Shown here piece after piece: positions 1-64,000 of a stretch of 64,000 nt of DNA. The position numbers and the translations under genes were made by a program. The DNA comes from Streptomyces sp. NBC_00683 (GTDB lineage Bacteria > Actinomycetota > Actinomycetes > Streptomycetales > Streptomycetaceae), in contig NZ_CP109013.1 of assembly GCF_036226745.1 (NCBI RefSeq), forward strand, positions 3,100,001 through 3,164,000, written 5' to 3'. The notes under the pieces are model-generated. The model did no database searches, had not been told where the DNA came from, and worked only from the letters and a program-made list of their open reading frames with translations. Positions within the stretch are counted from its first letter, which is position 1; each line of letters starts with the position of its first letter.

Positions 1-2969
1 ACCCAGGCGTGGAAGCGGGTCCCCCGGCGGGCGGCGGGCTGTGGGGGCCTGGGCATGGGGCGGGCCAGTTCCCGCGCGAAGCTCTCGGGGTCGTCGGCCA
101 GGTGCAGGAGCTGGGTGGCGGAGAGCGAGGCGGGTACGAGGACGTCCCGCACGGATGCGCGGGCACGGCGCAGTTCACCGGCGAGGGCGTCGAGATCGCG
201 GTCCCAGGAGGCGAGGGTGCGCGATTCCTCCGGGGTGAGCTCCGCGTCCGCGGGGGTGCGGGCGGCGGGGACCTGGGGGGTGGGCGGGGCATCGTGGGAG
301 GGCGCACCGTCGGGGAACGGGTCGTCGTACGGTGCGTCGGTCTCGTCGTACAGCTCCTCCCCGTTGTCGTACGGGGGTTCCACATCCTCGTCGTACGGGG
401 GCTCCTCGTACGCCAGGGCGGGGCCCTCCTCGTACACATCCGGTACGGGAGTGGCGGCCAAGGCCTCCAGGTGGGCCAGCACCGTGTCCCTGGCCTCGCG
501 GCGGCGGGCCATGGACACGTCGTCCAGGGGAAGCGGCCAGGCCTGATCGGTGTCCTTCTCCTGGAGTGCCGGGTTCTCCTCGTCCTCCCCGGGCTCGTCG
601 GCCCAGGCCTCGATCTCGCCGTATCCGGCGGCGCAGTGCTCGTACAGCGCCTCGAGGAAGGCGGACGGGCCGCGTGTCTTCTTCTGGGACGGGCCCCACC
701 AGTGGCCGGAGCCGAGGAGCAGGCTGCGGGGGCGGGTGAAGGTGACGTAGCCGAGGCGGAGCTCCTCGGTGTGCTGGTGCTCCTTCATCTCCTCCTTGAA
801 GGCCTTGAGGCCCTTGGCGTCCCAGGAGTGGATGACCGGGAGGGTGGCCGCGTCGCCGCGCAGTGCGTGCGGCAGCACCTTGGACTGCGAGGTCCAGGCG
901 TCCCGGGACTGGCCGCTGGGGAACTGACCGGTGACCAGCCCCGGCACGGCGACGACGTCCCATTCCAGGCCCTTGGACTTGTGCGCGGTGAGCACCTTGA
1001 CGGTGTTCTCCCCGCCGGGCAGGGCGTTGTCCAGGCCCTTCTCGTACTGCGCGGCGGTGCGCAGGAAGCCGAGGAAGGCGAGCAGGGAGGCTTCCCCGTC
1101 GACTGCGGCAAAGCCCGCGGCGACGTCCAGGAAGTTGGCGAGGGTCTCGCGGCGACGGGCGGCGAGGGCGTGCGGCGACGCGGAGAGTTCCACTTCGAGG
1201 CCGGTGGTGCCGAGGACGCGGTGCAGTACGTCCATGAGGGGGTCTGCCAGTGAGCGGCGCAGGTCGCGCAGCTCGGTGGCGAGGCGGGCGAAGCGGACGC
1301 GTGCCTCGGCCGAGAACGGCAGTCCGTCGTCCTCGGCCCCTCCGGACTCCAGGAAGGTGTCCAGGGCGTCGGCGAGCGAGATCACCTCGGCGGGGTCGAT
1401 GCCTTCGACCGCTTCGGCGAGACGGCGGTCGGGGTCGAAGTCGTCGTCCTCGCCGTGGGAGGCACGGTGGACGAGGAGGCGGGCGCGGCGGCCGAGCAGT
1501 GCCAGGTCCCGGGCGCCGATCCGCCAGCGCGGCCCGATGAGCAGCCGGACGAGCGAGGCGTTGGCCCCGGGGTCCTGGAGGACCTCGCAGACGGCGACGA
1601 GGTCGGCGACCTCGGGGAGGTGCAGCAGCCCGGACAGCCCGACGACCTCGACCGGGATGTCCCGGGCGACGAGGGCGGCCTGGATCAGGGGGAAGTCTCC
1701 TGCGGTCCGGCACAGGACGGCGATCTCCCCGGGTGCGGTGCCGGTCCGTACGAGGTGGGCGAGGGAGTCGCCGAGCCAGTCGATCTCTTCGGCGTGGGTA
1801 CGGAGCAGGGCGCACCGCACCATGCCGTCCCGCTCGGCACCGGGCGCGGGCCGCAGGGCCTCCACGCCCTCGTGCATGGCGCGCAGGGGGTCGGCGAGGC
1901 CGTTGGCGAGGTGGAGGAGGCGGCCGCCGCTGCGGCGGTTCTCGCTGAGGGAGTAGCGGGTGGCGGGGGTGCCGTCGGCGTGCGGGAAGTGGTGCGGGAA
2001 GTCGTCGAGGTTGGCGACGGAGGCGCCGCGCCAGCCGTAGATCGCCTGGCACGGGTCCCCGACGGCGGTGACGGCGTGGCCGGCCGCGGTTTCGCCCGAC
2101 CCGCCGAAGAGGCCGGCGAGCAGGAGGCGCTGGGCCACGGAGGTGTCCTGGTACTCGTCGAGCAGGACGACCCGGAACTCGTCGCGCAGGATGGCGCCGA
2201 CCTCGGGCCGGGTGAGGGTCAGCTCGGCGGAGAGTGCGATCTGGTCGCCGAAGTCGAGGAGATCGCGGCTGCGTTTGGCCGCCCGGTAGCGCCGGGTCAG
2301 TTCGAGGAGCTCGCGGCGGGCCTCGGCCGCCTCGGGGATCTTGCGCAGCTCGGCGTTGCTGAGCCTGGCCGTTGCGAGCGTGCGGAGCAGTTCGGTGTCG
2401 TACTCCGCGAGCTGTTCGGGGCGTACGAGGTGTTCGGCGAGCTCGGCGTCCAGGGCCAGCAGGTCGCTGACCAGCGTGGGGAAGGACCTGGTCAGCGCCG
2501 GGAAGGGGCCGGGGGCCTCGCGCAGCACCCGGGCGGCGAGCTGGTAGCGGGTGGCGTCGGCGAGGAGACGGGTGGTGGGTTCGAGCCCGATCCGCAGGCC
2601 GTGATCGGTGAGCAGCCGGCCGGCGAAGGCGTGGTACGTGGAGATGCTGGGTTCGCCCGGGGGGTTGTCCGGGTCGATGACGTCCGGGTCGGTGACCCCG
2701 GCTGCGACAAGGGCCTTGCGGACCCGCTCGGCGAGCTCGCCCGCGGCCTTGTTCGTGAAGGTGAGGCCGAGGACCTGCTCCGGGGCGACCTGTCCGGTCC
2801 CGACGAGCCACACCACGCGGGCCGCCATCACCGTGGTCTTCCCCGAGCCGGCTCCGGCCACGATCACCTGCGGGGCGGGCGGCGCGGTGATGCAGGCCGT
2901 CTGCTCCGGGGTGAAGGGGATCCCGAGGAGCTCCTTGAGCTGCTCGGGGTCGGTGATACGCGAGGACAC
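1..2969 (-). CDS. adnB: AdnB-like UvrD-family helicase-nuclease subunit (partial, C-terminus off left edge)
   Basis: This is the second subunit of the AdnAB-type motor-nuclease that resects DNA double-strand breaks in actinobacteria. Reading from a GTG at 2969, the protein opens with a helicase Q-like segment (TPEQTACI), Walker A GAGSGKTT near residue 31, then LTFTNKAAGEL, LLDEYQDTS, GDPCQAIYGWRGAS and, later, LTAHKSKGLEWDVV, all superfamily 1A motifs. An acidic Pro/Tyr-rich linker follows. The last residues in the window, RGTRFHAW, are the usual entry to the RecB-type nuclease domain, so the nuclease lies beyond position 1. It sits 132 bp downstream of adnA on the same strand, as in mycobacteria. 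The start is uncertain: a GTG at 2987 is also in frame and neither has a strong ribosome-binding site. Confidence 0.9.
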   Translation of the reverse strand, partial: MSSRITDPEQLKELLGIPFTPEQTACITAPPAPQVIVAGAGSGKTTVMAARVVWLVGTGQVAPEQVLGLTFTNKAAGELAERVRKALVAAGVTDPDVIDPDNPPGEPSISTYHAFAGRLLTDHGLRIGLEPTTRLLADATRYQLAARVLREAPGPFPALTRSFPTLVSDLLALDAELAEHLVRPEQLAEYDTELLRTLATARLSNAELRKIPEAAEARRELLELTRRYRAAKRSRDLLDFGDQIALSAELTLTRPEVGAILRDEFRVVLLDEYQDTSVAQRLLLAGLFGGSGETAAGHAVTAVGDPCQAIYGWRGASVANLDDFPHHFPHADGTPATRYSLSENRRSGGRLLHLANGLADPLRAMHEGVEALRPAPGAERDGMVRCALLRTHAEEIDWLGDSLAHLVRTGTAPGEIAVLCRTAGDFPLIQAALVARDIPVEVVGLSGLLHLPEVADLVAVCEVLQDPGANASLVRLLIGPRWRIGARDLALLGRRARLLVHRASHGEDDDFDPDRRLAEAVEGIDPAEVISLADALDTFLESGGAEDDGLPFSAEARVRFARLATELRDLRRSLADPLMDVLHRVLGTTGLEVELSASPHALAARRRETLANFLDVAAGFAAVDGEASLLAFLGFLRTAAQYEKGLDNALPGGENTVKVLTAHKSKGLEWDVVAVPGLVTGQFPSGQSRDAWTSQSKVLPHALRGDAATLPVIHSWDAKGLKAFKEEMKEHQHTEELRLGYVTFTRPRSLLLGSGHWWGPSQKKTRGPSAFLEALYEHCAAGYGEIEAWADEPGEDEENPALQEKDTDQAWPLPLDDVSMARRREARDTVLAHLEALAATPVPDVYEEGPALAYEEPPYDEDVEPPYDNGEELYDETDAPYDDPFPDGAPSHDAPPTPQVPAARTPADAELTPEESRTLASWDRDLDALAGELRRARASVRDVLVPASLSATQLLHLADDPESFARELARPMPRPPQPAARRGTRFHAW

Positions 2970-3101
2970 TCCAGAGAGGCTAACCGGAGACACCGACAAA
3001 GCCGTCCTGCCCGGACAGAGCACGGGCAGGGGCCCGGGACAGTGCCCCGGACAGCACCCGGTCCGGTGCCCGGGACGTCGCAGGGCGGCTCACCCGGGAC
3101 G

Positions 3102-6100
3102 TCACTCGATGATCTGACGGCCTTCGGGCTGTGCGCTGCACGAGGCCCGGAAGGTGCAGTGGGTGCAGTGCTGACCGGCCGTGGGTGTGAAGCGTTCGTC
3201 CAGGACGCGGCCGGCTGCCGTGGCCAGCAGGTCCGAGACCCACTCCCCCGACAGGGGTTCCTGGGCCTGCACCTTGGGAAGGGCGTCGCCGCCCTCCTTC
3301 TTCGGGGCCGGCTGGCGCAGCTGTACGAGTTCGGCACCGCCGGAATCGGGGCGCCGGCCGTCGAAGACGTCGTCGACGGCGCCTTCCCTGACCGCCAGCT
3401 GGTACACGGCGAGCTGGGGGTGCGCGGCCACCTCGTCCTTGGTCGGGGCCCCCTTCCCGGTCTTGAAGTCGACGACGTACGCCCGGCCCTCGGTGTCCTG
3501 TTCGACCCGGTCCATGGAGCCCCGGATGCGCACCGCGTACTCCCCCGCTTCGAGCGTCACGTCGAAGTCGTGCTCGCTGGCGGCCGGGGTGCGACCGGTG
3601 CGGTCCATGACGTGCCAGCGCAGGAAGCGCTCCAGGGCGGCGCGCGCCTGGTCCTTCTCCTGCTGGGACTTCCAGGGGGCGTCGAAGACCAGGCCGTTCC
3701 AGACGGAGTCCAGGCGCTCCATCAGGACGTCCAGGTCGGCGGCGGTACGGCCGGAGGCCACTTCGTCGGCGAGTACGTGGACCACGTTGCCGAAGCCCTG
3801 CGCGGCCGTCGCCGGGGCGTCGGCCTTCACCTCACGGCCCAGGAACCACTGCAGGGCGCAGGTGTTGGCCAGCTGGTCGAGGGCGCTCCCGGACAGCGCG
3901 ACGGGATGGTCCCGGTCGCGGAGCGGCACCTCGGAACGGGTCGGCTCGTTCAGTCCCCACCAGCGGTACGGATGGGCCGCGGGCACCAGCGGCTGGCCCT
4001 CGTCGTCGGCCAGCGCGGCGAGCCGGGCGAGCCGGTGGGCGGCGGCGTCGCGCAGGGCGGCCGAGGCTGCGGGGTCGACGGTCGTCGCCCGGAGTTCGGC
4101 GACGAGCGAGGCGACCGCGAGCGGACGGCGGGGCCGGCCGGTGATGTCGCGGGGTTCGACCCCGAGTTCGGTGAGGAAGCGTGACGGCTGGTCGCCGTCG
4201 TCGGCGGGGGCCTTGACGGCCGTGACGACGAGACGTTCCCGGGCGCGGGTGGCCGCGACGTAGAACAGGCGGCGTTCCTCGGCCAGGAGCGCCCCCGGGG
4301 TGAGGGGTTCGGCCAGGCCGTCACGGCCGATCCGGTCCGCCTCGAGGAGCGAACCGCGGCGGCGCAGGTCGGGCCAGAGCCCTTCCTGCACCCCGGCGAC
4401 GACGACCAGCCGCCACTCCAGGCCCTTGGAGCGGTGCGCGGTCATCAGCCGTACGGCATCGGGGCGCACGGCACGCCGGGAGAGCGTGTCGGCGGCGATG
4501 TCCTGGGCGTCGACCTCTTCCAGGAAGTTGAGCGCGCCTCGTCCTCCGGTGCGCTCCTCGGCGCGGGCCGCTGTCTCGAAGAGGGCGCACACGGCGTCGA
4601 GGTCCCGGTCGGCGTTCCGGCCGCCCGCGCCGCCGCGCAGGGCTGCCCGCTCCAGCCTTCCGGGCCAGGGGGTGCCGTCCCACAGGGCCCACAGGGCCTC
4701 CTCGGCGGTGCCGCCGCCCTCCAGGAGTTCGCGGGCCTTGCGCAGGAGCGCACCGAGGCGCTGGGCGCCGCGGGCGTATGCAGGATCGTGCGCGACGAGG
4801 CGCTCGGGCTCGGCGAGGGCCCGGGCCAGCAGCTCGCCGGACGGCGGCGGCACACGGTTGCCGGCGGCCCGCTCCTCGTCGCGCAGGGCACGGCCCAGGC
4901 GCCGCAGATCGGCGGCGTCCATGGAGCCGAGCGGGGAGGTGAGGAGGGTGAGGGCGGTCTCGGTGTCGAGCCGGCCCGCATCCGCGGCGCTGTCGGTGTC
5001 AGTGTCGGTGTCGGTGTCGCCGTCACTGTCACTGTCGGTGTCGCCGTGGGCGGTGTCCTCGCCCGTCCCGGCGTCCTCGTGCCGCTCGGGCACGGCGCGG
5101 CCCACCGCCGCCGTCGCCACCGTCCGCAGCGCGGTCAGCAGGGGTGCGACCGCCGGCTCATGTCGCAGCGGAAGGTCGTCGCCGTCCACCTCCAGCGGCA
5201 CACCGGCGGAGGTCAGCGCCCTGCGCACGGCGGGAATCGACCGGCCTCCGGCACGCACGAGGACCGCCATGTCCTTCCACGGCACGCCCTCCTCCAGGTG
5301 CGCACGCCGCAGCAGGTCGGCGATGTTCTCCAGCTCGGTGGAAGCGGTCGGATAGGTGTACGTCTCGACGCGGCCGCCTCCGCGTACGGCGGACAGCTCG
5401 CGGTGGGCCCGGACCTTGTCCGACGGCAGGCGGGTGAGCGGCATCCGGCGGGTGAGCAGCCGGGTGGCGGCGAGCAGCTGCGCGCCGGAGCGGCGCGAGG
5501 TGGTGAGGACACCGACGGGGGCGGGCGCGCCGTCGGCACGGCGGAAGGTGTCGGGGAACTCGAGGATGCCGTTCACATCGGCGCCCCGGAAGGCGTAGAT
5601 CGACTGGTCCGGGTCGCCGAAGGCGATCAGTGTCCGGCCTCCCCCGGTGCCCGGGGCGCTCCCGGAGTTCCCCGCGAGCGCGTGCAGCAGCCGCACCTGG
5701 GCCGGGTCCGTGTCCTGGTACTCGTCGACGAAGACCGCGTCGTAGCTCCGGGCCAGCAGTGCGCCGACCTCGGGACGCTCGGCGAGCAGGACGGCCCGGT
5801 GGACCAGTTCCGCGTAGTCCAGGACGCCCTGTGCGTCGAGGACGTCCAGGTATTCGGCGAGGAACTGCGCGGCGGCGCTCCAGTCCGGGCGGCCGGTGCG
5901 GCGCGCGAAGGCGGCGAGGGCGTCCGGGCCGAGACCGAGTTCGCGGCTGCGGGCCAGCACCGCGCGCACCTCGTCGGCGAAGCCGCGCGTGGTCAGACAG
6001 GCCCGCAGCTCGTCGGGCCAGCGGACATGGGCGAGCCCTGCCTGTTCGAGGCCGAGCTGGCCCGCGAGGAGCTCGCGGACGGTGACGTCCTGCTCGGGTC

Positions 6101-6524
6101 CGGAGAGCAGCCGCAGCGGATCGGCGAACAGGTCGGCGTCCTGGTGTGCGCGCACCAGGGCGTAGCAGTACGAGTGGAAGGTGGTGGCCTGCGGGCCCCT
6201 GGGGCCACCGAGCCGGGACGCCATCCGGTCGCGCAGTTCCACGGCCGCCTTGCGGCTGAAGGTGAGGACCAGGATGCGGGCCGGGTCGGTCCCCGCGGCC
6301 ACGCGGGCGGCGACGGCCTCGACGAGCGTGGTGGTCTTGCCCGTGCCCGGTCCGGCGAGGACCAGCAGCGGGCCGGTCCGGTGGTCAACCACCGCGCGTT
6401 GACCTGCGTCCAGGAGAGGGGGGTCCACGGATCCCGGCGGGGTGCGCACCAGCCGGTAGGCGCCCGGGGTCCGCCGCCGTGCCTGACGGTGCGGACTGTT
6501 CCGGGTGGTGAAGGAGGAGCTCAC
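3102..6524 (-). CDS. adnA: AdnA-like helicase-nuclease subunit
   Basis: 1140-residue UvrD/RecB-type helicase-nuclease, partner of the downstream AdnB-like protein in end resection. Visible motifs: Walker A GPGTGKTT (58-65), LTFSRKAAVELRDRM (about 87-101), DEYQDTD (267-273), GDPDQSIYAFRGA (303-315) and TAHRSKGLEW in the second half. The C-terminal PD-(D/E)XK nuclease domain shows DFKTGKG near residue 1018. A Cys near 890 plus C1120, C1123 and C1129 form the spaced set that binds an Fe-S cluster in AddB-type nucleases. An Asp-Thr/Ser dipeptide tract (about 494-511) interrupts the helicase. The GTG at 6524 is chosen because it gives a basic tail before the Q-motif region; an internal start is possible. 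The function is inferred from family and gene order. Confidence 0.9.
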   Translation of the reverse strand: MSSSFTTRNSPHRQARRRTPGAYRLVRTPPGSVDPPLLDAGQRAVVDHRTGPLLVLAGPGTGKTTTLVEAVAARVAAGTDPARILVLTFSRKAAVELRDRMASRLGGPRGPQATTFHSYCYALVRAHQDADLFADPLRLLSGPEQDVTVRELLAGQLGLEQAGLAHVRWPDELRACLTTRGFADEVRAVLARSRELGLGPDALAAFARRTGRPDWSAAAQFLAEYLDVLDAQGVLDYAELVHRAVLLAERPEVGALLARSYDAVFVDEYQDTDPAQVRLLHALAGNSGSAPGTGGGRTLIAFGDPDQSIYAFRGADVNGILEFPDTFRRADGAPAPVGVLTTSRRSGAQLLAATRLLTRRMPLTRLPSDKVRAHRELSAVRGGGRVETYTYPTASTELENIADLLRRAHLEEGVPWKDMAVLVRAGGRSIPAVRRALTSAGVPLEVDGDDLPLRHEPAVAPLLTALRTVATAAVGRAVPERHEDAGTGEDTAHGDTDSDSDGDTDTDTDTDSAADAGRLDTETALTLLTSPLGSMDAADLRRLGRALRDEERAAGNRVPPPSGELLARALAEPERLVAHDPAYARGAQRLGALLRKARELLEGGGTAEEALWALWDGTPWPGRLERAALRGGAGGRNADRDLDAVCALFETAARAEERTGGRGALNFLEEVDAQDIAADTLSRRAVRPDAVRLMTAHRSKGLEWRLVVVAGVQEGLWPDLRRRGSLLEADRIGRDGLAEPLTPGALLAEERRLFYVAATRARERLVVTAVKAPADDGDQPSRFLTELGVEPRDITGRPRRPLAVASLVAELRATTVDPAASAALRDAAAHRLARLAALADDEGQPLVPAAHPYRWWGLNEPTRSEVPLRDRDHPVALSGSALDQLANTCALQWFLGREVKADAPATAAQGFGNVVHVLADEVASGRTAADLDVLMERLDSVWNGLVFDAPWKSQQEKDQARAALERFLRWHVMDRTGRTPAASEHDFDVTLEAGEYAVRIRGSMDRVEQDTEGRAYVVDFKTGKGAPTKDEVAAHPQLAVYQLAVREGAVDDVFDGRRPDSGGAELVQLRQPAPKKEGGDALPKVQAQEPLSGEWVSDLLATAAGRVLDERFTPTAGQHCTHCTFRASCSAQPEGRQIIE
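4991..5043. repeat. Hexanucleotide-like GTC-rich tandem repeat inside adnA
   Basis: Degenerate tandem copies of a gtcggt/gtcact unit, read on the minus strand as alternating Asp-Thr/Asp-Ser codons of the AdnA-like protein. The tract stays in frame, so copy-number change would alter linker length by two residues per unit without breaking the gene. Confidence 0.75.
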
Positions 6525-6746
6525 GTGGATCGCCGGTCCTGGTGGGTGTACTCGGTCTGCTCGGGTGGCCTGGGTGTGCTGGGAACGAAGGAGCGGAGCG
6601 TGCCGCGCGTGGACGACGCTACGCCAGCGGCGGGCCGGCGCGCAGCGACTGGGCTGCGTCCCTCGTCACGTGTGCGCCCCGCGGATCCGGCTCGTGTCCC
6701 GTACCGGCCCGGCGCATGTCTCCTGGGCGCGCGATGGCCGAAGCTG

Positions 6747-7193
6747 TCAGATGTGAGCTTCCTCGCCCCCGGCCGGACCGTGGTCCGGACCGCTGCCCGG
6801 ACGGCCTGTCGCGTCCGTGACGCCGTCCCATCTGGCGCGCTTCATGTCGAGGCGCGGGAGGTGCACACCACTGCGCGAGGCTTCGCGCAGTGGTGTGCCC
6901 TCCTCGCGGTAGTGGTCCAGCGCCCGCAGCTCGTGCCCCGGGAGCAGTGCCCCGTCGGCCCGCACGACACGCCACCAGGGCACCGCGGAGCCGTACAGGG
7001 CCATCGTCCGGCCGACCTGTCTCGGTCCGCCGTCGCCGAGCCACTCCGCCACATCGCCGTACGTCATGACGCGGCCGGGCGGGATCAGGTCGGCGACGTC
7101 CAGGACCCGCTCCGCGTACTCGGGCAGTTCCGCGTCCGTGGGGGGCTGCGGCGCCGCACCGGCAGCGCCGCCGCTCGTCCGGTCTTCGCTCAT
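6747..7193 (-). CDS. Alkyltransferase-like (ATL) DNA-binding protein
   Basis: 148-residue protein of the MGMT C-terminal fold. It has the helix-turn-helix region PPGRVMTYGDVAEWLG and the segment around the active site, but this reads VPWWRVVRADG where true O6-alkylguanine transferases have PCHRV. The acceptor cysteine is therefore replaced by tryptophan, as in ATL proteins, which bind O6-alkylguanine without repairing it and hand the lesion to nucleotide excision repair. The start ATG at 7193 gives the usual acidic N-terminus; an upstream open extension lacks sense. It is read in the same direction as adnA and diverges from the flippase gene. The basic tail after the fold is rich in Gly and His. 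Role in alkylation tolerance is family knowledge; the Trp is seen directly. Confidence 0.88.
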   Translation of the reverse strand: MSEDRTSGGAAGAAPQPPTDAELPEYAERVLDVADLIPPGRVMTYGDVAEWLGDGGPRQVGRTMALYGSAVPWWRVVRADGALLPGHELRALDHYREEGTPLREASRSGVHLPRLDMKRARWDGVTDATGRPGSGPDHGPAGGEEAHI

Positions 7194-7414
7194 CCGGCAC
7201 ATCCTGCCGTACGCCACCGACAGCCGTGCCGGTTCGGTGTCGCCCTGATCACACAGCGTGCACGCGAGGGCAAAGGAGCGTATGTTGCGCATCGCGCACC
7301 CGTGCAATGCACCCTGATGCCCCCCTCTGTCTGCAGGCCGTGCCACCATCATGCGGGCGGTGACCGGTGATACGAGAACACGAAGACCAATCAGAGGCGA
7401 CGAAGGAGCAGGGC

Positions 7415-10168
7415 GTGCAGCCACCGAAGGCGGCCGACGCCTCTGATGCGGAGCCGCGGCCGAACGCGGCCGACGCCCCGGATGCGCAGACCGCCGCCAC
7501 GGACGACCGGAGCACCCCCGGGACCGAGGGGGAGCACCTCGCGGGCTCGACCCTCGCCACGGCCGGCGCGGGGCTGACCGACCGCGTATCGGGTGACGAG
7601 CCGCTGCTGCCCGCCCGTGTGCACCGCCCCTCCGATCTGCTGCGGCTCCTCGTCGGTGTCCTCGCGATCGTCCTTCTCTTCTCCATCGCCGCCTTCGCCC
7701 AGGGCACCACCACCGGCCTCGAGGACGACATCTCCAAGGGCACCGACCAGGCGCCCGACCTGCTGATCAAGATCGCCGGACTGGTGTCCAGCATCGCTGT
7801 GCTGCTCGTACCGGTCGCCTTCGCGATCGAGCGTCTGGTCAAACGTGACGGGCTGCGCATCGCGGACGGCGTGCTCGCCGCCGTGCTGGCCCACGGGGTG
7901 ACGCTGGCCACCGACCTCTGGGTCGCGAGATCGGCGTCCGGGACGATCCAGGACGCGCTGACCCAGCCGCAGCCCGGTGACGCGCTCACCGATCCCGTAC
8001 ACGGTTATCTCGCCCCCGTGATCGCCTACATGACAGCGGTGGGCATGGCGCGCAGACCGCGCTGGCGGGTCGTGCTGTGGGTGGTGCTGCTCCTGGACGC
8101 GTTCGCGATGCTGGTCGGTGGCTACACCACGCCGTTCTCGATCATCCTGACCGTGCTCATCGGCTGGACCGTGGCGTACGGCACGCTGTACGCGGTCGGT
8201 TCGCCGAACGTCCGTCCGACCGGCCAGCACCTGATGGCCGGTCTGCGCCATGTGGGCTTCCACCCGGTCGCCGCGATGCGCACCGAGGACACCGCCGACA
8301 ACGTCGACCAGAGCGACCGCGGCCGCCGCTATCTGGTCACCCTGGAGGACGGTCCACCGCTGGATGTGACGGTCGTCGACCGGGAACAGCAGGCACAGGG
8401 CTTCTTCTACCGGGTGTGGCGCAGGCTCACCCTGCGCAGCATCACCCAGCGCCGCTCCATCCAGTCACTGCGCCAGGCTCTGGAGCAGGAGGCGCTGCTC
8501 GCGTACGCGGCGATCGCCGCCGGGGCCAACGCGCCCAAGCTGATCGCGACCTCCGAGCTCGGTCCCGACGCCGTGATGCTGGTGTACGAGCACATCGGCG
8601 GGCGCTCGCTGGACTCGATGGAGGACGAGGAGATCACCGACGACCTGGTGCGCGGCGCCTGGCGGCAGGTCAAGGCGCTCCAGTCGCGGCGGATCGCGCA
8701 CCGCAGGCTCACCGGTGACGCGATTCTGGTGGATCGTTCCGGCACGGTGTTCGTCACGGATCTCCGCGGCGGTGAGATCGCCGCCGGCGACCTGATCCTG
8801 CGCATGGACGTCGCCCAGCTGCTGACCACCACGGGGCTTCGGGTGGGTGCCGAACGGGCGGTGGCCGGGGCGCTCGCCGTGCTCGGTCCCGACGCCGTGG
8901 CCGACAGCCTGCCGCTGCTCCAGCCGATCGCGCTCAGTCGCTCCACCCGGGCGACGCTGCGCAGGATCGCCCGCGAGCGCTCGCAGCGCGAGCGTGAGGC
9001 CGTGCTCGAGGCCTCCCAGTCGGCCAAGCAGGCCAGGGCGGACGGGCAGGACGAAGCGGCGGCAGGCGACCGCAAGACGGCACGCAAGTCGCTGCGCACG
9101 GAGAAGCAGGCCGAGAAGCGCGCGATCGACGACGCCCTGGACGAGGCACGCGAGGAGGACCTGCTCGCGCAGATCCGCCGGCAGGTGCTGCTGATCCGGC
9201 CGCAGGCGCCGGTCGAGCCGGTGCGGCTCGAACGCATCAAGCCGCGCACCCTGTTCAGCTTCATCGCGGGTTCGATCGCCGCGTACTTCCTGATCTCGCA
9301 GGTCACCGAGGCCGACTTCGGGACGGTCGTCGAGCAGGCGGAATGGGGCTGGGTGGCGGCGGCGCTGGGCTTCTCCGCCCTCAGCTACATCGCGGCGGCC
9401 ATGAGCCTGCTGGGCTTCGTGCCGGAGCGGGTGCCGTTCGGCAAGACGGTGCTGGCGCAGGTGGCCGGGTCGTTCGTGAAGATCGTCGCACCGGCGGCGG
9501 TCGGAGGTGTGGCCCTGAACACCCGCTTCCTGCAGCGCGCCGGAGTACGCCCGGGGCTCGCCGTCGCGAGTGTCGGCGCCTCCCAGCTGTTCGGTCTCGG
9601 CTGCCACATCCTGCTGCTCGCCCTGTTCGGCTATCTGACCGGTACGGAGAAGACGCCGGACTCGCTCACCCCGTCGAGAACGGTCATCGCGGGGCTGCTC
9701 ACCGTCGCGGTGCTCGTGCTGGTGGTGACCGCGATCCCCTTCATGCGGAAGTTCATCGTGACCCGGGTGCGGTCGCTGTTCGCCGGGGTCGTGCCCCGCA
9801 TGCTCGACGTCGTGCAGCGCCCGCAGAAGCTGGTCACCGGCATCGGCGGCATGCTGCTGCTGACCGGCCTGTTCGTGCTCTGCCTGGACGCGTCCATCCG
9901 CGCGTTCAGCGGTCCCGACGTACCGCAGCTCAGTTACGCCAGCATCGCGGTGGTCTTCCTCGCGGGCAACGCCCTGGGATCCGCGGCGCCGACCCCGGGC
10001 GGTATGGGGGCGGTCGAGGGTGCGCTGACCCTGGGTCTCATCGCGGTGGGCCTGCCGAAGGAGGTCGCGGCGCCTGCGGTGCTCCTGTACCGCGTGATGA
10101 CGCTGTGGCTGCCGGTGCTTCCCGGCTGGATCTGCTTCAACCAGCTGACCCGGAAGGGCGAGCTCTAG
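7415..10168 (+). CDS. Kinase-like/flippase fusion membrane protein (LPG synthase TM family)
   Basis: 917-residue integral membrane protein. After an Ala/Pro/acidic N-terminus comes a group of hydrophobic segments (LLVGVLAIVLLFSIAAF, then several more to about residue 265). A cytoplasmic domain resembling ABC1/APH kinases follows, with VYEHIGGRSL as hinge, HRRLTGDAIL at about 429 and TDLRGG at about 448. An Arg/Glu/Lys-rich coiled stretch comes next, and finally a multi-span C-terminal domain typical of lysylphosphatidylglycerol synthase flippases (YF0104/PF03706-like). The kinase catalytic residues appear lost. The GTG at 7415 is preferred because an aaggag lies six bases before it; an in-frame GTG at 7367 lacks this. 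Substrate is unknown; a lipid or glycolipid translocase is the family-based guess. Confidence 0.82.
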   Translation: MQPPKAADASDAEPRPNAADAPDAQTAATDDRSTPGTEGEHLAGSTLATAGAGLTDRVSGDEPLLPARVHRPSDLLRLLVGVLAIVLLFSIAAFAQGTTTGLEDDISKGTDQAPDLLIKIAGLVSSIAVLLVPVAFAIERLVKRDGLRIADGVLAAVLAHGVTLATDLWVARSASGTIQDALTQPQPGDALTDPVHGYLAPVIAYMTAVGMARRPRWRVVLWVVLLLDAFAMLVGGYTTPFSIILTVLIGWTVAYGTLYAVGSPNVRPTGQHLMAGLRHVGFHPVAAMRTEDTADNVDQSDRGRRYLVTLEDGPPLDVTVVDREQQAQGFFYRVWRRLTLRSITQRRSIQSLRQALEQEALLAYAAIAAGANAPKLIATSELGPDAVMLVYEHIGGRSLDSMEDEEITDDLVRGAWRQVKALQSRRIAHRRLTGDAILVDRSGTVFVTDLRGGEIAAGDLILRMDVAQLLTTTGLRVGAERAVAGALAVLGPDAVADSLPLLQPIALSRSTRATLRRIARERSQREREAVLEASQSAKQARADGQDEAAAGDRKTARKSLRTEKQAEKRAIDDALDEAREEDLLAQIRRQVLLIRPQAPVEPVRLERIKPRTLFSFIAGSIAAYFLISQVTEADFGTVVEQAEWGWVAAALGFSALSYIAAAMSLLGFVPERVPFGKTVLAQVAGSFVKIVAPAAVGGVALNTRFLQRAGVRPGLAVASVGASQLFGLGCHILLLALFGYLTGTEKTPDSLTPSRTVIAGLLTVAVLVLVVTAIPFMRKFIVTRVRSLFAGVVPRMLDVVQRPQKLVTGIGGMLLLTGLFVLCLDASIRAFSGPDVPQLSYASIAVVFLAGNALGSAAPTPGGMGAVEGALTLGLIAVGLPKEVAAPAVLLYRVMTLWLPVLPGWICFNQLTRKGEL

Positions 10169-10200
10169 AGCGCGTCCCAGGACACGCTCCGGAACAAACC

Positions 10201-10240
10201 GCGCGGGGCACGTGCCACTCGCATGGACCGTGCCCCGCGC
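10201..10240 (+). terminator. Hairpin after flippase gene
   Basis: Perfect 12-bp inverted repeat (10201-10212 with 10229-10240) and a 16-base loop, 33 bases after the stop of the flippase gene. It has no T-run, as is usual for Streptomyces terminators. Confidence 0.6.
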
Positions 10241-10271
10241 GCTCCCCAGCGCCCCGCCGCACGATGGGGTC

Positions 10272-11870
10272 ATGAGGACCTCCCCCGCCCTGCGTGCCGC
10301 TGCCCTCGCTGCCACCACCGCCGTGCTGCTGCCGCTGGCGGCCTGTTCCGACAGCGACGACAGCGGGGGTACGGACCGGGCGAAGCCCTCCACGGCATCG
10401 ACCGCCTCCCCCACGGCGACGGCGGAGGAGCTGTCCTCCCAGAAGCTCGACTGGCAGCCCTGTCCCGCCCCGAACGAGGCCCAGGGCAGCGGGGCCTCGC
10501 CCTCCCCGCTGCCGGGCGGGGCGGTATGGGAGTGCTCCTTCATGGACGTGCCGCTCGACTACGCGGAGCCGGACGGCAGGACCATCGAACTGGCGCTCGT
10601 CCGGGCCAGGGCAAGGAACCAGGACCGCAGGATCGGTTCGCTCGTCTTCAACTTCGGCGGACCGGGCGCCTCCGGTGTCGCCACCCTGCCGTCCTTCGGA
10701 ACGGAGTACGAGACGCTCCGTACCCGCTACGACCTGGTGAGCTTCGACCCTCGCGGGGTGGGCCGCAGCGAGGGCGTCGCCTGCTCGGACGACGAGGAAC
10801 TCGACGCGCGGTACGAGAAGGACGGCACCCCGGACGACGCCGCCGAGGAGAAGGCCTTCGTCGAGGACCAGAAGTCCTACATCGCGGACTGCGAGGACAA
10901 CTCCGGCGACGTGCTGCCCTTCGTCGGTACGACGAATGCCGCCAGGGACATGGACCTGCTCCGCGAAGTGCTCGGCGACGACAAGCTGAACTACTTCGGG
11001 ATCTCGTACGGGACGGAACTGGGCGGTGTCTACGCCCACCAGTTCCCGAAGGAGGTCGGCCGCATGGTCCTGGACGCCGTCGTCGACCCGACGGAGAACT
11101 CCAAGGAGTCCTCGCTCGGCCAGGCCGAGGGCTTCCAGCTCGCCCTGGACAACTTCACCGCCGACTGCGCCGAGCGCGACGACTGCAGGCTCCCCGGTTC
11201 CACCTCGCAGGAGGTCCAGGACTGGATCGCCGCACTCCTCGCCCAACTGGAGAAGAAGCCCGTCCCGGGCCTCGGCGAACGCGAACTGACACAGACCCAG
11301 GCCACCACCGGCATCGCGTCGGCCCTCTACTCCAAGGAGACGTGGCCGCTGCTCGAACAGGGTCTCGACGAGGCGGACGGTGACAACGGCGGGCTGCTGC
11401 TCGCGCTCGCCGACTCGCTGAACGGCCGCTCCGAGGACGGCCGCTACGACAACTCGAACGCCGCCAACGCGGCCATCAACTGCGCCGACTCCAAGGAGCG
11501 GTTCACCCTGGAGCAGACCAGGGCGGCCCTCCCCGCGTTCCGTGAGGCCTCCCCGGTCTTCGGCGACTACCTGGGCTGGGGACTCATGTCGTGCACCGGC
11601 TGGCCCGTCGCGGGCGCCTGGGAAACTCCCGACGTCAGCGCCCCGGGTTCGGCACCCATCCTGGTCATCGGCAACACCGGGGACCCGGCGACGCCGTACG
11701 CGGGCGCCAAGGCGATGGCGGCCGAGCTCGGCAAGGGGGTCGGGATCGAGCTCACCTACAAGGGCGAGGGGCACGGTGCGTACAACGGCGGCAGCGTCTG
11801 TGTGCAGAGGGCCGTGGACGGCTATCTGCTGAACGGGAAGGTACCGGCGACGGGCACGGTCTGTGAATGA
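10272..11870 (+). CDS. S33-family lipoprotein aminopeptidase (SlpD/SlpE type), copy 1
   Basis: 532-residue secreted alpha/beta hydrolase resembling Streptomyces tripeptidyl/mycelium-associated aminopeptidases. The N-terminus is a lipoprotein signal with lipobox LAAC, so it should be anchored outside the membrane. Motifs: an NFGGPGASG oxyanion segment, GISYGTELGG with the nucleophile Ser, a GDPATPYAGA segment carrying the acid, and GEGHGAY with the catalytic His near the C-terminus. ATG at 10272 is chosen because the signal peptide begins there; the upstream in-frame extension is uncharged Pro/Ala sequence. It is followed by a paralogue with the same domain order 90 bases on. The likely role is trimming peptides from secreted substrates; the precise specificity cannot be read. 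Confidence 0.88.
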   Translation: MRTSPALRAAALAATTAVLLPLAACSDSDDSGGTDRAKPSTASTASPTATAEELSSQKLDWQPCPAPNEAQGSGASPSPLPGGAVWECSFMDVPLDYAEPDGRTIELALVRARARNQDRRIGSLVFNFGGPGASGVATLPSFGTEYETLRTRYDLVSFDPRGVGRSEGVACSDDEELDARYEKDGTPDDAAEEKAFVEDQKSYIADCEDNSGDVLPFVGTTNAARDMDLLREVLGDDKLNYFGISYGTELGGVYAHQFPKEVGRMVLDAVVDPTENSKESSLGQAEGFQLALDNFTADCAERDDCRLPGSTSQEVQDWIAALLAQLEKKPVPGLGERELTQTQATTGIASALYSKETWPLLEQGLDEADGDNGGLLLALADSLNGRSEDGRYDNSNAANAAINCADSKERFTLEQTRAALPAFREASPVFGDYLGWGLMSCTGWPVAGAWETPDVSAPGSAPILVIGNTGDPATPYAGAKAMAAELGKGVGIELTYKGEGHGAYNGGSVCVQRAVDGYLLNGKVPATGTVCE

Positions 11871-11960
11871 CAGCCCTTAGCATGACCGGGCATCTGAAAC
11901 GCCCGCGTGCGCCCACCGCCTTCGCGGAATCGGGCTCCGGGCAACGGGGAGGGAACGCAC

Positions 11961-13508
11961 ATGCGTGTACGCGGACGGGCCGCCAGGGCCGCTGCCCTGG
12001 CCGGGGCGGCCCTGCTGACGGCAGGAGTGCTGGCGGGATGCGACAGCCCCGCACCCCCTCAGCCCGCGTCCCCGGAAACCGCGTCCGCGCGGCCCGGCTC
12101 CCCGCCGTCCTCCTCGTCCGCCCCCCAGAAGCTGAGCTGGAAGCGCTGCGAAGCCCCGGAGGGCGGCAGGGCACCCGGTCCCGCCTGGCGGTGCGCCACC
12201 GTCGACGTCCCGCTGGACTACGCGCGCCCGGACGGCGACACGATCGGCATCGCACTGATCCGCAAGCAGGCCACGGCGAAGAGCCGGCGCATCGGCTCCA
12301 TGCTCTTCAACTTCGGCGGCCCCGGGGGCTCAGGCGTCGACATCCTGCCGCGCGCCGCCGGTTCGTACCGGAAGCTGAACACCCGCTACGACCTCGTCGG
12401 CTTCGATCCCCGCGGCGTCGCCGGCAGCTCCGGGGTCCGCTGCCGCACCGACGAGGAGCAGGAAAAGGCCTACCGCGAGATCGACATGACCCCGGAGACG
12501 GCTGCGGAGGAGACCGCGTTCGTCAAGGACGGCGCGGACTTCGGCGCCGGCTGCGAGCGCCGGTCCGGCAAGGTGCTCCCCCATGTCGGCACGACGAACG
12601 CGGCCCGGGACATGGACGTGATCCGCAGGACGCTCGGCGACGAGAAGCTTTCCTACTTCGGCATCTCGTACGGTACGGAGCTCGGCGGAACGTACGCCCA
12701 TCTCTTCCCGAAGAACGTGGGACGGGTCGTGCTGGACGCGGTCGTCGACCCGACGGCGGACACCGTGGGCCACGCGCGCAACCAGGCGACGGGCTTCCAG
12801 CGGGCGCTGGAGAACTACCTCGAGGACCGCGGCCAGGACCCGGAGGCGGGCACACGGCGGATAGCGGCGCTCCTGCGGCGGATCGACGCCGACCCCCTGC
12901 CGACCTCCTCGGGCCGCAGGCTCAACGAGACGCTCGCCATCACCGGCATCGTGACCCCTCTCTACTCGAAGAGCGGCTGGCCGACCCTGACGGACGCGCT
13001 CGACGAGGCCCAGAACAGTGGCACGGGCGACGGGCTGCTCCGGCTGGCCGACTCGTACAACGGCCGTGACGAGGAAGGGCACTACGACACCCAGAACCAT
13101 TCGCAGCGGGCGATCTCCTGCGCCGACACCAAGGCCAGGCCGACGGCGTCCGAGGCGCGGGCACTGCTGCCCGAGTTCCGCGAACTGTCGCCGGTCTTCG
13201 GCCCGTTCCTGGCGTGGGACACGGCCGGATGGTGCGCCCGGTGGCCGGTCGCGGGGGAGCACGACACGCCGGAGGCGAGTGCTCCGGGCGCCGCGCCGAT
13301 GCTCGTCATCGGCACGACAGGCGACCCGGCGACACCGTACGAGGGCGCGCAGAAGATGGCCGACGAGCTGGGCGAGGGGGTCGGCATCATGGTGACCAAC
13401 AAGGGTGAGGGGCACGGCTCGTACGGCGAGAGCACGTGCGTCACCTCGCTCGTCGACGCCTACTTCCTGGACGGGAAGATCCCGGCGGACGGCCGGACCT
13501 GCGGCTGA
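11961..13508 (+). CDS. S33-family lipoprotein aminopeptidase (SlpD/SlpE type), copy 2
   Basis: 515-residue paralogue of the preceding gene. It has its own lipobox LAGC after a basic-hydrophobic signal, NFGGPGGSG, GISYGTELGG with the Ser nucleophile, GTTGDPATPYEGA, and GEGHGSYGE with the His. The ATG at 11961 has a ggggaggg ribosome-binding site seven bases upstream. The two proteins align throughout, so a tandem duplication is likely. The lid region between nucleophile and acid differs: this copy has shorter, more charged sequence (EDRGQDPEAG), which may shift substrate preference. It ends just before a hairpin facing moeZ. Extracellular peptidase function is inferred from the family. Confidence 0.87.
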   Translation: MRVRGRAARAAALAGAALLTAGVLAGCDSPAPPQPASPETASARPGSPPSSSSAPQKLSWKRCEAPEGGRAPGPAWRCATVDVPLDYARPDGDTIGIALIRKQATAKSRRIGSMLFNFGGPGGSGVDILPRAAGSYRKLNTRYDLVGFDPRGVAGSSGVRCRTDEEQEKAYREIDMTPETAAEETAFVKDGADFGAGCERRSGKVLPHVGTTNAARDMDVIRRTLGDEKLSYFGISYGTELGGTYAHLFPKNVGRVVLDAVVDPTADTVGHARNQATGFQRALENYLEDRGQDPEAGTRRIAALLRRIDADPLPTSSGRRLNETLAITGIVTPLYSKSGWPTLTDALDEAQNSGTGDGLLRLADSYNGRDEEGHYDTQNHSQRAISCADTKARPTASEARALLPEFRELSPVFGPFLAWDTAGWCARWPVAGEHDTPEASAPGAAPMLVIGTTGDPATPYEGAQKMADELGEGVGIMVTNKGEGHGSYGESTCVTSLVDAYFLDGKIPADGRTCG

Positions 13509-13518
13509 CGGCCCCATG

Positions 13519-13557
13519 CGGAAGGGGCCGGCCCCGGTGCGGAGCCGACCCCTTCCG
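13519..13557. terminator. Hairpin between aminopeptidase and moeZ (convergent)
   Basis: 14-bp inverted repeat (13519-13532 with 13544-13557) with one G-T type mismatch, lying between two genes that converge. It can serve both directions. Confidence 0.6.
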
Positions 13558-13570
13558 TACAGCGGAAGAC

Positions 13571-14749
13571 CTAGTAGACCGGCTTCTCGGGCTCGATCTG
13601 GTGGACCCAGCCGATCACGCCGCCGCCCACGTGCACCGCGTCGGCGAAGCCCGCCGACTTGAGGACCGCGAGGACCTCGGCGCTGCGGACACCCGTCTTG
13701 CAGTGCAGGACGATGCGCCTGTCCTGCGGAAGGTCCTGAAGCGCGTTGCCCATCAGGAACTCGTTCTTCGGGATCAGCTTGGCGCCCGGGATCGAGACGA
13801 TCTCGTACTCGTTCGGCTCGCGGACGTCGATGATCTCGATCTTCTCGTCCCCGTCGATCCACTCCTTGAGCTGCTTGGGAGTGATCGTGGAGCCGGCCGC
13901 CGCCTCCTGGGCCTCCTCGGACACGACGCCGCAGAAGGCCTCGTAGTCGATGAGCTCGGTGACGGTGGGGTTCTCGCCGCAGACCGCGCAGTCCGGGTCC
14001 TTGCGGACCTTGACCTGGCGGTACTGCATCTCCAGGGCGTCGTAGATCATCAGCCGGCCGACCAGCGGGTCGCCGATGCCGGCGAGCAGCTTGATGGCCT
14101 CGTTGACCTGGATGGAGCCGATGGACGCGCAGAGCACGCCCAGGACACCGCCCTCGGCGCAGGACGGGACCATGCCGGGGGGCGGCGGCTCCGGGTAGAG
14201 GCAGCGGTAGCAGGGACCGTGCTCGGACCAGAAGACGGACGCCTGGCCGTCGAAACGGTAGATCGAGCCCCAGACGTACGGCTTGTTCAGCAGGACCGCG
14301 GCGTCGTTGACGAGATAGCGGGTGGCGAAGTTGTCCGTGCCGTCCACGATCAGGTCGTACTGGGCGAAGATGTCCATCACGTTCTCGGCTTCGAGCCGCT
14401 CCTCGTGAAGGACGACGTTCACCAGCGGGTTGATACCCAGCACCGAGTCCTTGGCCGACTGGGCCTTGGACCGGCCGATGTCGGCCTGGCTGTGGATGAT
14501 CTGGCGCTGCAGGTTCGACTCGTCGACCTCGTCGAACTCCACGATGCCGAGCGTGCCGACACCGGCCGCGGCCAGGTACATCAGGGCCGGCGAGCCGAGC
14601 CCGCCGGCGCCGACACAGAGCACCTTCGCGTTCTTCAGCCGCTTCTGTCCGTCCATCCCGACATCCGGGATGATCAGGTGGCGGGAGTACCTGCGGACCT
14701 CGTCGACGGTGAGCTCAGCAGCTGGCTCGACCAAGGGTGGCAGCGACAC
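13571..14749 (-). CDS. moeZ: MoeZ/MoeB adenylyltransferase-sulfurtransferase
   Basis: 392-residue E1-like enzyme that adenylates, then thiolates, the C-terminal Gly-Gly of sulfur-carrier proteins for molybdopterin, thiamine, cysteine or thioquinolobactin-type pathways. The ThiF/MoeB domain has GAGGLG (47-52), a conserved CAEGGVLG Cys (197) and zinc pairs C180/C183 and C254/C257. The C-terminal rhodanese domain ends with HCKTGVRS, whose Cys (about 350) carries the persulfide. Both halves look intact, so it is MoeZ rather than MoeB. The GTG start at 14749 has gaggt six bases upstream. It is the only gene in its unit; the next minus-strand gene ends 84 bases upstream. Cytoplasmic. Confidence 0.93.
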   Translation of the reverse strand: MSLPPLVEPAAELTVDEVRRYSRHLIIPDVGMDGQKRLKNAKVLCVGAGGLGSPALMYLAAAGVGTLGIVEFDEVDESNLQRQIIHSQADIGRSKAQSAKDSVLGINPLVNVVLHEERLEAENVMDIFAQYDLIVDGTDNFATRYLVNDAAVLLNKPYVWGSIYRFDGQASVFWSEHGPCYRCLYPEPPPPGMVPSCAEGGVLGVLCASIGSIQVNEAIKLLAGIGDPLVGRLMIYDALEMQYRQVKVRKDPDCAVCGENPTVTELIDYEAFCGVVSEEAQEAAAGSTITPKQLKEWIDGDEKIEIIDVREPNEYEIVSIPGAKLIPKNEFLMGNALQDLPQDRRIVLHCKTGVRSAEVLAVLKSAGFADAVHVGGGVIGWVHQIEPEKPVY

Positions 14750-14779
14750 AGGAACCTCAACAATGCAGGTGGTCGGTTT

Positions 14780-14800
14780 CTACGTACTTCATCTACGTAC
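14780..14800. promoter_or_regulatory. Paired TACGTA palindromes upstream of moeZ
   Basis: The 8-mer ctacgtac occurs at 14780-14787 and again at 14793-14800. Each contains the palindrome tacgta, and they are 13 bases apart, in the 84-base gap before moeZ. An operator or promoter element is possible; no binding protein is recognised. Confidence 0.35.
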
Positions 14801-14833
14801 GGTTGTTCTGCCGTAACACTGCCACGCCGCTCC

Positions 14834-15658
14834 TCATTCCGAGATACCGGGTCCGATCCGCGAGACAAATTCGTCCCAGTAGCTGGGCAGTGCCGCAAAT
14901 GGGTTCGTTTGTCCTCGTCGGTCGTCACGGTCGGTGAAGAAGATCGTGCCCGCGCCCTGCCACCGGGCGACGCGCATGGCCTCCTCCAGGTGGGTGCGCG
15001 GAACCCCGTGGACGAAGTGGGCGAAGCGGCCCGGCTCGTACGCGGCGGTCCACTCGGCCACCTGCGACCAGCGGTAGTCGGTCCACGGCCCGCGGAAGGT
15101 GACCAGCTGGTCGGCGGCCTCGGCGTAGCCGGGATGCGGGTGGGTGCCGTGCCCCAGGACCAGCATGCCGCCCCCGTCCGCGCTGTCGCTGTCCTCCAGG
15201 AGCGCACCCAGGGTGCTGGTGAGCCGGCGGACCGCCGGGAGGCCGGCGCGCTCGGCGGGGCAGCGGTCGAGGTAGAAGCCGCCGACCCGGTACCAGTCGA
15301 GGAAGGACTGGGCGTCGGCGACCAGTTCCCCGAAGGGGCGGCTGCCGAAGGCCAGGTCGAGGTGGCCGAGCAGCCGGCCGCCCGCCGCCCGTACCGCGTC
15401 GTCGGGAGCCTCTCCGTGCAGGGCCCGTTCCCGGGCGTTACGGAGGCGGCCCGCCGCCTCCAGACAGTGCGGGTCGGGTCGGGCCCCCGGCCCGTTGTCG
15501 ATGTTGAGGACCGCCCAGTGCAGCGGCGTGCCGGGGCGGTTGAGCTCGGCCCACTCGGTGGGGGCGAGCATCGGATGGGCGTAGCCGGGGACGCCGACGC
15601 CGAGCTGTTCGGCGCCGCTGGTCCGCAGGGCGGCGCCGGTACTGGTCAGATACGGCAT
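14834..15658 (-). CDS. Spherulin-4 / GH114-like hydrolase-domain protein
   Basis: 274-residue protein of the spherulation-specific family 4 (TIM-barrel, related to GH114 endo-alpha-1,4-polygalactosaminidase and to the PelA hydrolase domain). Signature segments are WAVLNIDNGPG near residue 48, LLGHLDLAFGSRPF, and VGGFYLD at about 127 where the family normally has vdGiFfDE; here the Asp is followed by Arg, so the second acidic residue of that pair is absent. No signal peptide is visible. ATG at 15658 has ggagg just upstream and overlaps the epimerase gene by 13 bases, indicating translational coupling. Last gene of a presumed polysaccharide operon; a lytic or modifying role on galactosamine-type glycan is inferred from the family. 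Confidence 0.75.
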   Translation of the reverse strand: MPYLTSTGAALRTSGAEQLGVGVPGYAHPMLAPTEWAELNRPGTPLHWAVLNIDNGPGARPDPHCLEAAGRLRNARERALHGEAPDDAVRAAGGRLLGHLDLAFGSRPFGELVADAQSFLDWYRVGGFYLDRCPAERAGLPAVRRLTSTLGALLEDSDSADGGGMLVLGHGTHPHPGYAEAADQLVTFRGPWTDYRWSQVAEWTAAYEPGRFAHFVHGVPRTHLEEAMRVARWQGAGTIFFTDRDDRRGQTNPFAALPSYWDEFVSRIGPGISE

Positions 15659-16611
15659 GCCGCCTCCATCCAGATGTCGGCCAGGGACTCCTCCAGATTG
15701 ATCCGGGGGCGCCAGCCGAGCCGGTCCCTGGCGGTGCGCACATCGGCCTGCTGCCACGCGCCGCAGCCGTCCGGGTAGGGGGACGGGGTCGCGGCGAGAT
15801 GCTCGACGACGGACTCCGCGGAGGTCCGGGGCGCGCCGATCGGGAGCCGGGCGGGAGGCGAGTCCAGCTCGTGGAGAGCGCCCGCGTATCCGGCGACCCT
15901 GGCGAGGACCGCCGCCGCGTCGCGCAGCCTCACGGCCCTGCCGGTGCCGATGTTGACGACGCCCTGGGCGGCGGACAGCGAAGCGGCGTGGACGGCGCGC
16001 GCCACGTCCCGTACGTCGACGAAGTCGCGCTGCACACCGAGGCCGCTGAGCTTGAGCTCGGGGTCGCCGGACTGCATGGCGCGGCGCATCGTCTCGGCGA
16101 GCCTGCCGAGCGGGGAGCCCGCCGGGGTGCCGGGCCCGACCGGCGAGAAGACCCGCAGGACGACGGCGTCCAGGCCGGAGCCGAGGACGAGCTCGGTGGC
16201 GGCGAGCTTGCTGACGCCGTACGGGCCTCCGGGACGGGGCACGGCGTCCTCGGGGGTGGACGAACCGGGCTGCGAGGGCCCGTACTCGGAGGCGCATCCG
16301 ACCTGGACGAGCCGGGCGCTGCAGCCGCTGCGCCGCATGGCCTCGCAGACGGTGGCGACGGCGACGGTGTTGTGGCGGGTGAGGTCGCGTGCGCCGCCGC
16401 GGGTGGCGCCCGCGCAGTTGACGACGACTCCGGGGTGGACCGCGTCCAGGAAGCGGGTGAGCGCTCCGGGACTTCCGCCAGCGAGGTCGAAGCGTACGTC
16501 GGCGTCGTCGCCGCGGCCGAGCGCCGTGAGGTGCACGGCGGGGTCGGCGAGCAGGCGGTCGGCGACGAAGCGGCCGAGGAATCCATTGGCTCCGAGCAGC
16601 AGAACCCTCAT
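15646..16611 (-). CDS. NAD-dependent sugar epimerase/dehydratase
   Basis: 321-residue extended short-chain dehydrogenase. GANGFLG at residues 7-13 is the Rossmann nucleotide-binding loop, YGVSKLAATE carries the catalytic Tyr-x3-Lys, and the C-terminal half has the nucleotide-sugar features RDFVDVRDVARAV and VNIGTGRAV. The family converts UDP- or dTDP-sugars, e.g. 4-epimerases. It sits inside the putative polysaccharide operon. Its ATG overlaps the stop of a 19-codon ORF by ATGA, and its end overlaps the spherulin-4-like gene by 13 bases. A UDP-GlcNAc/GalNAc 4-epimerase role would fit a Pel-like pathway, but this is inference from neighbours. Confidence 0.83.
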   Translation of the reverse strand: MRVLLLGANGFLGRFVADRLLADPAVHLTALGRGDDADVRFDLAGGSPGALTRFLDAVHPGVVVNCAGATRGGARDLTRHNTVAVATVCEAMRRSGCSARLVQVGCASEYGPSQPGSSTPEDAVPRPGGPYGVSKLAATELVLGSGLDAVVLRVFSPVGPGTPAGSPLGRLAETMRRAMQSGDPELKLSGLGVQRDFVDVRDVARAVHAASLSAAQGVVNIGTGRAVRLRDAAAVLARVAGYAGALHELDSPPARLPIGAPRTSAESVVEHLAATPSPYPDGCGAWQQADVRTARDRLGWRPRINLEESLADIWMEAACRI

Positions 16612-16667
16612 CGCGCGCCCCCTGAGTGCCGACGGCGGGTTGCCGGTGCGAGGGATTGGGGGGTCAT
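16608..16667 (-). CDS. Possible 19-residue leader peptide upstream of epimerase
   Basis: Short ORF with an aaggag ribosome-binding site nine bases before its ATG (16667). It would encode 19 residues rich in Arg, His and Ser, and its TGA overlaps the epimerase ATG by four bases (ATGA). The arrangement suggests coupling of epimerase translation to this ORF. It fills part of the 133-base gap after the membrane-protein gene. No family is recognised; it may also be a chance reading frame. Confidence 0.4.
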   Translation of the reverse strand: MTPQSLAPATRRRHSGGAR

Positions 16668-16744
16668 GTCCGGTGTCTCCTTGAGGAAGGTGTGGTGCGG
16701 GAGGAAGGTCCGCGGCGTCGGCTCCGCGGATGGGCGTTCTCTGG

Positions 16745-18019
16745 TTACGCCGTGGCGTGGGCGGAAGCCCGGGAGAGCGCGACCGAGGCGTGGATCAGGA
16801 GGCCGAGGGCGGCGACGCCGCAGGCCAGGGTGGGTACTCCTCCGGTGCCGGCCGTCATGACGAGGGCCTCGACGGGCCGGGCGAGGAGGTCGAGACCGGG
16901 CAGCCGCCCGGCCAGGATCAGGAAGGGAGCGGCCACTTCGACGGCGCATGCTGCGGCGAGTCCGGTGGCGGCGGGTTCGGGGAAGCCGTGGACGGCCAGC
17001 AGGCGGGCCAGGAAGAGCAGGGCTCCGAGCGCGGCCGGGGCGAGAGGGGCTCCGCCGCCCCCGTAGCCGAGATCCGCGAGGAACAGCAGGGCGCCCAGCG
17101 CGCACAGGAAGACGGCGACGAGGCCGAGGAGCAGGGGGCGTACTCCGTCACCGAACTCCGCCAGCCCGTGGCTGCCGGCGAGGCGGTCGCGGGCGTGCAC
17201 GGCGAACAGGTGCGCGCACCAGGCGGCGGGGGCCACGGCCAGCGCCAGCCCGAGCACGGGCGCGGGCGCCGCCGCCCAGTGCCCGTCGGGACCACCGCTG
17301 ATGACCTGGCCGAGCAGATCGTCGCCGTACACCGCGTAACCGAGGAGCCAGCAGACGTACAGCGTGACGCCGCCGACGCTGTCCGCGGTGCGCAGGGGGC
17401 CGGTCCGCAGGCAGAGCCGGAGCGCGAGGGCGACGAGCAGCGCCCCGACGGCCGTCACGGCGAACCGCGCCTCCCCGTCGAGGACCCCTTCGGTGGCCCT
17501 GAGCGCCCCGACGGTCGCGAGGCACGCGGCGCCGGGCAGCAGCGCGAGCAGCGTCCAGCCGGCCCGCGCCTCGGTGTCGGGCCCCGGCTGCGGGGCGTCG
17601 GAGGGGGTGGGCCGTACAGCGCCCGGTACGCGGGCGTAGAGCTCCTCCGCGAGGCTGAAGACGTCACGGTGCCGGTAGCGGGCGGCGGTGCGGTCGGTGA
17701 GCCCGTGGGCCTCCAGACCGGCGGCGATCTCCAGGGGGTCGACGGCCCGCTCGCAGAGGTCGCGGTGCCGGTGCATGAGCAGCTTCACGGGGTCGGCGGG
17801 GCCGCGCCGCGCGGCGGGCCTGCGGGCGGGGTGGTAGGCGATCTCGGGTGCGCGGACGCCGGGGGCGGCCGGTTCCGGGGCACCGCCGGCCGGCGACGCG
17901 GACGTCCCGCCGTCCGTGTCGCCGGTGGCCGTGGCGGACAGCGGGTCCGTCGCGGTGGCCTCCGGGGCGCGCTCCGGCAGTGCGGCGGCTCCGGCCCGGA
18001 CGTCGGTCGGTCGGCCCAT
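16745..18019 (-). CDS. Multi-span membrane protein of polysaccharide operon
   Basis: 424-residue protein of unknown family. The first 130 residues are hydrophilic, Ala/Pro/Asp-rich, then a small conserved-looking helical block (HRHRDLCERAVDPLEIAAGLEAHGL). About eight hydrophobic segments follow, e.g. LLALLPGAACLATVGAL, LLLGLVAVFLCALGALLF and ACGVAALGLLIHASVAL. It lies between the PelF-like glycosyltransferase and the epimerase gene, so a role in glycan export or in supporting the synthase is the simplest reading. ATG at 18019 has ggagga six bases upstream; an ATG at 18061 that overlaps the glycosyltransferase stop by eight bases is a serious alternative and would add 14 residues. It has fewer membrane spans than PelG. 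Confidence 0.72.
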   Translation of the reverse strand: MGRPTDVRAGAAALPERAPEATATDPLSATATGDTDGGTSASPAGGAPEPAAPGVRAPEIAYHPARRPAARRGPADPVKLLMHRHRDLCERAVDPLEIAAGLEAHGLTDRTAARYRHRDVFSLAEELYARVPGAVRPTPSDAPQPGPDTEARAGWTLLALLPGAACLATVGALRATEGVLDGEARFAVTAVGALLVALALRLCLRTGPLRTADSVGGVTLYVCWLLGYAVYGDDLLGQVISGGPDGHWAAAPAPVLGLALAVAPAAWCAHLFAVHARDRLAGSHGLAEFGDGVRPLLLGLVAVFLCALGALLFLADLGYGGGGAPLAPAALGALLFLARLLAVHGFPEPAATGLAAACAVEVAAPFLILAGRLPGLDLLARPVEALVMTAGTGGVPTLACGVAALGLLIHASVALSRASAHATA

Positions 18020-18053
18020 CGTGGGTCCTCCGTGGTCATGGCCGGTCAGGTCG

Positions 18054-19862
18054 TCACGCATCGCGGTCCCCCGCTCGGCGTGCGCCCGCGCACACGCCCT
18101 CCTCGGCTCCGACCGCCCAGCTCGGCACCCGGGGGGCGCCCGAAGCCGCCGGGGCGGGAGGCAGGTGGCCCAGCACATGGGCCTCGGGGGGTGTGGCGAA
18201 GGGGCGTGGCGGGCCGTCGGGGTCCTCGGGACCCGCTGTCGCCGCCCATCGGGCCGGGGACTGCATCACGAGGTCCAGATAAATGCCGCGAAATGCCGCA
18301 AGGTTCTGCTCGACGGTGAAGAGTTCGAGCGCCCGGGCACGTGCCGCGGCGCCGAGTCGTGCGCGGCGCTCGGGGTCGCGCAGCAGCGCGACGCAGGCGT
18401 CGGCGAGCGCCCGGGGGTTGCGCGGGGGCACCACGAGCCCCGTACCGCCGATGACTTCGACCACGGCGCCCACGTCCGTCGAGACGGTGGCCCTGCCGCA
18501 GAACATCGCCTCGACCAGGCTGATGGGGAAGCCCTCGACAACGCTGGACAGGACGACGACACCGCCCGCCGCGTAGGCCTCCGCCAGGTCGGGTACCTCG
18601 GGGCCGCCGATCTCCTCGAAGGTGACCGGGTTGTCGCCCACGGCGTGCGCGTCCGTCGCCTCGTCGGGGAAGAGCTGGGCGGCGAGCGCCTTGCAGTGCG
18701 CGAGGTAGGTGTTCCCCTCGCCGCCCTGGGCCGGGGCCCCGAAGATGCGCAGCCGGGCGTCCGGTTCGGCCCGGCGCACCTCGGCGAAGGCGTGCAGCAG
18801 GGCGATCAGGTCCTTGGCGGGTTCGATCCGTCCGATCCAGACGAGCGTGTCCGGACCGCCGTCGTCGTCGCCCTCCCCGACGGCCGCGAAGCGCTCCGCC
18901 TCCATGCCCGGGTAGACCGTGCGCAGCTTGGCGCGGTCGGCCCCGCACCGCTCCTGCCAGCGGCGTACATGGGTGTTGCCGGGCGTGATGACCGCGGCCT
19001 GCCGGTACACCTCGGAGGCCAGCTGCCCGTGGAAGTTGGCCAGCAGGGCGCGCACCGGCGCACCGAACGGCGCCTCGGGCGCGGCCAGATAGTGCGTCCG
19101 CAGCGGTACACCGTGTTCCGTGACCAGCAGCGGTACTCCGAAGAAGCGTTTGGCCAGCAGCCCGGGCAGGGCCGCGGCGCCGCCGGAGGCCGCGTGGCAG
19201 AGGTCGACCGCCCCGAGGCTCTCCTCGTCGTACCAGTCGAGGGAGAGCGGGCGCAGGACGCGCTCCAGTTCGGCGGCGAAGGCGAGGTAGTCGGGGACGG
19301 TCGCGCCGTGCACGGTCCGTCCGGTCCCCGGGGCGCGGCACGCCGACTCCACGATCCGTACGGTCACCTCGGAGCGCAGTGCGGTGTGCAGGCCACCGCG
19401 CTCCCGGGCCAGTTCGGCCAGACCGTAGAGGCCGTCGGTGAAGCGGTCCGCCGACGCGGCGCAGGCGGCCGCCCGCCCGGTGTCCTCGCCGGTCTCCGCG
19501 GCGGCGTCGCCCCCCGCACAGACCGCGTCGACGAGCGCCGTCACGTGCGAGGTGAAGCGCCGCCGGTCGCGCCGCCCGTACGAGCGCCCGAGGCCGGTGG
19601 CGAGCCGGCCGGGCAGCCCTCTCGGACGGAGTCCGTGCCGGGCCTCGTCGTCGTGCGTCCACAGCGGCGCCGTCCGCACCCGCGCGACCCGGTCCGGGAG
19701 CCTCACCCAGCCCTGTTGTTCCTGGTGGGCGGAGCGGCTGAGCGCGAAGAGGTCGAACTCGTGCTGGGGCAGACCGCGCACCAAGCGGTCGCACCAGAGT
19801 CTGGACTCACCGGTCGCATACGGATAACCACCGTCCGTGAGGAGTCCGATCCGCACGAGCAC
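18054..19862 (-). CDS. PelF-like glycosyltransferase (GT4, DUF3492 type)
   Basis: 602-residue retaining GT-B glycosyltransferase. The N-terminus LLTDGGYPYATGESRLWCDRLV resembles the DUF3492 opening of PelF (LLTEGTYPY..GGVSSW), VTEHGVPLRTHYL matches its ITEHG segment, WIGRIEPAKDL is the start of the C-terminal Rossmann domain, and EGFPISLVEAM near residue 440 is the GT4 E-x7-E motif. PelF polymerises UDP-GalNAc/GlcNAc in Pel exopolysaccharide synthesis. GTG at 19862 follows gggaga by about seven bases; a GTG two codons in is also possible. First gene of the operon that continues with the membrane protein, epimerase and spherulin-4-like protein. The C-terminal 70 residues are Pro/Ala-rich and probably disordered. 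Confidence 0.83.
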   Translation of the reverse strand: MLVRIGLLTDGGYPYATGESRLWCDRLVRGLPQHEFDLFALSRSAHQEQQGWVRLPDRVARVRTAPLWTHDDEARHGLRPRGLPGRLATGLGRSYGRRDRRRFTSHVTALVDAVCAGGDAAAETGEDTGRAAACAASADRFTDGLYGLAELARERGGLHTALRSEVTVRIVESACRAPGTGRTVHGATVPDYLAFAAELERVLRPLSLDWYDEESLGAVDLCHAASGGAAALPGLLAKRFFGVPLLVTEHGVPLRTHYLAAPEAPFGAPVRALLANFHGQLASEVYRQAAVITPGNTHVRRWQERCGADRAKLRTVYPGMEAERFAAVGEGDDDGGPDTLVWIGRIEPAKDLIALLHAFAEVRRAEPDARLRIFGAPAQGGEGNTYLAHCKALAAQLFPDEATDAHAVGDNPVTFEEIGGPEVPDLAEAYAAGGVVVLSSVVEGFPISLVEAMFCGRATVSTDVGAVVEVIGGTGLVVPPRNPRALADACVALLRDPERRARLGAAARARALELFTVEQNLAAFRGIYLDLVMQSPARWAATAGPEDPDGPPRPFATPPEAHVLGHLPPAPAASGAPRVPSWAVGAEEGVCAGARRAGDRDA

Positions 19863-19934
19863 ACCCCCGATCTCCCTTGTGGGCGGCCGCCGTTGATCGG
19901 CGACTCACAGCGGGACGACCGTAAGCGGATACGC

Positions 19935-19970
19935 CGGTGGTGCGACGGACGGTTGTCCGTCGCACCACCG
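19935..19970 (-). terminator. Hairpin between ABC importer and polysaccharide operon
   Basis: Perfect 16-bp inverted repeat (19935-19950 with 19955-19970) with a 4-base loop, about 75 bases after the stop of the ABC ATPase gene. It most likely ends the ABC operon and leaves about 70 bases for the promoter of the glycosyltransferase operon; an operator role is the alternative. Confidence 0.6.
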
Positions 19971-20045
19971 AAAGGGGTGAACCACCGTAACTTTCCCGCC
20001 CCCGTCGCGTTCTGTCGCGATAAGGTGCCGTTCGGTTACAGGGCG

Positions 20046-21689
20046 TCAGGCTGCGGCCAGCTCCTTGCGGGCGGCGCGGCGCACGGCCGCACGTGCCGGA
20101 TCGAGCGCCGGAACAGCCGCCAGGAGCTGCTTCGTGTACGGGTCCTGCGGGGATCCGTACACCTCGTCCACCTCTCCCTGTTCGACGATCCGGCCCGCCC
20201 GCATGACCGCCACCCGGTCGCTGACCTGCCGTACGACCGCCAGGTCGTGGGCGATGAAGACCAGGCCGATGCCCAGCTCGCGCTGGAGCTCGGCGAGCAG
20301 CGCGATCACCTGGGCCTGGGTCGTGACGTCGAGCGCGGAGACCGGTTCGTCGCACACGATCAGCTTCGGCTCCGCCGCCAGTGCGCGGGCGATCCCGATC
20401 CGCTGCCGCTGCCCCCCGCTGAACTCGTGCGGGTAGCGCTCGTACCGGTCGGCGTCGAGTCCTACCCTCTCCAGCAGTTCGCGCACCCGGTCCCGGATCC
20501 GTGTCTCGTCGCTCCCGCCCGCCGCACGGAGCGGATCGGCGACGGACTCACCGATCGAGCGGCGCGGGTTGAGCGAGGCGACGGGGTCCTGGAAGACCAT
20601 CTGGAGCTCACGGCGGTGCGGGCGGAGCGCCTTCTCCGAGAGGGAGCCGATCTCCGTACCCCCGTACCGGAGCCGGCCCGCCGTCGGGTCGAGCAACCGC
20701 ACAAGCATGCGGCCGAGCGTCGTCTTGCCGCTGCCGCTCTCCCCCACGATGCCCAGGGTCTCGCCCCGGCGGACGGTGAGCGAGACACCGTCCACGGCCG
20801 TGACCCGGCGTGCGCCCCGGCCGAACTCCCGCCGTAGGCCGACGGCTTCGAGCAGCGGTTCGCCGCCCGCCTCCGCAGCCCTCGGGCCCGGGATCCGCGG
20901 CACGCGTTTCACATCCGCCCGGGGTACCGACGCGAGCAGTTCACGGGTGTACGGCTGCCGGGGCGCACCCAGCACCTCGGCGACCGGGCCGCGCTCCACC
21001 GCGCGCCCGTCCTGCATCACCAGTACGTCGTCCACGCTCTCCGCCGCGACGCCCACGTCGTGCGTGACCAGCAACAGCCCCATGCCCGTCTCGTGGCGCA
21101 GGTCGTGCAGCAGGTCCAGGATCTGGGCCTGCACGGTGACGTCCAGGGCCGTGGTCGGCTCGTCGGCCACGATCAGCTGCGGTTCGCAGGCCAGCGCCAT
21201 CGCGATGAGCGCACGCTGCCGCATCCCGCCCGAGAACTCGTGCGGCCGGAACCCCGCCCGGCGCGCCGCGTCGGGGATGCCGACCCGGTCCAGGACCTCG
21301 ACGGCCCTGGCGCGCGCGGCCCGCCGCGAGGCGGAGGTGTGCACCCGGTACACCTCGGCGATCTGGTCGCCGACCGTGTAGTACGGGTCGAGCGAGGAGA
21401 GCGGGTCCTGGAAGACCATAGCGGCCTTCGCACCCCGCAGCGCCCGCAGTCCGCTCTCGTCCGCGCTGCCCACGTCCGTGCCGGCGACGTGGACGGACCC
21501 GGTGACCCGGGCCCCTGTACCGCGGTGCAGTCCGAGCAGCGCGTACGCGGTCGCGCTCTTGCCGGAGCCGGATTCGCCGACGACGCCGAGCGCGCCGCCC
21601 GCCTCCAGGGTGAACGAGAGTCCGTCCACGGCCCGGACGGTTCCGAAGTCGACGGTGAGGTCCTCGACCCGGATCAGCGGCGTTGTCAT
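20046..21689 (-). CDS. Peptide/nickel ABC transporter, fused double ATPase (DppD-DppF type)
   Basis: 547-residue protein carrying two complete ABC ATPase domains that are separate DppD and DppF subunits in enteric bacteria. The first has GESGSGKSA, FQDPLSSLDPYYTV, SGGMRQR and VADEPTTALDV; the second has GESGSGKTT, FQDPVASLNPRRS, SGGQRQR and VCDEPVSALDV. Each is followed by the oligopeptide-binding C-terminal extension (YTRELLASVP; YTKQLLAAVPAL). Its ATG overlaps the stop of the permease gene by four bases (ATGA). It is the last gene of the binding protein-permease-permease-ATPase operon. It powers uptake at the inner face of the membrane; the substrate is not determined. Confidence 0.93.
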   Translation of the reverse strand: MTTPLIRVEDLTVDFGTVRAVDGLSFTLEAGGALGVVGESGSGKSATAYALLGLHRGTGARVTGSVHVAGTDVGSADESGLRALRGAKAAMVFQDPLSSLDPYYTVGDQIAEVYRVHTSASRRAARARAVEVLDRVGIPDAARRAGFRPHEFSGGMRQRALIAMALACEPQLIVADEPTTALDVTVQAQILDLLHDLRHETGMGLLLVTHDVGVAAESVDDVLVMQDGRAVERGPVAEVLGAPRQPYTRELLASVPRADVKRVPRIPGPRAAEAGGEPLLEAVGLRREFGRGARRVTAVDGVSLTVRRGETLGIVGESGSGKTTLGRMLVRLLDPTAGRLRYGGTEIGSLSEKALRPHRRELQMVFQDPVASLNPRRSIGESVADPLRAAGGSDETRIRDRVRELLERVGLDADRYERYPHEFSGGQRQRIGIARALAAEPKLIVCDEPVSALDVTTQAQVIALLAELQRELGIGLVFIAHDLAVVRQVSDRVAVMRAGRIVEQGEVDEVYGSPQDPYTKQLLAAVPALDPARAAVRRAARKELAAA

Positions 21690-22675
21690 GACAGGACCAC
21701 CCGTCGGTCGGCCAGCGCGTACAGGACGTCCGCGACGGCATTGGCGAGCACCACGAAGAAGCCGGTCACGAGCACCATGCCGACGACCACCGGCAGGTCG
21801 ACGACCTTGACGGCGTGGACAAGTTCGCGCCCGATGCCCGGGATCCCGAAGAGGGATTCGGTGAGGACCGCGCCGCCGAACATGGAACCGAAGTCGAGGG
21901 CGCTGAGCGCGATCACCGGTGCGAGCGCACCGCGCAGCGCGTGCCGCCCGATGATGGCGCGCTCGCTGACCCCGTACGCGCGGAAGGTGCGCACATGGTC
22001 CTCGGCGAGCGTCTCCAGCATGGAGCTCCTGGTCAGCCGGGCGTACTTGGCGGACTCGATGAGGGCGAGGGACACCCAGGGCAGCAGCAGCCCCCAGGCC
22101 CACTGTTCGGGGTCCTCGGCGAACGGCACGTAGGTCGGCGACGGCAGCCACTGGAGGGTGGAGCAGAAGACGATGATGAGCAGCAGCCCGATGACGAACA
22201 CGGGCGTGGCCGTGCCGGCCAGGGTCAGCCAGGTCAGCACCCGCTCGGTGATCCGGCCCCGCCGCCAGGCGGACAGCACTCCCGTACCGACGCCGAGCAG
22301 GACCCAGCCGGCGAACGCGCCGATGACGAGCGATCCGGTGACCGGCAGTTTGGCCAGGATCAGCTGGGTGACCTGCTGGTCGCTCTGGTACGAGACTCCG
22401 AGGCAGGGCGCGGGGCAGTGCTCGGTGCCCGTCCCGGTGGAGTAGTCGTGCCCGGCGACGATGCCCTGGAGGAAGTGCCAGTACTGCGTGTACACCGGGT
22501 CGTCGAGCCGGAGCTGTTCGGTGACCTGGGCGACCTGTGCGGGCGAGCAGCGCGGACCGCAGGCGATCTGGGCGACGTCGCCGGGGGCGACGTAGAAGAC
22601 CGCGTACAGGATGACGGTCAGGGAGAGGAGTACGAAGACGGCGCCGCCGATGCGCCGCAGCAGGAATCCGGTCAC
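21686..22675 (-). CDS. ABC transporter permease, DppB type
   Basis: 329-residue membrane permease. It opens with the DppB/NikB signature (FLLRRIGGAVFVLLSLTVI..VAPGD) and contains the EAA-loop region (RAYGVSERAIIGRHALRGAL) and FGIPGIGRELVHAV near the C-terminus. About six membrane spans are visible. An extracytoplasmic insert with four Cys (CGPRC; CPAPC) between the first two spans is longer than in E. coli DppB and may form disulfides. GTG at 22675 overlaps the end of the preceding permease gene by four bases, and its stop overlaps the ATPase start, so the three are translationally coupled. Note the order: the C-type permease comes first. Confidence 0.92.
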   Translation of the reverse strand: MTGFLLRRIGGAVFVLLSLTVILYAVFYVAPGDVAQIACGPRCSPAQVAQVTEQLRLDDPVYTQYWHFLQGIVAGHDYSTGTGTEHCPAPCLGVSYQSDQQVTQLILAKLPVTGSLVIGAFAGWVLLGVGTGVLSAWRRGRITERVLTWLTLAGTATPVFVIGLLLIIVFCSTLQWLPSPTYVPFAEDPEQWAWGLLLPWVSLALIESAKYARLTRSSMLETLAEDHVRTFRAYGVSERAIIGRHALRGALAPVIALSALDFGSMFGGAVLTESLFGIPGIGRELVHAVKVVDLPVVVGMVLVTGFFVVLANAVADVLYALADRRVVLS

Positions 22676-23679
22676 GACGCCCGCCCCTTCGAAGGTTCCT
22701 TGCGCTCCTTGCGTCCGGTGCCGATCCGCAGCCGGGACGCGGCCCGCGGGTCGAGAGCCGTGCGGACGCCCTCGCCGAAGACGGTCAGGGCGAGCACGGT
22801 GACGAAGAGGAGCCCGGCCGGCAGCAGCAGATAGGTGGGGGCCGACTGGTACCAGGTGTCCGCCTCGGTGAGCATCTGCCCCCAGGACGGTGTGGGCGGT
22901 TTGATGCCGACGCCGAGGAAGGACAGGGCAGCCTCGACGGTGATGTTGACGGGGAAGAGCAGCGCGGCGTACGTGATGACGGGCGCGGCGAGCGAGGGCA
23001 GCAGTTCGCGCCGGGCGACGCTCCATTTCCCGCGTCCGCTCAGCCTGGCCGCCGCGACGAAGTCGAGCGACTTCAGGCTGAGCGCCTGGGCACGCACGAT
23101 CTTCGACGTGCCGGCCCAGTTGATTCCGCCGATGACCAGGGCGATCAGGACGGGCCGGGGGAAGGCGGGCGGGACGATCGCGAGGAGTCCCAGGGCGATG
23201 ACCATGAGCGGCAGGGCGACGTTGATGTCGGTGATCCTGCTGAGGACCTGGTCGACCCAGCGGTTGCCGAGTGCCGCGGCGAGTCCCACGACGAGGCCGA
23301 TGGCGACCTGCAGGAGGGTGGCGACGACGGCGACGCCGAGGGAGACGCGGGCTCCGTAGACGACGCGGGCGAAGAGGTCTCGGCCGGTCTGCGGTTCGAC
23401 ACCGAGCCAGTGCTCGGCGCTGATGCCGCCGAAGGGTCCGATGGGCACCCCGCCGGCGGCCGAGTCGACGAGGTCGGGGTGGTAGGTGTTGGGGTCCTGG
23501 CCCGCGAGCGCGGTGAGCAGCGGCGCGGCGAGGGCGGCCAGGATGAGCAGGAGGACCACGACCGCCGCGGCGGTGGCCGCGCGCTGTGCGCGCAGCCGCT
23601 GCCGGAACTGCCGGGCCCCCGAGGCGGGAGCGGCCACCGGGGCCGCTCCCGCCTCCTGGACCAGAAGTGCTTCCGACAT
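22672..23679 (-). CDS. ABC transporter permease, DppC type
   Basis: 335-residue membrane permease of the OppC/DppC family. A basic cytoplasmic N-terminus (RQFRQRLRAQR) precedes the first span. HWLGVEPQTGRDLFARVVYGARVSL is the family signature. The EAA loop is AARLSGRGKWSVARRELLPSL, and LSFLGVGIKPPTPSWGQML follows near the C-terminus. It pairs with the DppB-type protein encoded next. The ATG at 23679 is only two bases from the stop of the binding-protein gene, so the whole set is one operon. A basic C-terminal tail follows the last span. Substrate is likely a small peptide or similar solute. Confidence 0.92.
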   Translation of the reverse strand: MSEALLVQEAGAAPVAAPASGARQFRQRLRAQRAATAAAVVVLLLILAALAAPLLTALAGQDPNTYHPDLVDSAAGGVPIGPFGGISAEHWLGVEPQTGRDLFARVVYGARVSLGVAVVATLLQVAIGLVVGLAAALGNRWVDQVLSRITDINVALPLMVIALGLLAIVPPAFPRPVLIALVIGGINWAGTSKIVRAQALSLKSLDFVAAARLSGRGKWSVARRELLPSLAAPVITYAALLFPVNITVEAALSFLGVGIKPPTPSWGQMLTEADTWYQSAPTYLLLPAGLLFVTVLALTVFGEGVRTALDPRAASRLRIGTGRKERKEPSKGRAS

Positions 23680-23681
23680 GG

Positions 23682-25412
23682 CTACTTGACCGCGACCTGG
23701 GAGATGTCGAGGACGCCGGTCCAGTCGCTGATGACGACGTTCTTGATGTCCTGGCCGAAGAGCCGCTTGTACACCGGGTGGAAGAGCGGCACGGTCAGCG
23801 CCTGCTCACCGATCTTCTTGTCCAGGGCGCCCCAGCGCTGGGCCGCGGCGTCCAGGTCGGTGAGCTTGTTGATCTCGTCGATCTCCTTGTTGACCGACGC
23901 GTCGTTCAGGAAGCCGGTGTTGAAGTTGGCTCCGTCCTTCACGATCTGGCGGCCGTCGAAGATCGGGGCGAGGAACGGGCCGCCGGAGGGCCAGTCGGCA
24001 CCCCAGTGGGCGAGGAAGAAGCCCGGCTCCTTGGAGGCGCTGTGGATGGTGTCGGAGTAGTCGTTGCTCTCCAGGCCCTTGAGCTCGACGGTGATGCCGG
24101 CCTTCTTGAGGGCGGCCTGGAGGGCGGTGGCGATCTCCGGGCTGGTCTCGAAGTCCTTGTCGTTGGAGTGGGTGAGGGTGACGGTCAGGCCCTTGGGGTA
24201 ACCGGCCTCCTTCAGCAGCTCCTTGGCCTTGGCGGCGTTGCCCGTCTCGCCTGCCGGGAAGTGGTCGTAGGGCGTGTATCCGAAGGACTTCTGGTTCGGC
24301 AGGTAGGTGGTGGCGGGCTCGGCGAGCGAGGACCCGCCGGCAGCGTTGACCACCGAGGAGCGGTCGACGGCGTACGAGATCGCCTGGCGCACCTTGGGGT
24401 TGTCGAACGGCTTCACCTTCGGGTTGAAGGCGATGTAGTTGGTGTAGCCGAAGTGGCCGGTGCCGACACGGGCGGCGAGCTTCTTGTCGCCGGAGACCTT
24501 GGCGAGTTCCGCCGGGCCGAGGTTGGTGTCGGTGGTGACGGCGGCGGAGTCGGCGCCCTGGGAGCCGGAGAGGCGCTGGTTGATGACGGCGGAGTCCAGC
24601 CCGGAGCGTACGTCGATCCGGTCCGGGTAGGCCTTGCGCTCCTCGTCGGTGGCGGCCGACCAGTGCGGGTTGCGCTCCAGGACGAGCCGCTCGCCGTCGT
24701 TCTCGTTGGAGACGACCTTGTACGGCCCGGAGGAGACGGGGTGCTCCTCGTACTTGGTGCCCTTGTCCTTGGCCTGGGGCACCGGGGTGGTCTGGGTCTG
24801 CGTGGCGAGGTAGGGGAACTCGCCCTCGGGCTTGTTGAGGTGGAAGACGATGGTCTTCGCGTCGGGCACCTCGATCGAGGCGAGGCCCTTCTTGTCCTTG
24901 TACGGGCCCTGGTAGTCGGCGCCGCCGATGAGCCAGTCGCGCAGGTAGGGCGCGCCGCCGGAGAGTTCGGCGGCGAAGGACCGCTCGATGCCGTACTTGA
25001 TGTCCGCGCTGGTGATCGCGGTGCCGTCCTCGTACTTCAGCCCGTCCTTGAGGGTGTACGTCCAGACGGTGGCGTTCTTGCTGGGCGTGCCCAGGTCGGT
25101 CGCCAGGTCGGGGACGACCTGCGCGCCCGCGGCGCCGTCCTCCCGGTTGCGGGTGGTGAGCGTACGGAAGACGAGGGAGGGGACGTTGCCGCCGCCCGAG
25201 GTGTAGAGGCGCGCCGGGTCGAAGTCCTCCTGCGGGTTGCTGTTGAGGACTGTGAGGGTGCCGCCCTTCTGCGGCTTGCCCCCGGCGCCGGACTCGCCGT
25301 CGCCCTCCGTTGTGTCCTGGGGTCCCGCGCAGGCGGCAAGACCCGCGACCAGGGCGAGGCTGACGGCTGCGGTCGTTGCCACACGACGCGATATGACGGA
25401 CGGCTGACTCAT
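23682..25412 (-). CDS. ABC transporter substrate-binding lipoprotein (DppA/OppA family)
   Basis: 576-residue extracellular solute-binding protein, family 5. The signal peptide ends in lipobox LAAC, so it is a lipid-anchored receptor on the outer face of the membrane. Family features include FDPARLYTSGG, YTLKDGLKYEDGTAITSADIKYGIERSF, VRQAISYAVDRSSVV and the C-terminal LFHPVYKRLFG. ATG at 25412 begins the signal sequence and has gagagg about ten bases upstream; open sequence before it is not signal-like. First gene of the operon. The ligand cannot be named; Streptomyces has many such systems and peptides are the usual substrate. Confidence 0.92.
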   Translation of the reverse strand: MSQPSVISRRVATTAAVSLALVAGLAACAGPQDTTEGDGESGAGGKPQKGGTLTVLNSNPQEDFDPARLYTSGGGNVPSLVFRTLTTRNREDGAAGAQVVPDLATDLGTPSKNATVWTYTLKDGLKYEDGTAITSADIKYGIERSFAAELSGGAPYLRDWLIGGADYQGPYKDKKGLASIEVPDAKTIVFHLNKPEGEFPYLATQTQTTPVPQAKDKGTKYEEHPVSSGPYKVVSNENDGERLVLERNPHWSAATDEERKAYPDRIDVRSGLDSAVINQRLSGSQGADSAAVTTDTNLGPAELAKVSGDKKLAARVGTGHFGYTNYIAFNPKVKPFDNPKVRQAISYAVDRSSVVNAAGGSSLAEPATTYLPNQKSFGYTPYDHFPAGETGNAAKAKELLKEAGYPKGLTVTLTHSNDKDFETSPEIATALQAALKKAGITVELKGLESNDYSDTIHSASKEPGFFLAHWGADWPSGGPFLAPIFDGRQIVKDGANFNTGFLNDASVNKEIDEINKLTDLDAAAQRWGALDKKIGEQALTVPLFHPVYKRLFGQDIKNVVISDWTGVLDISQVAVK

Positions 25413-25802
25413 CGGAAGATGACCTCTCGGTGTGCTGCGGCGGGAAAAGGAGAAAGAAGTACCGCGCAGACGCATGAGGTTCTGCCCCGGAACGGGGAAG
25501 GAGACCGAACACCGAAATGCCGCGCCTGCGGACGGAATACGCCCGGGCGCGGCAGTCATGACCGAGGGTGCCCCGGAAAAAGGGGGCGGAAAAGGGCCGA
25601 CGCGCGCTCGAGCAGGCGTCAGCGACAGAGAATGTCGGCTACGCAGTGCCCGGCCACGCCGAGGAGCGCCCGCTCAAGGGCGGTGCTCTCGGAGGATGCG
25701 GGGCTGCGTGACATGCCGAGAAATATGGACGACCCCTTCCCCGATGTCAACGCGGAATGAGACGCCCGTCTCGACATGTGGGACCGGTGGTCCGGCGGCG
25801 GC
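25413..25802. other. 390-base gap: upstream region of ABC importer operon
   Basis: Non-coding stretch between the DUF3152 gene and the binding-protein gene, both read leftward. It should hold the ABC operon promoter and the end of the DUF3152 transcript. Base composition is a little less GC-rich than the genes, with A-runs near 25440-25455 and 25577-25595. I see no strong hairpin or clear -35/-10 pair. Confidence 0.5.
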
Positions 25803-27137
25803 TCAACTGCCGGGATGTACCCACGGATTGGGCCGGCACTTGATGCCGCCCAGCTCCAATGTCTTGGTCTGCTGCTGCATGACGGGCGCCAGTGCGCCGG
25901 GAGTGCGGCAGCTCACATGGTTGTGTCCGAGCCGGTGCCCGACCTCGTGGTTGATCAGCATCTGACGGTAGGCCAGAAGGTTGTCCGGACCGAAGGTCGA
26001 GGCACCCTGGGCCCAGCGATACGCATTGATCATGACGCGGTCCGTGGCGGCGGAATCGCAGGAGACGTTGTCCTCCGTGGTGTCCAGACCCGATTTCTCG
26101 CACCAGATCCCGGTGGTGCCCGGGCTGGCGAGCGTGATCACGAAATCGGGCTCGCCGGAGGAGATCCGCTCGAAGGTCATGGCGCCGTTGTGCGCCCAGC
26201 TGCGGTCGTCGTTGAGCGTCTGCTGTACGGCCTCGGCGAAGAGGACCGCATCGAGACCGAGGCCCTTTTCGACGTCGATCCGATACCTGTACTTCTGCCC
26301 CTTGCCGGGCGCTTTCGCCAGCCCCGGGACGGCTTCGAACTTTCCGGACCCCTTGAGCGTGGGGGTGAGCGGATAGGGCTTGGCCATCTTCTGCGCGTAC
26401 GTCAGGGGTTTGGCCTCCACCTGCTGCGGCTGCGTTTGCGGGGTCTGCCGCTCCACGGAGCGGGAGGTGTCCTCGGGGCCCTGCCGGTCGACACCCGCGG
26501 CCTGCGATGCGACCGAGGAGTCACCCCCGGAGTCCTGTGCGACCTGTCCGGCCACCACGACCGCGAGCACCGTGGTCACCGCGGCGGCCGCGATCCCGGT
26601 GAAGGCGCGGCCCTTGCCCCCCTTGCCCTCCCGGGCACCGGTGCCCGGGACGTCCCCGGATCCGTCGGAACCTTCGGCCTCCTCGGGCTGCGCCGTGGGC
26701 GCGTCCGCACGGTCGAACGCGTCGACGAACTCCCTGCGGGGGCCCGGTATCAGCGGCGTTCCACCGGTCTGCGGCCCTGTGGTCGGGCGCCGGTCGGCCG
26801 CGCGCTGCGCCGCCTGCTGTGCCGTCAGCTGCCGCGCCACGGCCTGTCGGGCGTAGGCCTGCTGACCGGGGCCGAGCCCCTGCCAGTCGCCGTACCGCTG
26901 CTGCGTACCCGTGCCCCAGCCGCCGCCCTGCTCACGCTGCTCGGGATGGCCGCCGCGCGCCTGCGGAACATCGTGGAACGGCGTGTGCCCGTCCCCTGCG
27001 GACGGTGCGGCGGAGTCCACCCTGCGCCGCCCGGGGCCTGATTCGGAGCGGGTGGCGCCGCGTTCGCCGTCGGCCACGGCAGCGGCCCCGGTATCGCGCC
27101 CTTTGACCGCCGGGCCTTTTCGACTGTGTCGTCCCAC
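25803..27137 (-). CDS. DUF3152 putative metalloprotease, membrane-anchored
   Basis: 444-residue protein. Residues 1-190 are low-complexity (Gly, Gln, Arg), followed by one membrane span (AFTGIAAAAVTTVLAVVVAG). An extracytoplasmic linker leads to the DUF3152 domain, which carries INHEVGHRLGHNHVSC. This is a zinc-binding HExxHxxGHxH arrangement as in metzincin-like proteases. Three Cys in the domain may form disulfides. The start is uncertain: GTG at 27137 gives the VGRHSRKGP opening common in Streptomyces membrane proteins; an ATG at 27161 overlapping the upstream hydrolase gene by 16 bases is the alternative. Protease activity is inferred from the motif. In mycobacteria the homologue likewise lies near moeZ and a TetR gene. 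Confidence 0.85.
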   Translation of the reverse strand: MGRHSRKGPAVKGRDTGAAAVADGERGATRSESGPGRRRVDSAAPSAGDGHTPFHDVPQARGGHPEQREQGGGWGTGTQQRYGDWQGLGPGQQAYARQAVARQLTAQQAAQRAADRRPTTGPQTGGTPLIPGPRREFVDAFDRADAPTAQPEEAEGSDGSGDVPGTGAREGKGGKGRAFTGIAAAAVTTVLAVVVAGQVAQDSGGDSSVASQAAGVDRQGPEDTSRSVERQTPQTQPQQVEAKPLTYAQKMAKPYPLTPTLKGSGKFEAVPGLAKAPGKGQKYRYRIDVEKGLGLDAVLFAEAVQQTLNDDRSWAHNGAMTFERISSGEPDFVITLASPGTTGIWCEKSGLDTTEDNVSCDSAATDRVMINAYRWAQGASTFGPDNLLAYRQMLINHEVGHRLGHNHVSCRTPGALAPVMQQQTKTLELGGIKCRPNPWVHPGS

Positions 27138-27145
27138 GCCCCGGA

Positions 27146-28111
27146 TCAGCTCCCGCCGCATTCGTCGAGCAGTTCCCGGAACGCCTGGGCGACCGCCTCC
27201 GGGTACTCCATCATCGCCACGTGCCCCGCGTCGGGCAGTGTCAGCAGCCGCGAGTCGCGGAAGGCCGCGGACGCTCTGCGTGCCATCCGGTACGAGACGA
27301 GCTGGTCCCGTCCGCCGTACACGAGCTGGGTCGGTGCGAGCACCCGCTCGGCCTGGCGCCACAGCCCGTGCTGTCCGCCCAGTGTGTAGGCATCGACGAT
27401 GCCCCGTGCCGAGCGCGTCATGACGTCCCAGAAGTACGGCAGCTCCAGCCGTCTCTCCATCTCGGCCACCGCGTGGCGGAAGGCTTCGTCGGAGATACGT
27501 GCCGGATCGCCGTAACAGAGTGCCATGACACCGCGGGTGCGCTGTTCCGCGGTCCACTCCCGGGTGAGCCGGGAGAACAGGGAAGCGACGCCCGGGAGTG
27601 CGAGCAGCCCGGTCGGCACGGCCGGCCGCTGCACCCGGATCTCGGGCAGGGCGGGCGAGATCAGCGTCAGGGTGCGCACCAGATCGGGGCGGACGGCCGC
27701 GACCCGGGTGGCAACGGCGCCGCCCAGAGAATTCCCGAAAAGGTGAACGGGTCCGCGCTGCCCCGCGTCCAGCAGCCGGATCACGGCCCGGGCGTGTCCG
27801 GTGACCGAGTAGTTGCCGTCGTCCGGCGGCGGGGAGTCCCCGAAGCCGGGCAGATCGACCGCCTCCCCGTCGACCACGTCCGCCAGCATCGGCATGAGCG
27901 CCGACCAGTTCTGGGACGAGCCGCCCAGGCCGTGCACATAGAGAGCGGGGGCGAGACCCGCCGTCGCCCCGGGGCGGGCACGGACGGTCAGCGTGAGGCC
28001 GGGCAGCGGGACGGAGCGAAGCTTCTCACCCTCCGCAACCCTCACAGCACTGACCGTGGGAGCCAGCGCGGCGGCGGCGGCGCGGGTACCGGGCAGCTCG
28101 GTCGAAGACAT
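27146..28111 (-). CDS. Alpha/beta hydrolase
   Basis: 321-residue alpha/beta-fold hydrolase. YVHGLGGSSQNW is the oxyanion loop, HLFGNSLGGAVA carries the nucleophile Ser (about 126), GGRDQLVSYR the acid and DAGHVAMME the catalytic His. All of the triad is present. It precedes the DUF3152 gene by direct overlap or near-overlap, so the two are probably co-transcribed. No signal peptide is seen, so it is likely cytoplasmic. The substrate is unknown; esterase, lipase or C-C hydrolase are all possible within this fold. It diverges from the small acidic-protein gene. Confidence 0.87.
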   Translation of the reverse strand: MSSTELPGTRAAAAALAPTVSAVRVAEGEKLRSVPLPGLTLTVRARPGATAGLAPALYVHGLGGSSQNWSALMPMLADVVDGEAVDLPGFGDSPPPDDGNYSVTGHARAVIRLLDAGQRGPVHLFGNSLGGAVATRVAAVRPDLVRTLTLISPALPEIRVQRPAVPTGLLALPGVASLFSRLTREWTAEQRTRGVMALCYGDPARISDEAFRHAVAEMERRLELPYFWDVMTRSARGIVDAYTLGGQHGLWRQAERVLAPTQLVYGGRDQLVSYRMARRASAAFRDSRLLTLPDAGHVAMMEYPEAVAQAFRELLDECGGS

Positions 28112-28221
28112 GCGGCAATGTTACGAGACGATCACGCGCTGGTTCATGTGTTCGCCATCACAGGCCACATCGCGCCCCCGAAGGGTTGCTCCTAGGCTTC
28201 AAGGGAAGGAAGGGAGCCATC

Positions 28222-28437
28222 ATGACGGTCGACCCGAGCGACCCGGAGACCTTCGAGGACGCCCAGTCCGACGAACCGGACCAGGAGACGCCCGAAGCCG
28301 ACGCCGCGGAGCAGCACGCCGACATCCGGCAGGAGCGCGACGAACCGCTCACCGACATCGACCGGACCAAGGCAAACGAGGCCGATGCGGCGGAGCAGGC
28401 CCGCGTTGTCGCACAAGATGAGGACGATTACCGGTAA
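28222..28437 (+). CDS. Small acidic protein of unknown function
   Basis: 71-residue protein made largely of Asp, Glu, Ala and Gln, with no hydrophobic core and no Cys, so probably disordered. Codons show the strong third-position G/C of real genes here. ATG at 28222 has a ggaagggag ribosome-binding site upstream and a possible taggct -10 element at 28193. It diverges from the alpha/beta hydrolase and precedes a TetR gene by 168 bases. I do not recognise a family with a function. Confidence 0.7.
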   Translation: MTVDPSDPETFEDAQSDEPDQETPEADAAEQHADIRQERDEPLTDIDRTKANEADAAEQARVVAQDEDDYR

Positions 28438-28605
28438 TACGCCCTGCTTTGCGGCATCACCTGACACATCTATGGCTACCGCAGCAGTCCGGTCCGTGAA
28501 ATTCTGCGTCCGCGCCGCGCACACCCGGGTTACTCAAAAGTACGATGGCTGCACGGCGCAGCGTGTACTGAACGGCTGTGCTTGATCACAAATTTGGGAG
28601 GCGGC

Positions 28606-29247
28606 GTGACAGCCATCGAGCAGACAGAGGCAGCGCGCCCGCGGGGCACTCGCCTGCCCCGCCGCGCCCGACGTAATCAGCTGCTGGGCGCTGCGCAGGA
28701 GGTCTTCGTCGCGCAGGGCTACCACTCCGCCGCGATGGACGACATCGCGGAGCGGGCCGGTGTCAGCAAGCCGGTGCTGTACCAGCACTTCCCGGGCAAG
28801 CTGGAGCTCTACCTGGCCCTGCTCGACCAGCACTGCGAGTCGCTGCTCCAGGCGGTCCGCACGGCCCTTGCCTCGACGACGGACAACAAGCTGCGCGTGG
28901 CGGCCACGATGGACGCCTACTTCGCGTACGTGGAGGACGAGGGCGGCGCCTTCCGCCTGGTCTTCGAGTCCGACCTGACCAACGAGCCCGCGGTCCGCGA
29001 GCGGGTCGACCGGGTCTCGCTGCAGTGCGCCGAAGCGATCTCCGACGTGATCGCGGGTGACACGGGTCTGTCCAAGGACGAGTCGATGCTGCTCGCGGTC
29101 GGCCTGGGCGGTGTCTCCCAGGTGGTCGCGCGCTACTGGCTCTCCAGCCGGTCCGGCATTCCGCGTGACACCGCGGTACAGCTGTTGACCTCGCTCGCGT
29201 GGCGGGGCATCGCGGGATTCCCGCTGCACGGCACCGATCAGAGCTGA
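28606..29247 (+). CDS. TetR-family transcriptional regulator
   Basis: 213-residue repressor-type protein. The N-terminal helix-turn-helix runs about residues 20-65 (RRNQLLGAAQEVFVAQGYHSAAMDDIAERAGVSKPVLYQHFPGK is split here by helices, with SKPVLYQHF as recognition helix). The C-terminal all-helical domain, with several Phe/Tyr, would bind the ligand. GTG at 28606 has gggagg five bases upstream; a TTG at 28582 is in frame but poor. It stands next to the DUF3107 gene as in mycobacteria, where this position is occupied by a TetR regulator (Rv3208) and TB9.4. Targets may include its own promoter; no clear palindromic operator was found in the 168 bases before it. Confidence 0.9.
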   Translation: MTAIEQTEAARPRGTRLPRRARRNQLLGAAQEVFVAQGYHSAAMDDIAERAGVSKPVLYQHFPGKLELYLALLDQHCESLLQAVRTALASTTDNKLRVAATMDAYFAYVEDEGGAFRLVFESDLTNEPAVRERVDRVSLQCAEAISDVIAGDTGLSKDESMLLAVGLGGVSQVVARYWLSSRSGIPRDTAVQLLTSLAWRGIAGFPLHGTDQS

Positions 29248-29251
29248 GTCC

Positions 29252-29270
29252 CCGGCGCGGCAGGCGCCGG
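29252..29270 (+). terminator. Short hairpin after TetR gene
   Basis: 7-bp inverted repeat (29252-29258 with 29264-29270) with a 5-base loop, five bases after the TetR stop. Weak evidence for a terminator. Confidence 0.35.
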
Positions 29271-29383
29271 TGTTCGCTGCGGGCGTTGCCGGTCGACCCG
29301 TGGTCGTTCCCTTCACCGGGCTAATGTGTGCTGCGTACGGCGCGGTTCACCGCGCAGAGACGGACCGTCGGAGGGACATAGCC

Positions 29384-29611
29384 GTGGAGGTCAAGATCGG
29401 GGTGCAGCACACGCCCCGGGAGATCATTCTGGAGAGCGGGCTTTCCGCCGAAGAGGTCGAGAGCGCGGTCGGCGAGGCGCTCAGCGGCAAGGCGCAGCTG
29501 CTCAGCCTCACGGACGACAAGGGCCGCAAGGTTCTGGTGCCGGCCGACCGGATCGCGTACGTGGAGATCGGCGAGCCCAGCACCCGACGGGTGGGGTTCG
29601 GCGCGCTGTAG
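29384..29611 (+). CDS. DUF3107 small protein (TB9.4 family)
   Basis: 75-residue protein conserved across actinobacteria (TB9.4 in M. tuberculosis). It begins VEVKIGVQHTPREI and ends YVEIGEPSTRRVGF, which is the family pattern. The GTG at 29384 has ggaggg eight bases upstream. Its function is unknown; the compact alpha/beta sequence without signal or membrane span suggests a cytoplasmic protein. It follows the TetR gene and ends at a strong perfect hairpin. In several actinobacteria the same trio, TetR, DUF3107 and the ferritin-like gene, stays together. Confidence 0.88.
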   Translation: MEVKIGVQHTPREIILESGLSAEEVESAVGEALSGKAQLLSLTDDKGRKVLVPADRIAYVEIGEPSTRRVGFGAL

Positions 29612-29630
29612 GTCGCGCGACCCGAAAGAC

Positions 29631-29675
29631 AGCGGAAGAGGCCCGGCGGAGAACATCCGCCGGGCCTCTTCCGCT
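29631..29675 (+). terminator. Strong hairpin after DUF3107 gene
   Basis: Perfect 20-bp inverted repeat (29631-29650 with 29656-29675) with loop gaaca, 20 bases after the DUF3107 stop. A clear intrinsic-type terminator stem without a long T-run. Confidence 0.85.
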
Positions 29676-29822
29676 GCCCCCGTTTTCCCGCCCCAACCGT
29701 TTCACCACCGGTTTTCCCCCGGAGGGGTTTCGCGGGGGCGGGGGAGGGTTGCATTCCGCGGCCTCGGGTAATACCGCCTACGACCGATCTGCCCGCCGCA
29801 CAATCAAGCGAGGTGACACTCT

Positions 29823-30095
29823 GTGCTCTGGGAATCCATCAGCTCCGTCGTGCTCGGACTCGCACTGTCCTGGGTCGCGCTCCGCCGGCTGCCCGACCGG
29901 CTCCCGTCCCACCGCACCGTGCTCGTCACCGGGGCGCTCGGGGCCCTGTTCGGGGCGTATCTGACGCACTCGGCGCTGGGCTCCGGCCATGTCCTGGCGA
30001 CACCGGTCGGCGCGGTACTGGTCGGGGCGGTGACCCTGTCGCTGCTCATCCGCCCGCGCCGCAGCCGGCCGGTCCGGTCCGCGGCGGCCCAGTAG
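29823..30095 (+). CDS. Small two/three-span membrane protein
   Basis: 90-residue hydrophobic protein with three segments that can cross the membrane (SISSVVLGLALSWVAL, LVTGALGALFGAYL, GAVLVGAVTLSLLI) and a basic C-terminal tail. GTG at 29823 follows gaggtg by several bases. It converges on the ferritin-like gene with nine bases between stops. Family unknown to me. Codon bias and the position after a terminator support a real, separately transcribed gene. Confidence 0.7.
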   Translation: MLWESISSVVLGLALSWVALRRLPDRLPSHRTVLVTGALGALFGAYLTHSALGSGHVLATPVGAVLVGAVTLSLLIRPRRSRPVRSAAAQ

Positions 30096-30104
30096 CGGCG
30101 TCCG

Positions 30105-30851
30105 TCAGGCCGCGAGGCCGAGTGCGGCCATCCGCTTGGTGTGGGCCTCGGTGATCCTGGAGAACATCCGGCCGACCTCGGCCAGGTCGAAGCCGTCCGC
30201 GACCCCGCCCACGAGCATCGTCGACAGGGCGTCCCGGTCGGCGACCACCCGCTGGGCCTGGGAGAGCGCCTCCCCCATCAGCCGACGGGCCCAGAGCGCG
30301 AGCCTGCCGCCCACACGGGGTTCCGCCTCGATGGCGGCCCGCACCTTCTCGACCGCGAAGTTGCCGTGCCCGGTGTCGTCGAGCACGGACAGCACGAGGG
30401 AGCGGGTGTCCGTGTCGAGGCGGGCCGCGATCTCACGGTAGAAGTCACTGGCGATCGAGTCGCCCACGTACGCCTTGACCAGGCCCTCGAGCCAGTCCGA
30501 GGGCGCGGTCTGCCGGTGGAAGTCGTCCAGCGCCTTGGCGAACGGCTCCATGGCCGCCGTCGGCTCCTCCTCGATCGCGGTGAGCCGGTCCGTCAGCTGC
30601 TCGAAGTGATGGAATTCGGCGGACGCCATCTTTGCCAGTGCAGCCTTGTCGCCGAGTGTCGGCGCGAGTTTCGCATCCTCGGCGAGCCGCTCGAAGGCCG
30701 CCAGTTCGCCATAGGCGAGCGCGCCCAGCAGATCCACGACTGCGGCACGGTACTGCGGGTCGGCGGACGCGGTGGCCCAGTCCTGGGCGGCGATCCCGGT
30801 GGGTACGGGGGCTTCTTCGGATGCTTCAGTGGCGTTGTCAGGCGTCTCCAT
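30105..30851 (-). CDS. Ferritin-like (MiaE-type fold) protein
   Basis: 248-residue protein of the ferritin-like superfamily. Helical segments carry Glu/His pairs: GELAAFERLAED, SAEFHHFEQL and DDTGHGNFAVEKV, which resemble diiron ligands of MiaE-like tRNA hydroxylases; the set looks incomplete compared with true ferritins, so metal binding is uncertain. The start ATG at 30851 gives a natural N-terminus; upstream open sequence is not protein-like. It diverges from the DEAD-box helicase gene, an arrangement also seen in M. tuberculosis (Rv3210c-Rv3211). Cytoplasmic; role unknown. Confidence 0.82.
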   Translation of the reverse strand: METPDNATEASEEAPVPTGIAAQDWATASADPQYRAAVVDLLGALAYGELAAFERLAEDAKLAPTLGDKAALAKMASAEFHHFEQLTDRLTAIEEEPTAAMEPFAKALDDFHRQTAPSDWLEGLVKAYVGDSIASDFYREIAARLDTDTRSLVLSVLDDTGHGNFAVEKVRAAIEAEPRVGGRLALWARRLMGEALSQAQRVVADRDALSTMLVGGVADGFDLAEVGRMFSRITEAHTKRMAALGLAA

Positions 30852-31235
30852 GGAGCGCAGAATAGCCCGCCCGCTCCGGGACGGAAGGGCCTGGTCAGCC
30901 GGAGACATCACACCGTTCCGATGAATTCGCCCAACACACATGCGCGAATCCGGGGTACAGTGGTATTGCGCTTACTGAGCATTTTCATGTGCCAGAAGCG
31001 CGACCTTGAATGAGGATGCCCGGTCGGTGGCCCGATCGGCTCCGACCCGACAGCCCTCCACGCGGTGTGTGCGACACGTACGACCGCAGATGAGGGGCCC
31101 CCTCAGCGGCACGAGCGCTCGAGCGACGGCAGTGGTCCCGCGCCACCCGGCCCATCCACGGCCGGATGACCAACCCCGGCACGGTACGACCCCCAGCGTT
31201 CGCCTCGGACCGCGTCTCACAGAAGAGGCAGCACC
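30852..31235 (+). promoter_or_regulatory. 384-base divergent region with long leader of DEAD-box gene
   Basis: Separates the ferritin-like gene from the helicase. The left part (30900-31010) is AT-richer and should hold both promoters. The right part would be a long untranslated leader for the helicase, containing a 7-bp hairpin with a 1-base loop at 31091-31105. Long leaders are usual for cold-regulated RNA-helicase genes; regulation here is inference. Confidence 0.5.
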
Positions 31236-33317
31236 CTGACTACCTTCCGCGACCTCGGAATCCTTACCGAGACGGCCGAAGCCCTTGAGGCTGTCGGCAT
31301 CACGTCCCCCTTCCCCATCCAGGAGATGACGCTCCCCGTAGCGCTCTCCGGCTCCGACGTCATCGGCCAGGCCAAGACCGGCACCGGCAAGACGCTCGGT
31401 TTCGGTCTTCCGCTCCTGGAGCGCGTGACCGTCCCCGCCGATGTGGAGTCGGGCCGCGCCGCGCCGGAGAAGCTCACCGACGCGCCGCAGGCTCTCATCG
31501 TCGTCCCCACCCGCGAGCTGTGCCAGCAGGTCACCAACGACCTGCTCACCGCCGGCAAGGTCCGTAACGTCCGCGTTCTCGCGATCTACGGCGGCCGGGC
31601 GTACGAGCCCCAGGTCGAGGCCCTCAAGAAGGGCGTCGATGTGATCGTCGGCACCCCGGGCCGTCTGCTCGACCTGGCGGGCCAGCGCAAGCTCGACCTC
31701 TCGCACATCCGCGTCCTCGTCCTCGACGAGGCCGACGAGATGCTCGACCTCGGCTTCCTGCCCGACGTCGAGCGCATCATCACGATGCTGCCGCCGAAGC
31801 GCCAGACGATGCTGTTCTCGGCCACCATGCCGGGCGCCGTCATCTCTCTCGCGCGCCGCTACATGTCGCAGCCGACGCACATCAACGCCACGTCGCCCGA
31901 CGACGAGGGCACGACCGTCAAGAACACCGCGCAGCACGTCTACCGCGCGCACAACATGGACAAGCCGGAGATGCTCTCCCGCATCCTCCAGGCCAACGGA
32001 CGCGGACTGGCCATGGTCTTCTGCCGTACGAAGCGCACGGCCGCCGACATCGCCGACCAGCTGGAGAAGCGCGGTTTCGCGTCCGGCGCGGTCCATGGCG
32101 ACCTCGGCCAGGGCGCCCGTGAGCAGGCACTGCGGGCGTTCCGCAACGGCAAGGTGGACGTCCTCGTCTGCACCGATGTCGCCGCGCGCGGTATCGATGT
32201 CGAGGGTGTGACCCATGTCATCAACTACCAGTCGCCGGAGGACGAGAAGACCTACCTCCACCGCATCGGCCGCACCGGCCGCGCGGGCGCAAAGGGCATC
32301 GCGATCACGCTGGTCGACTGGGACGACATCCCGCGCTGGCAGCTGATCAACAAGGCCCTGGACCTGAAGTTCCCGGACCCGGTCGAGACGTACTCCACCT
32401 CGCCGCACCTGTACGAGGACCTCGACATCCCCGCGGGCACCAAGGGTGTTCTGCCGCGGACCGAGCGGACCCGTGCGGGTCTGCGGGCCGAGGAGCTCGA
32501 GGACCTCGGCGAGACCGGCGGCCGCGGCCGCAAGTCGGCCGCGACCGCCCCCGCCCCTCGTGAGGAGCGCGCCCCGCGCACCCCGCGTCAGCGTCGTCGC
32601 ACCCGGGGCGGCAGCGCCTCCGAGGAAGGCGCCGTCACCGTGCCCGCGCCGTCCACGGAGGCCGGCGAGGAGCAGACGGAGGCGCGTACCCCGCGCCGCC
32701 GTCGCCGCGCCCGCGTCGGCGCCCCCGAGGGCGTCGTGGAGTCCGCGGTGGCCGTGGCCGAGGCTCCGGCCTCGCCCGCTGTCGTCGAGACCGTCGTGGC
32801 CGCACCCGTGGCCGAGGCCGAGCCGGAGGCCGACGCGAAGCCTCGCCGCCGCCGCGCCCGGACCACCACCGTGAAGGCTGTCGCCGAGACGGTGACGGTG
32901 GCCCCGGCCGCCGAGACCGTGGTCGACTTCCAGACCGTGGCCGTTGCCGCACCGGTGGCGGAGCCCGTCACCAAGCCGCGCCGCCGCGCCCGTGTCGTCA
33001 AGCCGGTCGTCGACGAGGTCGACTTCCAGATCGCTCCGGCGTCCGAGCCCGTGCCGGACACCAAGGCCCGCCGTCGGCCCCGCGCCGCCGCCAAGCCGAA
33101 GACCGAGGCGGTGGCCGCTGCTCCGGCCGCCACCGAGGACGCCGTGGAGACGAAGCCGCGCCGCCGTCGGCCGCGCGCCGCCGTGAAGGCGGAGGCCGCA
33201 GTCTCCGAGACGGCTTCGAGCGTTGCCGTGTCCGAGGACGAGGCACCTGCGAAGCCGCGCCGTCGTCGTGCCCGCGCGACCACGGCCGCCGCCGAGGCAG
33301 CGACGACCGAAGGCTGA
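31236..33317 (+). CDS. rhlE: DEAD-box ATP-dependent RNA helicase (apparent CTG start)
   Basis: 693-residue RNA helicase, cytoplasmic, likely active in RNA remodelling or ribosome assembly. The Q motif (FRDLG..PFPIQE) occupies residues 4-30, AKTGTGKT 46-53, PTREL about 91, DEAD 164-167, SAT 195-197 and HRIGRTGR 342-349. After about residue 410 comes a long Ala/Val/Glu/Pro tail punctuated by repeated KPRRRRAR-type basic clusters, probably an RNA-binding tail. The open frame begins after a TGA at 31167 and has no ATG, GTG or TTG before the ATG at 31326, which would remove the Q motif. CTG at 31236, seven bases after aagagg, gives the expected LTTFRDLGI start. Symbol by similarity to the actinobacterial RhlE. 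Confidence 0.9.
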   Translation: MTTFRDLGILTETAEALEAVGITSPFPIQEMTLPVALSGSDVIGQAKTGTGKTLGFGLPLLERVTVPADVESGRAAPEKLTDAPQALIVVPTRELCQQVTNDLLTAGKVRNVRVLAIYGGRAYEPQVEALKKGVDVIVGTPGRLLDLAGQRKLDLSHIRVLVLDEADEMLDLGFLPDVERIITMLPPKRQTMLFSATMPGAVISLARRYMSQPTHINATSPDDEGTTVKNTAQHVYRAHNMDKPEMLSRILQANGRGLAMVFCRTKRTAADIADQLEKRGFASGAVHGDLGQGAREQALRAFRNGKVDVLVCTDVAARGIDVEGVTHVINYQSPEDEKTYLHRIGRTGRAGAKGIAITLVDWDDIPRWQLINKALDLKFPDPVETYSTSPHLYEDLDIPAGTKGVLPRTERTRAGLRAEELEDLGETGGRGRKSAATAPAPREERAPRTPRQRRRTRGGSASEEGAVTVPAPSTEAGEEQTEARTPRRRRRARVGAPEGVVESAVAVAEAPASPAVVETVVAAPVAEAEPEADAKPRRRRARTTTVKAVAETVTVAPAAETVVDFQTVAVAAPVAEPVTKPRRRARVVKPVVDEVDFQIAPASEPVPDTKARRRPRAAAKPKTEAVAAAPAATEDAVETKPRRRRPRAAVKAEAAVSETASSVAVSEDEAPAKPRRRRARATTAAAEAATTEG

Positions 33318-33332
33318 TCACTCCGGTCCGCC

Positions 33333-33376
33333 CGTACGGCCCCGGTTCCCGCACCCGCGGGGACCGGGGCCGTACG
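33333..33376 (+). terminator. Hairpin after DEAD-box helicase gene
   Basis: Perfect 13-bp outer stem (33333-33345 with 33364-33376), with further inner pairing, beginning 16 bases after the helicase stop. Confidence 0.8.
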
Positions 33377-33418
33377 CGTTCCCGGGCGCGGTACCGCCAC
33401 CGGCGATAACCTCGCCCC

Positions 33419-34282
33419 ATGAGCCGGCCGCCCACCTTCGCCCCGCCCCCCTGTGCCCGTGCCCGCATGCTGCGTACCGCGCGCGGGGACTTCGCCGTGC
33501 TGGACGCGGCACCGCGTACCGAAGCGCACTCCACCGCCCTTCTGCTGCCCGGGTACACCGGCAGCAAGGAGGACTTCATCGCCCTGCTCGAACCTCTTGC
33601 GGATGCCGGGTTCCGGGTGGTGTCCGTCGACGGCCGAGGTCAGTACGAGACCGAGGGGACGGACCGTCAGGAGTCTTACGCACAGGCCGAGTTGGCCCGT
33701 GACGTACTCGCCCAGGCCGCCGCGCTCGCCGGCCCCGACGGCGCCCCCGCAACCGGTGGGATCCATCTGCTCGGGCACTCCCTGGGCGGCCAGATCGCCC
33801 GCGCCGCGGTGCTGCTCGACGCGTCGCCGTTCCGTTCGCTCACCCTGATGTCGTCCGGACCGGCCGAGATCGCCCCCGCCCAGCAGAAGAAGGCCCAGCT
33901 GCTCAGCGACGCCCTGACCCGCTGGAGCATGGCCGACGTCTGGCAGGCCATGCGCGCCCTCGATCCGCCCGAGGACGCGGACACCGGGGACGGGGAGGAC
34001 CTGCGCCGCCGCTGGATGCGGCACCACCCCGCGCAGCTGATCGCCACGGGTGCCCAGCTCTCGGCCGAGCCGGACCGGGTGGCCGAGCTCGCCGCCCTGC
34101 CCCTGCCCGTCCACGTGGTGTCGGGCGAGAGCGACGACGTCTGGCCCGTGCCGCTGCTGGACGACATGGCGCGGCGGCTGGGTGCGCGGCGCACCGTGGT
34201 CGAGGGAGCCGAGCACTCCCCCAACACGGCCAGGCCGGACGTGACGGCGGCGGCGCTCGTCTCGTTCTGGAACAGCCTCTGA
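33419..34282 (+). CDS. Alpha/beta hydrolase
   Basis: 287-residue alpha/beta hydrolase. LLPGYTGSKEDF forms the oxyanion loop, LLGHSLGGQIA carries the nucleophile Ser (about 122), SGESDDVWP the acid and EGAEHSP the His, so the triad is complete. ATG at 33419 lies shortly after the helicase terminator, making it a separate unit. No signal peptide. The closest types are general esterases or lysophospholipase-like enzymes; a substrate cannot be read. Followed by a large inverted repeat. Confidence 0.86.
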   Translation: MSRPPTFAPPPCARARMLRTARGDFAVLDAAPRTEAHSTALLLPGYTGSKEDFIALLEPLADAGFRVVSVDGRGQYETEGTDRQESYAQAELARDVLAQAAALAGPDGAPATGGIHLLGHSLGGQIARAAVLLDASPFRSLTLMSSGPAEIAPAQQKKAQLLSDALTRWSMADVWQAMRALDPPEDADTGDGEDLRRRWMRHHPAQLIATGAQLSAEPDRVAELAALPLPVHVVSGESDDVWPVPLLDDMARRLGARRTVVEGAEHSPNTARPDVTAAALVSFWNSL

Positions 34283-34352
34283 TCCTGCTCTTCATCCACC
34301 GGTGTCTCGCCCCGCTGAAGTTCGGTCACGTCTGATCGAAGTTTGAGCGAGT

Positions 34353-34392
34353 CCCCCCGCGCACGTGAGTACGAGTACTCACGTGCGGGGGG
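34353..34392. repeat. Inverted repeat between hydrolase and lipoprotein genes
   Basis: Arms gcacgtgagtac (34361-34372) and its complement (34375-34386) are separated by two bases and flanked by runs of C (34353-34358) and G (34387-34392), with a two-base bulge in the left arm. It may end the hydrolase transcript or act as an operator for the lipoprotein gene that starts 24 bases later. Confidence 0.6.
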
Positions 34393-34415
34393 CGGCTTGA
34401 TCACAGACTTGGCGC

Positions 34416-35045
34416 ATGAGACGAAACCCCGCCCTGACCAGCACGGTTACCCGCTTCCCACGCCGCACACGGCACACGCTCGTCATGACAGCTCTTGCCG
34501 CTCTGGCGCTCGCCGCCTGCGGCACCGAGAAGACGAGCGCCGGAGGACTGCGAAGCGAGCGCGCTGACACCGCCGAGGCCCGGCCCGGCCTCACGGAGAT
34601 AGCAGACAGGGTCGAGGAGTCGTGCCCCCCGAGCGCCCCGCCGGAGCCGCCGCCGAGCGGTCCGGCGCTGCCACTGCCGGCTGGTGCGGTGGAGACACCG
34701 CCGGACGTCGAGCCCGCCGCCCCCACGGCGGGGCCGGAAGTGGAGTTGAACGCTCGTGACTGGTGCGCGAGCAATCTCCATGAGGAGCGCATCGCCCAGG
34801 CGCTCCGGGATCTGGTGGATCCCAGCCCCGCCGAGGTCAGGACGATCCTGAACGACCTCGGCTATGGCGACGAGCGCATTCACGGCCTGAAGCAGTCGGG
34901 TGCGACCACACGGTTCTTCCTCGACCTGCGTGACAAGGGCGGACGGCTCTGCCTGGAGGGCTCGGCGGCCGGCGAGGGGACCGTCGTCGACAAGTGCGTG
35001 GCCCCCGTGTCCGGGCCGTTCACGTCAGGAAAGCGGAATCAGTGA
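34416..35045 (+). CDS. Secreted lipoprotein, unknown function
   Basis: 209-residue protein. A basic N-terminus, a hydrophobic stretch (MTALAALALAA) and Cys in lipobox LAAC show it is lipid-anchored outside the cell. A Pro/Glu-rich linker (about 65-110) follows, then a small domain with three Cys (ARDWCASNLHEERIAQAL, GGRLCLEG, VVDKCVAP). The C-terminus is short and basic. I do not recognise the domain. The start ATG at 34416 is close to the inverted repeat. It is followed by a hairpin at 35138 and then the beta-propeller gene on the same strand. Confidence 0.78.
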   Translation: MRRNPALTSTVTRFPRRTRHTLVMTALAALALAACGTEKTSAGGLRSERADTAEARPGLTEIADRVEESCPPSAPPEPPPSGPALPLPAGAVETPPDVEPAAPTAGPEVELNARDWCASNLHEERIAQALRDLVDPSPAEVRTILNDLGYGDERIHGLKQSGATTRFFLDLRDKGGRLCLEGSAAGEGTVVDKCVAPVSGPFTSGKRNQ

Positions 35046-35137
35046 TCGATCTGACGCTGTTGCCCGAGCATCGCCGTGGGCGGAGAACCAGCTCTTCGAG
35101 GATGGTTGACGGCTTCTCAGCGACCGTGCGGTCCCTT

Positions 35138-35162
35138 GCCGTTGCGGGAGAACCGCAACGGC
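35138..35162 (+). terminator. Hairpin after lipoprotein gene
   Basis: Perfect 10-bp inverted repeat (35138-35147 with 35153-35162) with loop gagaa, about 90 bases past the lipoprotein stop. Confidence 0.5.
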
Positions 35163-35297
35163 GCGAGGCGCGTCCATACCAGTGATCTTCACGGGCCGCC
35201 TCGTAAGACGACGGAGCACACCTCCGCCCGGCGTCTCCCGAGCCTGAGCCCGAGAAGTAGGTTCCTGACCGAGTGGCGCGTCTCAGGGGGAAGACCC

Positions 35298-36851
35298 ATG
35301 CCCGACCCGACCGAGCCCTGGTACACACCGGGCTCGCCGCAGCAGCCGGTTCCCGGCAACCCGTATGCCTCGGAAGGCTTCGGGCCGCCGCCCGGACCGC
35401 CACCGCGTCGGCGGCGCTTCGGCGGAGCACCGGTCATCGCCGCCGCCGTCGCGCTCCTGCTCGTGGCCGTGGGAGGAGGGGTGTACGCCCTCGCCGACCG
35501 GGGAAAGGACGGGCCCGCCACCCCCGTGGCGAAGGAATCGTCCAGCCCCTCCGCGCCGATGGCCCCGCCCGGTTCCCCGGCGGTCGGCACCCCGCAGGCG
35601 AAGCACATCCCGACCACGGAGGAGATCAACGCCGCACGGAAGCCGGGGGACGCGGCGACGTGGATCGTCGACGACAAGACCGATCTTCCCAGCGGGCACC
35701 AGAAGCTCTACGACCTGTGGATCGTCGGCGACACCGTTGTCCAGGCCCTGCACAGAAAGGTCGCGGCCTACCGTCTCTCGGACGGCGCCGAGGTCTGGAG
35801 CATGCCGTTGCCCGCTCCCGTCTGCGAGACACCGGCCAACCCCACGCCCGACGGCAAGGTCGTGCTCGTCTACCACAAGCGGGCCGACTCCGGGCGGAAC
35901 AACCGGTGCAACCAACTGCGGATGATCGATCTGAAGACCGGGAAGCCGGGTTGGTACAAGGAGCTCCCCGAGACCGGTGACGGGGACAACACGTTCATCG
36001 TGCACAGCGCCATCAGCGCCGGTACTTTCGCGATCGCCCGGAGCATGAAGGCGACCGCCTACCGGGTCGATGACGGTACCGAGTTGTTCGACATCCCCTG
36101 GGAGGACCCGGGGAAGTGCTTCCCCGACGACGTGGCGGGCGGTTCCCGGCTCCTGGTGAAGTCCGACTGCGCGATCGACGTCGACCAGAGCAAGAACCAC
36201 AGCCAGCTCCGCGAGATCGACCCGCTCACCGGCAAGGTCCTGTGGCGCCACCGGACCAGGACCGGATGGAAGGTCGGAAGCATGATCTCCGTCGATCCGG
36301 TCGTCTTCACCACGGAGAACGCCGTGGATCACATCGACGACTGGCGGGTCGTGGCCCTGGGCCCGGGAGGAAAGCCCGGCACCACCATCGACCCGCGGGG
36401 CACGAGTATCGAGCGATGCGCCGGGTACGGGAGCGGCGGCGACATCCAGCCCTGTCGCGGCACCGCGGTCGGCAACGGCCTCATCGTTCTGGGCGGCAAC
36501 GACAGGATCCGCCTGTACGACCTGGCCACCGGGAAGTTCCTCTGGGGGGTCAAGAGCAACGAGCTGCGCACCTTGCACCCCCTGCGTGCGGAGAAGGGCA
36601 AGGCGGTGCTCGTCTACGAGTCGGCCACACCGAGCCGCCCCGGCCGGACCTTCCTGATGGGCCCGGGTGCCGCAGGTACGGAGAAGGTGGTGCTGCGACA
36701 CCCCGCATCGACCACGGTGCAGGAGTACGAGATGGCCGGCGGGCGGCTGGCCTATGCCGACGGACGGGTCGTGATCACGTCGGCGAGCGTGAGCGGCGCC
36801 GACGACCAGCACGAAGCCCGCATGCTGTCCTTCGCCCCCGGCCCGCCCTGA
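35298..36851 (+). CDS. Membrane-anchored PQQ-like beta-propeller protein
   Basis: 517-residue protein. The first 40 residues are Pro/Gly-rich and cytoplasmic, then one membrane span (VIAAAVALLLVAVGGGVYAL), a Ser/Pro linker and a large extracytoplasmic domain. This domain has repeated blades ending in LATGKFLWGV, LTGKVLWRH and LKTGKPGWYKE, typical of PQQ-like (quinoprotein-type) repeats, but no cofactor ligands can be assigned. Several Cys pairs are present (VCETP/RCNQL; KCFPDD/DCAID; RCAGY/PCRGT). ATG at 35298 follows gggggaag. Likely a scaffold or sensor on the outer face. A taggtt at 35258 may be its -10 element. Confidence 0.82.
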   Translation: MPDPTEPWYTPGSPQQPVPGNPYASEGFGPPPGPPPRRRRFGGAPVIAAAVALLLVAVGGGVYALADRGKDGPATPVAKESSSPSAPMAPPGSPAVGTPQAKHIPTTEEINAARKPGDAATWIVDDKTDLPSGHQKLYDLWIVGDTVVQALHRKVAAYRLSDGAEVWSMPLPAPVCETPANPTPDGKVVLVYHKRADSGRNNRCNQLRMIDLKTGKPGWYKELPETGDGDNTFIVHSAISAGTFAIARSMKATAYRVDDGTELFDIPWEDPGKCFPDDVAGGSRLLVKSDCAIDVDQSKNHSQLREIDPLTGKVLWRHRTRTGWKVGSMISVDPVVFTTENAVDHIDDWRVVALGPGGKPGTTIDPRGTSIERCAGYGSGGDIQPCRGTAVGNGLIVLGGNDRIRLYDLATGKFLWGVKSNELRTLHPLRAEKGKAVLVYESATPSRPGRTFLMGPGAAGTEKVVLRHPASTTVQEYEMAGGRLAYADGRVVITSASVSGADDQHEARMLSFAPGPP

Positions 36852-36890
36852 CCGGCCTTCGTCGTGGTCACGTGCACCTTGTCGGAGGTG

Positions 36891-37802
36891 TCAGTACTGC
36901 GCCTGCAGGTGCTGCCAGAAGCCGTCGCGCAGCGCTCGCCTCAGGTGCGCGTGCCCGCGCAGTGAGTGCTGGAGCAGCCGCTCGGCCTCGACGAGCAGGT
37001 CCTGGTCGACGGAGCCCGGCAGGTAGGGGTGTCCCGGCAGCAGATCGGCGAGGGATTCCCGGCCGCGCGAGGAGAGCCAGGTGGCGGCGATCTGCGCGCC
37101 GACGAAGCGGACGTCCTCGCGGGCCGGTGCCGGGCTGTCGTCCTCGTACATCGTGACGGAGCGCCGGGTCACGTACGGGCGGCAGAAGTCGAGGTCGAAG
37201 GTGCGCTGGCTGTCGACCTCCCAGAGCAGCGGCTCGGCCTGGTTGCGTCCTTCGCCGGCCTCGATGCCCCAGAGGTGGACGCGTGCCCCGTAGCCCTGTG
37301 CCGCCTCGACGGCCGAGACCAGGTCCTCGTCGCCGCCGACGAGTGCCGCGTCGCTGATGGCCCGGTGCCTGGCCAGTGACTCGAGGTCGGTACGGATCAG
37401 CGAGTCGACGCCCTTCTGCTGGTTGTTGGCGTTGAGGTTGCCGAGCCTGACCTTGACGTCGGGGAGCTCCGCGATGGACTGCTGCTCGACCGTGTGGATC
37501 CGGCGCCTGGCTCCGTCGTACCAGTACACGCGCAGCAGCCTGCTGTCCGCGAAGATCGTGCGGGCCTTGTCGATGAAGGCCTCGATCAGCCCTTCCGCGT
37601 CGAGGTCGAAGGATCGGCGGTCCTCGGTGCCGGTGACGAGCAGCCCGGCCGCGGCGTAGACATAACCCGCGTCCACGAAGATCGCGTGGGTCGAGGGCGT
37701 CTTGGACACCTCGGCGAGCACGCGCTGGAGCAGCTCGTTGGTGCGGTCCAGCTGCTCGCGGATGCCCGCTCCTTCGTCCGGCTGCGTGTCCGCGTCGTTC
37801 AT
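36891..37802 (-). CDS. NYN-domain (PIN-like) protein, putative RNase
   Basis: 303-residue protein. A short helical N-terminus precedes the NYN domain: FVDAGYVYAA (about 42), KGVDSLIRTDL (about 130) and GGDEDLVSAV (about 157) supply the acidic residues that bind metal in PIN/NYN nucleases. The C-terminal third is helical and charged, of unknown role. The ATG at 37802 begins an acidic N-terminus. It is transcribed away from the 50-residue protein gene across an AT-richer region. The family includes RNases and RNA-processing factors; activity here is inferred from the acidic residues. Confidence 0.85.
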   Translation of the reverse strand: MNDADTQPDEGAGIREQLDRTNELLQRVLAEVSKTPSTHAIFVDAGYVYAAAGLLVTGTEDRRSFDLDAEGLIEAFIDKARTIFADSRLLRVYWYDGARRRIHTVEQQSIAELPDVKVRLGNLNANNQQKGVDSLIRTDLESLARHRAISDAALVGGDEDLVSAVEAAQGYGARVHLWGIEAGEGRNQAEPLLWEVDSQRTFDLDFCRPYVTRRSVTMYEDDSPAPAREDVRFVGAQIAATWLSSRGRESLADLLPGHPYLPGSVDQDLLVEAERLLQHSLRGHAHLRRALRDGFWQHLQAQY

Positions 37803-38012
37803 GCGGTCCTCATTGTCTGCGCATGCTCAATTACTGAAGGGTACTTAGACATCCAAAAAATTTCCTTAGCGTAGGGAATGTTTGTAGAGGGCAAGCCGTT
37901 GTACCCCCCGTGGAGCGCGAGACGCAGACGCCTTGCGCTCTTCATCCTTGCGGACGGCCAGCCCGTCCTCCCAGTAGTTCTCCAGCAGGAGGATCAGACG
38001 AAGGGAAGCCAT
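37803..38012. promoter_or_regulatory. Divergent promoter region, NYN gene / 50-residue gene
   Basis: 210-base region with an unusually AT-rich core (37825-37890). A gggtac at 37838-37843 resembles the -10 element of stress sigma factors of the SigB/SigF type on the plus strand, but a matching -35 at the right spacing was not found. An imperfect inverted repeat ttcctta..tagggaa lies near 37862-37879. Confidence 0.4.
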
Positions 38013-38165
38013 ATGCGCTTCGAGATCATGCGACTCGACGATGTCGACGGTACCGCCGTGGACAGCACCGTCGTGGACGCCGCCTCCGTCAACCGGATCG
38101 TGCAGCAGGCTGCGGCCATAGGCCAGCGCATCTACATCCGGCCGGCCGACAGTTCGGCTTCGTAA
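38013..38165 (+). CDS. 50-residue conserved small protein
   Basis: Short protein beginning MRFEIMRLDDVDG, with an alternating hydrophobic/acidic sequence and no Cys or membrane span. ATG at 38013 has gaaggga seven bases upstream. Third-position G/C is high and a strong terminator follows, so it appears to be a real monocistronic gene. The same small protein occurs, as far as I recall, throughout Streptomyces without an assigned function. Confidence 0.72.
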   Translation: MRFEIMRLDDVDGTAVDSTVVDAASVNRIVQQAAAIGQRIYIRPADSSAS

Positions 38166-38196
38166 CGCCTTACACCGCTTTGCGCCGTTGAAGAGA

Positions 38197-38231
38197 AGCG
38201 CCCCCGCACGGAAGGTCTGTGCGGGGGCGCT
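38197..38231. terminator. Hairpin between 50-residue gene and marC (convergent)
   Basis: Perfect 13-bp inverted repeat (38197-38209 with 38219-38231) with a 9-base loop, between two convergent genes; usable from both sides. Confidence 0.8.
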
Positions 38232-38245
38232 GTGCTGTCCGGGCG

Positions 38246-38851
38246 TCAGGAGTTCTGGATGACCTGGGTGACCCCGTTGATGATCTGCTGGACGGCGATG
38301 GCCGAGAGCATCATTCCGGCGAGCCGGGTCACCAGCACCACACCGCCGTCCTTGATCACACGGATGATCAACAGCGAATAGCGCATGGTCACCCAGAGCA
38401 CGACGTGCATGGCGATGATCGCCGACCAGACCGAGAGCTGACCGGCCGCGTCGTCCGCGTGCTGCACCGCCAGAATCACCGACACGATGGCGCCGGGCCC
38501 GGCGAGCAGCGGCATCCCCAGCGGAACGAGAGCCACATTGACGTCCTTGGTCTGCGTCGGCTCGTCCGTCTTGCCGGTGAGCAGGTCCAGCGCGATCAGC
38601 AGCAGGAGCAGCCCGCCCGCGATCATCAGCGCGGGGACGGAGACATGCAGGTAGTCGAGGATCTGCTGACCGAGCAGACCGAAGACGGCGATCACCCCGA
38701 AGGCGACCGCGACCGCCTGAAGGGCCATCCTGCGCTGCACCTTGGCGGGACGGCCCGCGGTGAGGGCCAGGAAGATCGGAGTGATTCCGGGGGGATCCAT
38801 AATCACAAAAAGGGTGAGAAAAAGGGATCCGAAGACAGCGACGTCGAACAC
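38246..38851 (-). CDS. MarC-family integral membrane protein
   Basis: 201-residue membrane protein with six hydrophobic spans. Family signatures VIMDPPGITPIFLALT near the N-terminus and LVPLGMPLLAGPGAIVSVI in the middle identify MarC/UPF0056. The function of the family is not established; it was once linked to multiple antibiotic resistance, which was not upheld. GTG at 38851. The next minus-strand gene, the PHP phosphoesterase, ends 131 bases upstream, so co-transcription is possible. Confidence 0.9.
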   Translation of the reverse strand: MFDVAVFGSLFLTLFVIMDPPGITPIFLALTAGRPAKVQRRMALQAVAVAFGVIAVFGLLGQQILDYLHVSVPALMIAGGLLLLLIALDLLTGKTDEPTQTKDVNVALVPLGMPLLAGPGAIVSVILAVQHADDAAGQLSVWSAIIAMHVVLWVTMRYSLLIIRVIKDGGVVLVTRLAGMMLSAIAVQQIINGVTQVIQNS

Positions 38852-38982
38852 AGTGAGCCTTGCGAGAGAAGAGCGGGCCGAACAGGGGTGCGCATGTCCG
38901 GGGCCGCGAGGACGGCCGGACGCTGCGAGGGGGCGACAGGGGTGCCGCCGGAAACAGGAGTGAGGAGCGTGCGGGAGGCGCG

Positions 38983-39849
38983 TTACGCCCGGCGGGCTCC
39001 GCCGGCTCCCGGCACCGGGAAGGCTCCCGTGGCGCGCCGGGTGATCTCGCCGTAGATCTCGGGATCGGTGGTGTACTCCCCGAGCCGTACGGTCTTGCGG
39101 GTGCCGTGGTAGTCGCTGGACCCGGTGGGCAGCAGCCCCAGGTCGCCCGCGAGGCCGCGCAGCCGGGCCCTGGTGGGCTCGTCGTGGTCCATGTGGTCCA
39201 CCTCGATGCCGTCGAGCCCCGCGGCCGCCAGACGGGCGATCGCCGCCTCGGGCACCACGTCGCCGCGCTTGACGGCGAGCGGGTGGGCGAAGACCGTGAC
39301 GCCGCCGGCGGCCTTGACCAGCCGGATCGCGTCGAACGGGTCGAGTTCGTGCTTCTCCGCGTAGGCGCGTCCGCCGTTCGCGAGCCAGGCCGGCGTGAAG
39401 GCGTCGGAGACGGTGTCGACGACGCCGAGGTCCACCAGCGCGGTGGCGATGTGGGGACGGCCCACGGAGCCGTCCCCGGCGATCCGCGCGACCTGCTCCC
39501 AGGTGACCGGTACGCCGAGTTCCCGGAGCTTGGCCACCATCGTCTGCGCGCGCGGCACCCGGTCGTCCCGTACGAGCTCGCGCTCGCGCGCCAGTTCGGG
39601 CTCCGAGGGATCGAAGAGGTACGCCAGCATGTGCAGGCCGATGCCGTCGATGCGGCAGGAGAGCTCGGCGCCCGTGACGAGCGTGAGGCCCTCAGGAAGG
39701 GCCGCGGCCGCTTCCGCGTGCCCACCCACCGTGTCGTGGTCGGTGAGGGCGACGACGTCCAGGCCCGCCGCGGCGGCACGGGCCACCAGTTCGGCGGGGG
39801 TGTCCGTGCCGTCCGACGCGGTGGAGTGGGTGTGCAGATCGATGCGCAC
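38983..39849 (-). CDS. PHP-domain metal-dependent phosphoesterase
   Basis: 288-residue PHP-domain protein. DLHTHSTASDG at residues 4-14 and ALTDHDTVGG provide His/Asp metal ligands, followed by GAELS, FAHPLAVKRG, GIEVDHMDH and TGSSDYHG, the full set for a trinuclear site. Related proteins act as 3',5'-nucleoside bisphosphate or nucleotide phosphatases. GTG at 39849 (VRIDLHTHS) is chosen over a start 14 codons upstream because the family starts almost directly at the motif and tggag lies nine bases before it. Cytoplasmic. Confidence 0.9.
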   Translation of the reverse strand: MRIDLHTHSTASDGTDTPAELVARAAAAGLDVVALTDHDTVGGHAEAAAALPEGLTLVTGAELSCRIDGIGLHMLAYLFDPSEPELARERELVRDDRVPRAQTMVAKLRELGVPVTWEQVARIAGDGSVGRPHIATALVDLGVVDTVSDAFTPAWLANGGRAYAEKHELDPFDAIRLVKAAGGVTVFAHPLAVKRGDVVPEAAIARLAAAGLDGIEVDHMDHDEPTRARLRGLAGDLGLLPTGSSDYHGTRKTVRLGEYTTDPEIYGEITRRATGAFPVPGAGGARRA

Positions 39850-39939
39850 GACGCGTACTCCAGGGCAGGCTGCGGACAGGGGGACGGTCAAGGATAACCG
39901 CCGGGCACGGCGCGCCCGGCCCCGTCGCCGCGGCCCCGG

Positions 39940-40584
39940 TCAGGGCGGCGTGAGCAGCCGGGGTGTGAGGGCCCCGCACGGGAGGAGGTCCACCTCCGCG
40001 CCGGCGTCGCGCAGATCGGTCAGCACCAGTTCGTCGTACATCAGGAGGCCGGACTGTTCGGGCCAGATGATTGCCCAGAGCCACAGACCGCGTGCCTCGC
40101 CCGCGAACACCGCCCGGTCGTCCGGGGCGTCCTTGACGTGCCAGAGCGGAGTGGGACGCCCTGCGGCGTGCACCTTGGCGTCCGGTGCGCCCTCGGCACC
40201 GAATCCGGCACCGGGGTCCAGGCCCTCGATGCCCGCGTAGCGCGCGCCGAGTCCGACGCCGAGTTCCTCCGCGACGAGCAGCAGCTCGCCCATGCCCCCG
40301 AGCGGACCGGGGCCGGAGCACGCCATCGCGGTCGCCCGGCCGCCGCTGCGGTCGTCACCGGCGTACGCCACGCCGGTGAACAGCCAGCCGACCGGGAGCG
40401 GCCACGGCATCCACACCGGCACCTGAGCCCGGTGCACCACCACGCCCAGCGCCTCGACACTGGGTGGGATCACCGGCTGCATCGGATGCACCTGGCCGTG
40501 CTCGGGGCACTGCCAGGAATCGGCGAACAGACCGGGCGCCCTGACCCGGCCACCGCACTTCGGGCAACTGGGTTCGCCCCTCAT
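39940..40584 (-). CDS. Zinc-ribbon protein (DUF6758-like)
   Basis: 214-residue protein starting with a two-pair zinc ribbon (CPKCGG and WQCPEHG). The remainder is an uncharacterised domain with several Trp and Gly (VPVWMPWPLPVGWLFTGVAYAGDD, MACSGPGPLGGMGELLLVAEELGVGLGARYAG is its core, read here in parts). No signal or clear membrane span. A TTG three codons upstream, close to ggagga, is an alternative start. It follows the SUFU-domain gene on the same strand with 79 bases between. Actinobacterial family without known function. Confidence 0.78.
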   Translation of the reverse strand: MRGEPSCPKCGGRVRAPGLFADSWQCPEHGQVHPMQPVIPPSVEALGVVVHRAQVPVWMPWPLPVGWLFTGVAYAGDDRSGGRATAMACSGPGPLGGMGELLLVAEELGVGLGARYAGIEGLDPGAGFGAEGAPDAKVHAAGRPTPLWHVKDAPDDRAVFAGEARGLWLWAIIWPEQSGLLMYDELVLTDLRDAGAEVDLLPCGALTPRLLTPP

Positions 40585-40663
40585 AGGGCCCAACGGTCCT
40601 CCCCGGTCGTCGCCGCGTCAAGGACGATCACCCGTCCGCAGCGCGGCGACCCCGCGGACCCGG

Positions 40664-41248
40664 TCAGTCCAGGGGTACCGAGGAACGCAGCGGGTCTCGC
40701 AGATCCGTCCCCTGGGACAGCCAGCGCTCCTGCAGTTCCTGCGCCCCCCTGACCCTCTTCCAGGCCGCCTCGTTGCGGGTCATCGGCAGCAGCGGCAGGA
40801 AGCGCACCGGGTCCATCGGTTCGTCCAGCTCCAGGTCCTCGACCAGGCCGCCCGGCTCGGCGACGAGCACCGCGTCGAACGGTGCCCCGGACCACAGCGG
40901 TTGGCCGAGGTCCAGCGACGCGCCCGGGGTCACGATCAATCCCTCGACCTGCGGGGAGGCGGCCAGCACCGCGAGCGGCCGCAGCACCTGGTCGGTGTCG
41001 GCGAGGCCGGCCCGTACCGACAGGACCAGTTCCGCGCGCGGGCCCTTCACCGGGTCGGCGAGGGGCGAGGTGGGATCGGCCATCGGCTGTGCGGACATGC
41101 CGAGCGTGGCGTAGCGCACCACGTCGCCGTCGATGAAGCGGAGCACCTCGATACGGTCCGTGCCGAGGAACGTCACATCGGCGCGTGCGTCCGGTTCGCC
41201 CAGGGCCGTACGGAGCCGGGCCTCGACCAGAGCAAGAATTTCTCCCAT
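40664..41248 (-). CDS. Suppressor-of-fused (SUFU) domain protein
   Basis: 194-residue protein of the bacterial SUFU-domain family. It has the features YATLGMSAQPM, GPRAELVLSVRAGL and PFDAVLVAEP followed by VRFLPLLPMTRNEAAW. These domains often act as immunity or binding modules in bacterial toxin systems, but no toxin gene is near here, so a housekeeping role is more likely. ATG at 41248 starts the family N-terminus (MGEILALVEARL); no obvious ribosome-binding site precedes it, so it may be leaderless. It diverges from the corA leader. Confidence 0.82.
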   Translation of the reverse strand: MGEILALVEARLRTALGEPDARADVTFLGTDRIEVLRFIDGDVVRYATLGMSAQPMADPTSPLADPVKGPRAELVLSVRAGLADTDQVLRPLAVLAASPQVEGLIVTPGASLDLGQPLWSGAPFDAVLVAEPGGLVEDLELDEPMDPVRFLPLLPMTRNEAAWKRVRGAQELQERWLSQGTDLRDPLRSSVPLD

Positions 41249-41656
41249 GCCGCGAGCATAGAACGCGTTTCGAACGGGCAAAGGTACGGATTGGCCCCGG
41301 GGTGGCTGATAGCCTGGGCCGTCGGCCGGGACAGCACGCAGAAGCGTTGCTCTCAGTCCCGGCACACGTGATCCCCCACGGGGGACCGGCCGGAGGAGGT
41401 GGGGCTGCGGTGGATCCAAGTCGACCGTGCAGTACCAACCGTTCTTCCGCACGACGCCTACCTTCTGTGATCTGACGCCCTCCCAGGACGTCCTCGCGGC
41501 AGTTCGCGCAACGGAAGAGCCCCTCGTTTTTGCCTGTCTGTAGCGAACGCCGTCATCGCGCCTGCGCGGTGCCGCCCGCTTTGCGGACGTGAGCGCACGT
41601 CCCCATTCCGGGCTGTTCCACGCCCCCGCCGACGGCCCTCCGTGAAGGAGCCAGCC
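41249..41656 (+). promoter_or_regulatory. 408-base leader/promoter region of corA
   Basis: Long gap between the divergent SUFU-domain and corA genes. It contains several GC-rich potential stems (e.g. around 41320-41390), a short ORF with a strong ribosome-binding site at 41410-41475, and a rare run of five T at about 41528-41532. No known Mg riboswitch (M-box) core is recognised. A leader that senses magnesium through the short ORF is a testable idea. Confidence 0.5.
41410..41475 (+). CDS. Possible 21-residue leader peptide upstream of corA
   Basis: GTG-started short ORF with ggaggaggt nine bases upstream. It encodes 21 residues rich in Ser, Arg and Pro (MDPSRPCSTNRSS...) and stops 181 bases before corA. 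Salmonella corA is known to be controlled by a short leader ORF, corL; similarity here is of position only. Could be chance. Confidence 0.35.
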   Translation: MDPSRPCSTNRSSARRLPSVI

Positions 41657-42772
41657 TTGTCGATGATCCGCGACCTGCGCGCCGCCGTGCGCCCGTCCCT
41701 GCGCAAGAGCAACACCCCGTACAACAGCTACGACACCACCCGCGACCCGACCGTCTCCAGCGCTGTCGTCGACTGCGCGGTCTACCGGGGCGGGCGCCGG
41801 CTCGCGGCCGACGCCTGCCAGACCCCGCACGAGGCGATGCTGCGCGTGCGTGAGGACGGCGGATTCGCCTGGATCGGCCTGCACGAGCCGACCGAGGAGG
41901 AATTCGCCGGTATCGCACGGGAGTTCGGCCTCCACCCGCTCGCCGTCGAGGACGCCGTCCATGCCCACCAGCGGCCCAAGCTGGAGCGGTACGACGACAC
42001 GCTGTTCACCGTCTTCAAGACCATCCACTACGTCGAGCACGCCGAGCTGACCGCGACCAGCGAGGTCGTCGAGACCGGCGAGGTGATGTGCTTCACCGGG
42101 CGGGACTTCGTCATCACCGTCCGGCACGGCGGACAGGGCTCGCTTCGCGCCCTGCGCCACCGGCTCCAGGACGACCCGGAGCTGCTCGCCAAGGGCCCTT
42201 CCGCCGTGCTCCACTCCATCGCGGACCATGTGGTCGACGGGTACATCGCGGTGGCCGCTTCGGTGCAGGACGACATCGACGAGGTCGAGATCGATGTGTT
42301 CTCCACCCCGGCGAAGGGCGGGCCCCGCGGTTCGGACGCGGGCCGGATCTACCAGCTGAAGCGCGAGGTACTGGAGTTCAAGCGCGCCGTGTCGCCGCTG
42401 CTGCGGCCCATGCAGCTGCTGAGCGAGCGCCCGATGCGGCTGATCGATCCCGACATCCAGAAGTACTTCCGCGATGTCGCCGACCACCTCGCCCGCGTGC
42501 ACGAGGAGGTCATCGGCTTCGACGAACTGCTCAACTCGATCCTTCAGGCCAATCTGGCGCAGGCGACGGTGACGCAGAACGAGGACATGCGCAAGATCAC
42601 GTCCTGGGCCGCCATCATCGCCGTACCGACGATGATCTGCGGCGTGTACGGCATGAACTTCGATCACATGCCGGAGCTGAGGTGGACGTACGGCTATCCG
42701 GTGGTGATGGGCGTCATCGGAATCGTCTGCTTCACCATCCACCGCAGCCTCAAGCGCAACGGCTGGCTCTAA
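41657..42772 (+). CDS. corA: Magnesium/cobalt transporter CorA
   Basis: 371-residue CorA-family channel for Mg2+ (also Co2+/Ni2+) in the cytoplasmic membrane. A large soluble N-terminal domain contains WIGLHEPTEEEF and HPLAVEDAVHAHQRPKLE; a long helix leads to the first of two C-terminal membrane spans (ITSWAAIIAVPTMICGVYGMNF), which ends in the diagnostic GMN, followed by MPEL and the second span and basic tail KRNGWL. TTG at 41657 lies six bases after aaggag; ATG at 41663 would be twelve bases away. The next gene starts 12 bases after its stop, so they probably form an operon. Confidence 0.94.
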   Translation: MSMIRDLRAAVRPSLRKSNTPYNSYDTTRDPTVSSAVVDCAVYRGGRRLAADACQTPHEAMLRVREDGGFAWIGLHEPTEEEFAGIAREFGLHPLAVEDAVHAHQRPKLERYDDTLFTVFKTIHYVEHAELTATSEVVETGEVMCFTGRDFVITVRHGGQGSLRALRHRLQDDPELLAKGPSAVLHSIADHVVDGYIAVAASVQDDIDEVEIDVFSTPAKGGPRGSDAGRIYQLKREVLEFKRAVSPLLRPMQLLSERPMRLIDPDIQKYFRDVADHLARVHEEVIGFDELLNSILQANLAQATVTQNEDMRKITSWAAIIAVPTMICGVYGMNFDHMPELRWTYGYPVVMGVIGIVCFTIHRSLKRNGWL

Positions 42773-42784
42773 TAGAGTTCGGGC

Positions 42785-43303
42785 ATGACTGCTGCTGACG
42801 TGTTGCTGGGCCGGGCTCTCGTCGAAGAGGCCACCAAGAAGTCCGGCCTGATCTGGGTGCGGGGCACCGGCCCCGCCCGGGCCCTGTGGCACGTCTGGCA
42901 CGAGGCCGCGGCCGTGCTCGTCGGCGACGGCCCCGGGGAGCAGCCGCTCCCCGAGGGCCTGGTGGACGGCGGCGCCGCCGAAGTGACCGTGCGCAGCAAG
43001 GACAAGGGCGGCAGGCTCGTCGCCTGGACCGCCGCGGTCGCCGTGCTGGAACCGCACTCCGAGGAGTGGGAGGCCGCGGTCGCCGAGCTCAAGGGCAAGC
43101 GGCTGAACGCACCGGACGCCGAACAGATGACTGACCGGTGGGCGCGTGAGTGCCGGGTGGTACGGCTGACACCGGGCGCCTCCCGTACGGAACTGCCGGA
43201 CGGCTCCCTGGCCGCGGCCCCGCTGCCCACGGCGGCGACCACGCGGCAGCCCGCGCCCGCCGCGCTTCCCCGGCTGCTGCTCAAGCGCCGCAGGAAGAGC
43301 TGA
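42785..43303 (+). CDS. Hypothetical protein in corA operon
   Basis: 172-residue protein, unknown family. It has a compact N-terminal domain of about 120 residues (GLIWVRGTGPARALWHVWHE, EVTVRSKDKGGRLVAWTA) resembling a beta-rich fold such as the FMN-binding split barrel, though I cannot confirm this, and a Pro/Ala tail ending in a basic cluster KRRRKS. The spacing of 12 bases from corA indicates co-transcription. No membrane span. Confidence 0.7.
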   Translation: MTAADVLLGRALVEEATKKSGLIWVRGTGPARALWHVWHEAAAVLVGDGPGEQPLPEGLVDGGAAEVTVRSKDKGGRLVAWTAAVAVLEPHSEEWEAAVAELKGKRLNAPDAEQMTDRWARECRVVRLTPGASRTELPDGSLAAAPLPTAATTRQPAPAALPRLLLKRRRKS

Positions 43304-43351
43304 CGGACCGGCAGCCGTCGGGCCGGGAGGAGCCGGCGGACGGGTCCGCGC

Positions 43352-44116
43352 TCAGCCGGAGGACTTGGGGAGCTCGCCGCCGTAGTCGACGGTGGCGCTC
43401 TCCGGCGGCGCCTCCAGTGTGAAGGCCTTGCCCCAGTCGGCGAGGGTGACGATGCCGCCGCCCCCGCCACGCGCCACGCGCAGCGGATACGGGGTGCCCT
43501 CCAGGGAGACGTCGAGCGCGCCACCCTCACCTTTTCCGCCCATGATCTGCACGGTCCGCACCCCGCCGATCGTGTCGCGGTCGCCCTTGTTGATCTTTCC
43601 GTGCAGTGCGAGGACCCCGTCGAGCAGGATCTTCTTCTCCGTGAAGCCGCGCAGCTGCTTGTACGTCGGGTCGTCCTGAGGGACCTTCACGTACTTGCCC
43701 TGCAGCTTGTCGGCGGCGGCCTGGTCGTCCTCGTTGTCGCCGTCGCCCGACTCCTCGTGGTTCCAGAAGCCCGCGTCGGCCTTGAGGAAGAGCTCGTCGC
43801 CGATCCGCAGCAACGCGAACGTGCTCTGCTTCGAGGTGACCGATCCGGTGCCGCCATCGGCGCTGAGCTGCATGTTCAGGGTGTACGTGCCCCCCTTGCT
43901 GACCAGTTTTCCGGCGAGCCGCACCGCGTCCGCGGCGTCCGCCGCCGCCCGTGCCTTCTGATCGATCCGGGCCGCGGTCAGCTTGCCGACGCCGTTGGTC
44001 CCCTTGTCCGGGTCCTCTCCGGCGCAGGCCGTGAGCGCGGCCGTCAGGCCCGCACAGAGCACCACGGCGAGAGCGGTCCGGCGATGGGCCCGGACGGCCG
44101 GGGCGGAAGAGGTCAC
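43352..44116 (-). CDS. Secreted lipoprotein (LppX/LprG-like fold possible)
   Basis: 254-residue lipoprotein. Signal peptide (TALAVVLCAGLTAAL) with lipobox LTAC. The mature part has the arrangement DAADAVRLAGKL, TLNMQLSADGG, LRIGDELFLKADAGFW and a second half ending YGGELPKSSG, like actinobacterial lipoproteins of the LppX/LprAFG group, which form a lipid-binding half-barrel; this assignment is tentative. GTG at 44116 starts the signal sequence. It converges on the corA operon and diverges from the MgtE-N protein. Confidence 0.8.
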   Translation of the reverse strand: MTSSAPAVRAHRRTALAVVLCAGLTAALTACAGEDPDKGTNGVGKLTAARIDQKARAAADAADAVRLAGKLVSKGGTYTLNMQLSADGGTGSVTSKQSTFALLRIGDELFLKADAGFWNHEESGDGDNEDDQAAADKLQGKYVKVPQDDPTYKQLRGFTEKKILLDGVLALHGKINKGDRDTIGGVRTVQIMGGKGEGGALDVSLEGTPYPLRVARGGGGGIVTLADWGKAFTLEAPPESATVDYGGELPKSSG

Positions 44117-44290
44117 GGGCGCACTGCCTCTCGTCTGTGTGTCGGGGGGTGGCAGACGGCAGCGTACCTGTGCCGCGTACGCCCTTCGGCAGTGCGCCGT
44201 ACGGACGGGTCCACCGGGGCACACCGTCGCGGTACGGGCTAGCCTGATCACGCAAAGGAGGGCGTGAGGGACTTCAGGGAGGCGCACAGG

Positions 44291-45565
44291 ATGGCAGCAG
44301 GCGCTCCCCGTGTCTTCGTCTCGCACCTCTCCGGTGTGCCGGTCTTCGACCCCAACGGCGACCAGGTCGGCCGGGTCCGCGACCTGGTGGCCATGCTGCG
44401 CGTCGGCGGCAAACCGCCGCGGCTGCTCGGGATGGTCGTCGAAGTGGTGAGCCGGCGGCGGATCTTCCTGCCGATGATCCGGGTGACGGGCGTCGAGTCG
44501 GGTCAGGTCATCACCACCGGAGTGGTCAACATGCGGCGCTTCGAGCAGCGCCCGACCGAGCGACTCGTTCTCGGCGAGATCCTTGACCGGCGGGTGCACC
44601 TGGTCGAGACCGACGAGGAGGTCACCGTCCTCGATGTCGCGATCCAGCAGCTGCCGGCCCGCCGCGACTGGGAGATCGACAAGTTCTTCGTACGCAAGGG
44701 GCGCGGCGGCGCGCTGCGCCGCAAGGGCGAGACGCTGACCGTGGAGTGGTCGGCGATCAGCGGCTTCTCGCTGGACGAGCACGGCCAGGGTGCCGAGAGC
44801 CTGGTCGCCACCTTCGAACGGCTGCGTCCGACGGATGTCGCCAACGCCCTGCACCACCTGTCGCCCAAGCGCCGGGCCGAGGTCGCCGCCGCCCTGGACG
44901 ACGACCGGCTCGCGGACGTCCTGGAGGAACTCCCCGAGGACGACCAGGTGGAGATCCTCGGCAAGCTCAAGGAGGACCGCGCGGCGGACGTCCTCGAGGC
45001 GATGGACCCGGACGATGCGGCCGACCTGCTCTCGGAGCTGCCGGAGGCGGACAAGGAACGACTGCTGGCGCTGATGCGGCCGGACGACGCCGCCGACGTA
45101 CGGCGACTGATGTCCTACGAGGAGCGGACCGCGGGCGGTCTGATGACGACCGAGCCGATCATCCTGCGGCCCGACGCGACGGTCGCGGACGCGCTGGCCA
45201 GGGTCCGGCAGCAGGACCTCTCCCCGGCGCTGGCCGCGCAGGTGTACGTCTGCAGGGCACCGGACGAGACCCCGACGGGCAAGTACCTGGGCACGGTGCA
45301 CTTCCAGCGGCTGCTGCGCGATCCGCCGTTCACGCTGGTCAGCTCGCTCGTCGACAGCGATCTCGTACCCCTGACGCCGGACACCCCGCTGTCGGCCGTG
45401 ACCAGCTTTCTGGCCGCGTACAACATGGTCTCCGTTCCCGTGGTGGACGAGACCGGGTCGCTGCTGGGCGCGGTGACGGTCGACGACGTGCTCGACCACC
45501 TGCTGCCCGAGGACTGGCGCGAGACCGACTTCCAGGGCGAGGAGGGGATCGCCGATGACCGGTGA
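44291..45565 (+). CDS. Soluble PRC-barrel / MgtE-N / CBS protein
   Basis: 424-residue cytoplasmic protein. A PRC-barrel-like domain (FVSHLSGVPVFDPNGDQVGRVRDLV is its opening, given in parts) occupies about 1-90 and possibly again to 160. The MgtE N-terminal superhelical domain follows, with repeats such as VLEELPEDDQVEIL, VLEAMDPDDAADLL and LLALMRPDDAADV. Two CBS motifs complete it (GGLMTTEPIILRPDATV; VPVVDETGSLLGAVTVDD). The MgtE membrane channel is absent, so this is the regulatory half alone. ATG at 44291 has gggagg eight bases upstream; a GTG nine codons earlier is in frame. The end overlaps the DUF1003 gene by 11 bases. Probably senses Mg2+ or nucleotides. Confidence 0.88.
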   Translation: MAAGAPRVFVSHLSGVPVFDPNGDQVGRVRDLVAMLRVGGKPPRLLGMVVEVVSRRRIFLPMIRVTGVESGQVITTGVVNMRRFEQRPTERLVLGEILDRRVHLVETDEEVTVLDVAIQQLPARRDWEIDKFFVRKGRGGALRRKGETLTVEWSAISGFSLDEHGQGAESLVATFERLRPTDVANALHHLSPKRRAEVAAALDDDRLADVLEELPEDDQVEILGKLKEDRAADVLEAMDPDDAADLLSELPEADKERLLALMRPDDAADVRRLMSYEERTAGGLMTTEPIILRPDATVADALARVRQQDLSPALAAQVYVCRAPDETPTGKYLGTVHFQRLLRDPPFTLVSSLVDSDLVPLTPDTPLSAVTSFLAAYNMVSVPVVDETGSLLGAVTVDDVLDHLLPEDWRETDFQGEEGIADDR

Positions 45566-46115
45566 GGACCGCCCCAGGGCCGCGTCTACCGGCGCGTCGG
45601 GCATCGTGCGGCCCCCGCGGCCCCGGCTCGACCAGCCGAAGGCCCAGCGGCGCAGGCTGCTGCCGGAGTACGACCCCGAGGCGTTCGGCCGCTTCTCCGA
45701 GCGCATCGCCCGTTTCCTGGGCACGGGACGGTTCATCGTCTGGATGACGCTGATCATCATCCTGTGGGTGGTGTGGAACATCTTCGCGCCGGAGAAGTTC
45801 CGGTTCGATCAGTACCCGTTCATCTTCCTGACCCTGATGCTGTCCCTCCAGGCCTCGTACGCGGCCCCGCTGATCCTCCTCGCACAGAACCGCCAGGACG
45901 ACCGCGACCGGGTGACCCACGAGCAGGACCGCAAGCAGAACGAGCGGTCGATCGCGGACACCGAGTACCTCACCCGCGAGATCGCGGCGCTCCGGATGGG
46001 TCTCGGCGAGGTCGCCACCCGGGACTGGATCCGCTCGGAGCTGGAAGCCATGGTGAAGGACATGGAGGAGCGACAGGTCCTCTTCCAGGTCGAGAGTGAC
46101 GAAGGCGACCGCTGA
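45555..46115 (+). CDS. DUF1003 membrane protein
   Basis: 186-residue membrane protein of the DUF1003 family. Two spans are clear (FIVWMTLIIILWVVWNIF; PFIFLTLMLSLQASYAAPLILL), followed by AQNRQDDRDR, the family signature, and a C-terminal coiled region. Its ATG overlaps the preceding MgtE-N gene by 11 bases, so translation is coupled. Because of this pairing it may be the membrane partner of the soluble MgtE-N protein; the family function is not known. Confidence 0.9.
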   Translation: MTGEDRPRAASTGASGIVRPPRPRLDQPKAQRRRLLPEYDPEAFGRFSERIARFLGTGRFIVWMTLIIILWVVWNIFAPEKFRFDQYPFIFLTLMLSLQASYAAPLILLAQNRQDDRDRVTHEQDRKQNERSIADTEYLTREIAALRMGLGEVATRDWIRSELEAMVKDMEERQVLFQVESDEGDR

Positions 46116-46157
46116 AGGGCTACCCGCGCGTAGGCACCGGCGCCGTACCATCGTCCT

Positions 46158-47291
46158 ATGGCTACGGAAGACGCGGTGCGTGAAGCACTGGCGACAGTGA
46201 ACGACCCGGAGATCCACCGACCGATCACCGAGCTGGGCATGGTGAAATCGGTCGAAATCGATCCTGACGGTGTGGTCGCTGTCACCGTGTACCTCACGGT
46301 TTCCGGCTGCCCGATGCGAGAGACGATCACCAAGAACGTGACCGACGCGGTGGCCCGTGTCGAGGGCGTGTCGCGGGTCGAGGTCACTCTTGACGTGATG
46401 AGCGACGAACAGCGCAAGGAGCTCGCCTCCTCGCTGCGCGGCGGCACGGCGGAGCGTGAGGTGCCGTTCGCCAAGCCCGGGTCCCTGACCCGGGTCTACG
46501 CGGTCGCGTCCGGCAAGGGCGGCGTCGGCAAGTCCTCGGTGACCGTGAACCTCGCCGCGGCGATGGCGGCCGACGGACTCAAGGTCGGCGTGGTGGACGC
46601 GGACATCTACGGCCACAGCGTGCCCCGGATGCTCGGCGTGGACGGCAAGCCCACCCAGGTCGAGAACATGATCATGCCGCCGTCGGCGCACGGCGTGAAG
46701 GTGATCTCCATCGGCATGTTCACCCCGGGCAACGCCCCGGTGGTGTGGCGCGGGCCCATGCTGCACCGCGCGCTGCAGCAGTTCCTCGCCGATGTGTACT
46801 GGGGCGACCTGGACGTCCTGCTGCTCGACCTGCCGCCGGGCACCGGTGACATCGCGATCTCCGTGGCACAGCTCGTGCCGAACGCCGAGATCCTCGTCGT
46901 CACGACCCCCCAGCAGGCCGCGGCCGAGGTTGCCGAGCGGGCCGGCTCCATCGCCGTGCAGACCCACCAGAAGATCGTCGGCGTCGTCGAGAACATGTCG
47001 GGGATGCCGTGCCCGCACTGCGACGAGATCGTCGACGTGTTCGGCTCGGGCGGCGGCCAGCGGGTCGCCGAGGGGCTGACGAAGACGGTGGGCGCCGAGG
47101 TACCGGTCCTGGGCACCATCCCGATCGACGTGCGCCTGCGCGAGGGCGGCGACGAGGGCAAGCCCGTCGTGCTGTCCGACCCGGACTCCGCGGCCGGCGC
47201 CGCGCTGCGGTCCATCGCGGAGAAGCTGAGCGGCCGTCAGCGCGGCCTGTCCGGCATGTCGCTGGGGCTCACCCCGCGCAACAAGTTCTGA
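46158..47291 (+). CDS. mrp: Mrp/ApbC-type Fe-S cluster carrier ATPase
   Basis: 377-residue P-loop ATPase that carries or inserts Fe-S clusters. The N-terminal MIP18 (DUF59) domain covers about 5-85 (VNDPEIHRPITELGMV; SGCPMRETI). The deviant Walker A GKGGVGKS lies at 119-126, DADIYGHS at about 148, and CPHC at 285-288, the Cys pair that holds a bridging cluster between two subunits. All elements are intact. It follows DUF1003 after 42 bases and ends at a very strong hairpin. The M. tuberculosis homologue (mrp, Rv1229c) lies in the same neighbourhood. Confidence 0.94.
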   Translation: MATEDAVREALATVNDPEIHRPITELGMVKSVEIDPDGVVAVTVYLTVSGCPMRETITKNVTDAVARVEGVSRVEVTLDVMSDEQRKELASSLRGGTAEREVPFAKPGSLTRVYAVASGKGGVGKSSVTVNLAAAMAADGLKVGVVDADIYGHSVPRMLGVDGKPTQVENMIMPPSAHGVKVISIGMFTPGNAPVVWRGPMLHRALQQFLADVYWGDLDVLLLDLPPGTGDIAISVAQLVPNAEILVVTTPQQAAAEVAERAGSIAVQTHQKIVGVVENMSGMPCPHCDEIVDVFGSGGGQRVAEGLTKTVGAEVPVLGTIPIDVRLREGGDEGKPVVLSDPDSAAGAALRSIAEKLSGRQRGLSGMSLGLTPRNKF

Positions 47292-47302
47292 GCGGTCCGA
47301 CG

Positions 47303-47342
47303 GGTCAGGGGCGGCACCTCCTCGGAGGTGCCGCCCCTGACC
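47303..47342. terminator. Strong hairpin after mrp
   Basis: Perfect 19-bp inverted repeat (47303-47321 with 47324-47342) separated by two bases, 12 bases after the mrp stop and before a convergent gene. Confidence 0.87.
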
Positions 47343-47397
47343 GCTGCCGCCCCGGCACTGTTGTCCCAGGACGGTTCGCTCGCCGCCGCGCGTTCGC

Positions 47398-48060
47398 TCA
47401 GTTGTCGTACGCGGCGATGTCGCCGACCACGGCGAAGCCCAGGCCGTAGGCGCTCATCCCACGCCCGTACGCGCCGATGTGCACCCCGTCGGGCGCCGAA
47501 CCCGCCAGCACCCAGCCGAACTCGGACTCGCGGTAGTGGAACTCCACCGGAACGCCGTCCACCGGCAGGGAGAGCGTCGACCAGGGCGCCTCACCCAGGT
47601 CGTCGGCGAGTTCGAACGCGGTCTCGGTCTGCTGGTTCAGCCATTCGTTGCGCAGGGTGTGGTCCATCTGCGGGGGCCATGTGTAGGCCAGCAGACCGGA
47701 GCCCGCCAGCCAGGCCGCCGAGGACACGGTGGTGGCGTCCAGCACACCGGTGCCGTCACCACTGCGCCGTACCGGACTGCTGGCCACCGTCACGACCACC
47801 GCGAAGCGAGCCTTCTCGGCGCCCGCGTCGGCCCGCACCACCGGCTCCTCGCCGTGCCCGGTGGAACCGTGCTGCACGGTGCCGTCCGCCGAGGCGGTGA
47901 CCTGCATCAGCCAGCGCGGGCCGGTGAAGGCCCCGTCCAGCCCGTACCAGGGGAACGGCGCCTTGAGATAGCCGTCGACAGTACGCCGGGTCGCCGGCAC
48001 CCCCTCTGCGGTGACTGCGCTGGGCGCGTCTTCCGCCCCTACCCGACTCGTCGTCTCCAT
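47398..48060 (-). CDS. Hypothetical cytoplasmic protein
   Basis: 220-residue protein of unknown family. The N-terminal 30 residues are polar, the rest forms one domain with features such as PFPWYGLDGAFTGPRWL, LDATTVSSAAWLAGSG and FGWVLAGSAPDGVHIGAYG. No signal peptide or span. ATG at 48060 is chosen since it follows gaggcgg; the open sequence further upstream contains Cys/His not expected in this composition. It ends at the mrp terminator. Its start lies about 125 bases from the tatB stop, on the same strand. Confidence 0.72.
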   Translation of the reverse strand: METTSRVGAEDAPSAVTAEGVPATRRTVDGYLKAPFPWYGLDGAFTGPRWLMQVTASADGTVQHGSTGHGEEPVVRADAGAEKARFAVVVTVASSPVRRSGDGTGVLDATTVSSAAWLAGSGLLAYTWPPQMDHTLRNEWLNQQTETAFELADDLGEAPWSTLSLPVDGVPVEFHYRESEFGWVLAGSAPDGVHIGAYGRGMSAYGLGFAVVGDIAAYDN

Positions 48061-48186
48061 CTGTCCGGCCGCCTCCTCGATCTTGCACTGATCCGGAGCG
48101 GCCCTCCCCCCGTGGGCATGGGCAACCTCGCAACCGGACAGATGGAGAATAGCCATACCGTCCGGACGAGTCGGGATTGACCGGTC

Positions 48187-48663
48187 TCAGGTGGCGTCTG
48201 CGTCGAACGGCGGACGCTCGTCCTTCGCGGGCTGCGCGGGCTTCTTGAGCAGATCGGGCGCGGAACCGGAACCGGCCGACGCGCCGACGGCGGACGCTGC
48301 CGCAGCACCGGCGCCGGAGGCGGAGGAGGCACTCTCACGGCCGTTCACCGCGTCGGTGACATCGGCCATCTCCTTGCGCAGGTCGAAGCTCTCGCGGATC
48401 TCCTTGAGCCCCAGGTCGTCGTTGCCGTCCATGAGCTGCTTGCGGACGAAGGTCTTGGGGTTGAGATCCTCGAACTCGAAGTCCTTGAACTGCGGGCCGA
48501 GCTCCGAGCGGATGTCTTCCTTGGCGCTGTCCGAGAACTCACGGATCTTGCGGATGGTCCGCGTGACGTCCTGGATGACCTTCGGCAGTTTCTCCGGACC
48601 GAATACGAGCACGGCAAGAACCACGAGCGTCAGGAGCTCGAGTGCGCCTATGTCATTGAACAC
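48187..48663 (-). CDS. tatB: Sec-independent (Tat) translocase subunit TatB
   Basis: 158-residue TatB. A short periplasmic start, one membrane span (LLTLVVLAVLVF) ending in the FGPEKLP hinge, then a long amphipathic and charged helix (TIRKIREFSDSAKEDI) and an acidic Ala/Ser/Pro tail. TatB recruits twin-arginine precursor proteins to the TatC complex. GTG at 48663 has aggag seven bases upstream. It lies downstream of the sigma-rseA-htrA genes on the same strand, 120 bases after htrA, as in mycobacteria where tatB neighbours htrA. Confidence 0.92.
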   Translation of the reverse strand: MFNDIGALELLTLVVLAVLVFGPEKLPKVIQDVTRTIRKIREFSDSAKEDIRSELGPQFKDFEFEDLNPKTFVRKQLMDGNDDLGLKEIRESFDLRKEMADVTDAVNGRESASSASGAGAAAASAVGASAGSGSAPDLLKKPAQPAKDERPPFDADAT

Positions 48664-48783
48664 CTTGCTGCTCCTCGTGTTCTCTGCGTGTTCTCCGCGG
48701 TTCTCCGCCACCAGGTCGTCAGGGGCCCGGACCGGCTCCACGGTACCCGGCGAAGCTGTCCGGGCGGTACCTGCCGGTGGCCG

Positions 48784-50568
48784 TCAGGTGCCGCTCGCCG
48801 AGCCGAGCGTCAAAGTCATGGACAGCTCTTTGCCACCACGGGTCAGCTTGAGGCCGAGCCGGTCGCCCGGCCGGTGGGCACGGATCTTGACGATCAGTTC
48901 CTCACCGCTGTGCACGCGCTCGCCCTCCACCTCGGTGATGATGTCGCCCGGCTTGATGCCCGCCTTGTCCGCGGGACCGTCGGCGGTGACCGCGGACCCG
49001 CCGTCAGCGCCCTTTCCGCCGACCTTGGCGCCGTCGCCGGTGAACTTCATGTCCAGCGTGACGCCGATCACCGGGTGGGTGGCCTTGCCCGTGTTGATCA
49101 GCTCTTCGGCGACGCGCTTGCCCTGGTTGATCGGTATGGCGAAGCCGAGGCCGATGGAGCCGGACTGACCGCCGTCGAGGCCGGAGCCGCTGTCGGCGCC
49201 ACGGATGGCGCTGTTGATGCCGATGACATGGGCCTCGGAGTCGACGAGCGGGCCGCCGGAGTTGCCGGGGTTGATCGGGGCGTCGGTCTGCAGGGCGTCG
49301 ACATAGCTGACGTCCGAGCCGTCACCCTTCTCGCCGCCTGCGGTGATGGGCCGCTGCTTGGCGCTGATGATGCCGGACGTGACCGTGTTGGACAGGTCGA
49401 AGGGGGCACCGATGGCCACCACCGGATCGCCGACCTGCACGTTGTCGGAGTTGCCGAGGGGCAGGGGCTTGAGGCCCGAGACGCCGGTCACCTTGACGAC
49501 CGCCAGGTCGTAGCCGCTGTCCTTGCCGACGATCTCGGCCTGCGCGGTCTCTCCCCCGCTGAACGTGACGGTGATGTCCCCGTTGGAACCCGCGGGAGCG
49601 ACCACGTGGTTGTTGGTGAGGATGTGGCCCTTGTTGTCGAGTACGAAGCCGGTGCCCGTGCCGGACTCGGCGGAACCGCTGACGTGCAGGGTCACCACGC
49701 TGGGCAGCGCACTGGACGCGATGCCCGCGACGCTGTCGGGCGCCCTGCCTCCGCTGTCCCGGCCGGCCTGCGGAAGCTCGACCGTGGTCAGACCCCCGTT
49801 GCGCTCGGCGTAGGCGCCGATGCCGCCGCCGATCCCGCCGGCGACGAGAGCGAGCAACGCGGCACCGATCAGGGCGGATCCGCGACGGCGCCTGCGGGGC
49901 TGCGGGTCGGCGCCGAGGGGCGGGCCGGGGTGGGTGAGCGGCTGCTGGGGCGCGCCCCACGGGTCGTAGCGCAGCCACTGGGACGTCTGCGGCTGGAACT
50001 CGTGCTGGGCGGGGTGGGGCTGGGGCTGCTGCGGGGGCGCGCCGTGGTGATGCTGCTGCGGCACCGCGTGGGGCTGGGGCGGCGGTGCGTACGCCTCACC
50101 GGGGCCCTGCCCTGCAGGGGCAGGGGCCGGGACGGGTACCGGTGCCGGGGCATGGACGGCCGTCCCCTGCCCGTTCGTCCCCGCGTACGGCGGGGGTACC
50201 GGGGTGCCGTGCGCCGGGGTCGGCACCGGGCGCTGCACGGGCGGCGCGGGCGCCCATGGCCCCGGGCCTCCGTAGGGCGGGGTGCTGTACTCGTCGGGAG
50301 CGTGCAGCGGCTGTGCACGGGGGGCGGGCGGCTCGGCGACGGCGGGCGGCTCGGCGAGCGGAGGCGCGGGCGGCTCGGCGACCGCGGGGGCGGGCCGGGG
50401 TGCTGCTTCGGCCGCCGGCTCCGCTGCCGGTGCCGTCCCGTGGACCGCGGTGTCCTCGGCCGTGTCCGCGACGGGCGTCGAGTCCTCCGGCTCGGCAGGG
50501 ACAGCACGTCCCGTCGAGGGACGGCTCCACCACTTCGCCTTCGGCCCGCTGGGCTTTCCGTCGTCCAT
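48784..50568 (-). CDS. htrA: HtrA/DegP-like membrane-anchored serine protease with PDZ
   Basis: 594-residue protease. About 220 residues of Pro/Ala/Gln-rich cytoplasmic sequence precede one membrane span (ALIGAALLALVAGGIGGGIGAY). The trypsin-like domain shows His in TNNHVV (321), Asp in YDLAVVKV (354) and Ser in GNSGGPL (437), so it is catalytically complete. A C-terminal PDZ domain begins near IKPGDIITEV and binds misfolded C-termini. It degrades damaged envelope proteins. It follows rseA after 90 bases containing a hairpin, and is expected to be part of the sigma factor's own regulon. Confidence 0.92.
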   Translation of the reverse strand: MDDGKPSGPKAKWWSRPSTGRAVPAEPEDSTPVADTAEDTAVHGTAPAAEPAAEAAPRPAPAVAEPPAPPLAEPPAVAEPPAPRAQPLHAPDEYSTPPYGGPGPWAPAPPVQRPVPTPAHGTPVPPPYAGTNGQGTAVHAPAPVPVPAPAPAGQGPGEAYAPPPQPHAVPQQHHHGAPPQQPQPHPAQHEFQPQTSQWLRYDPWGAPQQPLTHPGPPLGADPQPRRRRRGSALIGAALLALVAGGIGGGIGAYAERNGGLTTVELPQAGRDSGGRAPDSVAGIASSALPSVVTLHVSGSAESGTGTGFVLDNKGHILTNNHVVAPAGSNGDITVTFSGGETAQAEIVGKDSGYDLAVVKVTGVSGLKPLPLGNSDNVQVGDPVVAIGAPFDLSNTVTSGIISAKQRPITAGGEKGDGSDVSYVDALQTDAPINPGNSGGPLVDSEAHVIGINSAIRGADSGSGLDGGQSGSIGLGFAIPINQGKRVAEELINTGKATHPVIGVTLDMKFTGDGAKVGGKGADGGSAVTADGPADKAGIKPGDIITEVEGERVHSGEELIVKIRAHRPGDRLGLKLTRGGKELSMTLTLGSASGT

Positions 50569-50592
50569 GCTCTCCCCGCAACTGGCCTCTGC

Positions 50593-50610
50593 ACGCCCCC
50601 ACAGGGGCGT
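50593..50610 (-). terminator. Small hairpin between rseA and htrA
   Basis: 7-bp inverted repeat (50593-50599 with 50604-50610) with a 4-base loop in the 90-base rseA-htrA gap. It may attenuate read-through into htrA. Confidence 0.35.
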
Positions 50611-50658
50611 CCCTCCCGGAATTCAACCAGGTTTGCGAATCCGTGCGCAGGGTCCCGG

Positions 50659-51624
50659 TCAGCGCAGGGGAGAAAGCGGCATCGCGTGGTCACGCAGCTG
50701 CGGCGCGGCCGTCGCCGTGGGCGCCGCCGACTTCGGGTCCGCTCCCCCGCCGAGCGTGGCCGAGAACAGCGGGCCGGCATCGGTCGGGCGTATCAGCGGC
50801 GGCACGGTCACGTTCAGCACCGGGTACGCGTACGAGTGCCCGCTCAGCATCGTCGTGCTGAGGAGCGACGGCGCGGCGGCGAGCACCGGCCGGGCGGACG
50901 AGGACGGCGAGGGCGCGACCGCGGCCGGGCTCTCACCGACCGCGAGGGCACCGCCGCCACTGCGGCTGGCCGCGGCGCTGGCACTGCCGGTCCGTGCGTC
51001 GGCGTCGAGCGGCGTCACGCTGCTTCCCGCGCCCTCCGCGCTGAGCGGCACGTCGGGACCCTGGTCCAGGGGGAGGGCGCCGCCGAGCGCAATGGCTGCC
51101 AGCGAGACGGCACTTGCCGCGGCGAACGCGAAGCGCCGGGCACGCCACGGCGAACGGTCTGCCTCGCGGCCCACTCCGTGGATGCGGAAGGCCGATCCGG
51201 CGGGGCCGCCCGGCAGCACGGCGGTGGAGCCGTGCGCGGTGGGGAGGTAGCCGAATCCGTCCAGCGGTGAGGACCCGGAGGCCGTGCCCGTACGTCCGTC
51301 GGGGTGCTGCAGTTCGGGGAAGAGTCCCTCCCCGAAGCGCCGTCCGCTGCCGAAGGGGCGGCTCGGGCCGTCGTCGTCACTCCCGGGGCCCCCGGGAAGG
51401 CCCTGCAGACGGGCAAGGAACCCCTCGGAGGGGGACGGAGGGGTGGCGGTCGCGAAGGCGCTCTTCAGCCGCCGCTGGGCGTCGGCCTCGGCCTTGCACC
51501 TGGAACAGGTCGCCAGGTGGGCGAGGACCCGCTCCCGGGCGTCGTGTTTGAGCTCGCCGTCTACAAGCGCGGCGAGCCGGTCCCCGAGATGCTGCTCCGC
51601 GGGGGTCGGACCTGTGGCGCTCAC
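50659..51624 (-). CDS. rseA: Zinc-binding anti-sigma factor RseA-like
   Basis: 321-residue anti-sigma factor. The N-terminal ZAS domain has H36-x3-C40-x2-C43 (HLATCSRC), which binds zinc and clamps the ECF sigma factor. A Gly/Pro/Ser-rich stretch follows, then a hydrophobic segment ([22 protein letters not shown]) that can cross the membrane, and a long Ala/Ser/Pro tail. GTG at 51624 overlaps the sigma-factor stop by four bases, so the two are made in fixed ratio. Redox or proteolytic release of the sigma factor is known for the family; which applies here is not seen. Confidence 0.88.
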
Positions 51625-52382
51625 GCCGTTCCGCCCTCCCCTGCCAGGACCGCGTCCGCCAGCGAACGCTGCTCGGCGCGTGCCTCCGGGGAACGGTGCT
51701 GCAGCGCCTTGCGCAGGTGCGAGCGGCCCCGGTGGATACGGCTGCGCACGGTCCCGAGCTTCACGCCGAGTGTGGCGGCGATCTCCTCGTAAGAGAGGCC
51801 CTCGATGTCGCAGAGCACGACTGCCGCACGGAACTCGGGCGCGAGGGTGTCCAGCGCCTGCTGGACGTCCGCGTCGAAGTGGGTGTCGTTGAAGACCTGC
51901 TGAGGGGACGGCTCACGGCTCGGCAGCCGCTCCGCGGCGTCGTCGCCCAGGGAGTCGAAACGGATCCGCTGCTTGCGGCGGACCATGTCCAGGAAGAGAT
52001 TCGTCGTGATCCGGTGCAGCCAGCCCTCGAAGGTGCCGGGCGTGTACGTCGACAGCGATCGGAAGACGCGGACGAAGACCTCCTGGGTGAGGTCCTCGGC
52101 GTCGTGCTGGTTTCCTGTCAGCCGGTAGGCAAGGCGGTACACGCGACCGCTGTGCGTGCTGACGATCTCTTCCCATGAGGGCGGGGTCCACGCCTGAGAA
52201 TCCGCATCTGAGGCGAAGGTCGCGGTCGGTGCGGAATCGTTGGAAGAACGGTCAGCAATGTTGGTCACGGATTTCGGCTCACCCGCCGACCTGAGAAAGC
52301 GCCGCAGCACTCCTCCCCGATCCACAGGCGCAGCCGCACCTCCCCTATCGGCTCTGGTGGTGTCCAGTGGAGCCCCTACCAT
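51621..52382 (-). CDS. ECF RNA polymerase sigma factor (mycobacterial SigE type)
   Basis: 253-residue sigma-70-like ECF factor. Region 2 is at about 70-140 ([27 protein letters not shown] and [11 protein letters not shown], read in parts) and region 4 at about 175-225 ([34 protein letters not shown]). The N-terminal 65 residues are polar. Gene order sigma-rseA-htrA-tatB equals that of M. tuberculosis sigE, the envelope-stress sigma, and differs from the Streptomyces sigE-cseABC locus, so no symbol is given. ATG at 52382 follows gaggtgg; an upstream start at 52457 would add 25 residues. Divergent from the O-methyltransferase gene. Confidence 0.9.
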
Positions 52383-52560
52383 AGCCACCTCGCCCGTTAG
52401 CTCCGGATAAGCCTTTTTACCTGCTGTCACCCGGGCGTACCCGGGAACAAGGGCCATATTCCGGGCCCGGCCGGCGGGTCCGATCCATGTGTTTTCCCCT
52501 GCCTCTACCTAACGCCCGGTCCCATCTGCGGGTTCCCGGCTCCAGCGGATACAGTCACCG

Positions 52561-53226
52561 TTGCGCCAACTACGGGGACAGGAGAGGGTCATTACCGCCA
52601 ACCGGCAGACAAGCTGGGCGTTCGCCGACGCCTTTGTCGCCGAGGACGCAGCTCTGCGCTGGGCCCGTGACCGGGCCCGCGAGGCAGGGCTCCGCTCGGT
52701 GTCCCCAGGCACCGGAGCTGCGCTGCGCCTGCTCGCTGCCGCCGCGGACGCCAAAGCGGTGGCCGAAATCGGCACCGGTACGGGCGTGTCCGGCATCTAT
52801 CTGCTGAACGGGATGCGCCCCGACGGCGTACTGACCACCGTCGATCCGGAACCGGAGCGCCAGCAGTTCGCGCGCGAGGCGTTCCGGGCTGCGGGTTTCG
52901 CCACGAACCGGGCACGGTTCATCCCCGGGCGCGCCCTCGACGTACTGCCGCGGCTCGCCGACGGCGGGTACGACCTTGTTTTCTGCGACGGTGACCGGCT
53001 GGAGAGCCTGGACTGCCTCGCTGAATCGTTGCGCCTGCTGCGGCCCGGCGGTCTCGTCTGCTTCGAAGGCGTCTTCGCGGACGGCCGCACCATCGATTCC
53101 GCCGCCCAGCCGGCCGAGGTACTGCGCCTGCGTGAGCTGCTGCGGGCGGTGCGGGAGAGCCAGGAGCTGATGGCGACGCTGCTGCCGGTGGGCGACGGGC
53201 TGCTGTGCGCGGTGCGACGCGGCTGA
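52561..53226 (+). CDS. SAM-dependent O-methyltransferase
   Basis: 221-residue class I methyltransferase of the catechol/caffeoyl-CoA O-methyltransferase type. NRQTSWAFADAFVAED is the family N-terminus, AEIGTGTGVSGIYLL the SAM-binding motif I, VDPEPER follows beta-2, and FCDGDR is the metal/substrate region. Cytoplasmic; substrate unknown. It diverges from the ECF sigma gene, as does Rv1220c from sigE. The start is unclear: TTG at 52561 is the only usual codon in range, while an ATT at 52591 sits behind ggagag at a good distance and would give the family N-terminus. Confidence 0.87.
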   Translation: MRQLRGQERVITANRQTSWAFADAFVAEDAALRWARDRAREAGLRSVSPGTGAALRLLAAAADAKAVAEIGTGTGVSGIYLLNGMRPDGVLTTVDPEPERQQFAREAFRAAGFATNRARFIPGRALDVLPRLADGGYDLVFCDGDRLESLDCLAESLRLLRPGGLVCFEGVFADGRTIDSAAQPAEVLRLRELLRAVRESQELMATLLPVGDGLLCAVRRG

Positions 53227-53250
53227 GGCCGTGCCACCTGATCCGTGACG

Positions 53251-53292
53251 CACCACTGCCCCGGCACGGAAATCCGTGCCGGGGCAGTGGTG
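53251..53292. terminator. Strong hairpin between O-methyltransferase and DUF3117 (convergent)
   Basis: Perfect 20-bp inverted repeat (53251-53270 with 53273-53292) with a 2-base spacer, between convergent genes, serving both. Confidence 0.87.
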
Positions 53293-53311
53293 AAGTGTGG
53301 GCGCGTCTACG

Positions 53312-53479
53312 TCAGCCGACGACCTTCTTCAGGGCATCGCCGAGTGCATCGGCCTCGTCCGGAGTCAGCTCGACGACAAGCCGACCGCCGCCTTCGAGCG
53401 GAACGCGCATGACAATGCCCCGCCCCTCCTTTGTCACCTCGAGCGGGCCGTCGCCCGTCCGCGGCTTCATGGCCGCCAT
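53312..53479 (-). CDS. DUF3117 small protein
   Basis: 55-residue protein beginning MAAMKPRTGDGPLEVTKEG and ending DALKKVVG, the pattern of the DUF3117 family found across actinobacteria (Rv1211 in M. tuberculosis). Basic, beta-rich, no Cys. ATG at 53479 has aagggga seven bases upstream; a second ATG three codons on is possible. Function unknown. It ends just before a perfect hairpin shared with the O-methyltransferase gene. In mycobacteria it lies next to tag, which is about 1.2 kb away here. Confidence 0.88.
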   Translation of the reverse strand: MAAMKPRTGDGPLEVTKEGRGIVMRVPLEGGGRLVVELTPDEADALGDALKKVVG

Positions 53480-53794
53480 GCTCGTTCCCCTTCCTGAAAC
53501 CAGCTCATCCCAACCGGCGGCCCCATGACAGGCGCTGCCTCACCGGCGTCGAACACATTGCTTCCTTCGCATTATCCCGCATCGGAGACCCCGATGACCA
53601 ACATCGGTCGGCATCGCTTGCGCAACGCACTCTCTCAAAACCACCCAATTCGGCGATCCGGCTGCGATACTGCGCCGCCATCGGCCCTCAGCCGAGAGCC
53701 AATTGTTAGACGCAGGTCACATCTCAGGCCCGTCCGACGTCGGCCATGCTTGCCTGGACAGGCACAATGCCGGAGCCGTTAAGGAGACCCAGCG

Positions 53795-54616
53795 ATGGCC
53801 GACATGGCCGACACCACGGCTGATGCCGTGCTCACGGACGTGAGCGACGGGCTCGCGACGATCACGATCAACCGACCCGACGCGATGAACGCCATGAACA
53901 CCGCGGCGAAGGTCGCGCTCCGCGACGCCCTTCGATCCGTCGCCGAGGACACCGCCGTACGAGCAGTTCTGCTCACCGCCACCGGGCGCGCCTTCTGCGT
54001 GGGCCAGGACCTCAAAGAGCACGTCTCCAAGCTCGCCGAGGCCCGCGAGTCGGGCGGCGGCAACGCGCTGAGCACCGTGAAGGAGCACTACAACCCGATC
54101 GTGCGGGCCATCACCGAGATGGAGAAGCCCGTCGTGGCAGGGGTCAACGGGGTCGCCGCGGGCGCCGGTTTCGGATTCGCACTCGCGGCCGACTACCGCG
54201 TGGTCGCCGATACGGCCGCCTTCAACACGTCCTTCGCGGGCGTGGCCCTCACGGCCGACTCGGGCGTCTCCTGGACGCTGCCCCGGCTGATCGGCGCGAG
54301 TCGCGCCGCCGACCTGCTGTTCTTCCCGCGTTCGATCTCCGCGCAGGAGGCGTACGAGCTGGGCATCGCCAACAAGGTGGTGCCTGCCGCCGACCTGGCC
54401 AAGGAGGCCCTGGCGGTGGCGCGTGCCCTCGCGGAGGGGCCGACGGTGGCGTACGCGGCGCTGAAGGCGTCGATGGCGTACGGCGCGGGCCACACGCTCG
54501 CCGAGTCGCTGGAGAAGGAGGACGAGCTCCAGACCCGGGCGGGCGCGTCACAGGACCACACCATCGCGGTCGAGGCGTTCCTCGCCAAGCAGCCGCCGAA
54601 GTACCTCGGCAAGTAG
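53795..54616 (+). CDS. Enoyl-CoA hydratase/isomerase family protein (PaaG-like)
   Basis: 273-residue crotonase-fold enzyme. ATITINRPDAMNAMN is the N-terminal signature, GRAFCVGQDLKEH and AGVNGVAAGAGFGFALAADYRV form the oxyanion hole, and FAGVALTADSGVSWTLPRLIG carries an Asp at the position used by PaaG-type 1,2-epoxyphenylacetyl-CoA isomerases rather than the hydratase Glu. An isomerase role in phenylacetate or fatty-acid breakdown is therefore more likely than plain hydration. ATG at 53795 has aaggaga about nine bases upstream. Transcribed alone; converges on tag. Confidence 0.87.
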   Translation: MADMADTTADAVLTDVSDGLATITINRPDAMNAMNTAAKVALRDALRSVAEDTAVRAVLLTATGRAFCVGQDLKEHVSKLAEARESGGGNALSTVKEHYNPIVRAITEMEKPVVAGVNGVAAGAGFGFALAADYRVVADTAAFNTSFAGVALTADSGVSWTLPRLIGASRAADLLFFPRSISAQEAYELGIANKVVPAADLAKEALAVARALAEGPTVAYAALKASMAYGAGHTLAESLEKEDELQTRAGASQDHTIAVEAFLAKQPPKYLGK

Positions 54617-54631
54617 CGGCCGCGGCCGACC

Positions 54632-54702
54632 GGCCCCGGCGGGTGACGTCGGGGCCGTTCGGCGGTTCGTCGTCCGGCAGTTCGGCAGTTCGGCGCCGGA
54701 CG
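54632..54702. terminator. Weak hairpins between enoyl-CoA isomerase and tag (convergent)
   Basis: Two short inverted repeats of 7 bp each (54632-54638/54650-54656 and 54671-54677/54696-54702) in the 98-base gap; the loop of the second contains a tandem cagttcgg repeat. Confidence 0.4.
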
Positions 54703-54714
54703 TCCTGGAGCCGG

Positions 54715-55317
54715 TCAGGACCCGCTGGACGACCCCTGGAGCGCCTCACGGGCCACGCAGTCGGCCAGGTGGTCGTTGACGAGGCCGCAGGCCTGCATGA
54801 GGGCGTAGGCCGTCGTGGGGCCGACGAAGCGGATGGACCGCTTCTTGAGGTCCTTGGCCAGCGCCGTGGATTCCGGGGTGACGGCCGGGATGTCGTCGAG
54901 GGCGCGCGGGGCGGGCCGGCCGGCCGGGTCGGGGGCGTACGACCAGATGAGTGCGTCCAGCTCGCCCTCGCCCCAGCCGGCCAGCACCTTGGCGTTGGCC
55001 ATCGTCGCGTCGATCTTCGCCCGGTTGCGGATGATGCCGGCGTCCGCGAGGAGCCGTTCCCTGTCGGCGTCGGTGAACTCCGCCACGGCGGAGATCTTGA
55101 ACCCGGCGAAGGCGCTGCGGAACCCTTCGCGGCGGCGCAGGATCGTCAGCCAGGAGAGCCCGGACTGGAACGCCTCCAGGCAGAGCCGCTCGAAGAGGGC
55201 GTCGTCGCCGTGGACCGGACGGCCCCACTCCGTGTCGTGATAGGCGAGGTAGTCCTCCGTGGACAGGCCCCAGGGGCAGCGCAGACCGCCGTCGGCGGCC
55301 GGTCGGGCGTCGCTCAT
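54715..55317 (-). CDS. tag: DNA-3-methyladenine glycosylase I
   Basis: 200-residue base-excision enzyme of the TAG family, which removes 3-methyladenine from DNA. CPWGLSTEDYLAYHDTEWG at the N-terminus and NDHLADC near the C-terminus provide the two Cys and two His of the family's zinc site; the central LEAFQSGLSWLTILRRR and the helix-hairpin region are present. ATG at 55317 overlaps the stop of the DivIVA-like gene by four bases, so both are co-translated. Together with the ATL protein it gives the window two alkylation-damage functions. Confidence 0.92.
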   Translation of the reverse strand: MSDARPAADGGLRCPWGLSTEDYLAYHDTEWGRPVHGDDALFERLCLEAFQSGLSWLTILRRREGFRSAFAGFKISAVAEFTDADRERLLADAGIIRNRAKIDATMANAKVLAGWGEGELDALIWSYAPDPAGRPAPRALDDIPAVTPESTALAKDLKKRSIRFVGPTTAYALMQACGLVNDHLADCVAREALQGSSSGS

Positions 55318-55745
55318 CGCGGTCCCTCCTCGCCCGGCGGCCTGCCGTTGTCACGGCTGTCGTCGCCGGCGCTGTCCCGGCCGTTCTCCCCGCCGAGCGG
55401 CTCGCCCGGCCGCTTGAACAGGTCGGGACCGGTCACCGCGGTCGCCTGAGCGCCGGCGAGCGCGGACTCCAGCTCGGCGATGCGAGCGTCCCGCTCGGCG
55501 AGCTCGGCGCCGAGCCTGCCCAGCGCATCGTCCACCTCCGCCATGCGGTAGCCGCGCACCGCCAGCGGCAGCCGCAGGACCTCGATATCCGCGCGGCCGA
55601 CCGGGCGGTTCGTCGGCAGCGGGTCGGTGAGCCGCTCGGGCTCCACGTCCTGCAGCACCGCACTTCCGCCTCCGCCGACCACCGCCAGCGTGACCGCGGC
55701 CACCACCACGGCCATCGTGAGCAGCAAGAACCAGAACACGTGCAT
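55314..55745 (-). CDS. Small membrane protein with DivIVA-like motif
   Basis: 143-residue protein. One N-terminal span (VFWFLLLTMAVVVAAVTLAVV), then LPLAVRGYRMAEVDDALGRLGAEL, which matches the conserved DivIVA segment (GY..eVD..L), and a short coiled coil. The C-terminal 45 residues are Gly/Asp/Arg-rich. ATG at 55745. It overlaps tag by four bases. The M. tuberculosis counterpart (Rv1209) is placed in the same way between folP2/gpgS and tagA. A cell-pole or septum association is possible from the motif; not shown. Confidence 0.84.
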   Translation of the reverse strand: MHVFWFLLLTMAVVVAAVTLAVVGGGGSAVLQDVEPERLTDPLPTNRPVGRADIEVLRLPLAVRGYRMAEVDDALGRLGAELAERDARIAELESALAGAQATAVTGPDLFKRPGEPLGGENGRDSAGDDSRDNGRPPGEEGPR

Positions 55746-55836
55746 CTCCCCGGGAGCGGAAACCTGTCCGGGTCAGATCGTGCCATGCGGCACCGACAGT
55801 TAGGGTCGCAGGCGACCTACCGAGGAGGAACCAGGG

Positions 55837-56709
55837 ATGCGAAGCGGTGCGCTCAGGCTTGGGCGGCGGGAATTCGGGCCGCACGAGCCGGTGATCATGG
55901 CGATCGTGAACCGGACCCCCGACTCCTTCTACGACCAGGGTGCGACGTTCCGCGACGAGCCCGCGCTCTCCCGGGTCGAACAGGCCGTGTCGGAGGGTGC
56001 CGCGATCATCGACATCGGCGGGGTGAAGGCCGGCCCCGGCGAGGAGGTGACGGCCGAGGAGGAGGCCCGCCGCACGGTCGGCTTCGTCGCCGAGGTGCGC
56101 CGCCGCCACCCGGATGTGGTGATCAGCGTGGACACCTGGCGCCATGACGTGGGCGAGGCCGTCTGCGAGGCCGGGGCGGACCTCCTGAACGACGCGTGGG
56201 GCGGCGTCGACCCGAAGCTCGCCGAGGTCGCGGCGCGGTACGGGGCGGGGCTCGTGTGCACGCACGCGGGCGGCGCCGAGCCGCGGACCCGGCCGCACCG
56301 GGTCACGTACGACGACGTGATGGCGGACATCCTGCGGGTGACGGTCGGCCTCGCCGAGCGGGCCGTCGGGCTCGGGGTGAGGCCGGACGGAATCATGATC
56401 GACCCCGGTCACGACTTCGGGAAGAACACCCGGCACTCGCTGGAGGCGACGCGCAGGCTGGGCGAGATGACGGCAACGGGCTGGCCGGTGCTGGTCTCGC
56501 TGTCCAACAAGGACTTCGTCGGGGAGACCCTCGACAAGCCGGTCAAGGAACGCGTGATCGGCACGCTCGCGACCACCGCCGTGTCGGCCTGGCTGGGCGC
56601 GCAGGTGTACCGGGTGCACGAGGTGGCGGAGACTCGCCAGGTCCTGGACATGGTGGCCTCCATCGCGGGCCACCGCGCGCCTGCGGTGGCCCGCCGGGGA
56701 CTGGCTTAG
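55837..56709 (+). CDS. folP2: Dihydropteroate synthase homologue (FolP2 type)
   Basis: 290-residue TIM-barrel protein of the DHPS family. IMAIVNRTPDSFYDQG replaces the classical NVTPDSFSDGG loop, IIDIGGVKAGPGEEVTAEEE replaces the usual DIGGESTRPGA, and IDPGHDFGKNTRHSLE is the pterin-binding helix region. These differences match mycobacterial FolP2, which was reported to lack DHPS activity, so folate synthesis may not be its job. ATG at 55837 follows gaggagg. It diverges from the DivIVA-like gene. Cytoplasmic; true role unknown. Confidence 0.88.
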   Translation: MRSGALRLGRREFGPHEPVIMAIVNRTPDSFYDQGATFRDEPALSRVEQAVSEGAAIIDIGGVKAGPGEEVTAEEEARRTVGFVAEVRRRHPDVVISVDTWRHDVGEAVCEAGADLLNDAWGGVDPKLAEVAARYGAGLVCTHAGGAEPRTRPHRVTYDDVMADILRVTVGLAERAVGLGVRPDGIMIDPGHDFGKNTRHSLEATRRLGEMTATGWPVLVSLSNKDFVGETLDKPVKERVIGTLATTAVSAWLGAQVYRVHEVAETRQVLDMVASIAGHRAPAVARRGLA

Positions 56710-56743
56710 CCGAGGGGGCGGGCGGGGGCGCCGGGACGGGCCC

Positions 56744-57529
56744 CTACCGGCCGACCTCCTTGGTCACCAGGGCGACCGCCTCGTCCACGTCGTCCGTGAT
56801 GTGGAACAGCAGCAGATCCTTCTCGGACGCCTTGCCCTGGGCCACCACCGTGTCCCGCAGCCAGTCCACCAGCCCGCGCCAGTAGGCCGTGCCGAACAGC
56901 ACGATCGGGAAGCGGGTCACCTTGCCTGTCTGCACGAGCGTCAGCGCCTCGAACAGTTCGTCCAGCGTGCCGAGGCCCCCGGGCAGGACGACGAAGCCTT
57001 GCGCGTACTTGACGAACATCGTCTTTCGAACGAAGAAGTACCGGAAGTTGACGCCGATGTCGACGTGCGGGTTCAGTCCGGACTCGAACGGCAGCTCGAT
57101 GCCGAGTCCGACGGAGACCCCCTTCGCCTCCCGGGCGCCCTTGTTCGCCGCTTCCATCGCCCCGGGGCCGCCGCCCGTGATGACCGCGAAGCCCGCCTCG
57201 ACCAGCGCCCTGCCGATCTGCACACCCGCCTCGTAGTCCGGTCCGTCGGCCGGAGTGCGGGCGGAACCGAAGACACTGATGGCGCTCGGCAGTTCGGCGA
57301 GGGCCCCGAAGCCCTCCACGAACTCCGACTGGATGCGCATCACGCGCCAGGGATCCGTGTGCACCCATTCGGAATCGCCCTCGGAATCCAGCAGCCGCTG
57401 ATCCGTCGTGCCCGGCTGCACCTGGTCCCTGCGGCGCAGTACCGGGCCCAGCCGCTGCTCCTCGGGCCTCACCGCGCCCTCAGGAACCTGCGCGCCCTCG
57501 GGGATCCGTGCGTCCTCCGGGTTGCCCAT
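56744..57529 (-). CDS. LOG-family (TIGR00730) nucleotide phosphoribohydrolase-like protein
   Basis: 261-residue Rossmann-like protein. VITGGGPGAMEAANKGA and LPGGLGTLDELFEALT (PGGxGTxxE) are the two diagnostic motifs of the LOG family, whose members release ribose-5-phosphate from cytokinin ribotides or other nucleoside monophosphates; many were annotated as lysine decarboxylase by error. An extra 65-residue N-terminus rich in Glu, Pro and Gln precedes the domain. ATG at 57529. It lies between folP2 and dapE as in M. tuberculosis (Rv1205 area). Confidence 0.9.
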   Translation of the reverse strand: MGNPEDARIPEGAQVPEGAVRPEEQRLGPVLRRRDQVQPGTTDQRLLDSEGDSEWVHTDPWRVMRIQSEFVEGFGALAELPSAISVFGSARTPADGPDYEAGVQIGRALVEAGFAVITGGGPGAMEAANKGAREAKGVSVGLGIELPFESGLNPHVDIGVNFRYFFVRKTMFVKYAQGFVVLPGGLGTLDELFEALTLVQTGKVTRFPIVLFGTAYWRGLVDWLRDTVVAQGKASEKDLLLFHITDDVDEAVALVTKEVGR

Positions 57530-57612
57530 GATCTGCTCCCTCCGCCGACATGCGATGTGCGTGTCGCTTCAGCGTAGATCGGCCGAGGTTACGAGCAGGG
57601 GAATGCCGTGAG

Positions 57613-58692
57613 TCAGCTGGTGAGCCAGGAGCGGAGGCGCTCCTCGCAGTGCGTGATCCGTTCGACGGCCACCTGCTCGTCCCGCTTGTGCGCGAACAGT
57701 GCGTCCCCGGGCCCGTAGTTCACCGCGGGAATGCCGAGGGAGCCGAACCGGGACACATCCGTCCAGCCGAACTTGGGCTGTGCCGTACCGCCGACCGCTT
57801 CCATGAACGCCTTGGCCGCCGGGTGCGAGAGGCCGGGCATCGCGGCGCCGGAGTGGTCGTCGACCGTGAGACCGGCGACGCCGCAGTCCGCGAAGACCTC
57901 ACGGACGTGCGCCTCGGCCTCCTCGGCGGTGCGGTCGGGGGCGTACCGGTAGTTGACCACCACCGTGCAGGCGTCCGGGATGACATTGGTGGCGACGCCG
58001 CCCTCGATGCTCACGGCGTTGAGCCCCTCGTGGTACTCGAGCCCGTCGATGACCGGCCGGCGCGGCTCGTACGCGGCGAGCTTCGCCAGCACCGGGGCGG
58101 CGGCGTGGATCGCGTTGGATCCCATCCAGCTGCGCGCGGAGTGGGCCCGCTCCCCCTCGAGCTGGAGATGGACCCGGATCGTGCCCTGGCAGCCGCCCTC
58201 GACCTGGGCGTCGGACGGCTCCAGGAGGACGGCGAAGTCCGCGTCGAGCCAGTCGGGGTGCGCCTCGGCCACGTGTCCGAGGCCGTTGAGGTGGGCGGCG
58301 ACCTCTTCGTTGTCGTAGAAGATGAACGTGAGGTCACGGTTGGGCTCGGGCACCGTCGCGGCGATCCGCAGCTGCACGGCGACGCCCGACTTCATGTCGG
58401 AGGTTCCGCACCCCCACAGCACACCGTTCTCGTCGAGCCGGGACGGGACGTTGTCCGCGATCGGCACGGTGTCGATGTGGCCGGCCAGTACGACGCGCTC
58501 GGCACGGCCCAGCTGCGTCCTGGCCACGACGTTGTTGCCGTGCCGCTCGACCGTCAGGTGCGGCAGCGGGCGCAGGGCCGCCTCGATCGCGTCGGCCAGG
58601 TCCTTCTCCTGCCCGCTGACCGACGGGAAGTCGACGAGCCGGGCCGTGAGCTCGGGTCCGCCGAGAGCGAGGTCAAGCGTGTGTCCGTCCAT
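57613..58692 (-). CDS. dapE: Succinyl-diaminopimelate desuccinylase DapE
   Basis: 359-residue M20 zinc peptidase-family enzyme of the succinylase branch of lysine/meso-diaminopimelate synthesis. VVLAGHIDTVPIAD holds the first metal-binding His/Asp, WGCGTSDMKSG the bridging Asp, FIFYDNEEV the general-base Glu pair and ALFAHKRDEQV the C-terminal His ligand. The actinobacterial features are intact. ATG at 58692 begins MDGHTLDLALGG; a GTG two codons earlier is an alternative. It feeds cell-wall crosslinking together with the aminotransferase gene 2 kb away. Divergent from the exported-protein gene. Confidence 0.92.
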   Translation of the reverse strand: MDGHTLDLALGGPELTARLVDFPSVSGQEKDLADAIEAALRPLPHLTVERHGNNVVARTQLGRAERVVLAGHIDTVPIADNVPSRLDENGVLWGCGTSDMKSGVAVQLRIAATVPEPNRDLTFIFYDNEEVAAHLNGLGHVAEAHPDWLDADFAVLLEPSDAQVEGGCQGTIRVHLQLEGERAHSARSWMGSNAIHAAAPVLAKLAAYEPRRPVIDGLEYHEGLNAVSIEGGVATNVIPDACTVVVNYRYAPDRTAEEAEAHVREVFADCGVAGLTVDDHSGAAMPGLSHPAAKAFMEAVGGTAQPKFGWTDVSRFGSLGIPAVNYGPGDALFAHKRDEQVAVERITHCEERLRSWLTS

Positions 58693-58754
58693 GGTCACGA
58701 CCCTAAAGGACTTCGGTCTCGGCCCCGCCCGTACCCTCCAGTACGGTGGGCTCC

Positions 58755-59663
58755 GTGCCCCGGACCGCCACTTCCACCCGCCGCAGCCGCTTCTTCCGTG
58801 TCGCGGCCGCCTTCGCCGTGCTCGTGGCCCTGGCCGGCTATCTGGCCGTGCAGTACGTCTCCGGCAACAAGGGTGCTCCCCGCTGCACCGTGCGCTCCGC
58901 GGACGGGGACGGCACCGAGGGGCGTACGTACGAGATGAGCCCCGACCAGGCCGCCAACGCCGCGACGATCTCGGCGGTGGGCACCACCCGCGGTCTGCCG
59001 GAGCGTGCGGTGACCATCGCGCTCGCCACCGCGCTGCAGGAGTCCGCGCTGCGCACCATCGACCACGGTGACCGGGACTCGCTCGGACTCTTCCAGCAGC
59101 GTCCCTCGCAGGGCTGGGGAACGCCGGCGCAGATCATGGATCCGGTCTATTCGTCCGGGAAGTTCTACGAGCACCTCGCCGAGGTTCCGGGCTACTCGCG
59201 GCTGCCGCTGACCGTCGCCGCGCAGCGGGTGCAGAAGAGCGGGTTCCCGCAGGCGTACGCCAAGCACGAGCCGGATGCCGCGCTGCTGGCCGCCGCGCTG
59301 ACCGGACGCGCGCCCGCCTCGCTCAGCTGCACGCTGTCGGCGGCGGCCACCCCCGGGGACGCGGCCGAAGTGCGGGCCGAGCTGGTGCGCGCCTTCGGCA
59401 AGGATGTCCTGCCTGCCGCCGGGGCGGCCGGAGCCTCGGCCGCCGGCACGGTCTCGGTGCCCGTGCGGACCGCCGTGAAGACCGCCGAGGACACGGCACC
59501 CCGGCGCGGCTGGGAGCTGGCCCACTGGGCGGTCGCCCGGGCCGACGCGCTGCGGATCGATGAGGTCTCGTATGCCGGCCGGGTGTGGAACGCAGATGCG
59601 GGCTGGCGGACGGAACATAAGGAATCGGGCACTACCGCAGTCCGAATGCGGCTCGCACAGTAG
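58755..59663 (+). CDS. Exported, membrane-anchored lysozyme-like protein
   Basis: 302-residue protein with a basic N-terminus and one membrane span (FFRVAAAFAVLVALAGYLAV), the rest outside the cell. The core ITIALATALQESALRTIDHGDRDSLGLFQQRPSQGWG is read in parts as ALQES (a Glu at the place of a lysozyme-type catalytic residue) and SLGLFQQRPSQGWG, a pattern seen in transglycosylase-like proteins. The C-terminal half is Ala-rich and ends in a small domain (RRGWELAHWAVARAD). Muralytic activity is inferred. GTG at 58746 is also possible. Homologues are often mislabelled as heavy-metal transporters. Confidence 0.78.
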   Translation: MPRTATSTRRSRFFRVAAAFAVLVALAGYLAVQYVSGNKGAPRCTVRSADGDGTEGRTYEMSPDQAANAATISAVGTTRGLPERAVTIALATALQESALRTIDHGDRDSLGLFQQRPSQGWGTPAQIMDPVYSSGKFYEHLAEVPGYSRLPLTVAAQRVQKSGFPQAYAKHEPDAALLAAALTGRAPASLSCTLSAAATPGDAAEVRAELVRAFGKDVLPAAGAAGASAAGTVSVPVRTAVKTAEDTAPRRGWELAHWAVARADALRIDEVSYAGRVWNADAGWRTEHKESGTTAVRMRLAQ

Positions 59664-59970
59664 TACGGGGTGTCGCCCGTACGGGCCGTCCAACCCTTCC
59701 CGCAACCCCCCTCGCGTCACCCTTCCCACGAGCCCCGCCCGCCCCCGGATTTCCGTGCGAACAAAGGGAAGTGACGGTTCGTCCGACGCCGATGGAATGC
59801 ATTGTTTGCCCGGGTTCCTCCGTTGCGGATTATCTGACGCATTACCCAGTCTTTACCTTTGCGGGCCGCAACCTTCCCTGCCCTTCGACCGGTTGTCAGT
59901 GCGTCCGGATCACCGGACAGGCAAATTCCACATTTGCCCGGAACCGTTGTAGTCCCGTCGAAGGAGCATC
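59664..59970. promoter_or_regulatory. 307-base gap before small secreted protein
   Basis: Less GC-rich than its surroundings. Starts with a weak 7-bp hairpin (59663-59669/59676-59682) that may end the preceding gene. The right part should hold the promoter of the next gene; a ttccac..tagtcc pair 18 bases apart near 59927-59956 is a weak candidate. Nothing else recognised. Confidence 0.4.
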
Positions 59971-60318
59971 ATGTCCCTCCCCCTGACCCGTCGGATCGCC
60001 CGTGCCGCGCTGCTGATCGCCGCAGGCGCGGCACCCGTGGTCGGTGCGGCCGGTGCCGCAGGTGCCGCGGGGCTCCCGCAGACCCCTGCCCTGGGCGGCC
60101 TGACCACGCTCGACGGTGCCGGCGTGAGCAGCACGCTGGACTCCGCCTCGAAGCAGGGCACCGGAGTGGCGAACGAGACCGGCGGCAAGGTCGTCGGCAC
60201 GACCCTCCCGGTCGCCGGCCAGACCCTCGAGAAGGCCGGCACGGTGGCGGGCGGCGAACTGGCGAACGACACCCTGGCGACCGACGGTCTCCCCACCGGC
60301 GGCCTGCCGATCGGCTGA
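59971..60318 (+). CDS. Small secreted Ala/Gly/Thr-rich protein
   Basis: 115-residue protein. A signal peptide (RIARAALLIAAGAAPVVGAAGAAGAAG) precedes a low-complexity mature part of about 80 residues rich in Gly, Thr, Leu and Ala with pseudo-repeats such as TLDGAGVSSTLDSA and KVVGTTLPVAGQTLEKAG. No Cys. ATG at 59971 has a clean gaaggag about six bases upstream. It ends directly before a 54-base perfect palindrome. Function unknown; cell-surface or spore-coat roles are conceivable. Database labels for relatives (ATP-binding) have no support in this sequence. Confidence 0.75.
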   Translation: MSLPLTRRIARAALLIAAGAAPVVGAAGAAGAAGLPQTPALGGLTTLDGAGVSSTLDSASKQGTGVANETGGKVVGTTLPVAGQTLEKAGTVAGGELANDTLATDGLPTGGLPIG

Positions 60319-60340
60319 TCCACCCGCACGTACACGGCAC

Positions 60341-60394
60341 CGATACGCCGATGGGCCTCGGGAGTGCGCACTCCCGAGGCCCATCGGCGTATCG
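60341..60394. terminator. 54-base perfect palindrome between convergent genes
   Basis: Perfect inverted repeat of 27+27 bases with no spacer, between the small secreted protein and dapC, ending two bases before the dapC stop codon. It works as a two-way terminator and could extrude as a cruciform. Confidence 0.88.
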
Positions 60395-60396
60395 CG

Positions 60397-61500
60397 TCAG
60401 GACAGCCGCTTGGCCGCCGCCGCCACCCGCTCGTCCGTGGCCGTCAGGGCCACCCGTACGAAGCGGTCCCCGGCCGGCCCGTAGAAGTCACCCGGCGCCA
60501 CCAGAATGCCGAGCCCGGCCAGGTACGCCACGGTCTCCCAGCACGGCTCGTCGCGCGTGGCCCACAGGTAGAGGCTCGCCTCGCTGTGCTCGATCCGGAA
60601 GCCGTGGGCCTCCAGCGCCTCCCGCAGGACCGTGCGCCGCTGCGCGTACCGGGCCCGCTGCTCGGCCACGTGCGTGTCGTCGGCCAGCGCCGCGACCGTC
60701 GCCGCCTGGACCGGCGCAGGCGTCATCATCCCGCCGTGCTTGCGGATCAGGAGCAGCTCGCCGAGGACGGCCGCGTCGCCGGCGACGAAGGCGGCCCGGT
60801 AACCGGCGAGGTTGGAGCGCTTGGAGAGCGAGTGGACGGCGACGATGCCCTCGTACGAGCCGCCGCAGACGTCCGGGTGGAGCACGGAGACCGGCTCGGC
60901 CTCCCAGCCGAGCTCCAGGTAGCACTCGTCGCTGAAGACGAGCACGCCGTGCTCACGGGCCCAGGCGACGATGCGGGCCAGCTCGTCCTTGGGCAGGACG
61001 CGGCCGGTCGGGTTGGACGGCGAGTTGAGCCAGAGCAGCCTGAGCCCGGCCGGGTCCAGCTCGGTGGGGTCGTCGTAGGCGACGGGTTCGGCGCCGCAGA
61101 GCCGCGCGCCGACCTCGTAGGTCGGGTAGGCGAGCCTCGGGTAGGCCACCTTGTCCCCCGCGCCGAGGCCGAGCTGGGTCGGCAGCCAGGCCACCAGCTC
61201 CTTCGAGCCGACGACCGGCAGGACGTTCTCGTGCTCCACGCCGACGGCGCCGAGCCGGCGCTCCACCCAGCCGGTCAGGGCGTCGCGCAGGGCTCCGGTC
61301 CCCCATACCGTCGGGTAGCCGGGGCTGTTGGCGGCGGTGATCAGTGCCTGCTGGATCAGCTCGGGCACCGGGTCGACGGGCGTGCCGACGGACAGGTCGA
61401 CGATGCCGTCCGGGTGGGCAGCAGCCGTCGACTTGTAGGGCGTGAGCTTGTCCCAGGGGAAGACCGGGAGCCGGGAGGAGACGGGGACTGCTGCAGACAC
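60397..61500 (-). CDS. dapC: PLP-dependent aminotransferase, probable N-succinyl-DAP aminotransferase
   Basis: 367-residue fold-type I aminotransferase. GTGALRDALTGWVERRLG binds the substrate phosphate region, LLWLNSPSNPTGRV holds the conserved Asn, DECYLELGW the Asp, and SLSKRSNLAGYR the PLP-binding Lys. SKRSN rather than SKxxx is typical of the actinobacterial DapC group. It would make N-succinyl-LL-2,6-diaminopimelate, the substrate of the DapE encoded nearby. GTG at 61500 starts SAAVPVSSRLPVFPWDKL, the expected N-terminus. The fdxA gene lies 101 bases upstream on the same strand, as fdxC-dapC do in M. tuberculosis. Confidence 0.9.
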   Translation of the reverse strand: MSAAVPVSSRLPVFPWDKLTPYKSTAAAHPDGIVDLSVGTPVDPVPELIQQALITAANSPGYPTVWGTGALRDALTGWVERRLGAVGVEHENVLPVVGSKELVAWLPTQLGLGAGDKVAYPRLAYPTYEVGARLCGAEPVAYDDPTELDPAGLRLLWLNSPSNPTGRVLPKDELARIVAWAREHGVLVFSDECYLELGWEAEPVSVLHPDVCGGSYEGIVAVHSLSKRSNLAGYRAAFVAGDAAVLGELLLIRKHGGMMTPAPVQAATVAALADDTHVAEQRARYAQRRTVLREALEAHGFRIEHSEASLYLWATRDEPCWETVAYLAGLGILVAPGDFYGPAGDRFVRVALTATDERVAAAAKRLS

Positions 61501-61601
61501 GGATCTCTGCTTTCTCGTACGTGGACGTGCATGCCTGGAAACACCTCGGTCCCGCACGGTGACGAGCCGTACGGGACCGGGCGGCGCTCGTGCGGCCGCT
61601 G

Positions 61602-61922
61602 TTACTGGTTCTGCGGCGGCAGCGCGGCGATGAAGGCGTGGTCGCGCTCGATGAGGCCCAGCTTGGAGGCGCCACCGGGCGAACCGAGGTCGTCGAAGAA
61701 CTCGACGTTCGCCTTGTAGTAGTCCTTCCACTCCTCCGGGGTGTCGTCCTCGTAGAAGATGGCCTCCACCGGGCAGACCGGCTCACAGGCTCCGCAGTCG
61801 ACGCATTCGTCCGGGTGGATGTACAAGGACCGTGAGCCCTCGTAGATGCAGTCGACGGGGCACTCTTCGATGCAGGCCTTGTCCTTTACGTCGACACAAG
61901 GCTGCGCGATGACGTAGGTCAC
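61602..61922 (-). CDS. fdxA: 7Fe ferredoxin FdxA
   Basis: 106-residue ferredoxin with one [3Fe-4S] and one [4Fe-4S] cluster. Cys at 9, 17 and 50 should hold the 3Fe cluster and Cys 21, 40, 43 and 46 the 4Fe cluster, with Cys 25 left free, the same spacing as in Azotobacter ferredoxin I. The C-terminal part (EEWKDYYKANVEFF) is the usual extension. GTG at 61922 has gagga eight bases upstream. Electron donor in the cytoplasm; partner unknown. Transcribed ahead of dapC and divergent from the GNAT gene. Confidence 0.95.
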   Translation of the reverse strand: MTYVIAQPCVDVKDKACIEECPVDCIYEGSRSLYIHPDECVDCGACEPVCPVEAIFYEDDTPEEWKDYYKANVEFFDDLGSPGGASKLGLIERDHAFIAALPPQNQ

Positions 61923-62039
61923 GCTGTCGTTCCTCCTCGGTAGGGCGTTGGCTCTCGCGCGGGAGCGCGGCGTCGTCGATGCCCGCACCTAGTATCTCCG
62001 TTCCGGGGCACGATCCGAACAGGAGGGGCGCACTGACCT

Positions 62040-63053
62040 ATGGAATTCACCATCAGCGGACGGCTTGAGGTTCGCATGACAGCTGCTGACGTGGGCAAAC
62101 GCGTGTCCGTCCGCCAACTGATCAGTGCCCCCGGTGAGGCCCCCAAGTTCACGGACACGGTCGGCGTTCTCACATCGTGGGACAACGGGGTGCTCTCCAT
62201 CACGCCCCGGAGCGGCGAAAGTGTCCATATGGCGGAATCGTCGCTGGTGGCGGGCAAGGTGGTGCCCGCCGCTCCGGCCCGCCGTCGCGGCCCCGCCGCC
62301 TCGTTCGACGAACTCGCACGCGTCGCCGCGCGCGCCTGGCAGCCCGTGGAGAGCGCGCCGCTGGGCGACTGGCAGCTGCGCGCCGCCGGCGGATTCACCC
62401 GCCGCGCCAACTCCGTACTCCCGCTCGGCGATCCCGGACTGCCGCTCGACGCGGCGCTGGAGCACATCCTGCGGTGGTACGGGGAGCGCGGCCTGCCCGC
62501 GTACATCCAGACCGCCACCGGCGCCCAGGGCACGCAGGAGCAGCTCTGTGCGGCGCTGGAGGAGCACGGATGGCGGCGCGAGGTGTCGGCCGAAGTGCGG
62601 ATCGGGGCGCTCGCTCCGGTCGGTGACCTGGATGCGGACGTCTCCGCGGTGCGGCTCGCCCGTGGGACGGACGATGCGTGGCTCTCCCGGTACCAGCGAT
62701 TCGCCGCCCCGGGGCACGCCCCGGGCGCCGAGGTGCTAAAGGTGCTCGGCAGCGGCCCCTCGGTGTGGTTCGCCACCGTTCCGGGCGAGGGCGCCGACGG
62801 GGTGCCCGCCGCCATCGGACGCTGTGTCGTGGACGGCCGCTGGGCGGGGTTCATGGCCGTGGAGGTGGGCCCCGAGTACCGGCGCCGGGGTCTGGCCACG
62901 GCCGTGATGACCGCGCTGGCCCGCAAGGCGCTGGACGAGGGCGCGTCGGCCTCCTGGCTCCAGGTCGAGGCGGACAACGACGGTGCACGCGCGCTGTACG
63001 ACGGCATGGGATTCGCCACCCACCATCGGTACCACCACTTCCGGTCCGCCTAG
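62040..63053 (+). CDS. GNAT-family N-acetyltransferase
   Basis: 337-residue protein. An N-terminal SH3-like barrel (VGKRVSVRQLI, GVLTSWDNGVLSI, about 18-75) precedes a degenerate GNAT-like middle section and a C-terminal GNAT domain, where MAVEVGPEYRRRGLATAVM is the acetyl-CoA binding loop (RRRGLA) and GARALYDGMGF the final motif. Such double proteins occur in actinobacteria next to fdxA. The acceptor substrate is unknown. ATG at 62040 follows gaggggcg by eight bases; 26 bases separate its stop from the next gene, so an operon is likely. Confidence 0.88.
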   Translation: MEFTISGRLEVRMTAADVGKRVSVRQLISAPGEAPKFTDTVGVLTSWDNGVLSITPRSGESVHMAESSLVAGKVVPAAPARRRGPAASFDELARVAARAWQPVESAPLGDWQLRAAGGFTRRANSVLPLGDPGLPLDAALEHILRWYGERGLPAYIQTATGAQGTQEQLCAALEEHGWRREVSAEVRIGALAPVGDLDADVSAVRLARGTDDAWLSRYQRFAAPGHAPGAEVLKVLGSGPSVWFATVPGEGADGVPAAIGRCVVDGRWAGFMAVEVGPEYRRRGLATAVMTALARKALDEGASASWLQVEADNDGARALYDGMGFATHHRYHHFRSA

Positions 63054-63079
63054 CGGGAACAGCAGGGGATTAGTCGTAT

Positions 63080-63943
63080 ATGAGCGCTCAGGATTCCGGT
63101 GCGGCCGAACGCCGGCGGCAGTTCGCCGACGAGGCCCGCGCGGAGCGGCCGGACCTCGCGCTGCTCTGCCTGCTGGTGGGCGCGGAGGCGGGGCCCCCGA
63201 CGGCGGCCGACTCCCGGCCCTCCGCCGATCCGTACGGCATCGACGCGGCGCAGATCGAGCTGGACCGGCTGGCGGGGCTCCTTCCGTACGGTGCGCGAGG
63301 CGCGGTCGCGTGGGCGTCCGCGCTCGGGGAACTGCTCGGCGAGCAGTGCGGTTTCGCCGGCTCGTCCGCCGACTACCAGCGGCTGGAGTCTTCACTGCTC
63401 CAACAGGTGCTGCTGCGCCGCCGGGGCCTGCCGATCCTGCTCTCCGTGGTCTGGACCGAGGTCGCGCGGAGGGCGGGCGCACCCGTGTACGGGGTGGCCC
63501 TGCCGGGGCACTTCGTGGTCGGGTTCGGCGATCCGGCGGAACGGGTACTGGCCGACCCGTTCGCCGGCGGAGCGCCGTTGAGCGGCGAGGACGCCGAGCT
63601 GATGGTGGCGGGGGCGACCGGCGCACCGCTCGAGGCCTCGATGCTGGCTCCCGCGGGACCGCTGGAGACCGTGCTGCGGATCCTGAACAACATCAGGGCC
63701 TGGGCCGCGGCCCGCCCCGAGCGCACGGACGTGGCGCTGTGGGCGCTCGAACTGTCCCTGCTGCTGCCCTCGCACCCGGCCAGGCTCCGCTACGAGCGGG
63801 CTCAGCTGCTCGTACAGCGCGGGGAGTTCCTGCGCGGGGCGGCGGAGATGGAGGAGTACGCAAAGGTCGTCGACGCGATCGAGCCGACTGCGGCACAGGC
63901 GATCCGTGAACGCGCCCGGGCCGCCCGGGCGCTGCTGAACTAG
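63080..63943 (+). CDS. SirB1/transglutaminase-like protein with helical repeats
   Basis: 287-residue cytoplasmic protein of the SirB1 family. The central domain has LLRRRGLPILLSVVWTEVARRAGAPVYGVALPGHFVVGF, seen in parts, where LPGHF is the family signature and the Cys of true transglutaminases is missing. The C-terminal third (RPERTDVALWALELSLLL; ERAQLLVQRGEFLRGAAEMEEY) forms TPR-like helices. ATG at 63080 is well placed. It is encoded directly after the GNAT gene and probably co-transcribed. The biochemical role of the family is unknown. Confidence 0.86.
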   Translation: MSAQDSGAAERRRQFADEARAERPDLALLCLLVGAEAGPPTAADSRPSADPYGIDAAQIELDRLAGLLPYGARGAVAWASALGELLGEQCGFAGSSADYQRLESSLLQQVLLRRRGLPILLSVVWTEVARRAGAPVYGVALPGHFVVGFGDPAERVLADPFAGGAPLSGEDAELMVAGATGAPLEASMLAPAGPLETVLRILNNIRAWAAARPERTDVALWALELSLLLPSHPARLRYERAQLLVQRGEFLRGAAEMEEYAKVVDAIEPTAAQAIRERARAARALLN

Positions 63944-63992
63944 CGTGTTCCGTCCGGAAGAGGCGACCGCGGACAACTGAGGGGCTTACGAC

Positions 63993-64000
63993 GTGACCAG
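63993..64000 (+). CDS. Possible start of next gene (cut by right edge)
   Basis: A GTG at 63993 follows gagggg by about nine bases, 49 bases after the stop of the SirB1-like gene. Only two codons lie in the window, so it is merely a candidate start. Confidence 0.25.

Follow-up and report, generated by a model that had tools for sequence, protein, structure and literature searches.

Gene content and conservation of the locus

The window, a 64,000-nucleotide stretch of the genome of Streptomyces sp. NBC_00683, carries at positions 14834-19862 a set of four genes, all on the minus strand and here termed locus A. In order, these encode a PelF/DUF3492-type GT4 glycosyltransferase (GT_A; 18054..19862), a membrane protein with an N-terminal conserved helical domain and eight transmembrane helices (MEM_A; 16745..18061), an extended SDR that is an NAD-dependent sugar-nucleotide enzyme (EPI_A; 15646..16611), and a Spherulin-4 (GH135-fold) protein (SPH_A; 14834..15658). 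Next downstream on the same strand is moeZ (ThiF and rhodanese; 13571..14749), which is probably a neighbor rather than part of the locus. An earlier note on this DNA had described the genes as co-directional with overlaps. The common strand holds, as do overlaps of 8 bp between the MEM_A ATG and the GT_A stop and of 13 bp between SPH_A and EPI_A, the latter spacing recurring in 43 of the 46 loci where this gene pair was called; MEM_A and EPI_A are separated by a 133-bp gap, and overlap therefore does not occur at every junction. Upstream of GT_A, also on the minus strand, a conserved 5' intergenic block (approximately 19863..20020) presumably includes the promoter and holds a 16-bp perfect hairpin with an AACC loop (19935..19970) that is kept in many relatives and could be either a terminator or a regulatory element. 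No Rfam match above the gathering score was found in positions 14700-20300.

A total of 60 of the 63 gene-called A loci include both the SDR gene and moeZ, and in all 60 the two share a strand and are separated by no more than one gene. The full set of four genes was called in 44 of the 60, and the Spherulin-4 gene was absent in 14, where the SDR-moeZ distance is 111-256 bp and short remnants persist in two. The genes are thus conserved as a unit, the property whose absence the earlier note had named as a refutation; conservation across many genomes rules out chance open reading frames, and the four genes are confirmed as a real and conserved cluster. The SDR was found in 187 of 200 Streptomycetaceae genomes. 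In S. coelicolor, moeB is SCO5178 (PMC4340878), and by synteny locus A would correspond to the genes adjoining it. It should be noted that the custom gene caller used for the Spherulin-4, SDR, and NCBIfam results clips some starts; glycosyltransferase residue counts and membrane-protein lengths were taken from stop-to-stop frames. Spherulin-4 genes were counted from fetched loci because a whole-genome search with PF12138 overlooked the window's own copy. No paper on locus A was recognized among the titles, abstracts, and text passages covered by the literature searches.

Features of the encoded proteins

GT_A matches PF11997 (DUF3492; 96.8 bits) and GT4 domains and scores 110.7 bits against the NCBIfam PelF model NF038011 (cut-off 100), the top match among those obtained, with no other GT4 family ahead of it; its earlier identification as a PelF-type glycosyltransferase is upheld. 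The R, K, and EX7E residues are present, and the donor loop reads TGES, with Glu in place of its second Gly. Among 35 same-genus copies, the donor-loop Gly is replaced by Glu or Asp in 32. The four tested catalytic residues (R, K, E, and E) are kept in 29 of these copies, that of the window and 28 others, an observation in favor of a working polymerase. Outside the genus, 9 of 16 copies have lost active-site residues, and the glycosyltransferase of several sister genera is, judging from its sequence, probably inactive.

The final gene product had been called spherulin-4/GH114-like. The first part of this name stands, since SPH_A matches PF12138 at 69.3 bits (cut-off 30.2) and belongs to GH135; the same match rules out GH114. 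The acid/base residue of Sph3 is Glu222 (PMC12054363), and in that column, which was tied to 5C5G, SPH_A of the window has Arg. The catalytic Glu is present in 1 of 41 locus-A copies, in none of 80 named loci, and in all 21 copies from locus B (described below). No signal peptide was visible by eye in SPH_A, and a phmmer search of the window protein against the PDB returned only chance ribosomal matches. The missing Glu and the lack of a visible signal peptide suggest that SPH_A is probably a non-catalytic pseudo-glycosidase, and its proposed role as a glycan hydrolase is not borne out.

EPI_A matches PF01370 (127.1 bits) and has intact GxxGxxG and YxxxK motifs, with Cys where Ser/Thr is usual. 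The UDP-sugar epimerase activity previously assigned to it finds no support: its score against TIGR01179 (GalE) is 34.5, where the cut-off is 262.3 and the GalE of L045 scores 337, which rules out a GalE-type epimerase, and the solved structure nearest to it in sequence is that of a GDP-6-deoxy-lyxo-4-hexulose reductase. Among the locus-A proteins, only the SDR looks fully intact, with a dN/dS of about 0.05.

MEM_A had no family above cut-off in family scans, Pfam included, and a Foldseek search yielded nothing at E <= 0.001. AlphaFold2 models it with eight long helices, a profile comparison with the membrane protein of locus B gave 99.7%, and four of the twelve helices of that paralog have no counterpart in MEM_A. 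The fold may be a reduced MOP-like one, and the protein probably stands in PelG's place, in keeping with the earlier suggestion that the membrane protein is a stand-in. The MOP superfamily includes PelG, Wzx, MurJ, and MATE.

Descent and possible roles of locus A

Locus B, present in 19 of 37 same-genus genomes, encodes an Agd3-like deacetylase, a glycosyltransferase, a 12-span MOP-fold membrane protein, Spherulin-4, and, often, GH114. Pfam Agd3_CE matches 14 of 16 of the Agd3-like proteins only when the threshold is relaxed to 0.1 (best 9.2e-7), CBM87_Agd3 matches 6 of the 16, and neither one such protein nor a profile of the 16 matched anything in the PDB at E <= 1; the label Agd3-like therefore derives from weak Pfam matches and gene context. 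In the glycosyltransferase tree, the locus-A clade adjoins locus B, and the computations show that the glycosyltransferase, membrane protein, and Spherulin-4 protein of the two loci share descent. That locus A is a derived paralog of an Agd3/galactosaminogalactan (GAG)-type operon, a machinery for a sticky biofilm polysaccharide, is thus well supported, and its closest relatives are operons that were absent from the earlier comparison with Pel. The gene calls of the A loci include no Agd3-like (CE18) deacetylase and no GH114; a search of the window's genome with one locus-B Agd3-like protein, run without a positive control, gave no match, and one GH114 gene lies 3.1 Mb from locus A.

The loss of the Glu, the shrunken export protein, and the missing finishing enzymes together indicate that locus A probably has a new role. 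We assign a probability of roughly one half to the reading that it is an old, Streptomycetaceae-wide paralog of an Agd3/GAG-type synthase operon that was stripped of polymer processing and repurposed. Its products would then most likely assemble at the membrane into a complex without hydrolytic activity, which synthesizes a small glycan or binds one and does not export a cationic GalNAc polymer. In Streptomyces, MEM_A would anchor GT_A at the membrane, where GT_A could transfer sugar from a changed donor that the SDR supplies or tailors, and the Spherulin-4 barrel may remain cytosolic, where it would serve as a subunit or sensor that binds the glycan but does not cleave it. Such a complex would yield a glycan that is short or stays close to the membrane, or a signal of glycan presence, instead of exporting a deacetylated GalNAc polymer. 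Where the glycosyltransferase is probably inactive too, as in some other genera, a scaffold or sensor role and the SDR alone would remain. A possible but more doubtful reading is a family-wide pseudoenzyme complex, in which the non-cutting barrel, a GT4 drifting toward a pseudo-glycosyltransferase, and the shortened flippase would surround an active SDR and constitute a membrane-bound sensor of glycan or sugar nucleotides that is kept throughout Streptomycetaceae.

On the view taken in the earlier note, the four genes would be a small but functional Pel-like operon for the synthesis and export of a third surface polysaccharide of Streptomyces, with the membrane protein replacing PelG, PelD, and PelE; trimming could then fall to Spherulin-4 or to enzymes encoded elsewhere. 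The PelF score and retained catalytic residues of the glycosyltransferase, the possibly MOP-like MEM_A, and the distant GH114 gene are all consistent with such an operon. It nevertheless appears unlikely, given the missing Glu (40 of 41 locus-A copies of Spherulin-4 and all 80 named loci), the lack of PelG, of a locus deacetylase, and of a genome match in the uncontrolled Agd3-like search, the four missing helices, and an SDR that is not GalE-like. The glycosyltransferase is itself changed or probably without activity in several lineages, and a working Pel polymerase and exporter is not supported.

Alternatively, the SDR alone could be useful, in ordinary sugar-nucleotide metabolism, with the other three genes as slowly decaying passengers. 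The SDR is under very strong purifying selection (dN/dS 0.04-0.07) and is kept at two loci (L100 and L101) where the glycosyltransferase and membrane genes were not found, whole-genome glycosyltransferase searches of these two genomes giving weak matches only (best 1.3e-11 and 2.9e-15); the losses of the Spherulin-4 gene and of the glycosyltransferase active site in other genera fit equally. Against this, dN/dS in Streptomyces is 0.16-0.24 for Spherulin-4, indicating purifying selection, and 0.15-0.33 for the glycosyltransferase, values too low for neutral passengers; many Spherulin-4 columns and its C-terminal motif are nearly invariant, and gene order is preserved. We therefore consider passenger status improbable. 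Least probable is that GT_A makes a polymer of another sugar, a 6-deoxy or amino sugar as the altered donor loop and the reductase-like SDR would imply, that leaves via an unlinked transporter: the SDR counterpart of subtype B1 of locus B does adjoin a nucleotidyltransferase and a LegB-like 4,6-dehydratase (453.7 bits, just below the cut-off of 475), but locus A has neither, and its retained Spherulin-4 fold suggests binding of a GalNAc-type glycan.

Comparison with known glycan systems

Because family models name the glycosyltransferase PelF and the last gene Spherulin-4, locus A is easily taken for a Pel or GAG operon of Streptomyces. The findings favor another view: the locus is nearly universal in Streptomyces, and selection has kept in it a hydrolase fold that is probably non-catalytic. 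The Gram-positive pelDEADAFG operon, as described by Whitfield et al. (2020; PMC7112168) and in a companion paper (PMC7112194), resembles locus A in its PelF-family glycosyltransferase, sugar-nucleotide SDR, and nearby hydrolase-fold gene. Locus A differs in lacking PelG, PelD, PelE, and PelADA, and its hydrolase-fold protein is Spherulin-4/GH135-like rather than PelA-type and has no acid/base. The earlier note's statement that PelG, PelD, and PelE are absent agrees with these searches: PelG (PF16933) had no match across the whole genome, where the Thermotoga maritima control matched, and the four locus proteins include no GAF, GGDEF, or TPR family. Nor was a PelA deacetylase or GH166 hydrolase family found in these four proteins and moeZ, and a pel operon proper is ruled out.

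Accounts of the fungal GAG cluster (uge3, gtb3, sph3, ega3, and agd3; PMC7229062, PMC11356417) describe a similar logic of GT4 synthase with a membrane part, SDR, and Spherulin-4; locus A has no Agd3 or Ega3, and SPH_A, unlike Sph3, has neither the acid/base Glu nor a visible secretion signal. By the family scans made, the four genes belong to none of the Streptomyces surface-glycan systems CslA/GlxA and MatAB, which use other synthase families.

The closest likeness is to the bacterial Agd3-type (CE18) exopolysaccharide operons, as outlined by Bamford et al. (2020; PMC7229062), which share with locus A a homologous cytoplasmic GT4 adjoining a multi-span membrane protein, a Spherulin-4 gene, and, in subtype B1, an SDR homologous to EPI_A. 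These operons differ in having a deacetylase and GH114, twelve rather than eight helices, and a Spherulin-4 protein that keeps its catalytic Glu. The comparison suggests that their 'multi-spanning membrane protein' is a MOP-fold protein and likely the PelG counterpart. With the fuller locus B alongside it in about half of the same-genus genomes sampled, locus A provides one half of a natural stripped/full pair for the roles of a cytosolic Spherulin-4 protein, the membrane protein, and the glycosyltransferase in GalNAc-polymer synthesis.

Layout and distribution of locus A

The four genes of locus A occupy the whole of 14834-19862 on the minus strand and encode, in order, a glycosyltransferase (GT; PelF/DUF3492-type, GT4), a membrane protein, an SDR (sugar-nucleotide enzyme), and a Spherulin-4 protein (SPH_A). 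In the window, the GT and membrane-protein genes overlap by 8 bp, a 133-bp spacer separates the latter from the SDR gene, and the SDR and Spherulin-4 genes overlap by 13 bp, with moeZ (13571-14749, minus strand) beginning 84 bp later. The ABC-transporter genes upstream were labeled dpp by eye from their translation; at this place the dpp-type operon (20046-25412) is found in some genomes and absent from others, as compared across L053, L055, L056, L060, and L063. A perfect 16-bp hairpin with an AACC loop (19935-19970, minus strand) lies between these genes and GT_A, the GT gene, inside a conserved 5' intergenic block (19863-20020, minus strand; 40 of 69 collected sequences aligned). Of 57 loci, 25 have the two motifs that flank the hairpin, and in 22 of those 25 the motifs enclose an inverted repeat of 8 bp or more. 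In seven of the 25, the upstream gene is not dpp, so the hairpin seems to belong with GT_A rather than dpp. Neither the hairpin nor the block had an Rfam match over threshold.

The relatives recovered are Streptomyces. An SDR match at E ≤ 1e-137 was obtained in 34 of 37 same-genus genomes (the window's own included) and not in G001 (79% complete), G010, or G017. G010 has fragments of the GT and membrane-protein genes; in G017, a Spherulin-4 copy next to moeZ sits at the edge of a contig, so the SDR of this genome may be missing from the assembly only. Family-wide, 187 of 200 genomes (14 of 17 genera) had an SDR match at E ≤ 1e-100, and 12 of the remaining 13 were searched with the GT. No GT match at E ≤ 1e-15 was found in the three genomes of genus g15 or in three of g18; the g28 genome had one match (2e-115) and the g20 genome a fragment. 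In the four g27 genomes, the matches ranged from 1e-84 to 5e-94 and may be of the locus-B type discussed below. Among 24 genomes first sampled outside the genus, membrane-protein matches or GT matches at E ≤ 1e-20 occurred solely in G057, from another family.

Genes were called on 63 A-type loci (the window and fetched loci). SDR and moeZ were both present in 60; in all 60, moeZ (13571-14749 and its counterparts in L052-L117) lay downstream of the SDR, co-directional and with at most one intervening gene. The complete four-gene set was called in 44 of these, with Spherulin-4 uncalled in 14, the GT in 4, and the membrane protein in 4; L086, lacking calls for both GT and membrane protein, is a short contig, and L107 is possibly a gene miscall. 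The Spherulin-4 gene is lost in 14 A loci, of which L061 and L095 still carry remnants (23 and 37 residues, respectively).

Catalytic residues of the locus-A proteins

A Spherulin-4 profile built from 18 locus-B and 2 secreted-type copies matches Sph3 (5C5G, 5D6T) at E of about 2e-28, its 'GvFlDq' aligning on Sph3 'GIFFDE' and its 'VtFEg' on 'VVFEA'. Counted by hand, two acidic residues lie 56 apart in this alignment, a spacing consistent with Glu222 paired with an Asp at 166. PMC12054363 gives the Sph3 residues as Asp196/Glu222; the conserved Glu is accordingly taken as the acid/base residue, while the counted Asp number disagrees with Asp196. This Glu is present in 21/21 locus-B, 2/2 secreted-type, and 0/34 locus-A copies. 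With more genera added, it occurs in 1 of 41 locus-A copies (L099; L101 carries Asp), and in the best 80 of 293 relatives (79 titled Streptomyces and one [Kitasatospora] papulosa, overlapping the other locus set) in none, the position being Arg (35), Ser (29), Gln (13), Cys, Asn, or Ala (1 each). The glycan hydrolase proposed in the earlier note is not borne out. The Asp is retained in 34 of 41 locus-A copies and 51 of 80 named loci. No signal peptide was visible by eye in SPH_A or locus-B copies. A dN/dS of 0.16-0.24 against eight relatives indicates that SPH_A is kept under selection among them.

The SDR shows stronger constraint (dN/dS 0.04-0.07, close to the 0.06-0.13 of moeZ), and its motifs are nearly invariant in 54 copies (GxxGxxG 54, Tyr 53, Lys 54). 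The position we take to be that of the GalE Ser, from the L045/L046 alignment rows, is Cys in 43 and Ser in 11. The SDR reached no NCBIfam cut-off, and its best PDB match is GDP-6-deoxy-D-lyxo-4-hexulose reductase (79.3 bits). The UDP-sugar epimerase of the earlier note is not borne out either. In L100 and L101 the SDR is retained while GT and membrane-protein genes were not called at the locus; whole-genome searches gave only weak GT hits (the membrane gene was sought at the locus only). The SDR therefore functions partly without the GT and may serve a separate purpose.

In PimA and other GT4 enzymes, the second Gly of the donor loop contacts the donor phosphate. Every scorable locus-B GT (22 or 23 of 23) retains the two donor-loop Gly residues, the His, the Arg, the Lys, and the Glu pair of EX7E. 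In 35 same-genus A copies the second Gly is Glu (20), Asp (12), Gln, Ala, or a gap (1 each), and in 62 readable motifs from the best 80 of 293 relatives it is Glu (56), Asp (4), or Gln (2). Arg, Lys, Glu, and Glu are all retained in 29 of the 35 same-genus GTs and in 7 of 16 A-type GTs from other genera; in four g27 copies they are replaced by A, R, Q, and D. NCBIfam PelF scores were 22-67 for eight other-genus GTs and 97 for L099, all below the cut-off of 100. By these counts and scores, most Streptomyces probably still have an active GT, and several sister genera probably have an inactive one.

Origin of locus A and comparison with locus B

GT paralogs at 44-51% identity were found in 19 of 37 same-genus genomes. 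Of 24 additional stretches fetched, 23 carried locus-B genes (21 from those 19 genomes, two from G057); the other, L047, has a lone Spherulin-4 gene. Twenty same-genus stretches with a Spherulin-4 gene, some cut by contig ends, were sorted into layouts. B1 (9/20) comprises an Agd3-like secreted protein, GT, membrane protein, SDR, nucleotidyltransferase, a second SDR homologous to EPI_A (the window's SDR), and Spherulin-4; B2 (11/20) lacks the three sugar-nucleotide genes. The two layouts are spread over L032-L044, L048-L051, and L088-L091; the first SDR of B1 is LegB-like, and the B1 membrane protein that was modeled is a 12-helix MOP-fold protein. An Agd3-like gene was called in 19 and GH114 in 13 of the 20. 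One B1 locus scored 202.7 (DUF3492), 109.5 (Spherulin-4), and 278 bits (GH114) in Pfam, its GT, at 163.8, exceeding the PelF cut-off. Agd3_CE matched 14 of 16 Agd3-like proteins at E ≤ 0.1 (best 9.2e-7), making the Agd3 label the weaker assignment. L045, in G057, groups GH114 and a true GalE with a GT, a membrane protein, an Agd3-like protein that has fibronectin repeats, and two Spherulin-4 proteins, of which one has a signal-like N-terminus.

The 50 A-type GTs placed in a tree (of 51 rows, one dropped) form a single clade beside locus B. It is well supported, at roughly 85%, that locus A derived from an Agd3/galactosaminogalactan-type ancestor through loss of processing enzymes and catalytic features. 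Its GT would be held at the membrane and use a changed sugar donor, the SDR would feed it, and the Spherulin-4 barrel may bind glycan without cutting; that most Streptomyces keep the GT residues intact counts against this scheme. A working Pel-like operon making exopolysaccharide, as the earlier note had it, is a less probable alternative.

No published description of locus A was found in the literature searched (mostly open-access, without supplements). In the window's genome no locus B was seen, the single DUF3492 match and the single GT match at E ≤ 1e-20 both being locus A; a GH114 gene (291.8 bits) lies elsewhere (G000:C1:6221304-6221948; L198). Locus B is a known operon type: Bamford et al. 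(2020; PMC7229062) reported Agd3 homologs adjoining GH114 together with a cytoplasmic GT and a multi-span membrane protein, and Spherulin-4 as well in some Actinobacteria. In its B1 form, locus B shares the EPI_A-homologous SDR with locus A, whereas the Agd3-like gene belongs to locus B.
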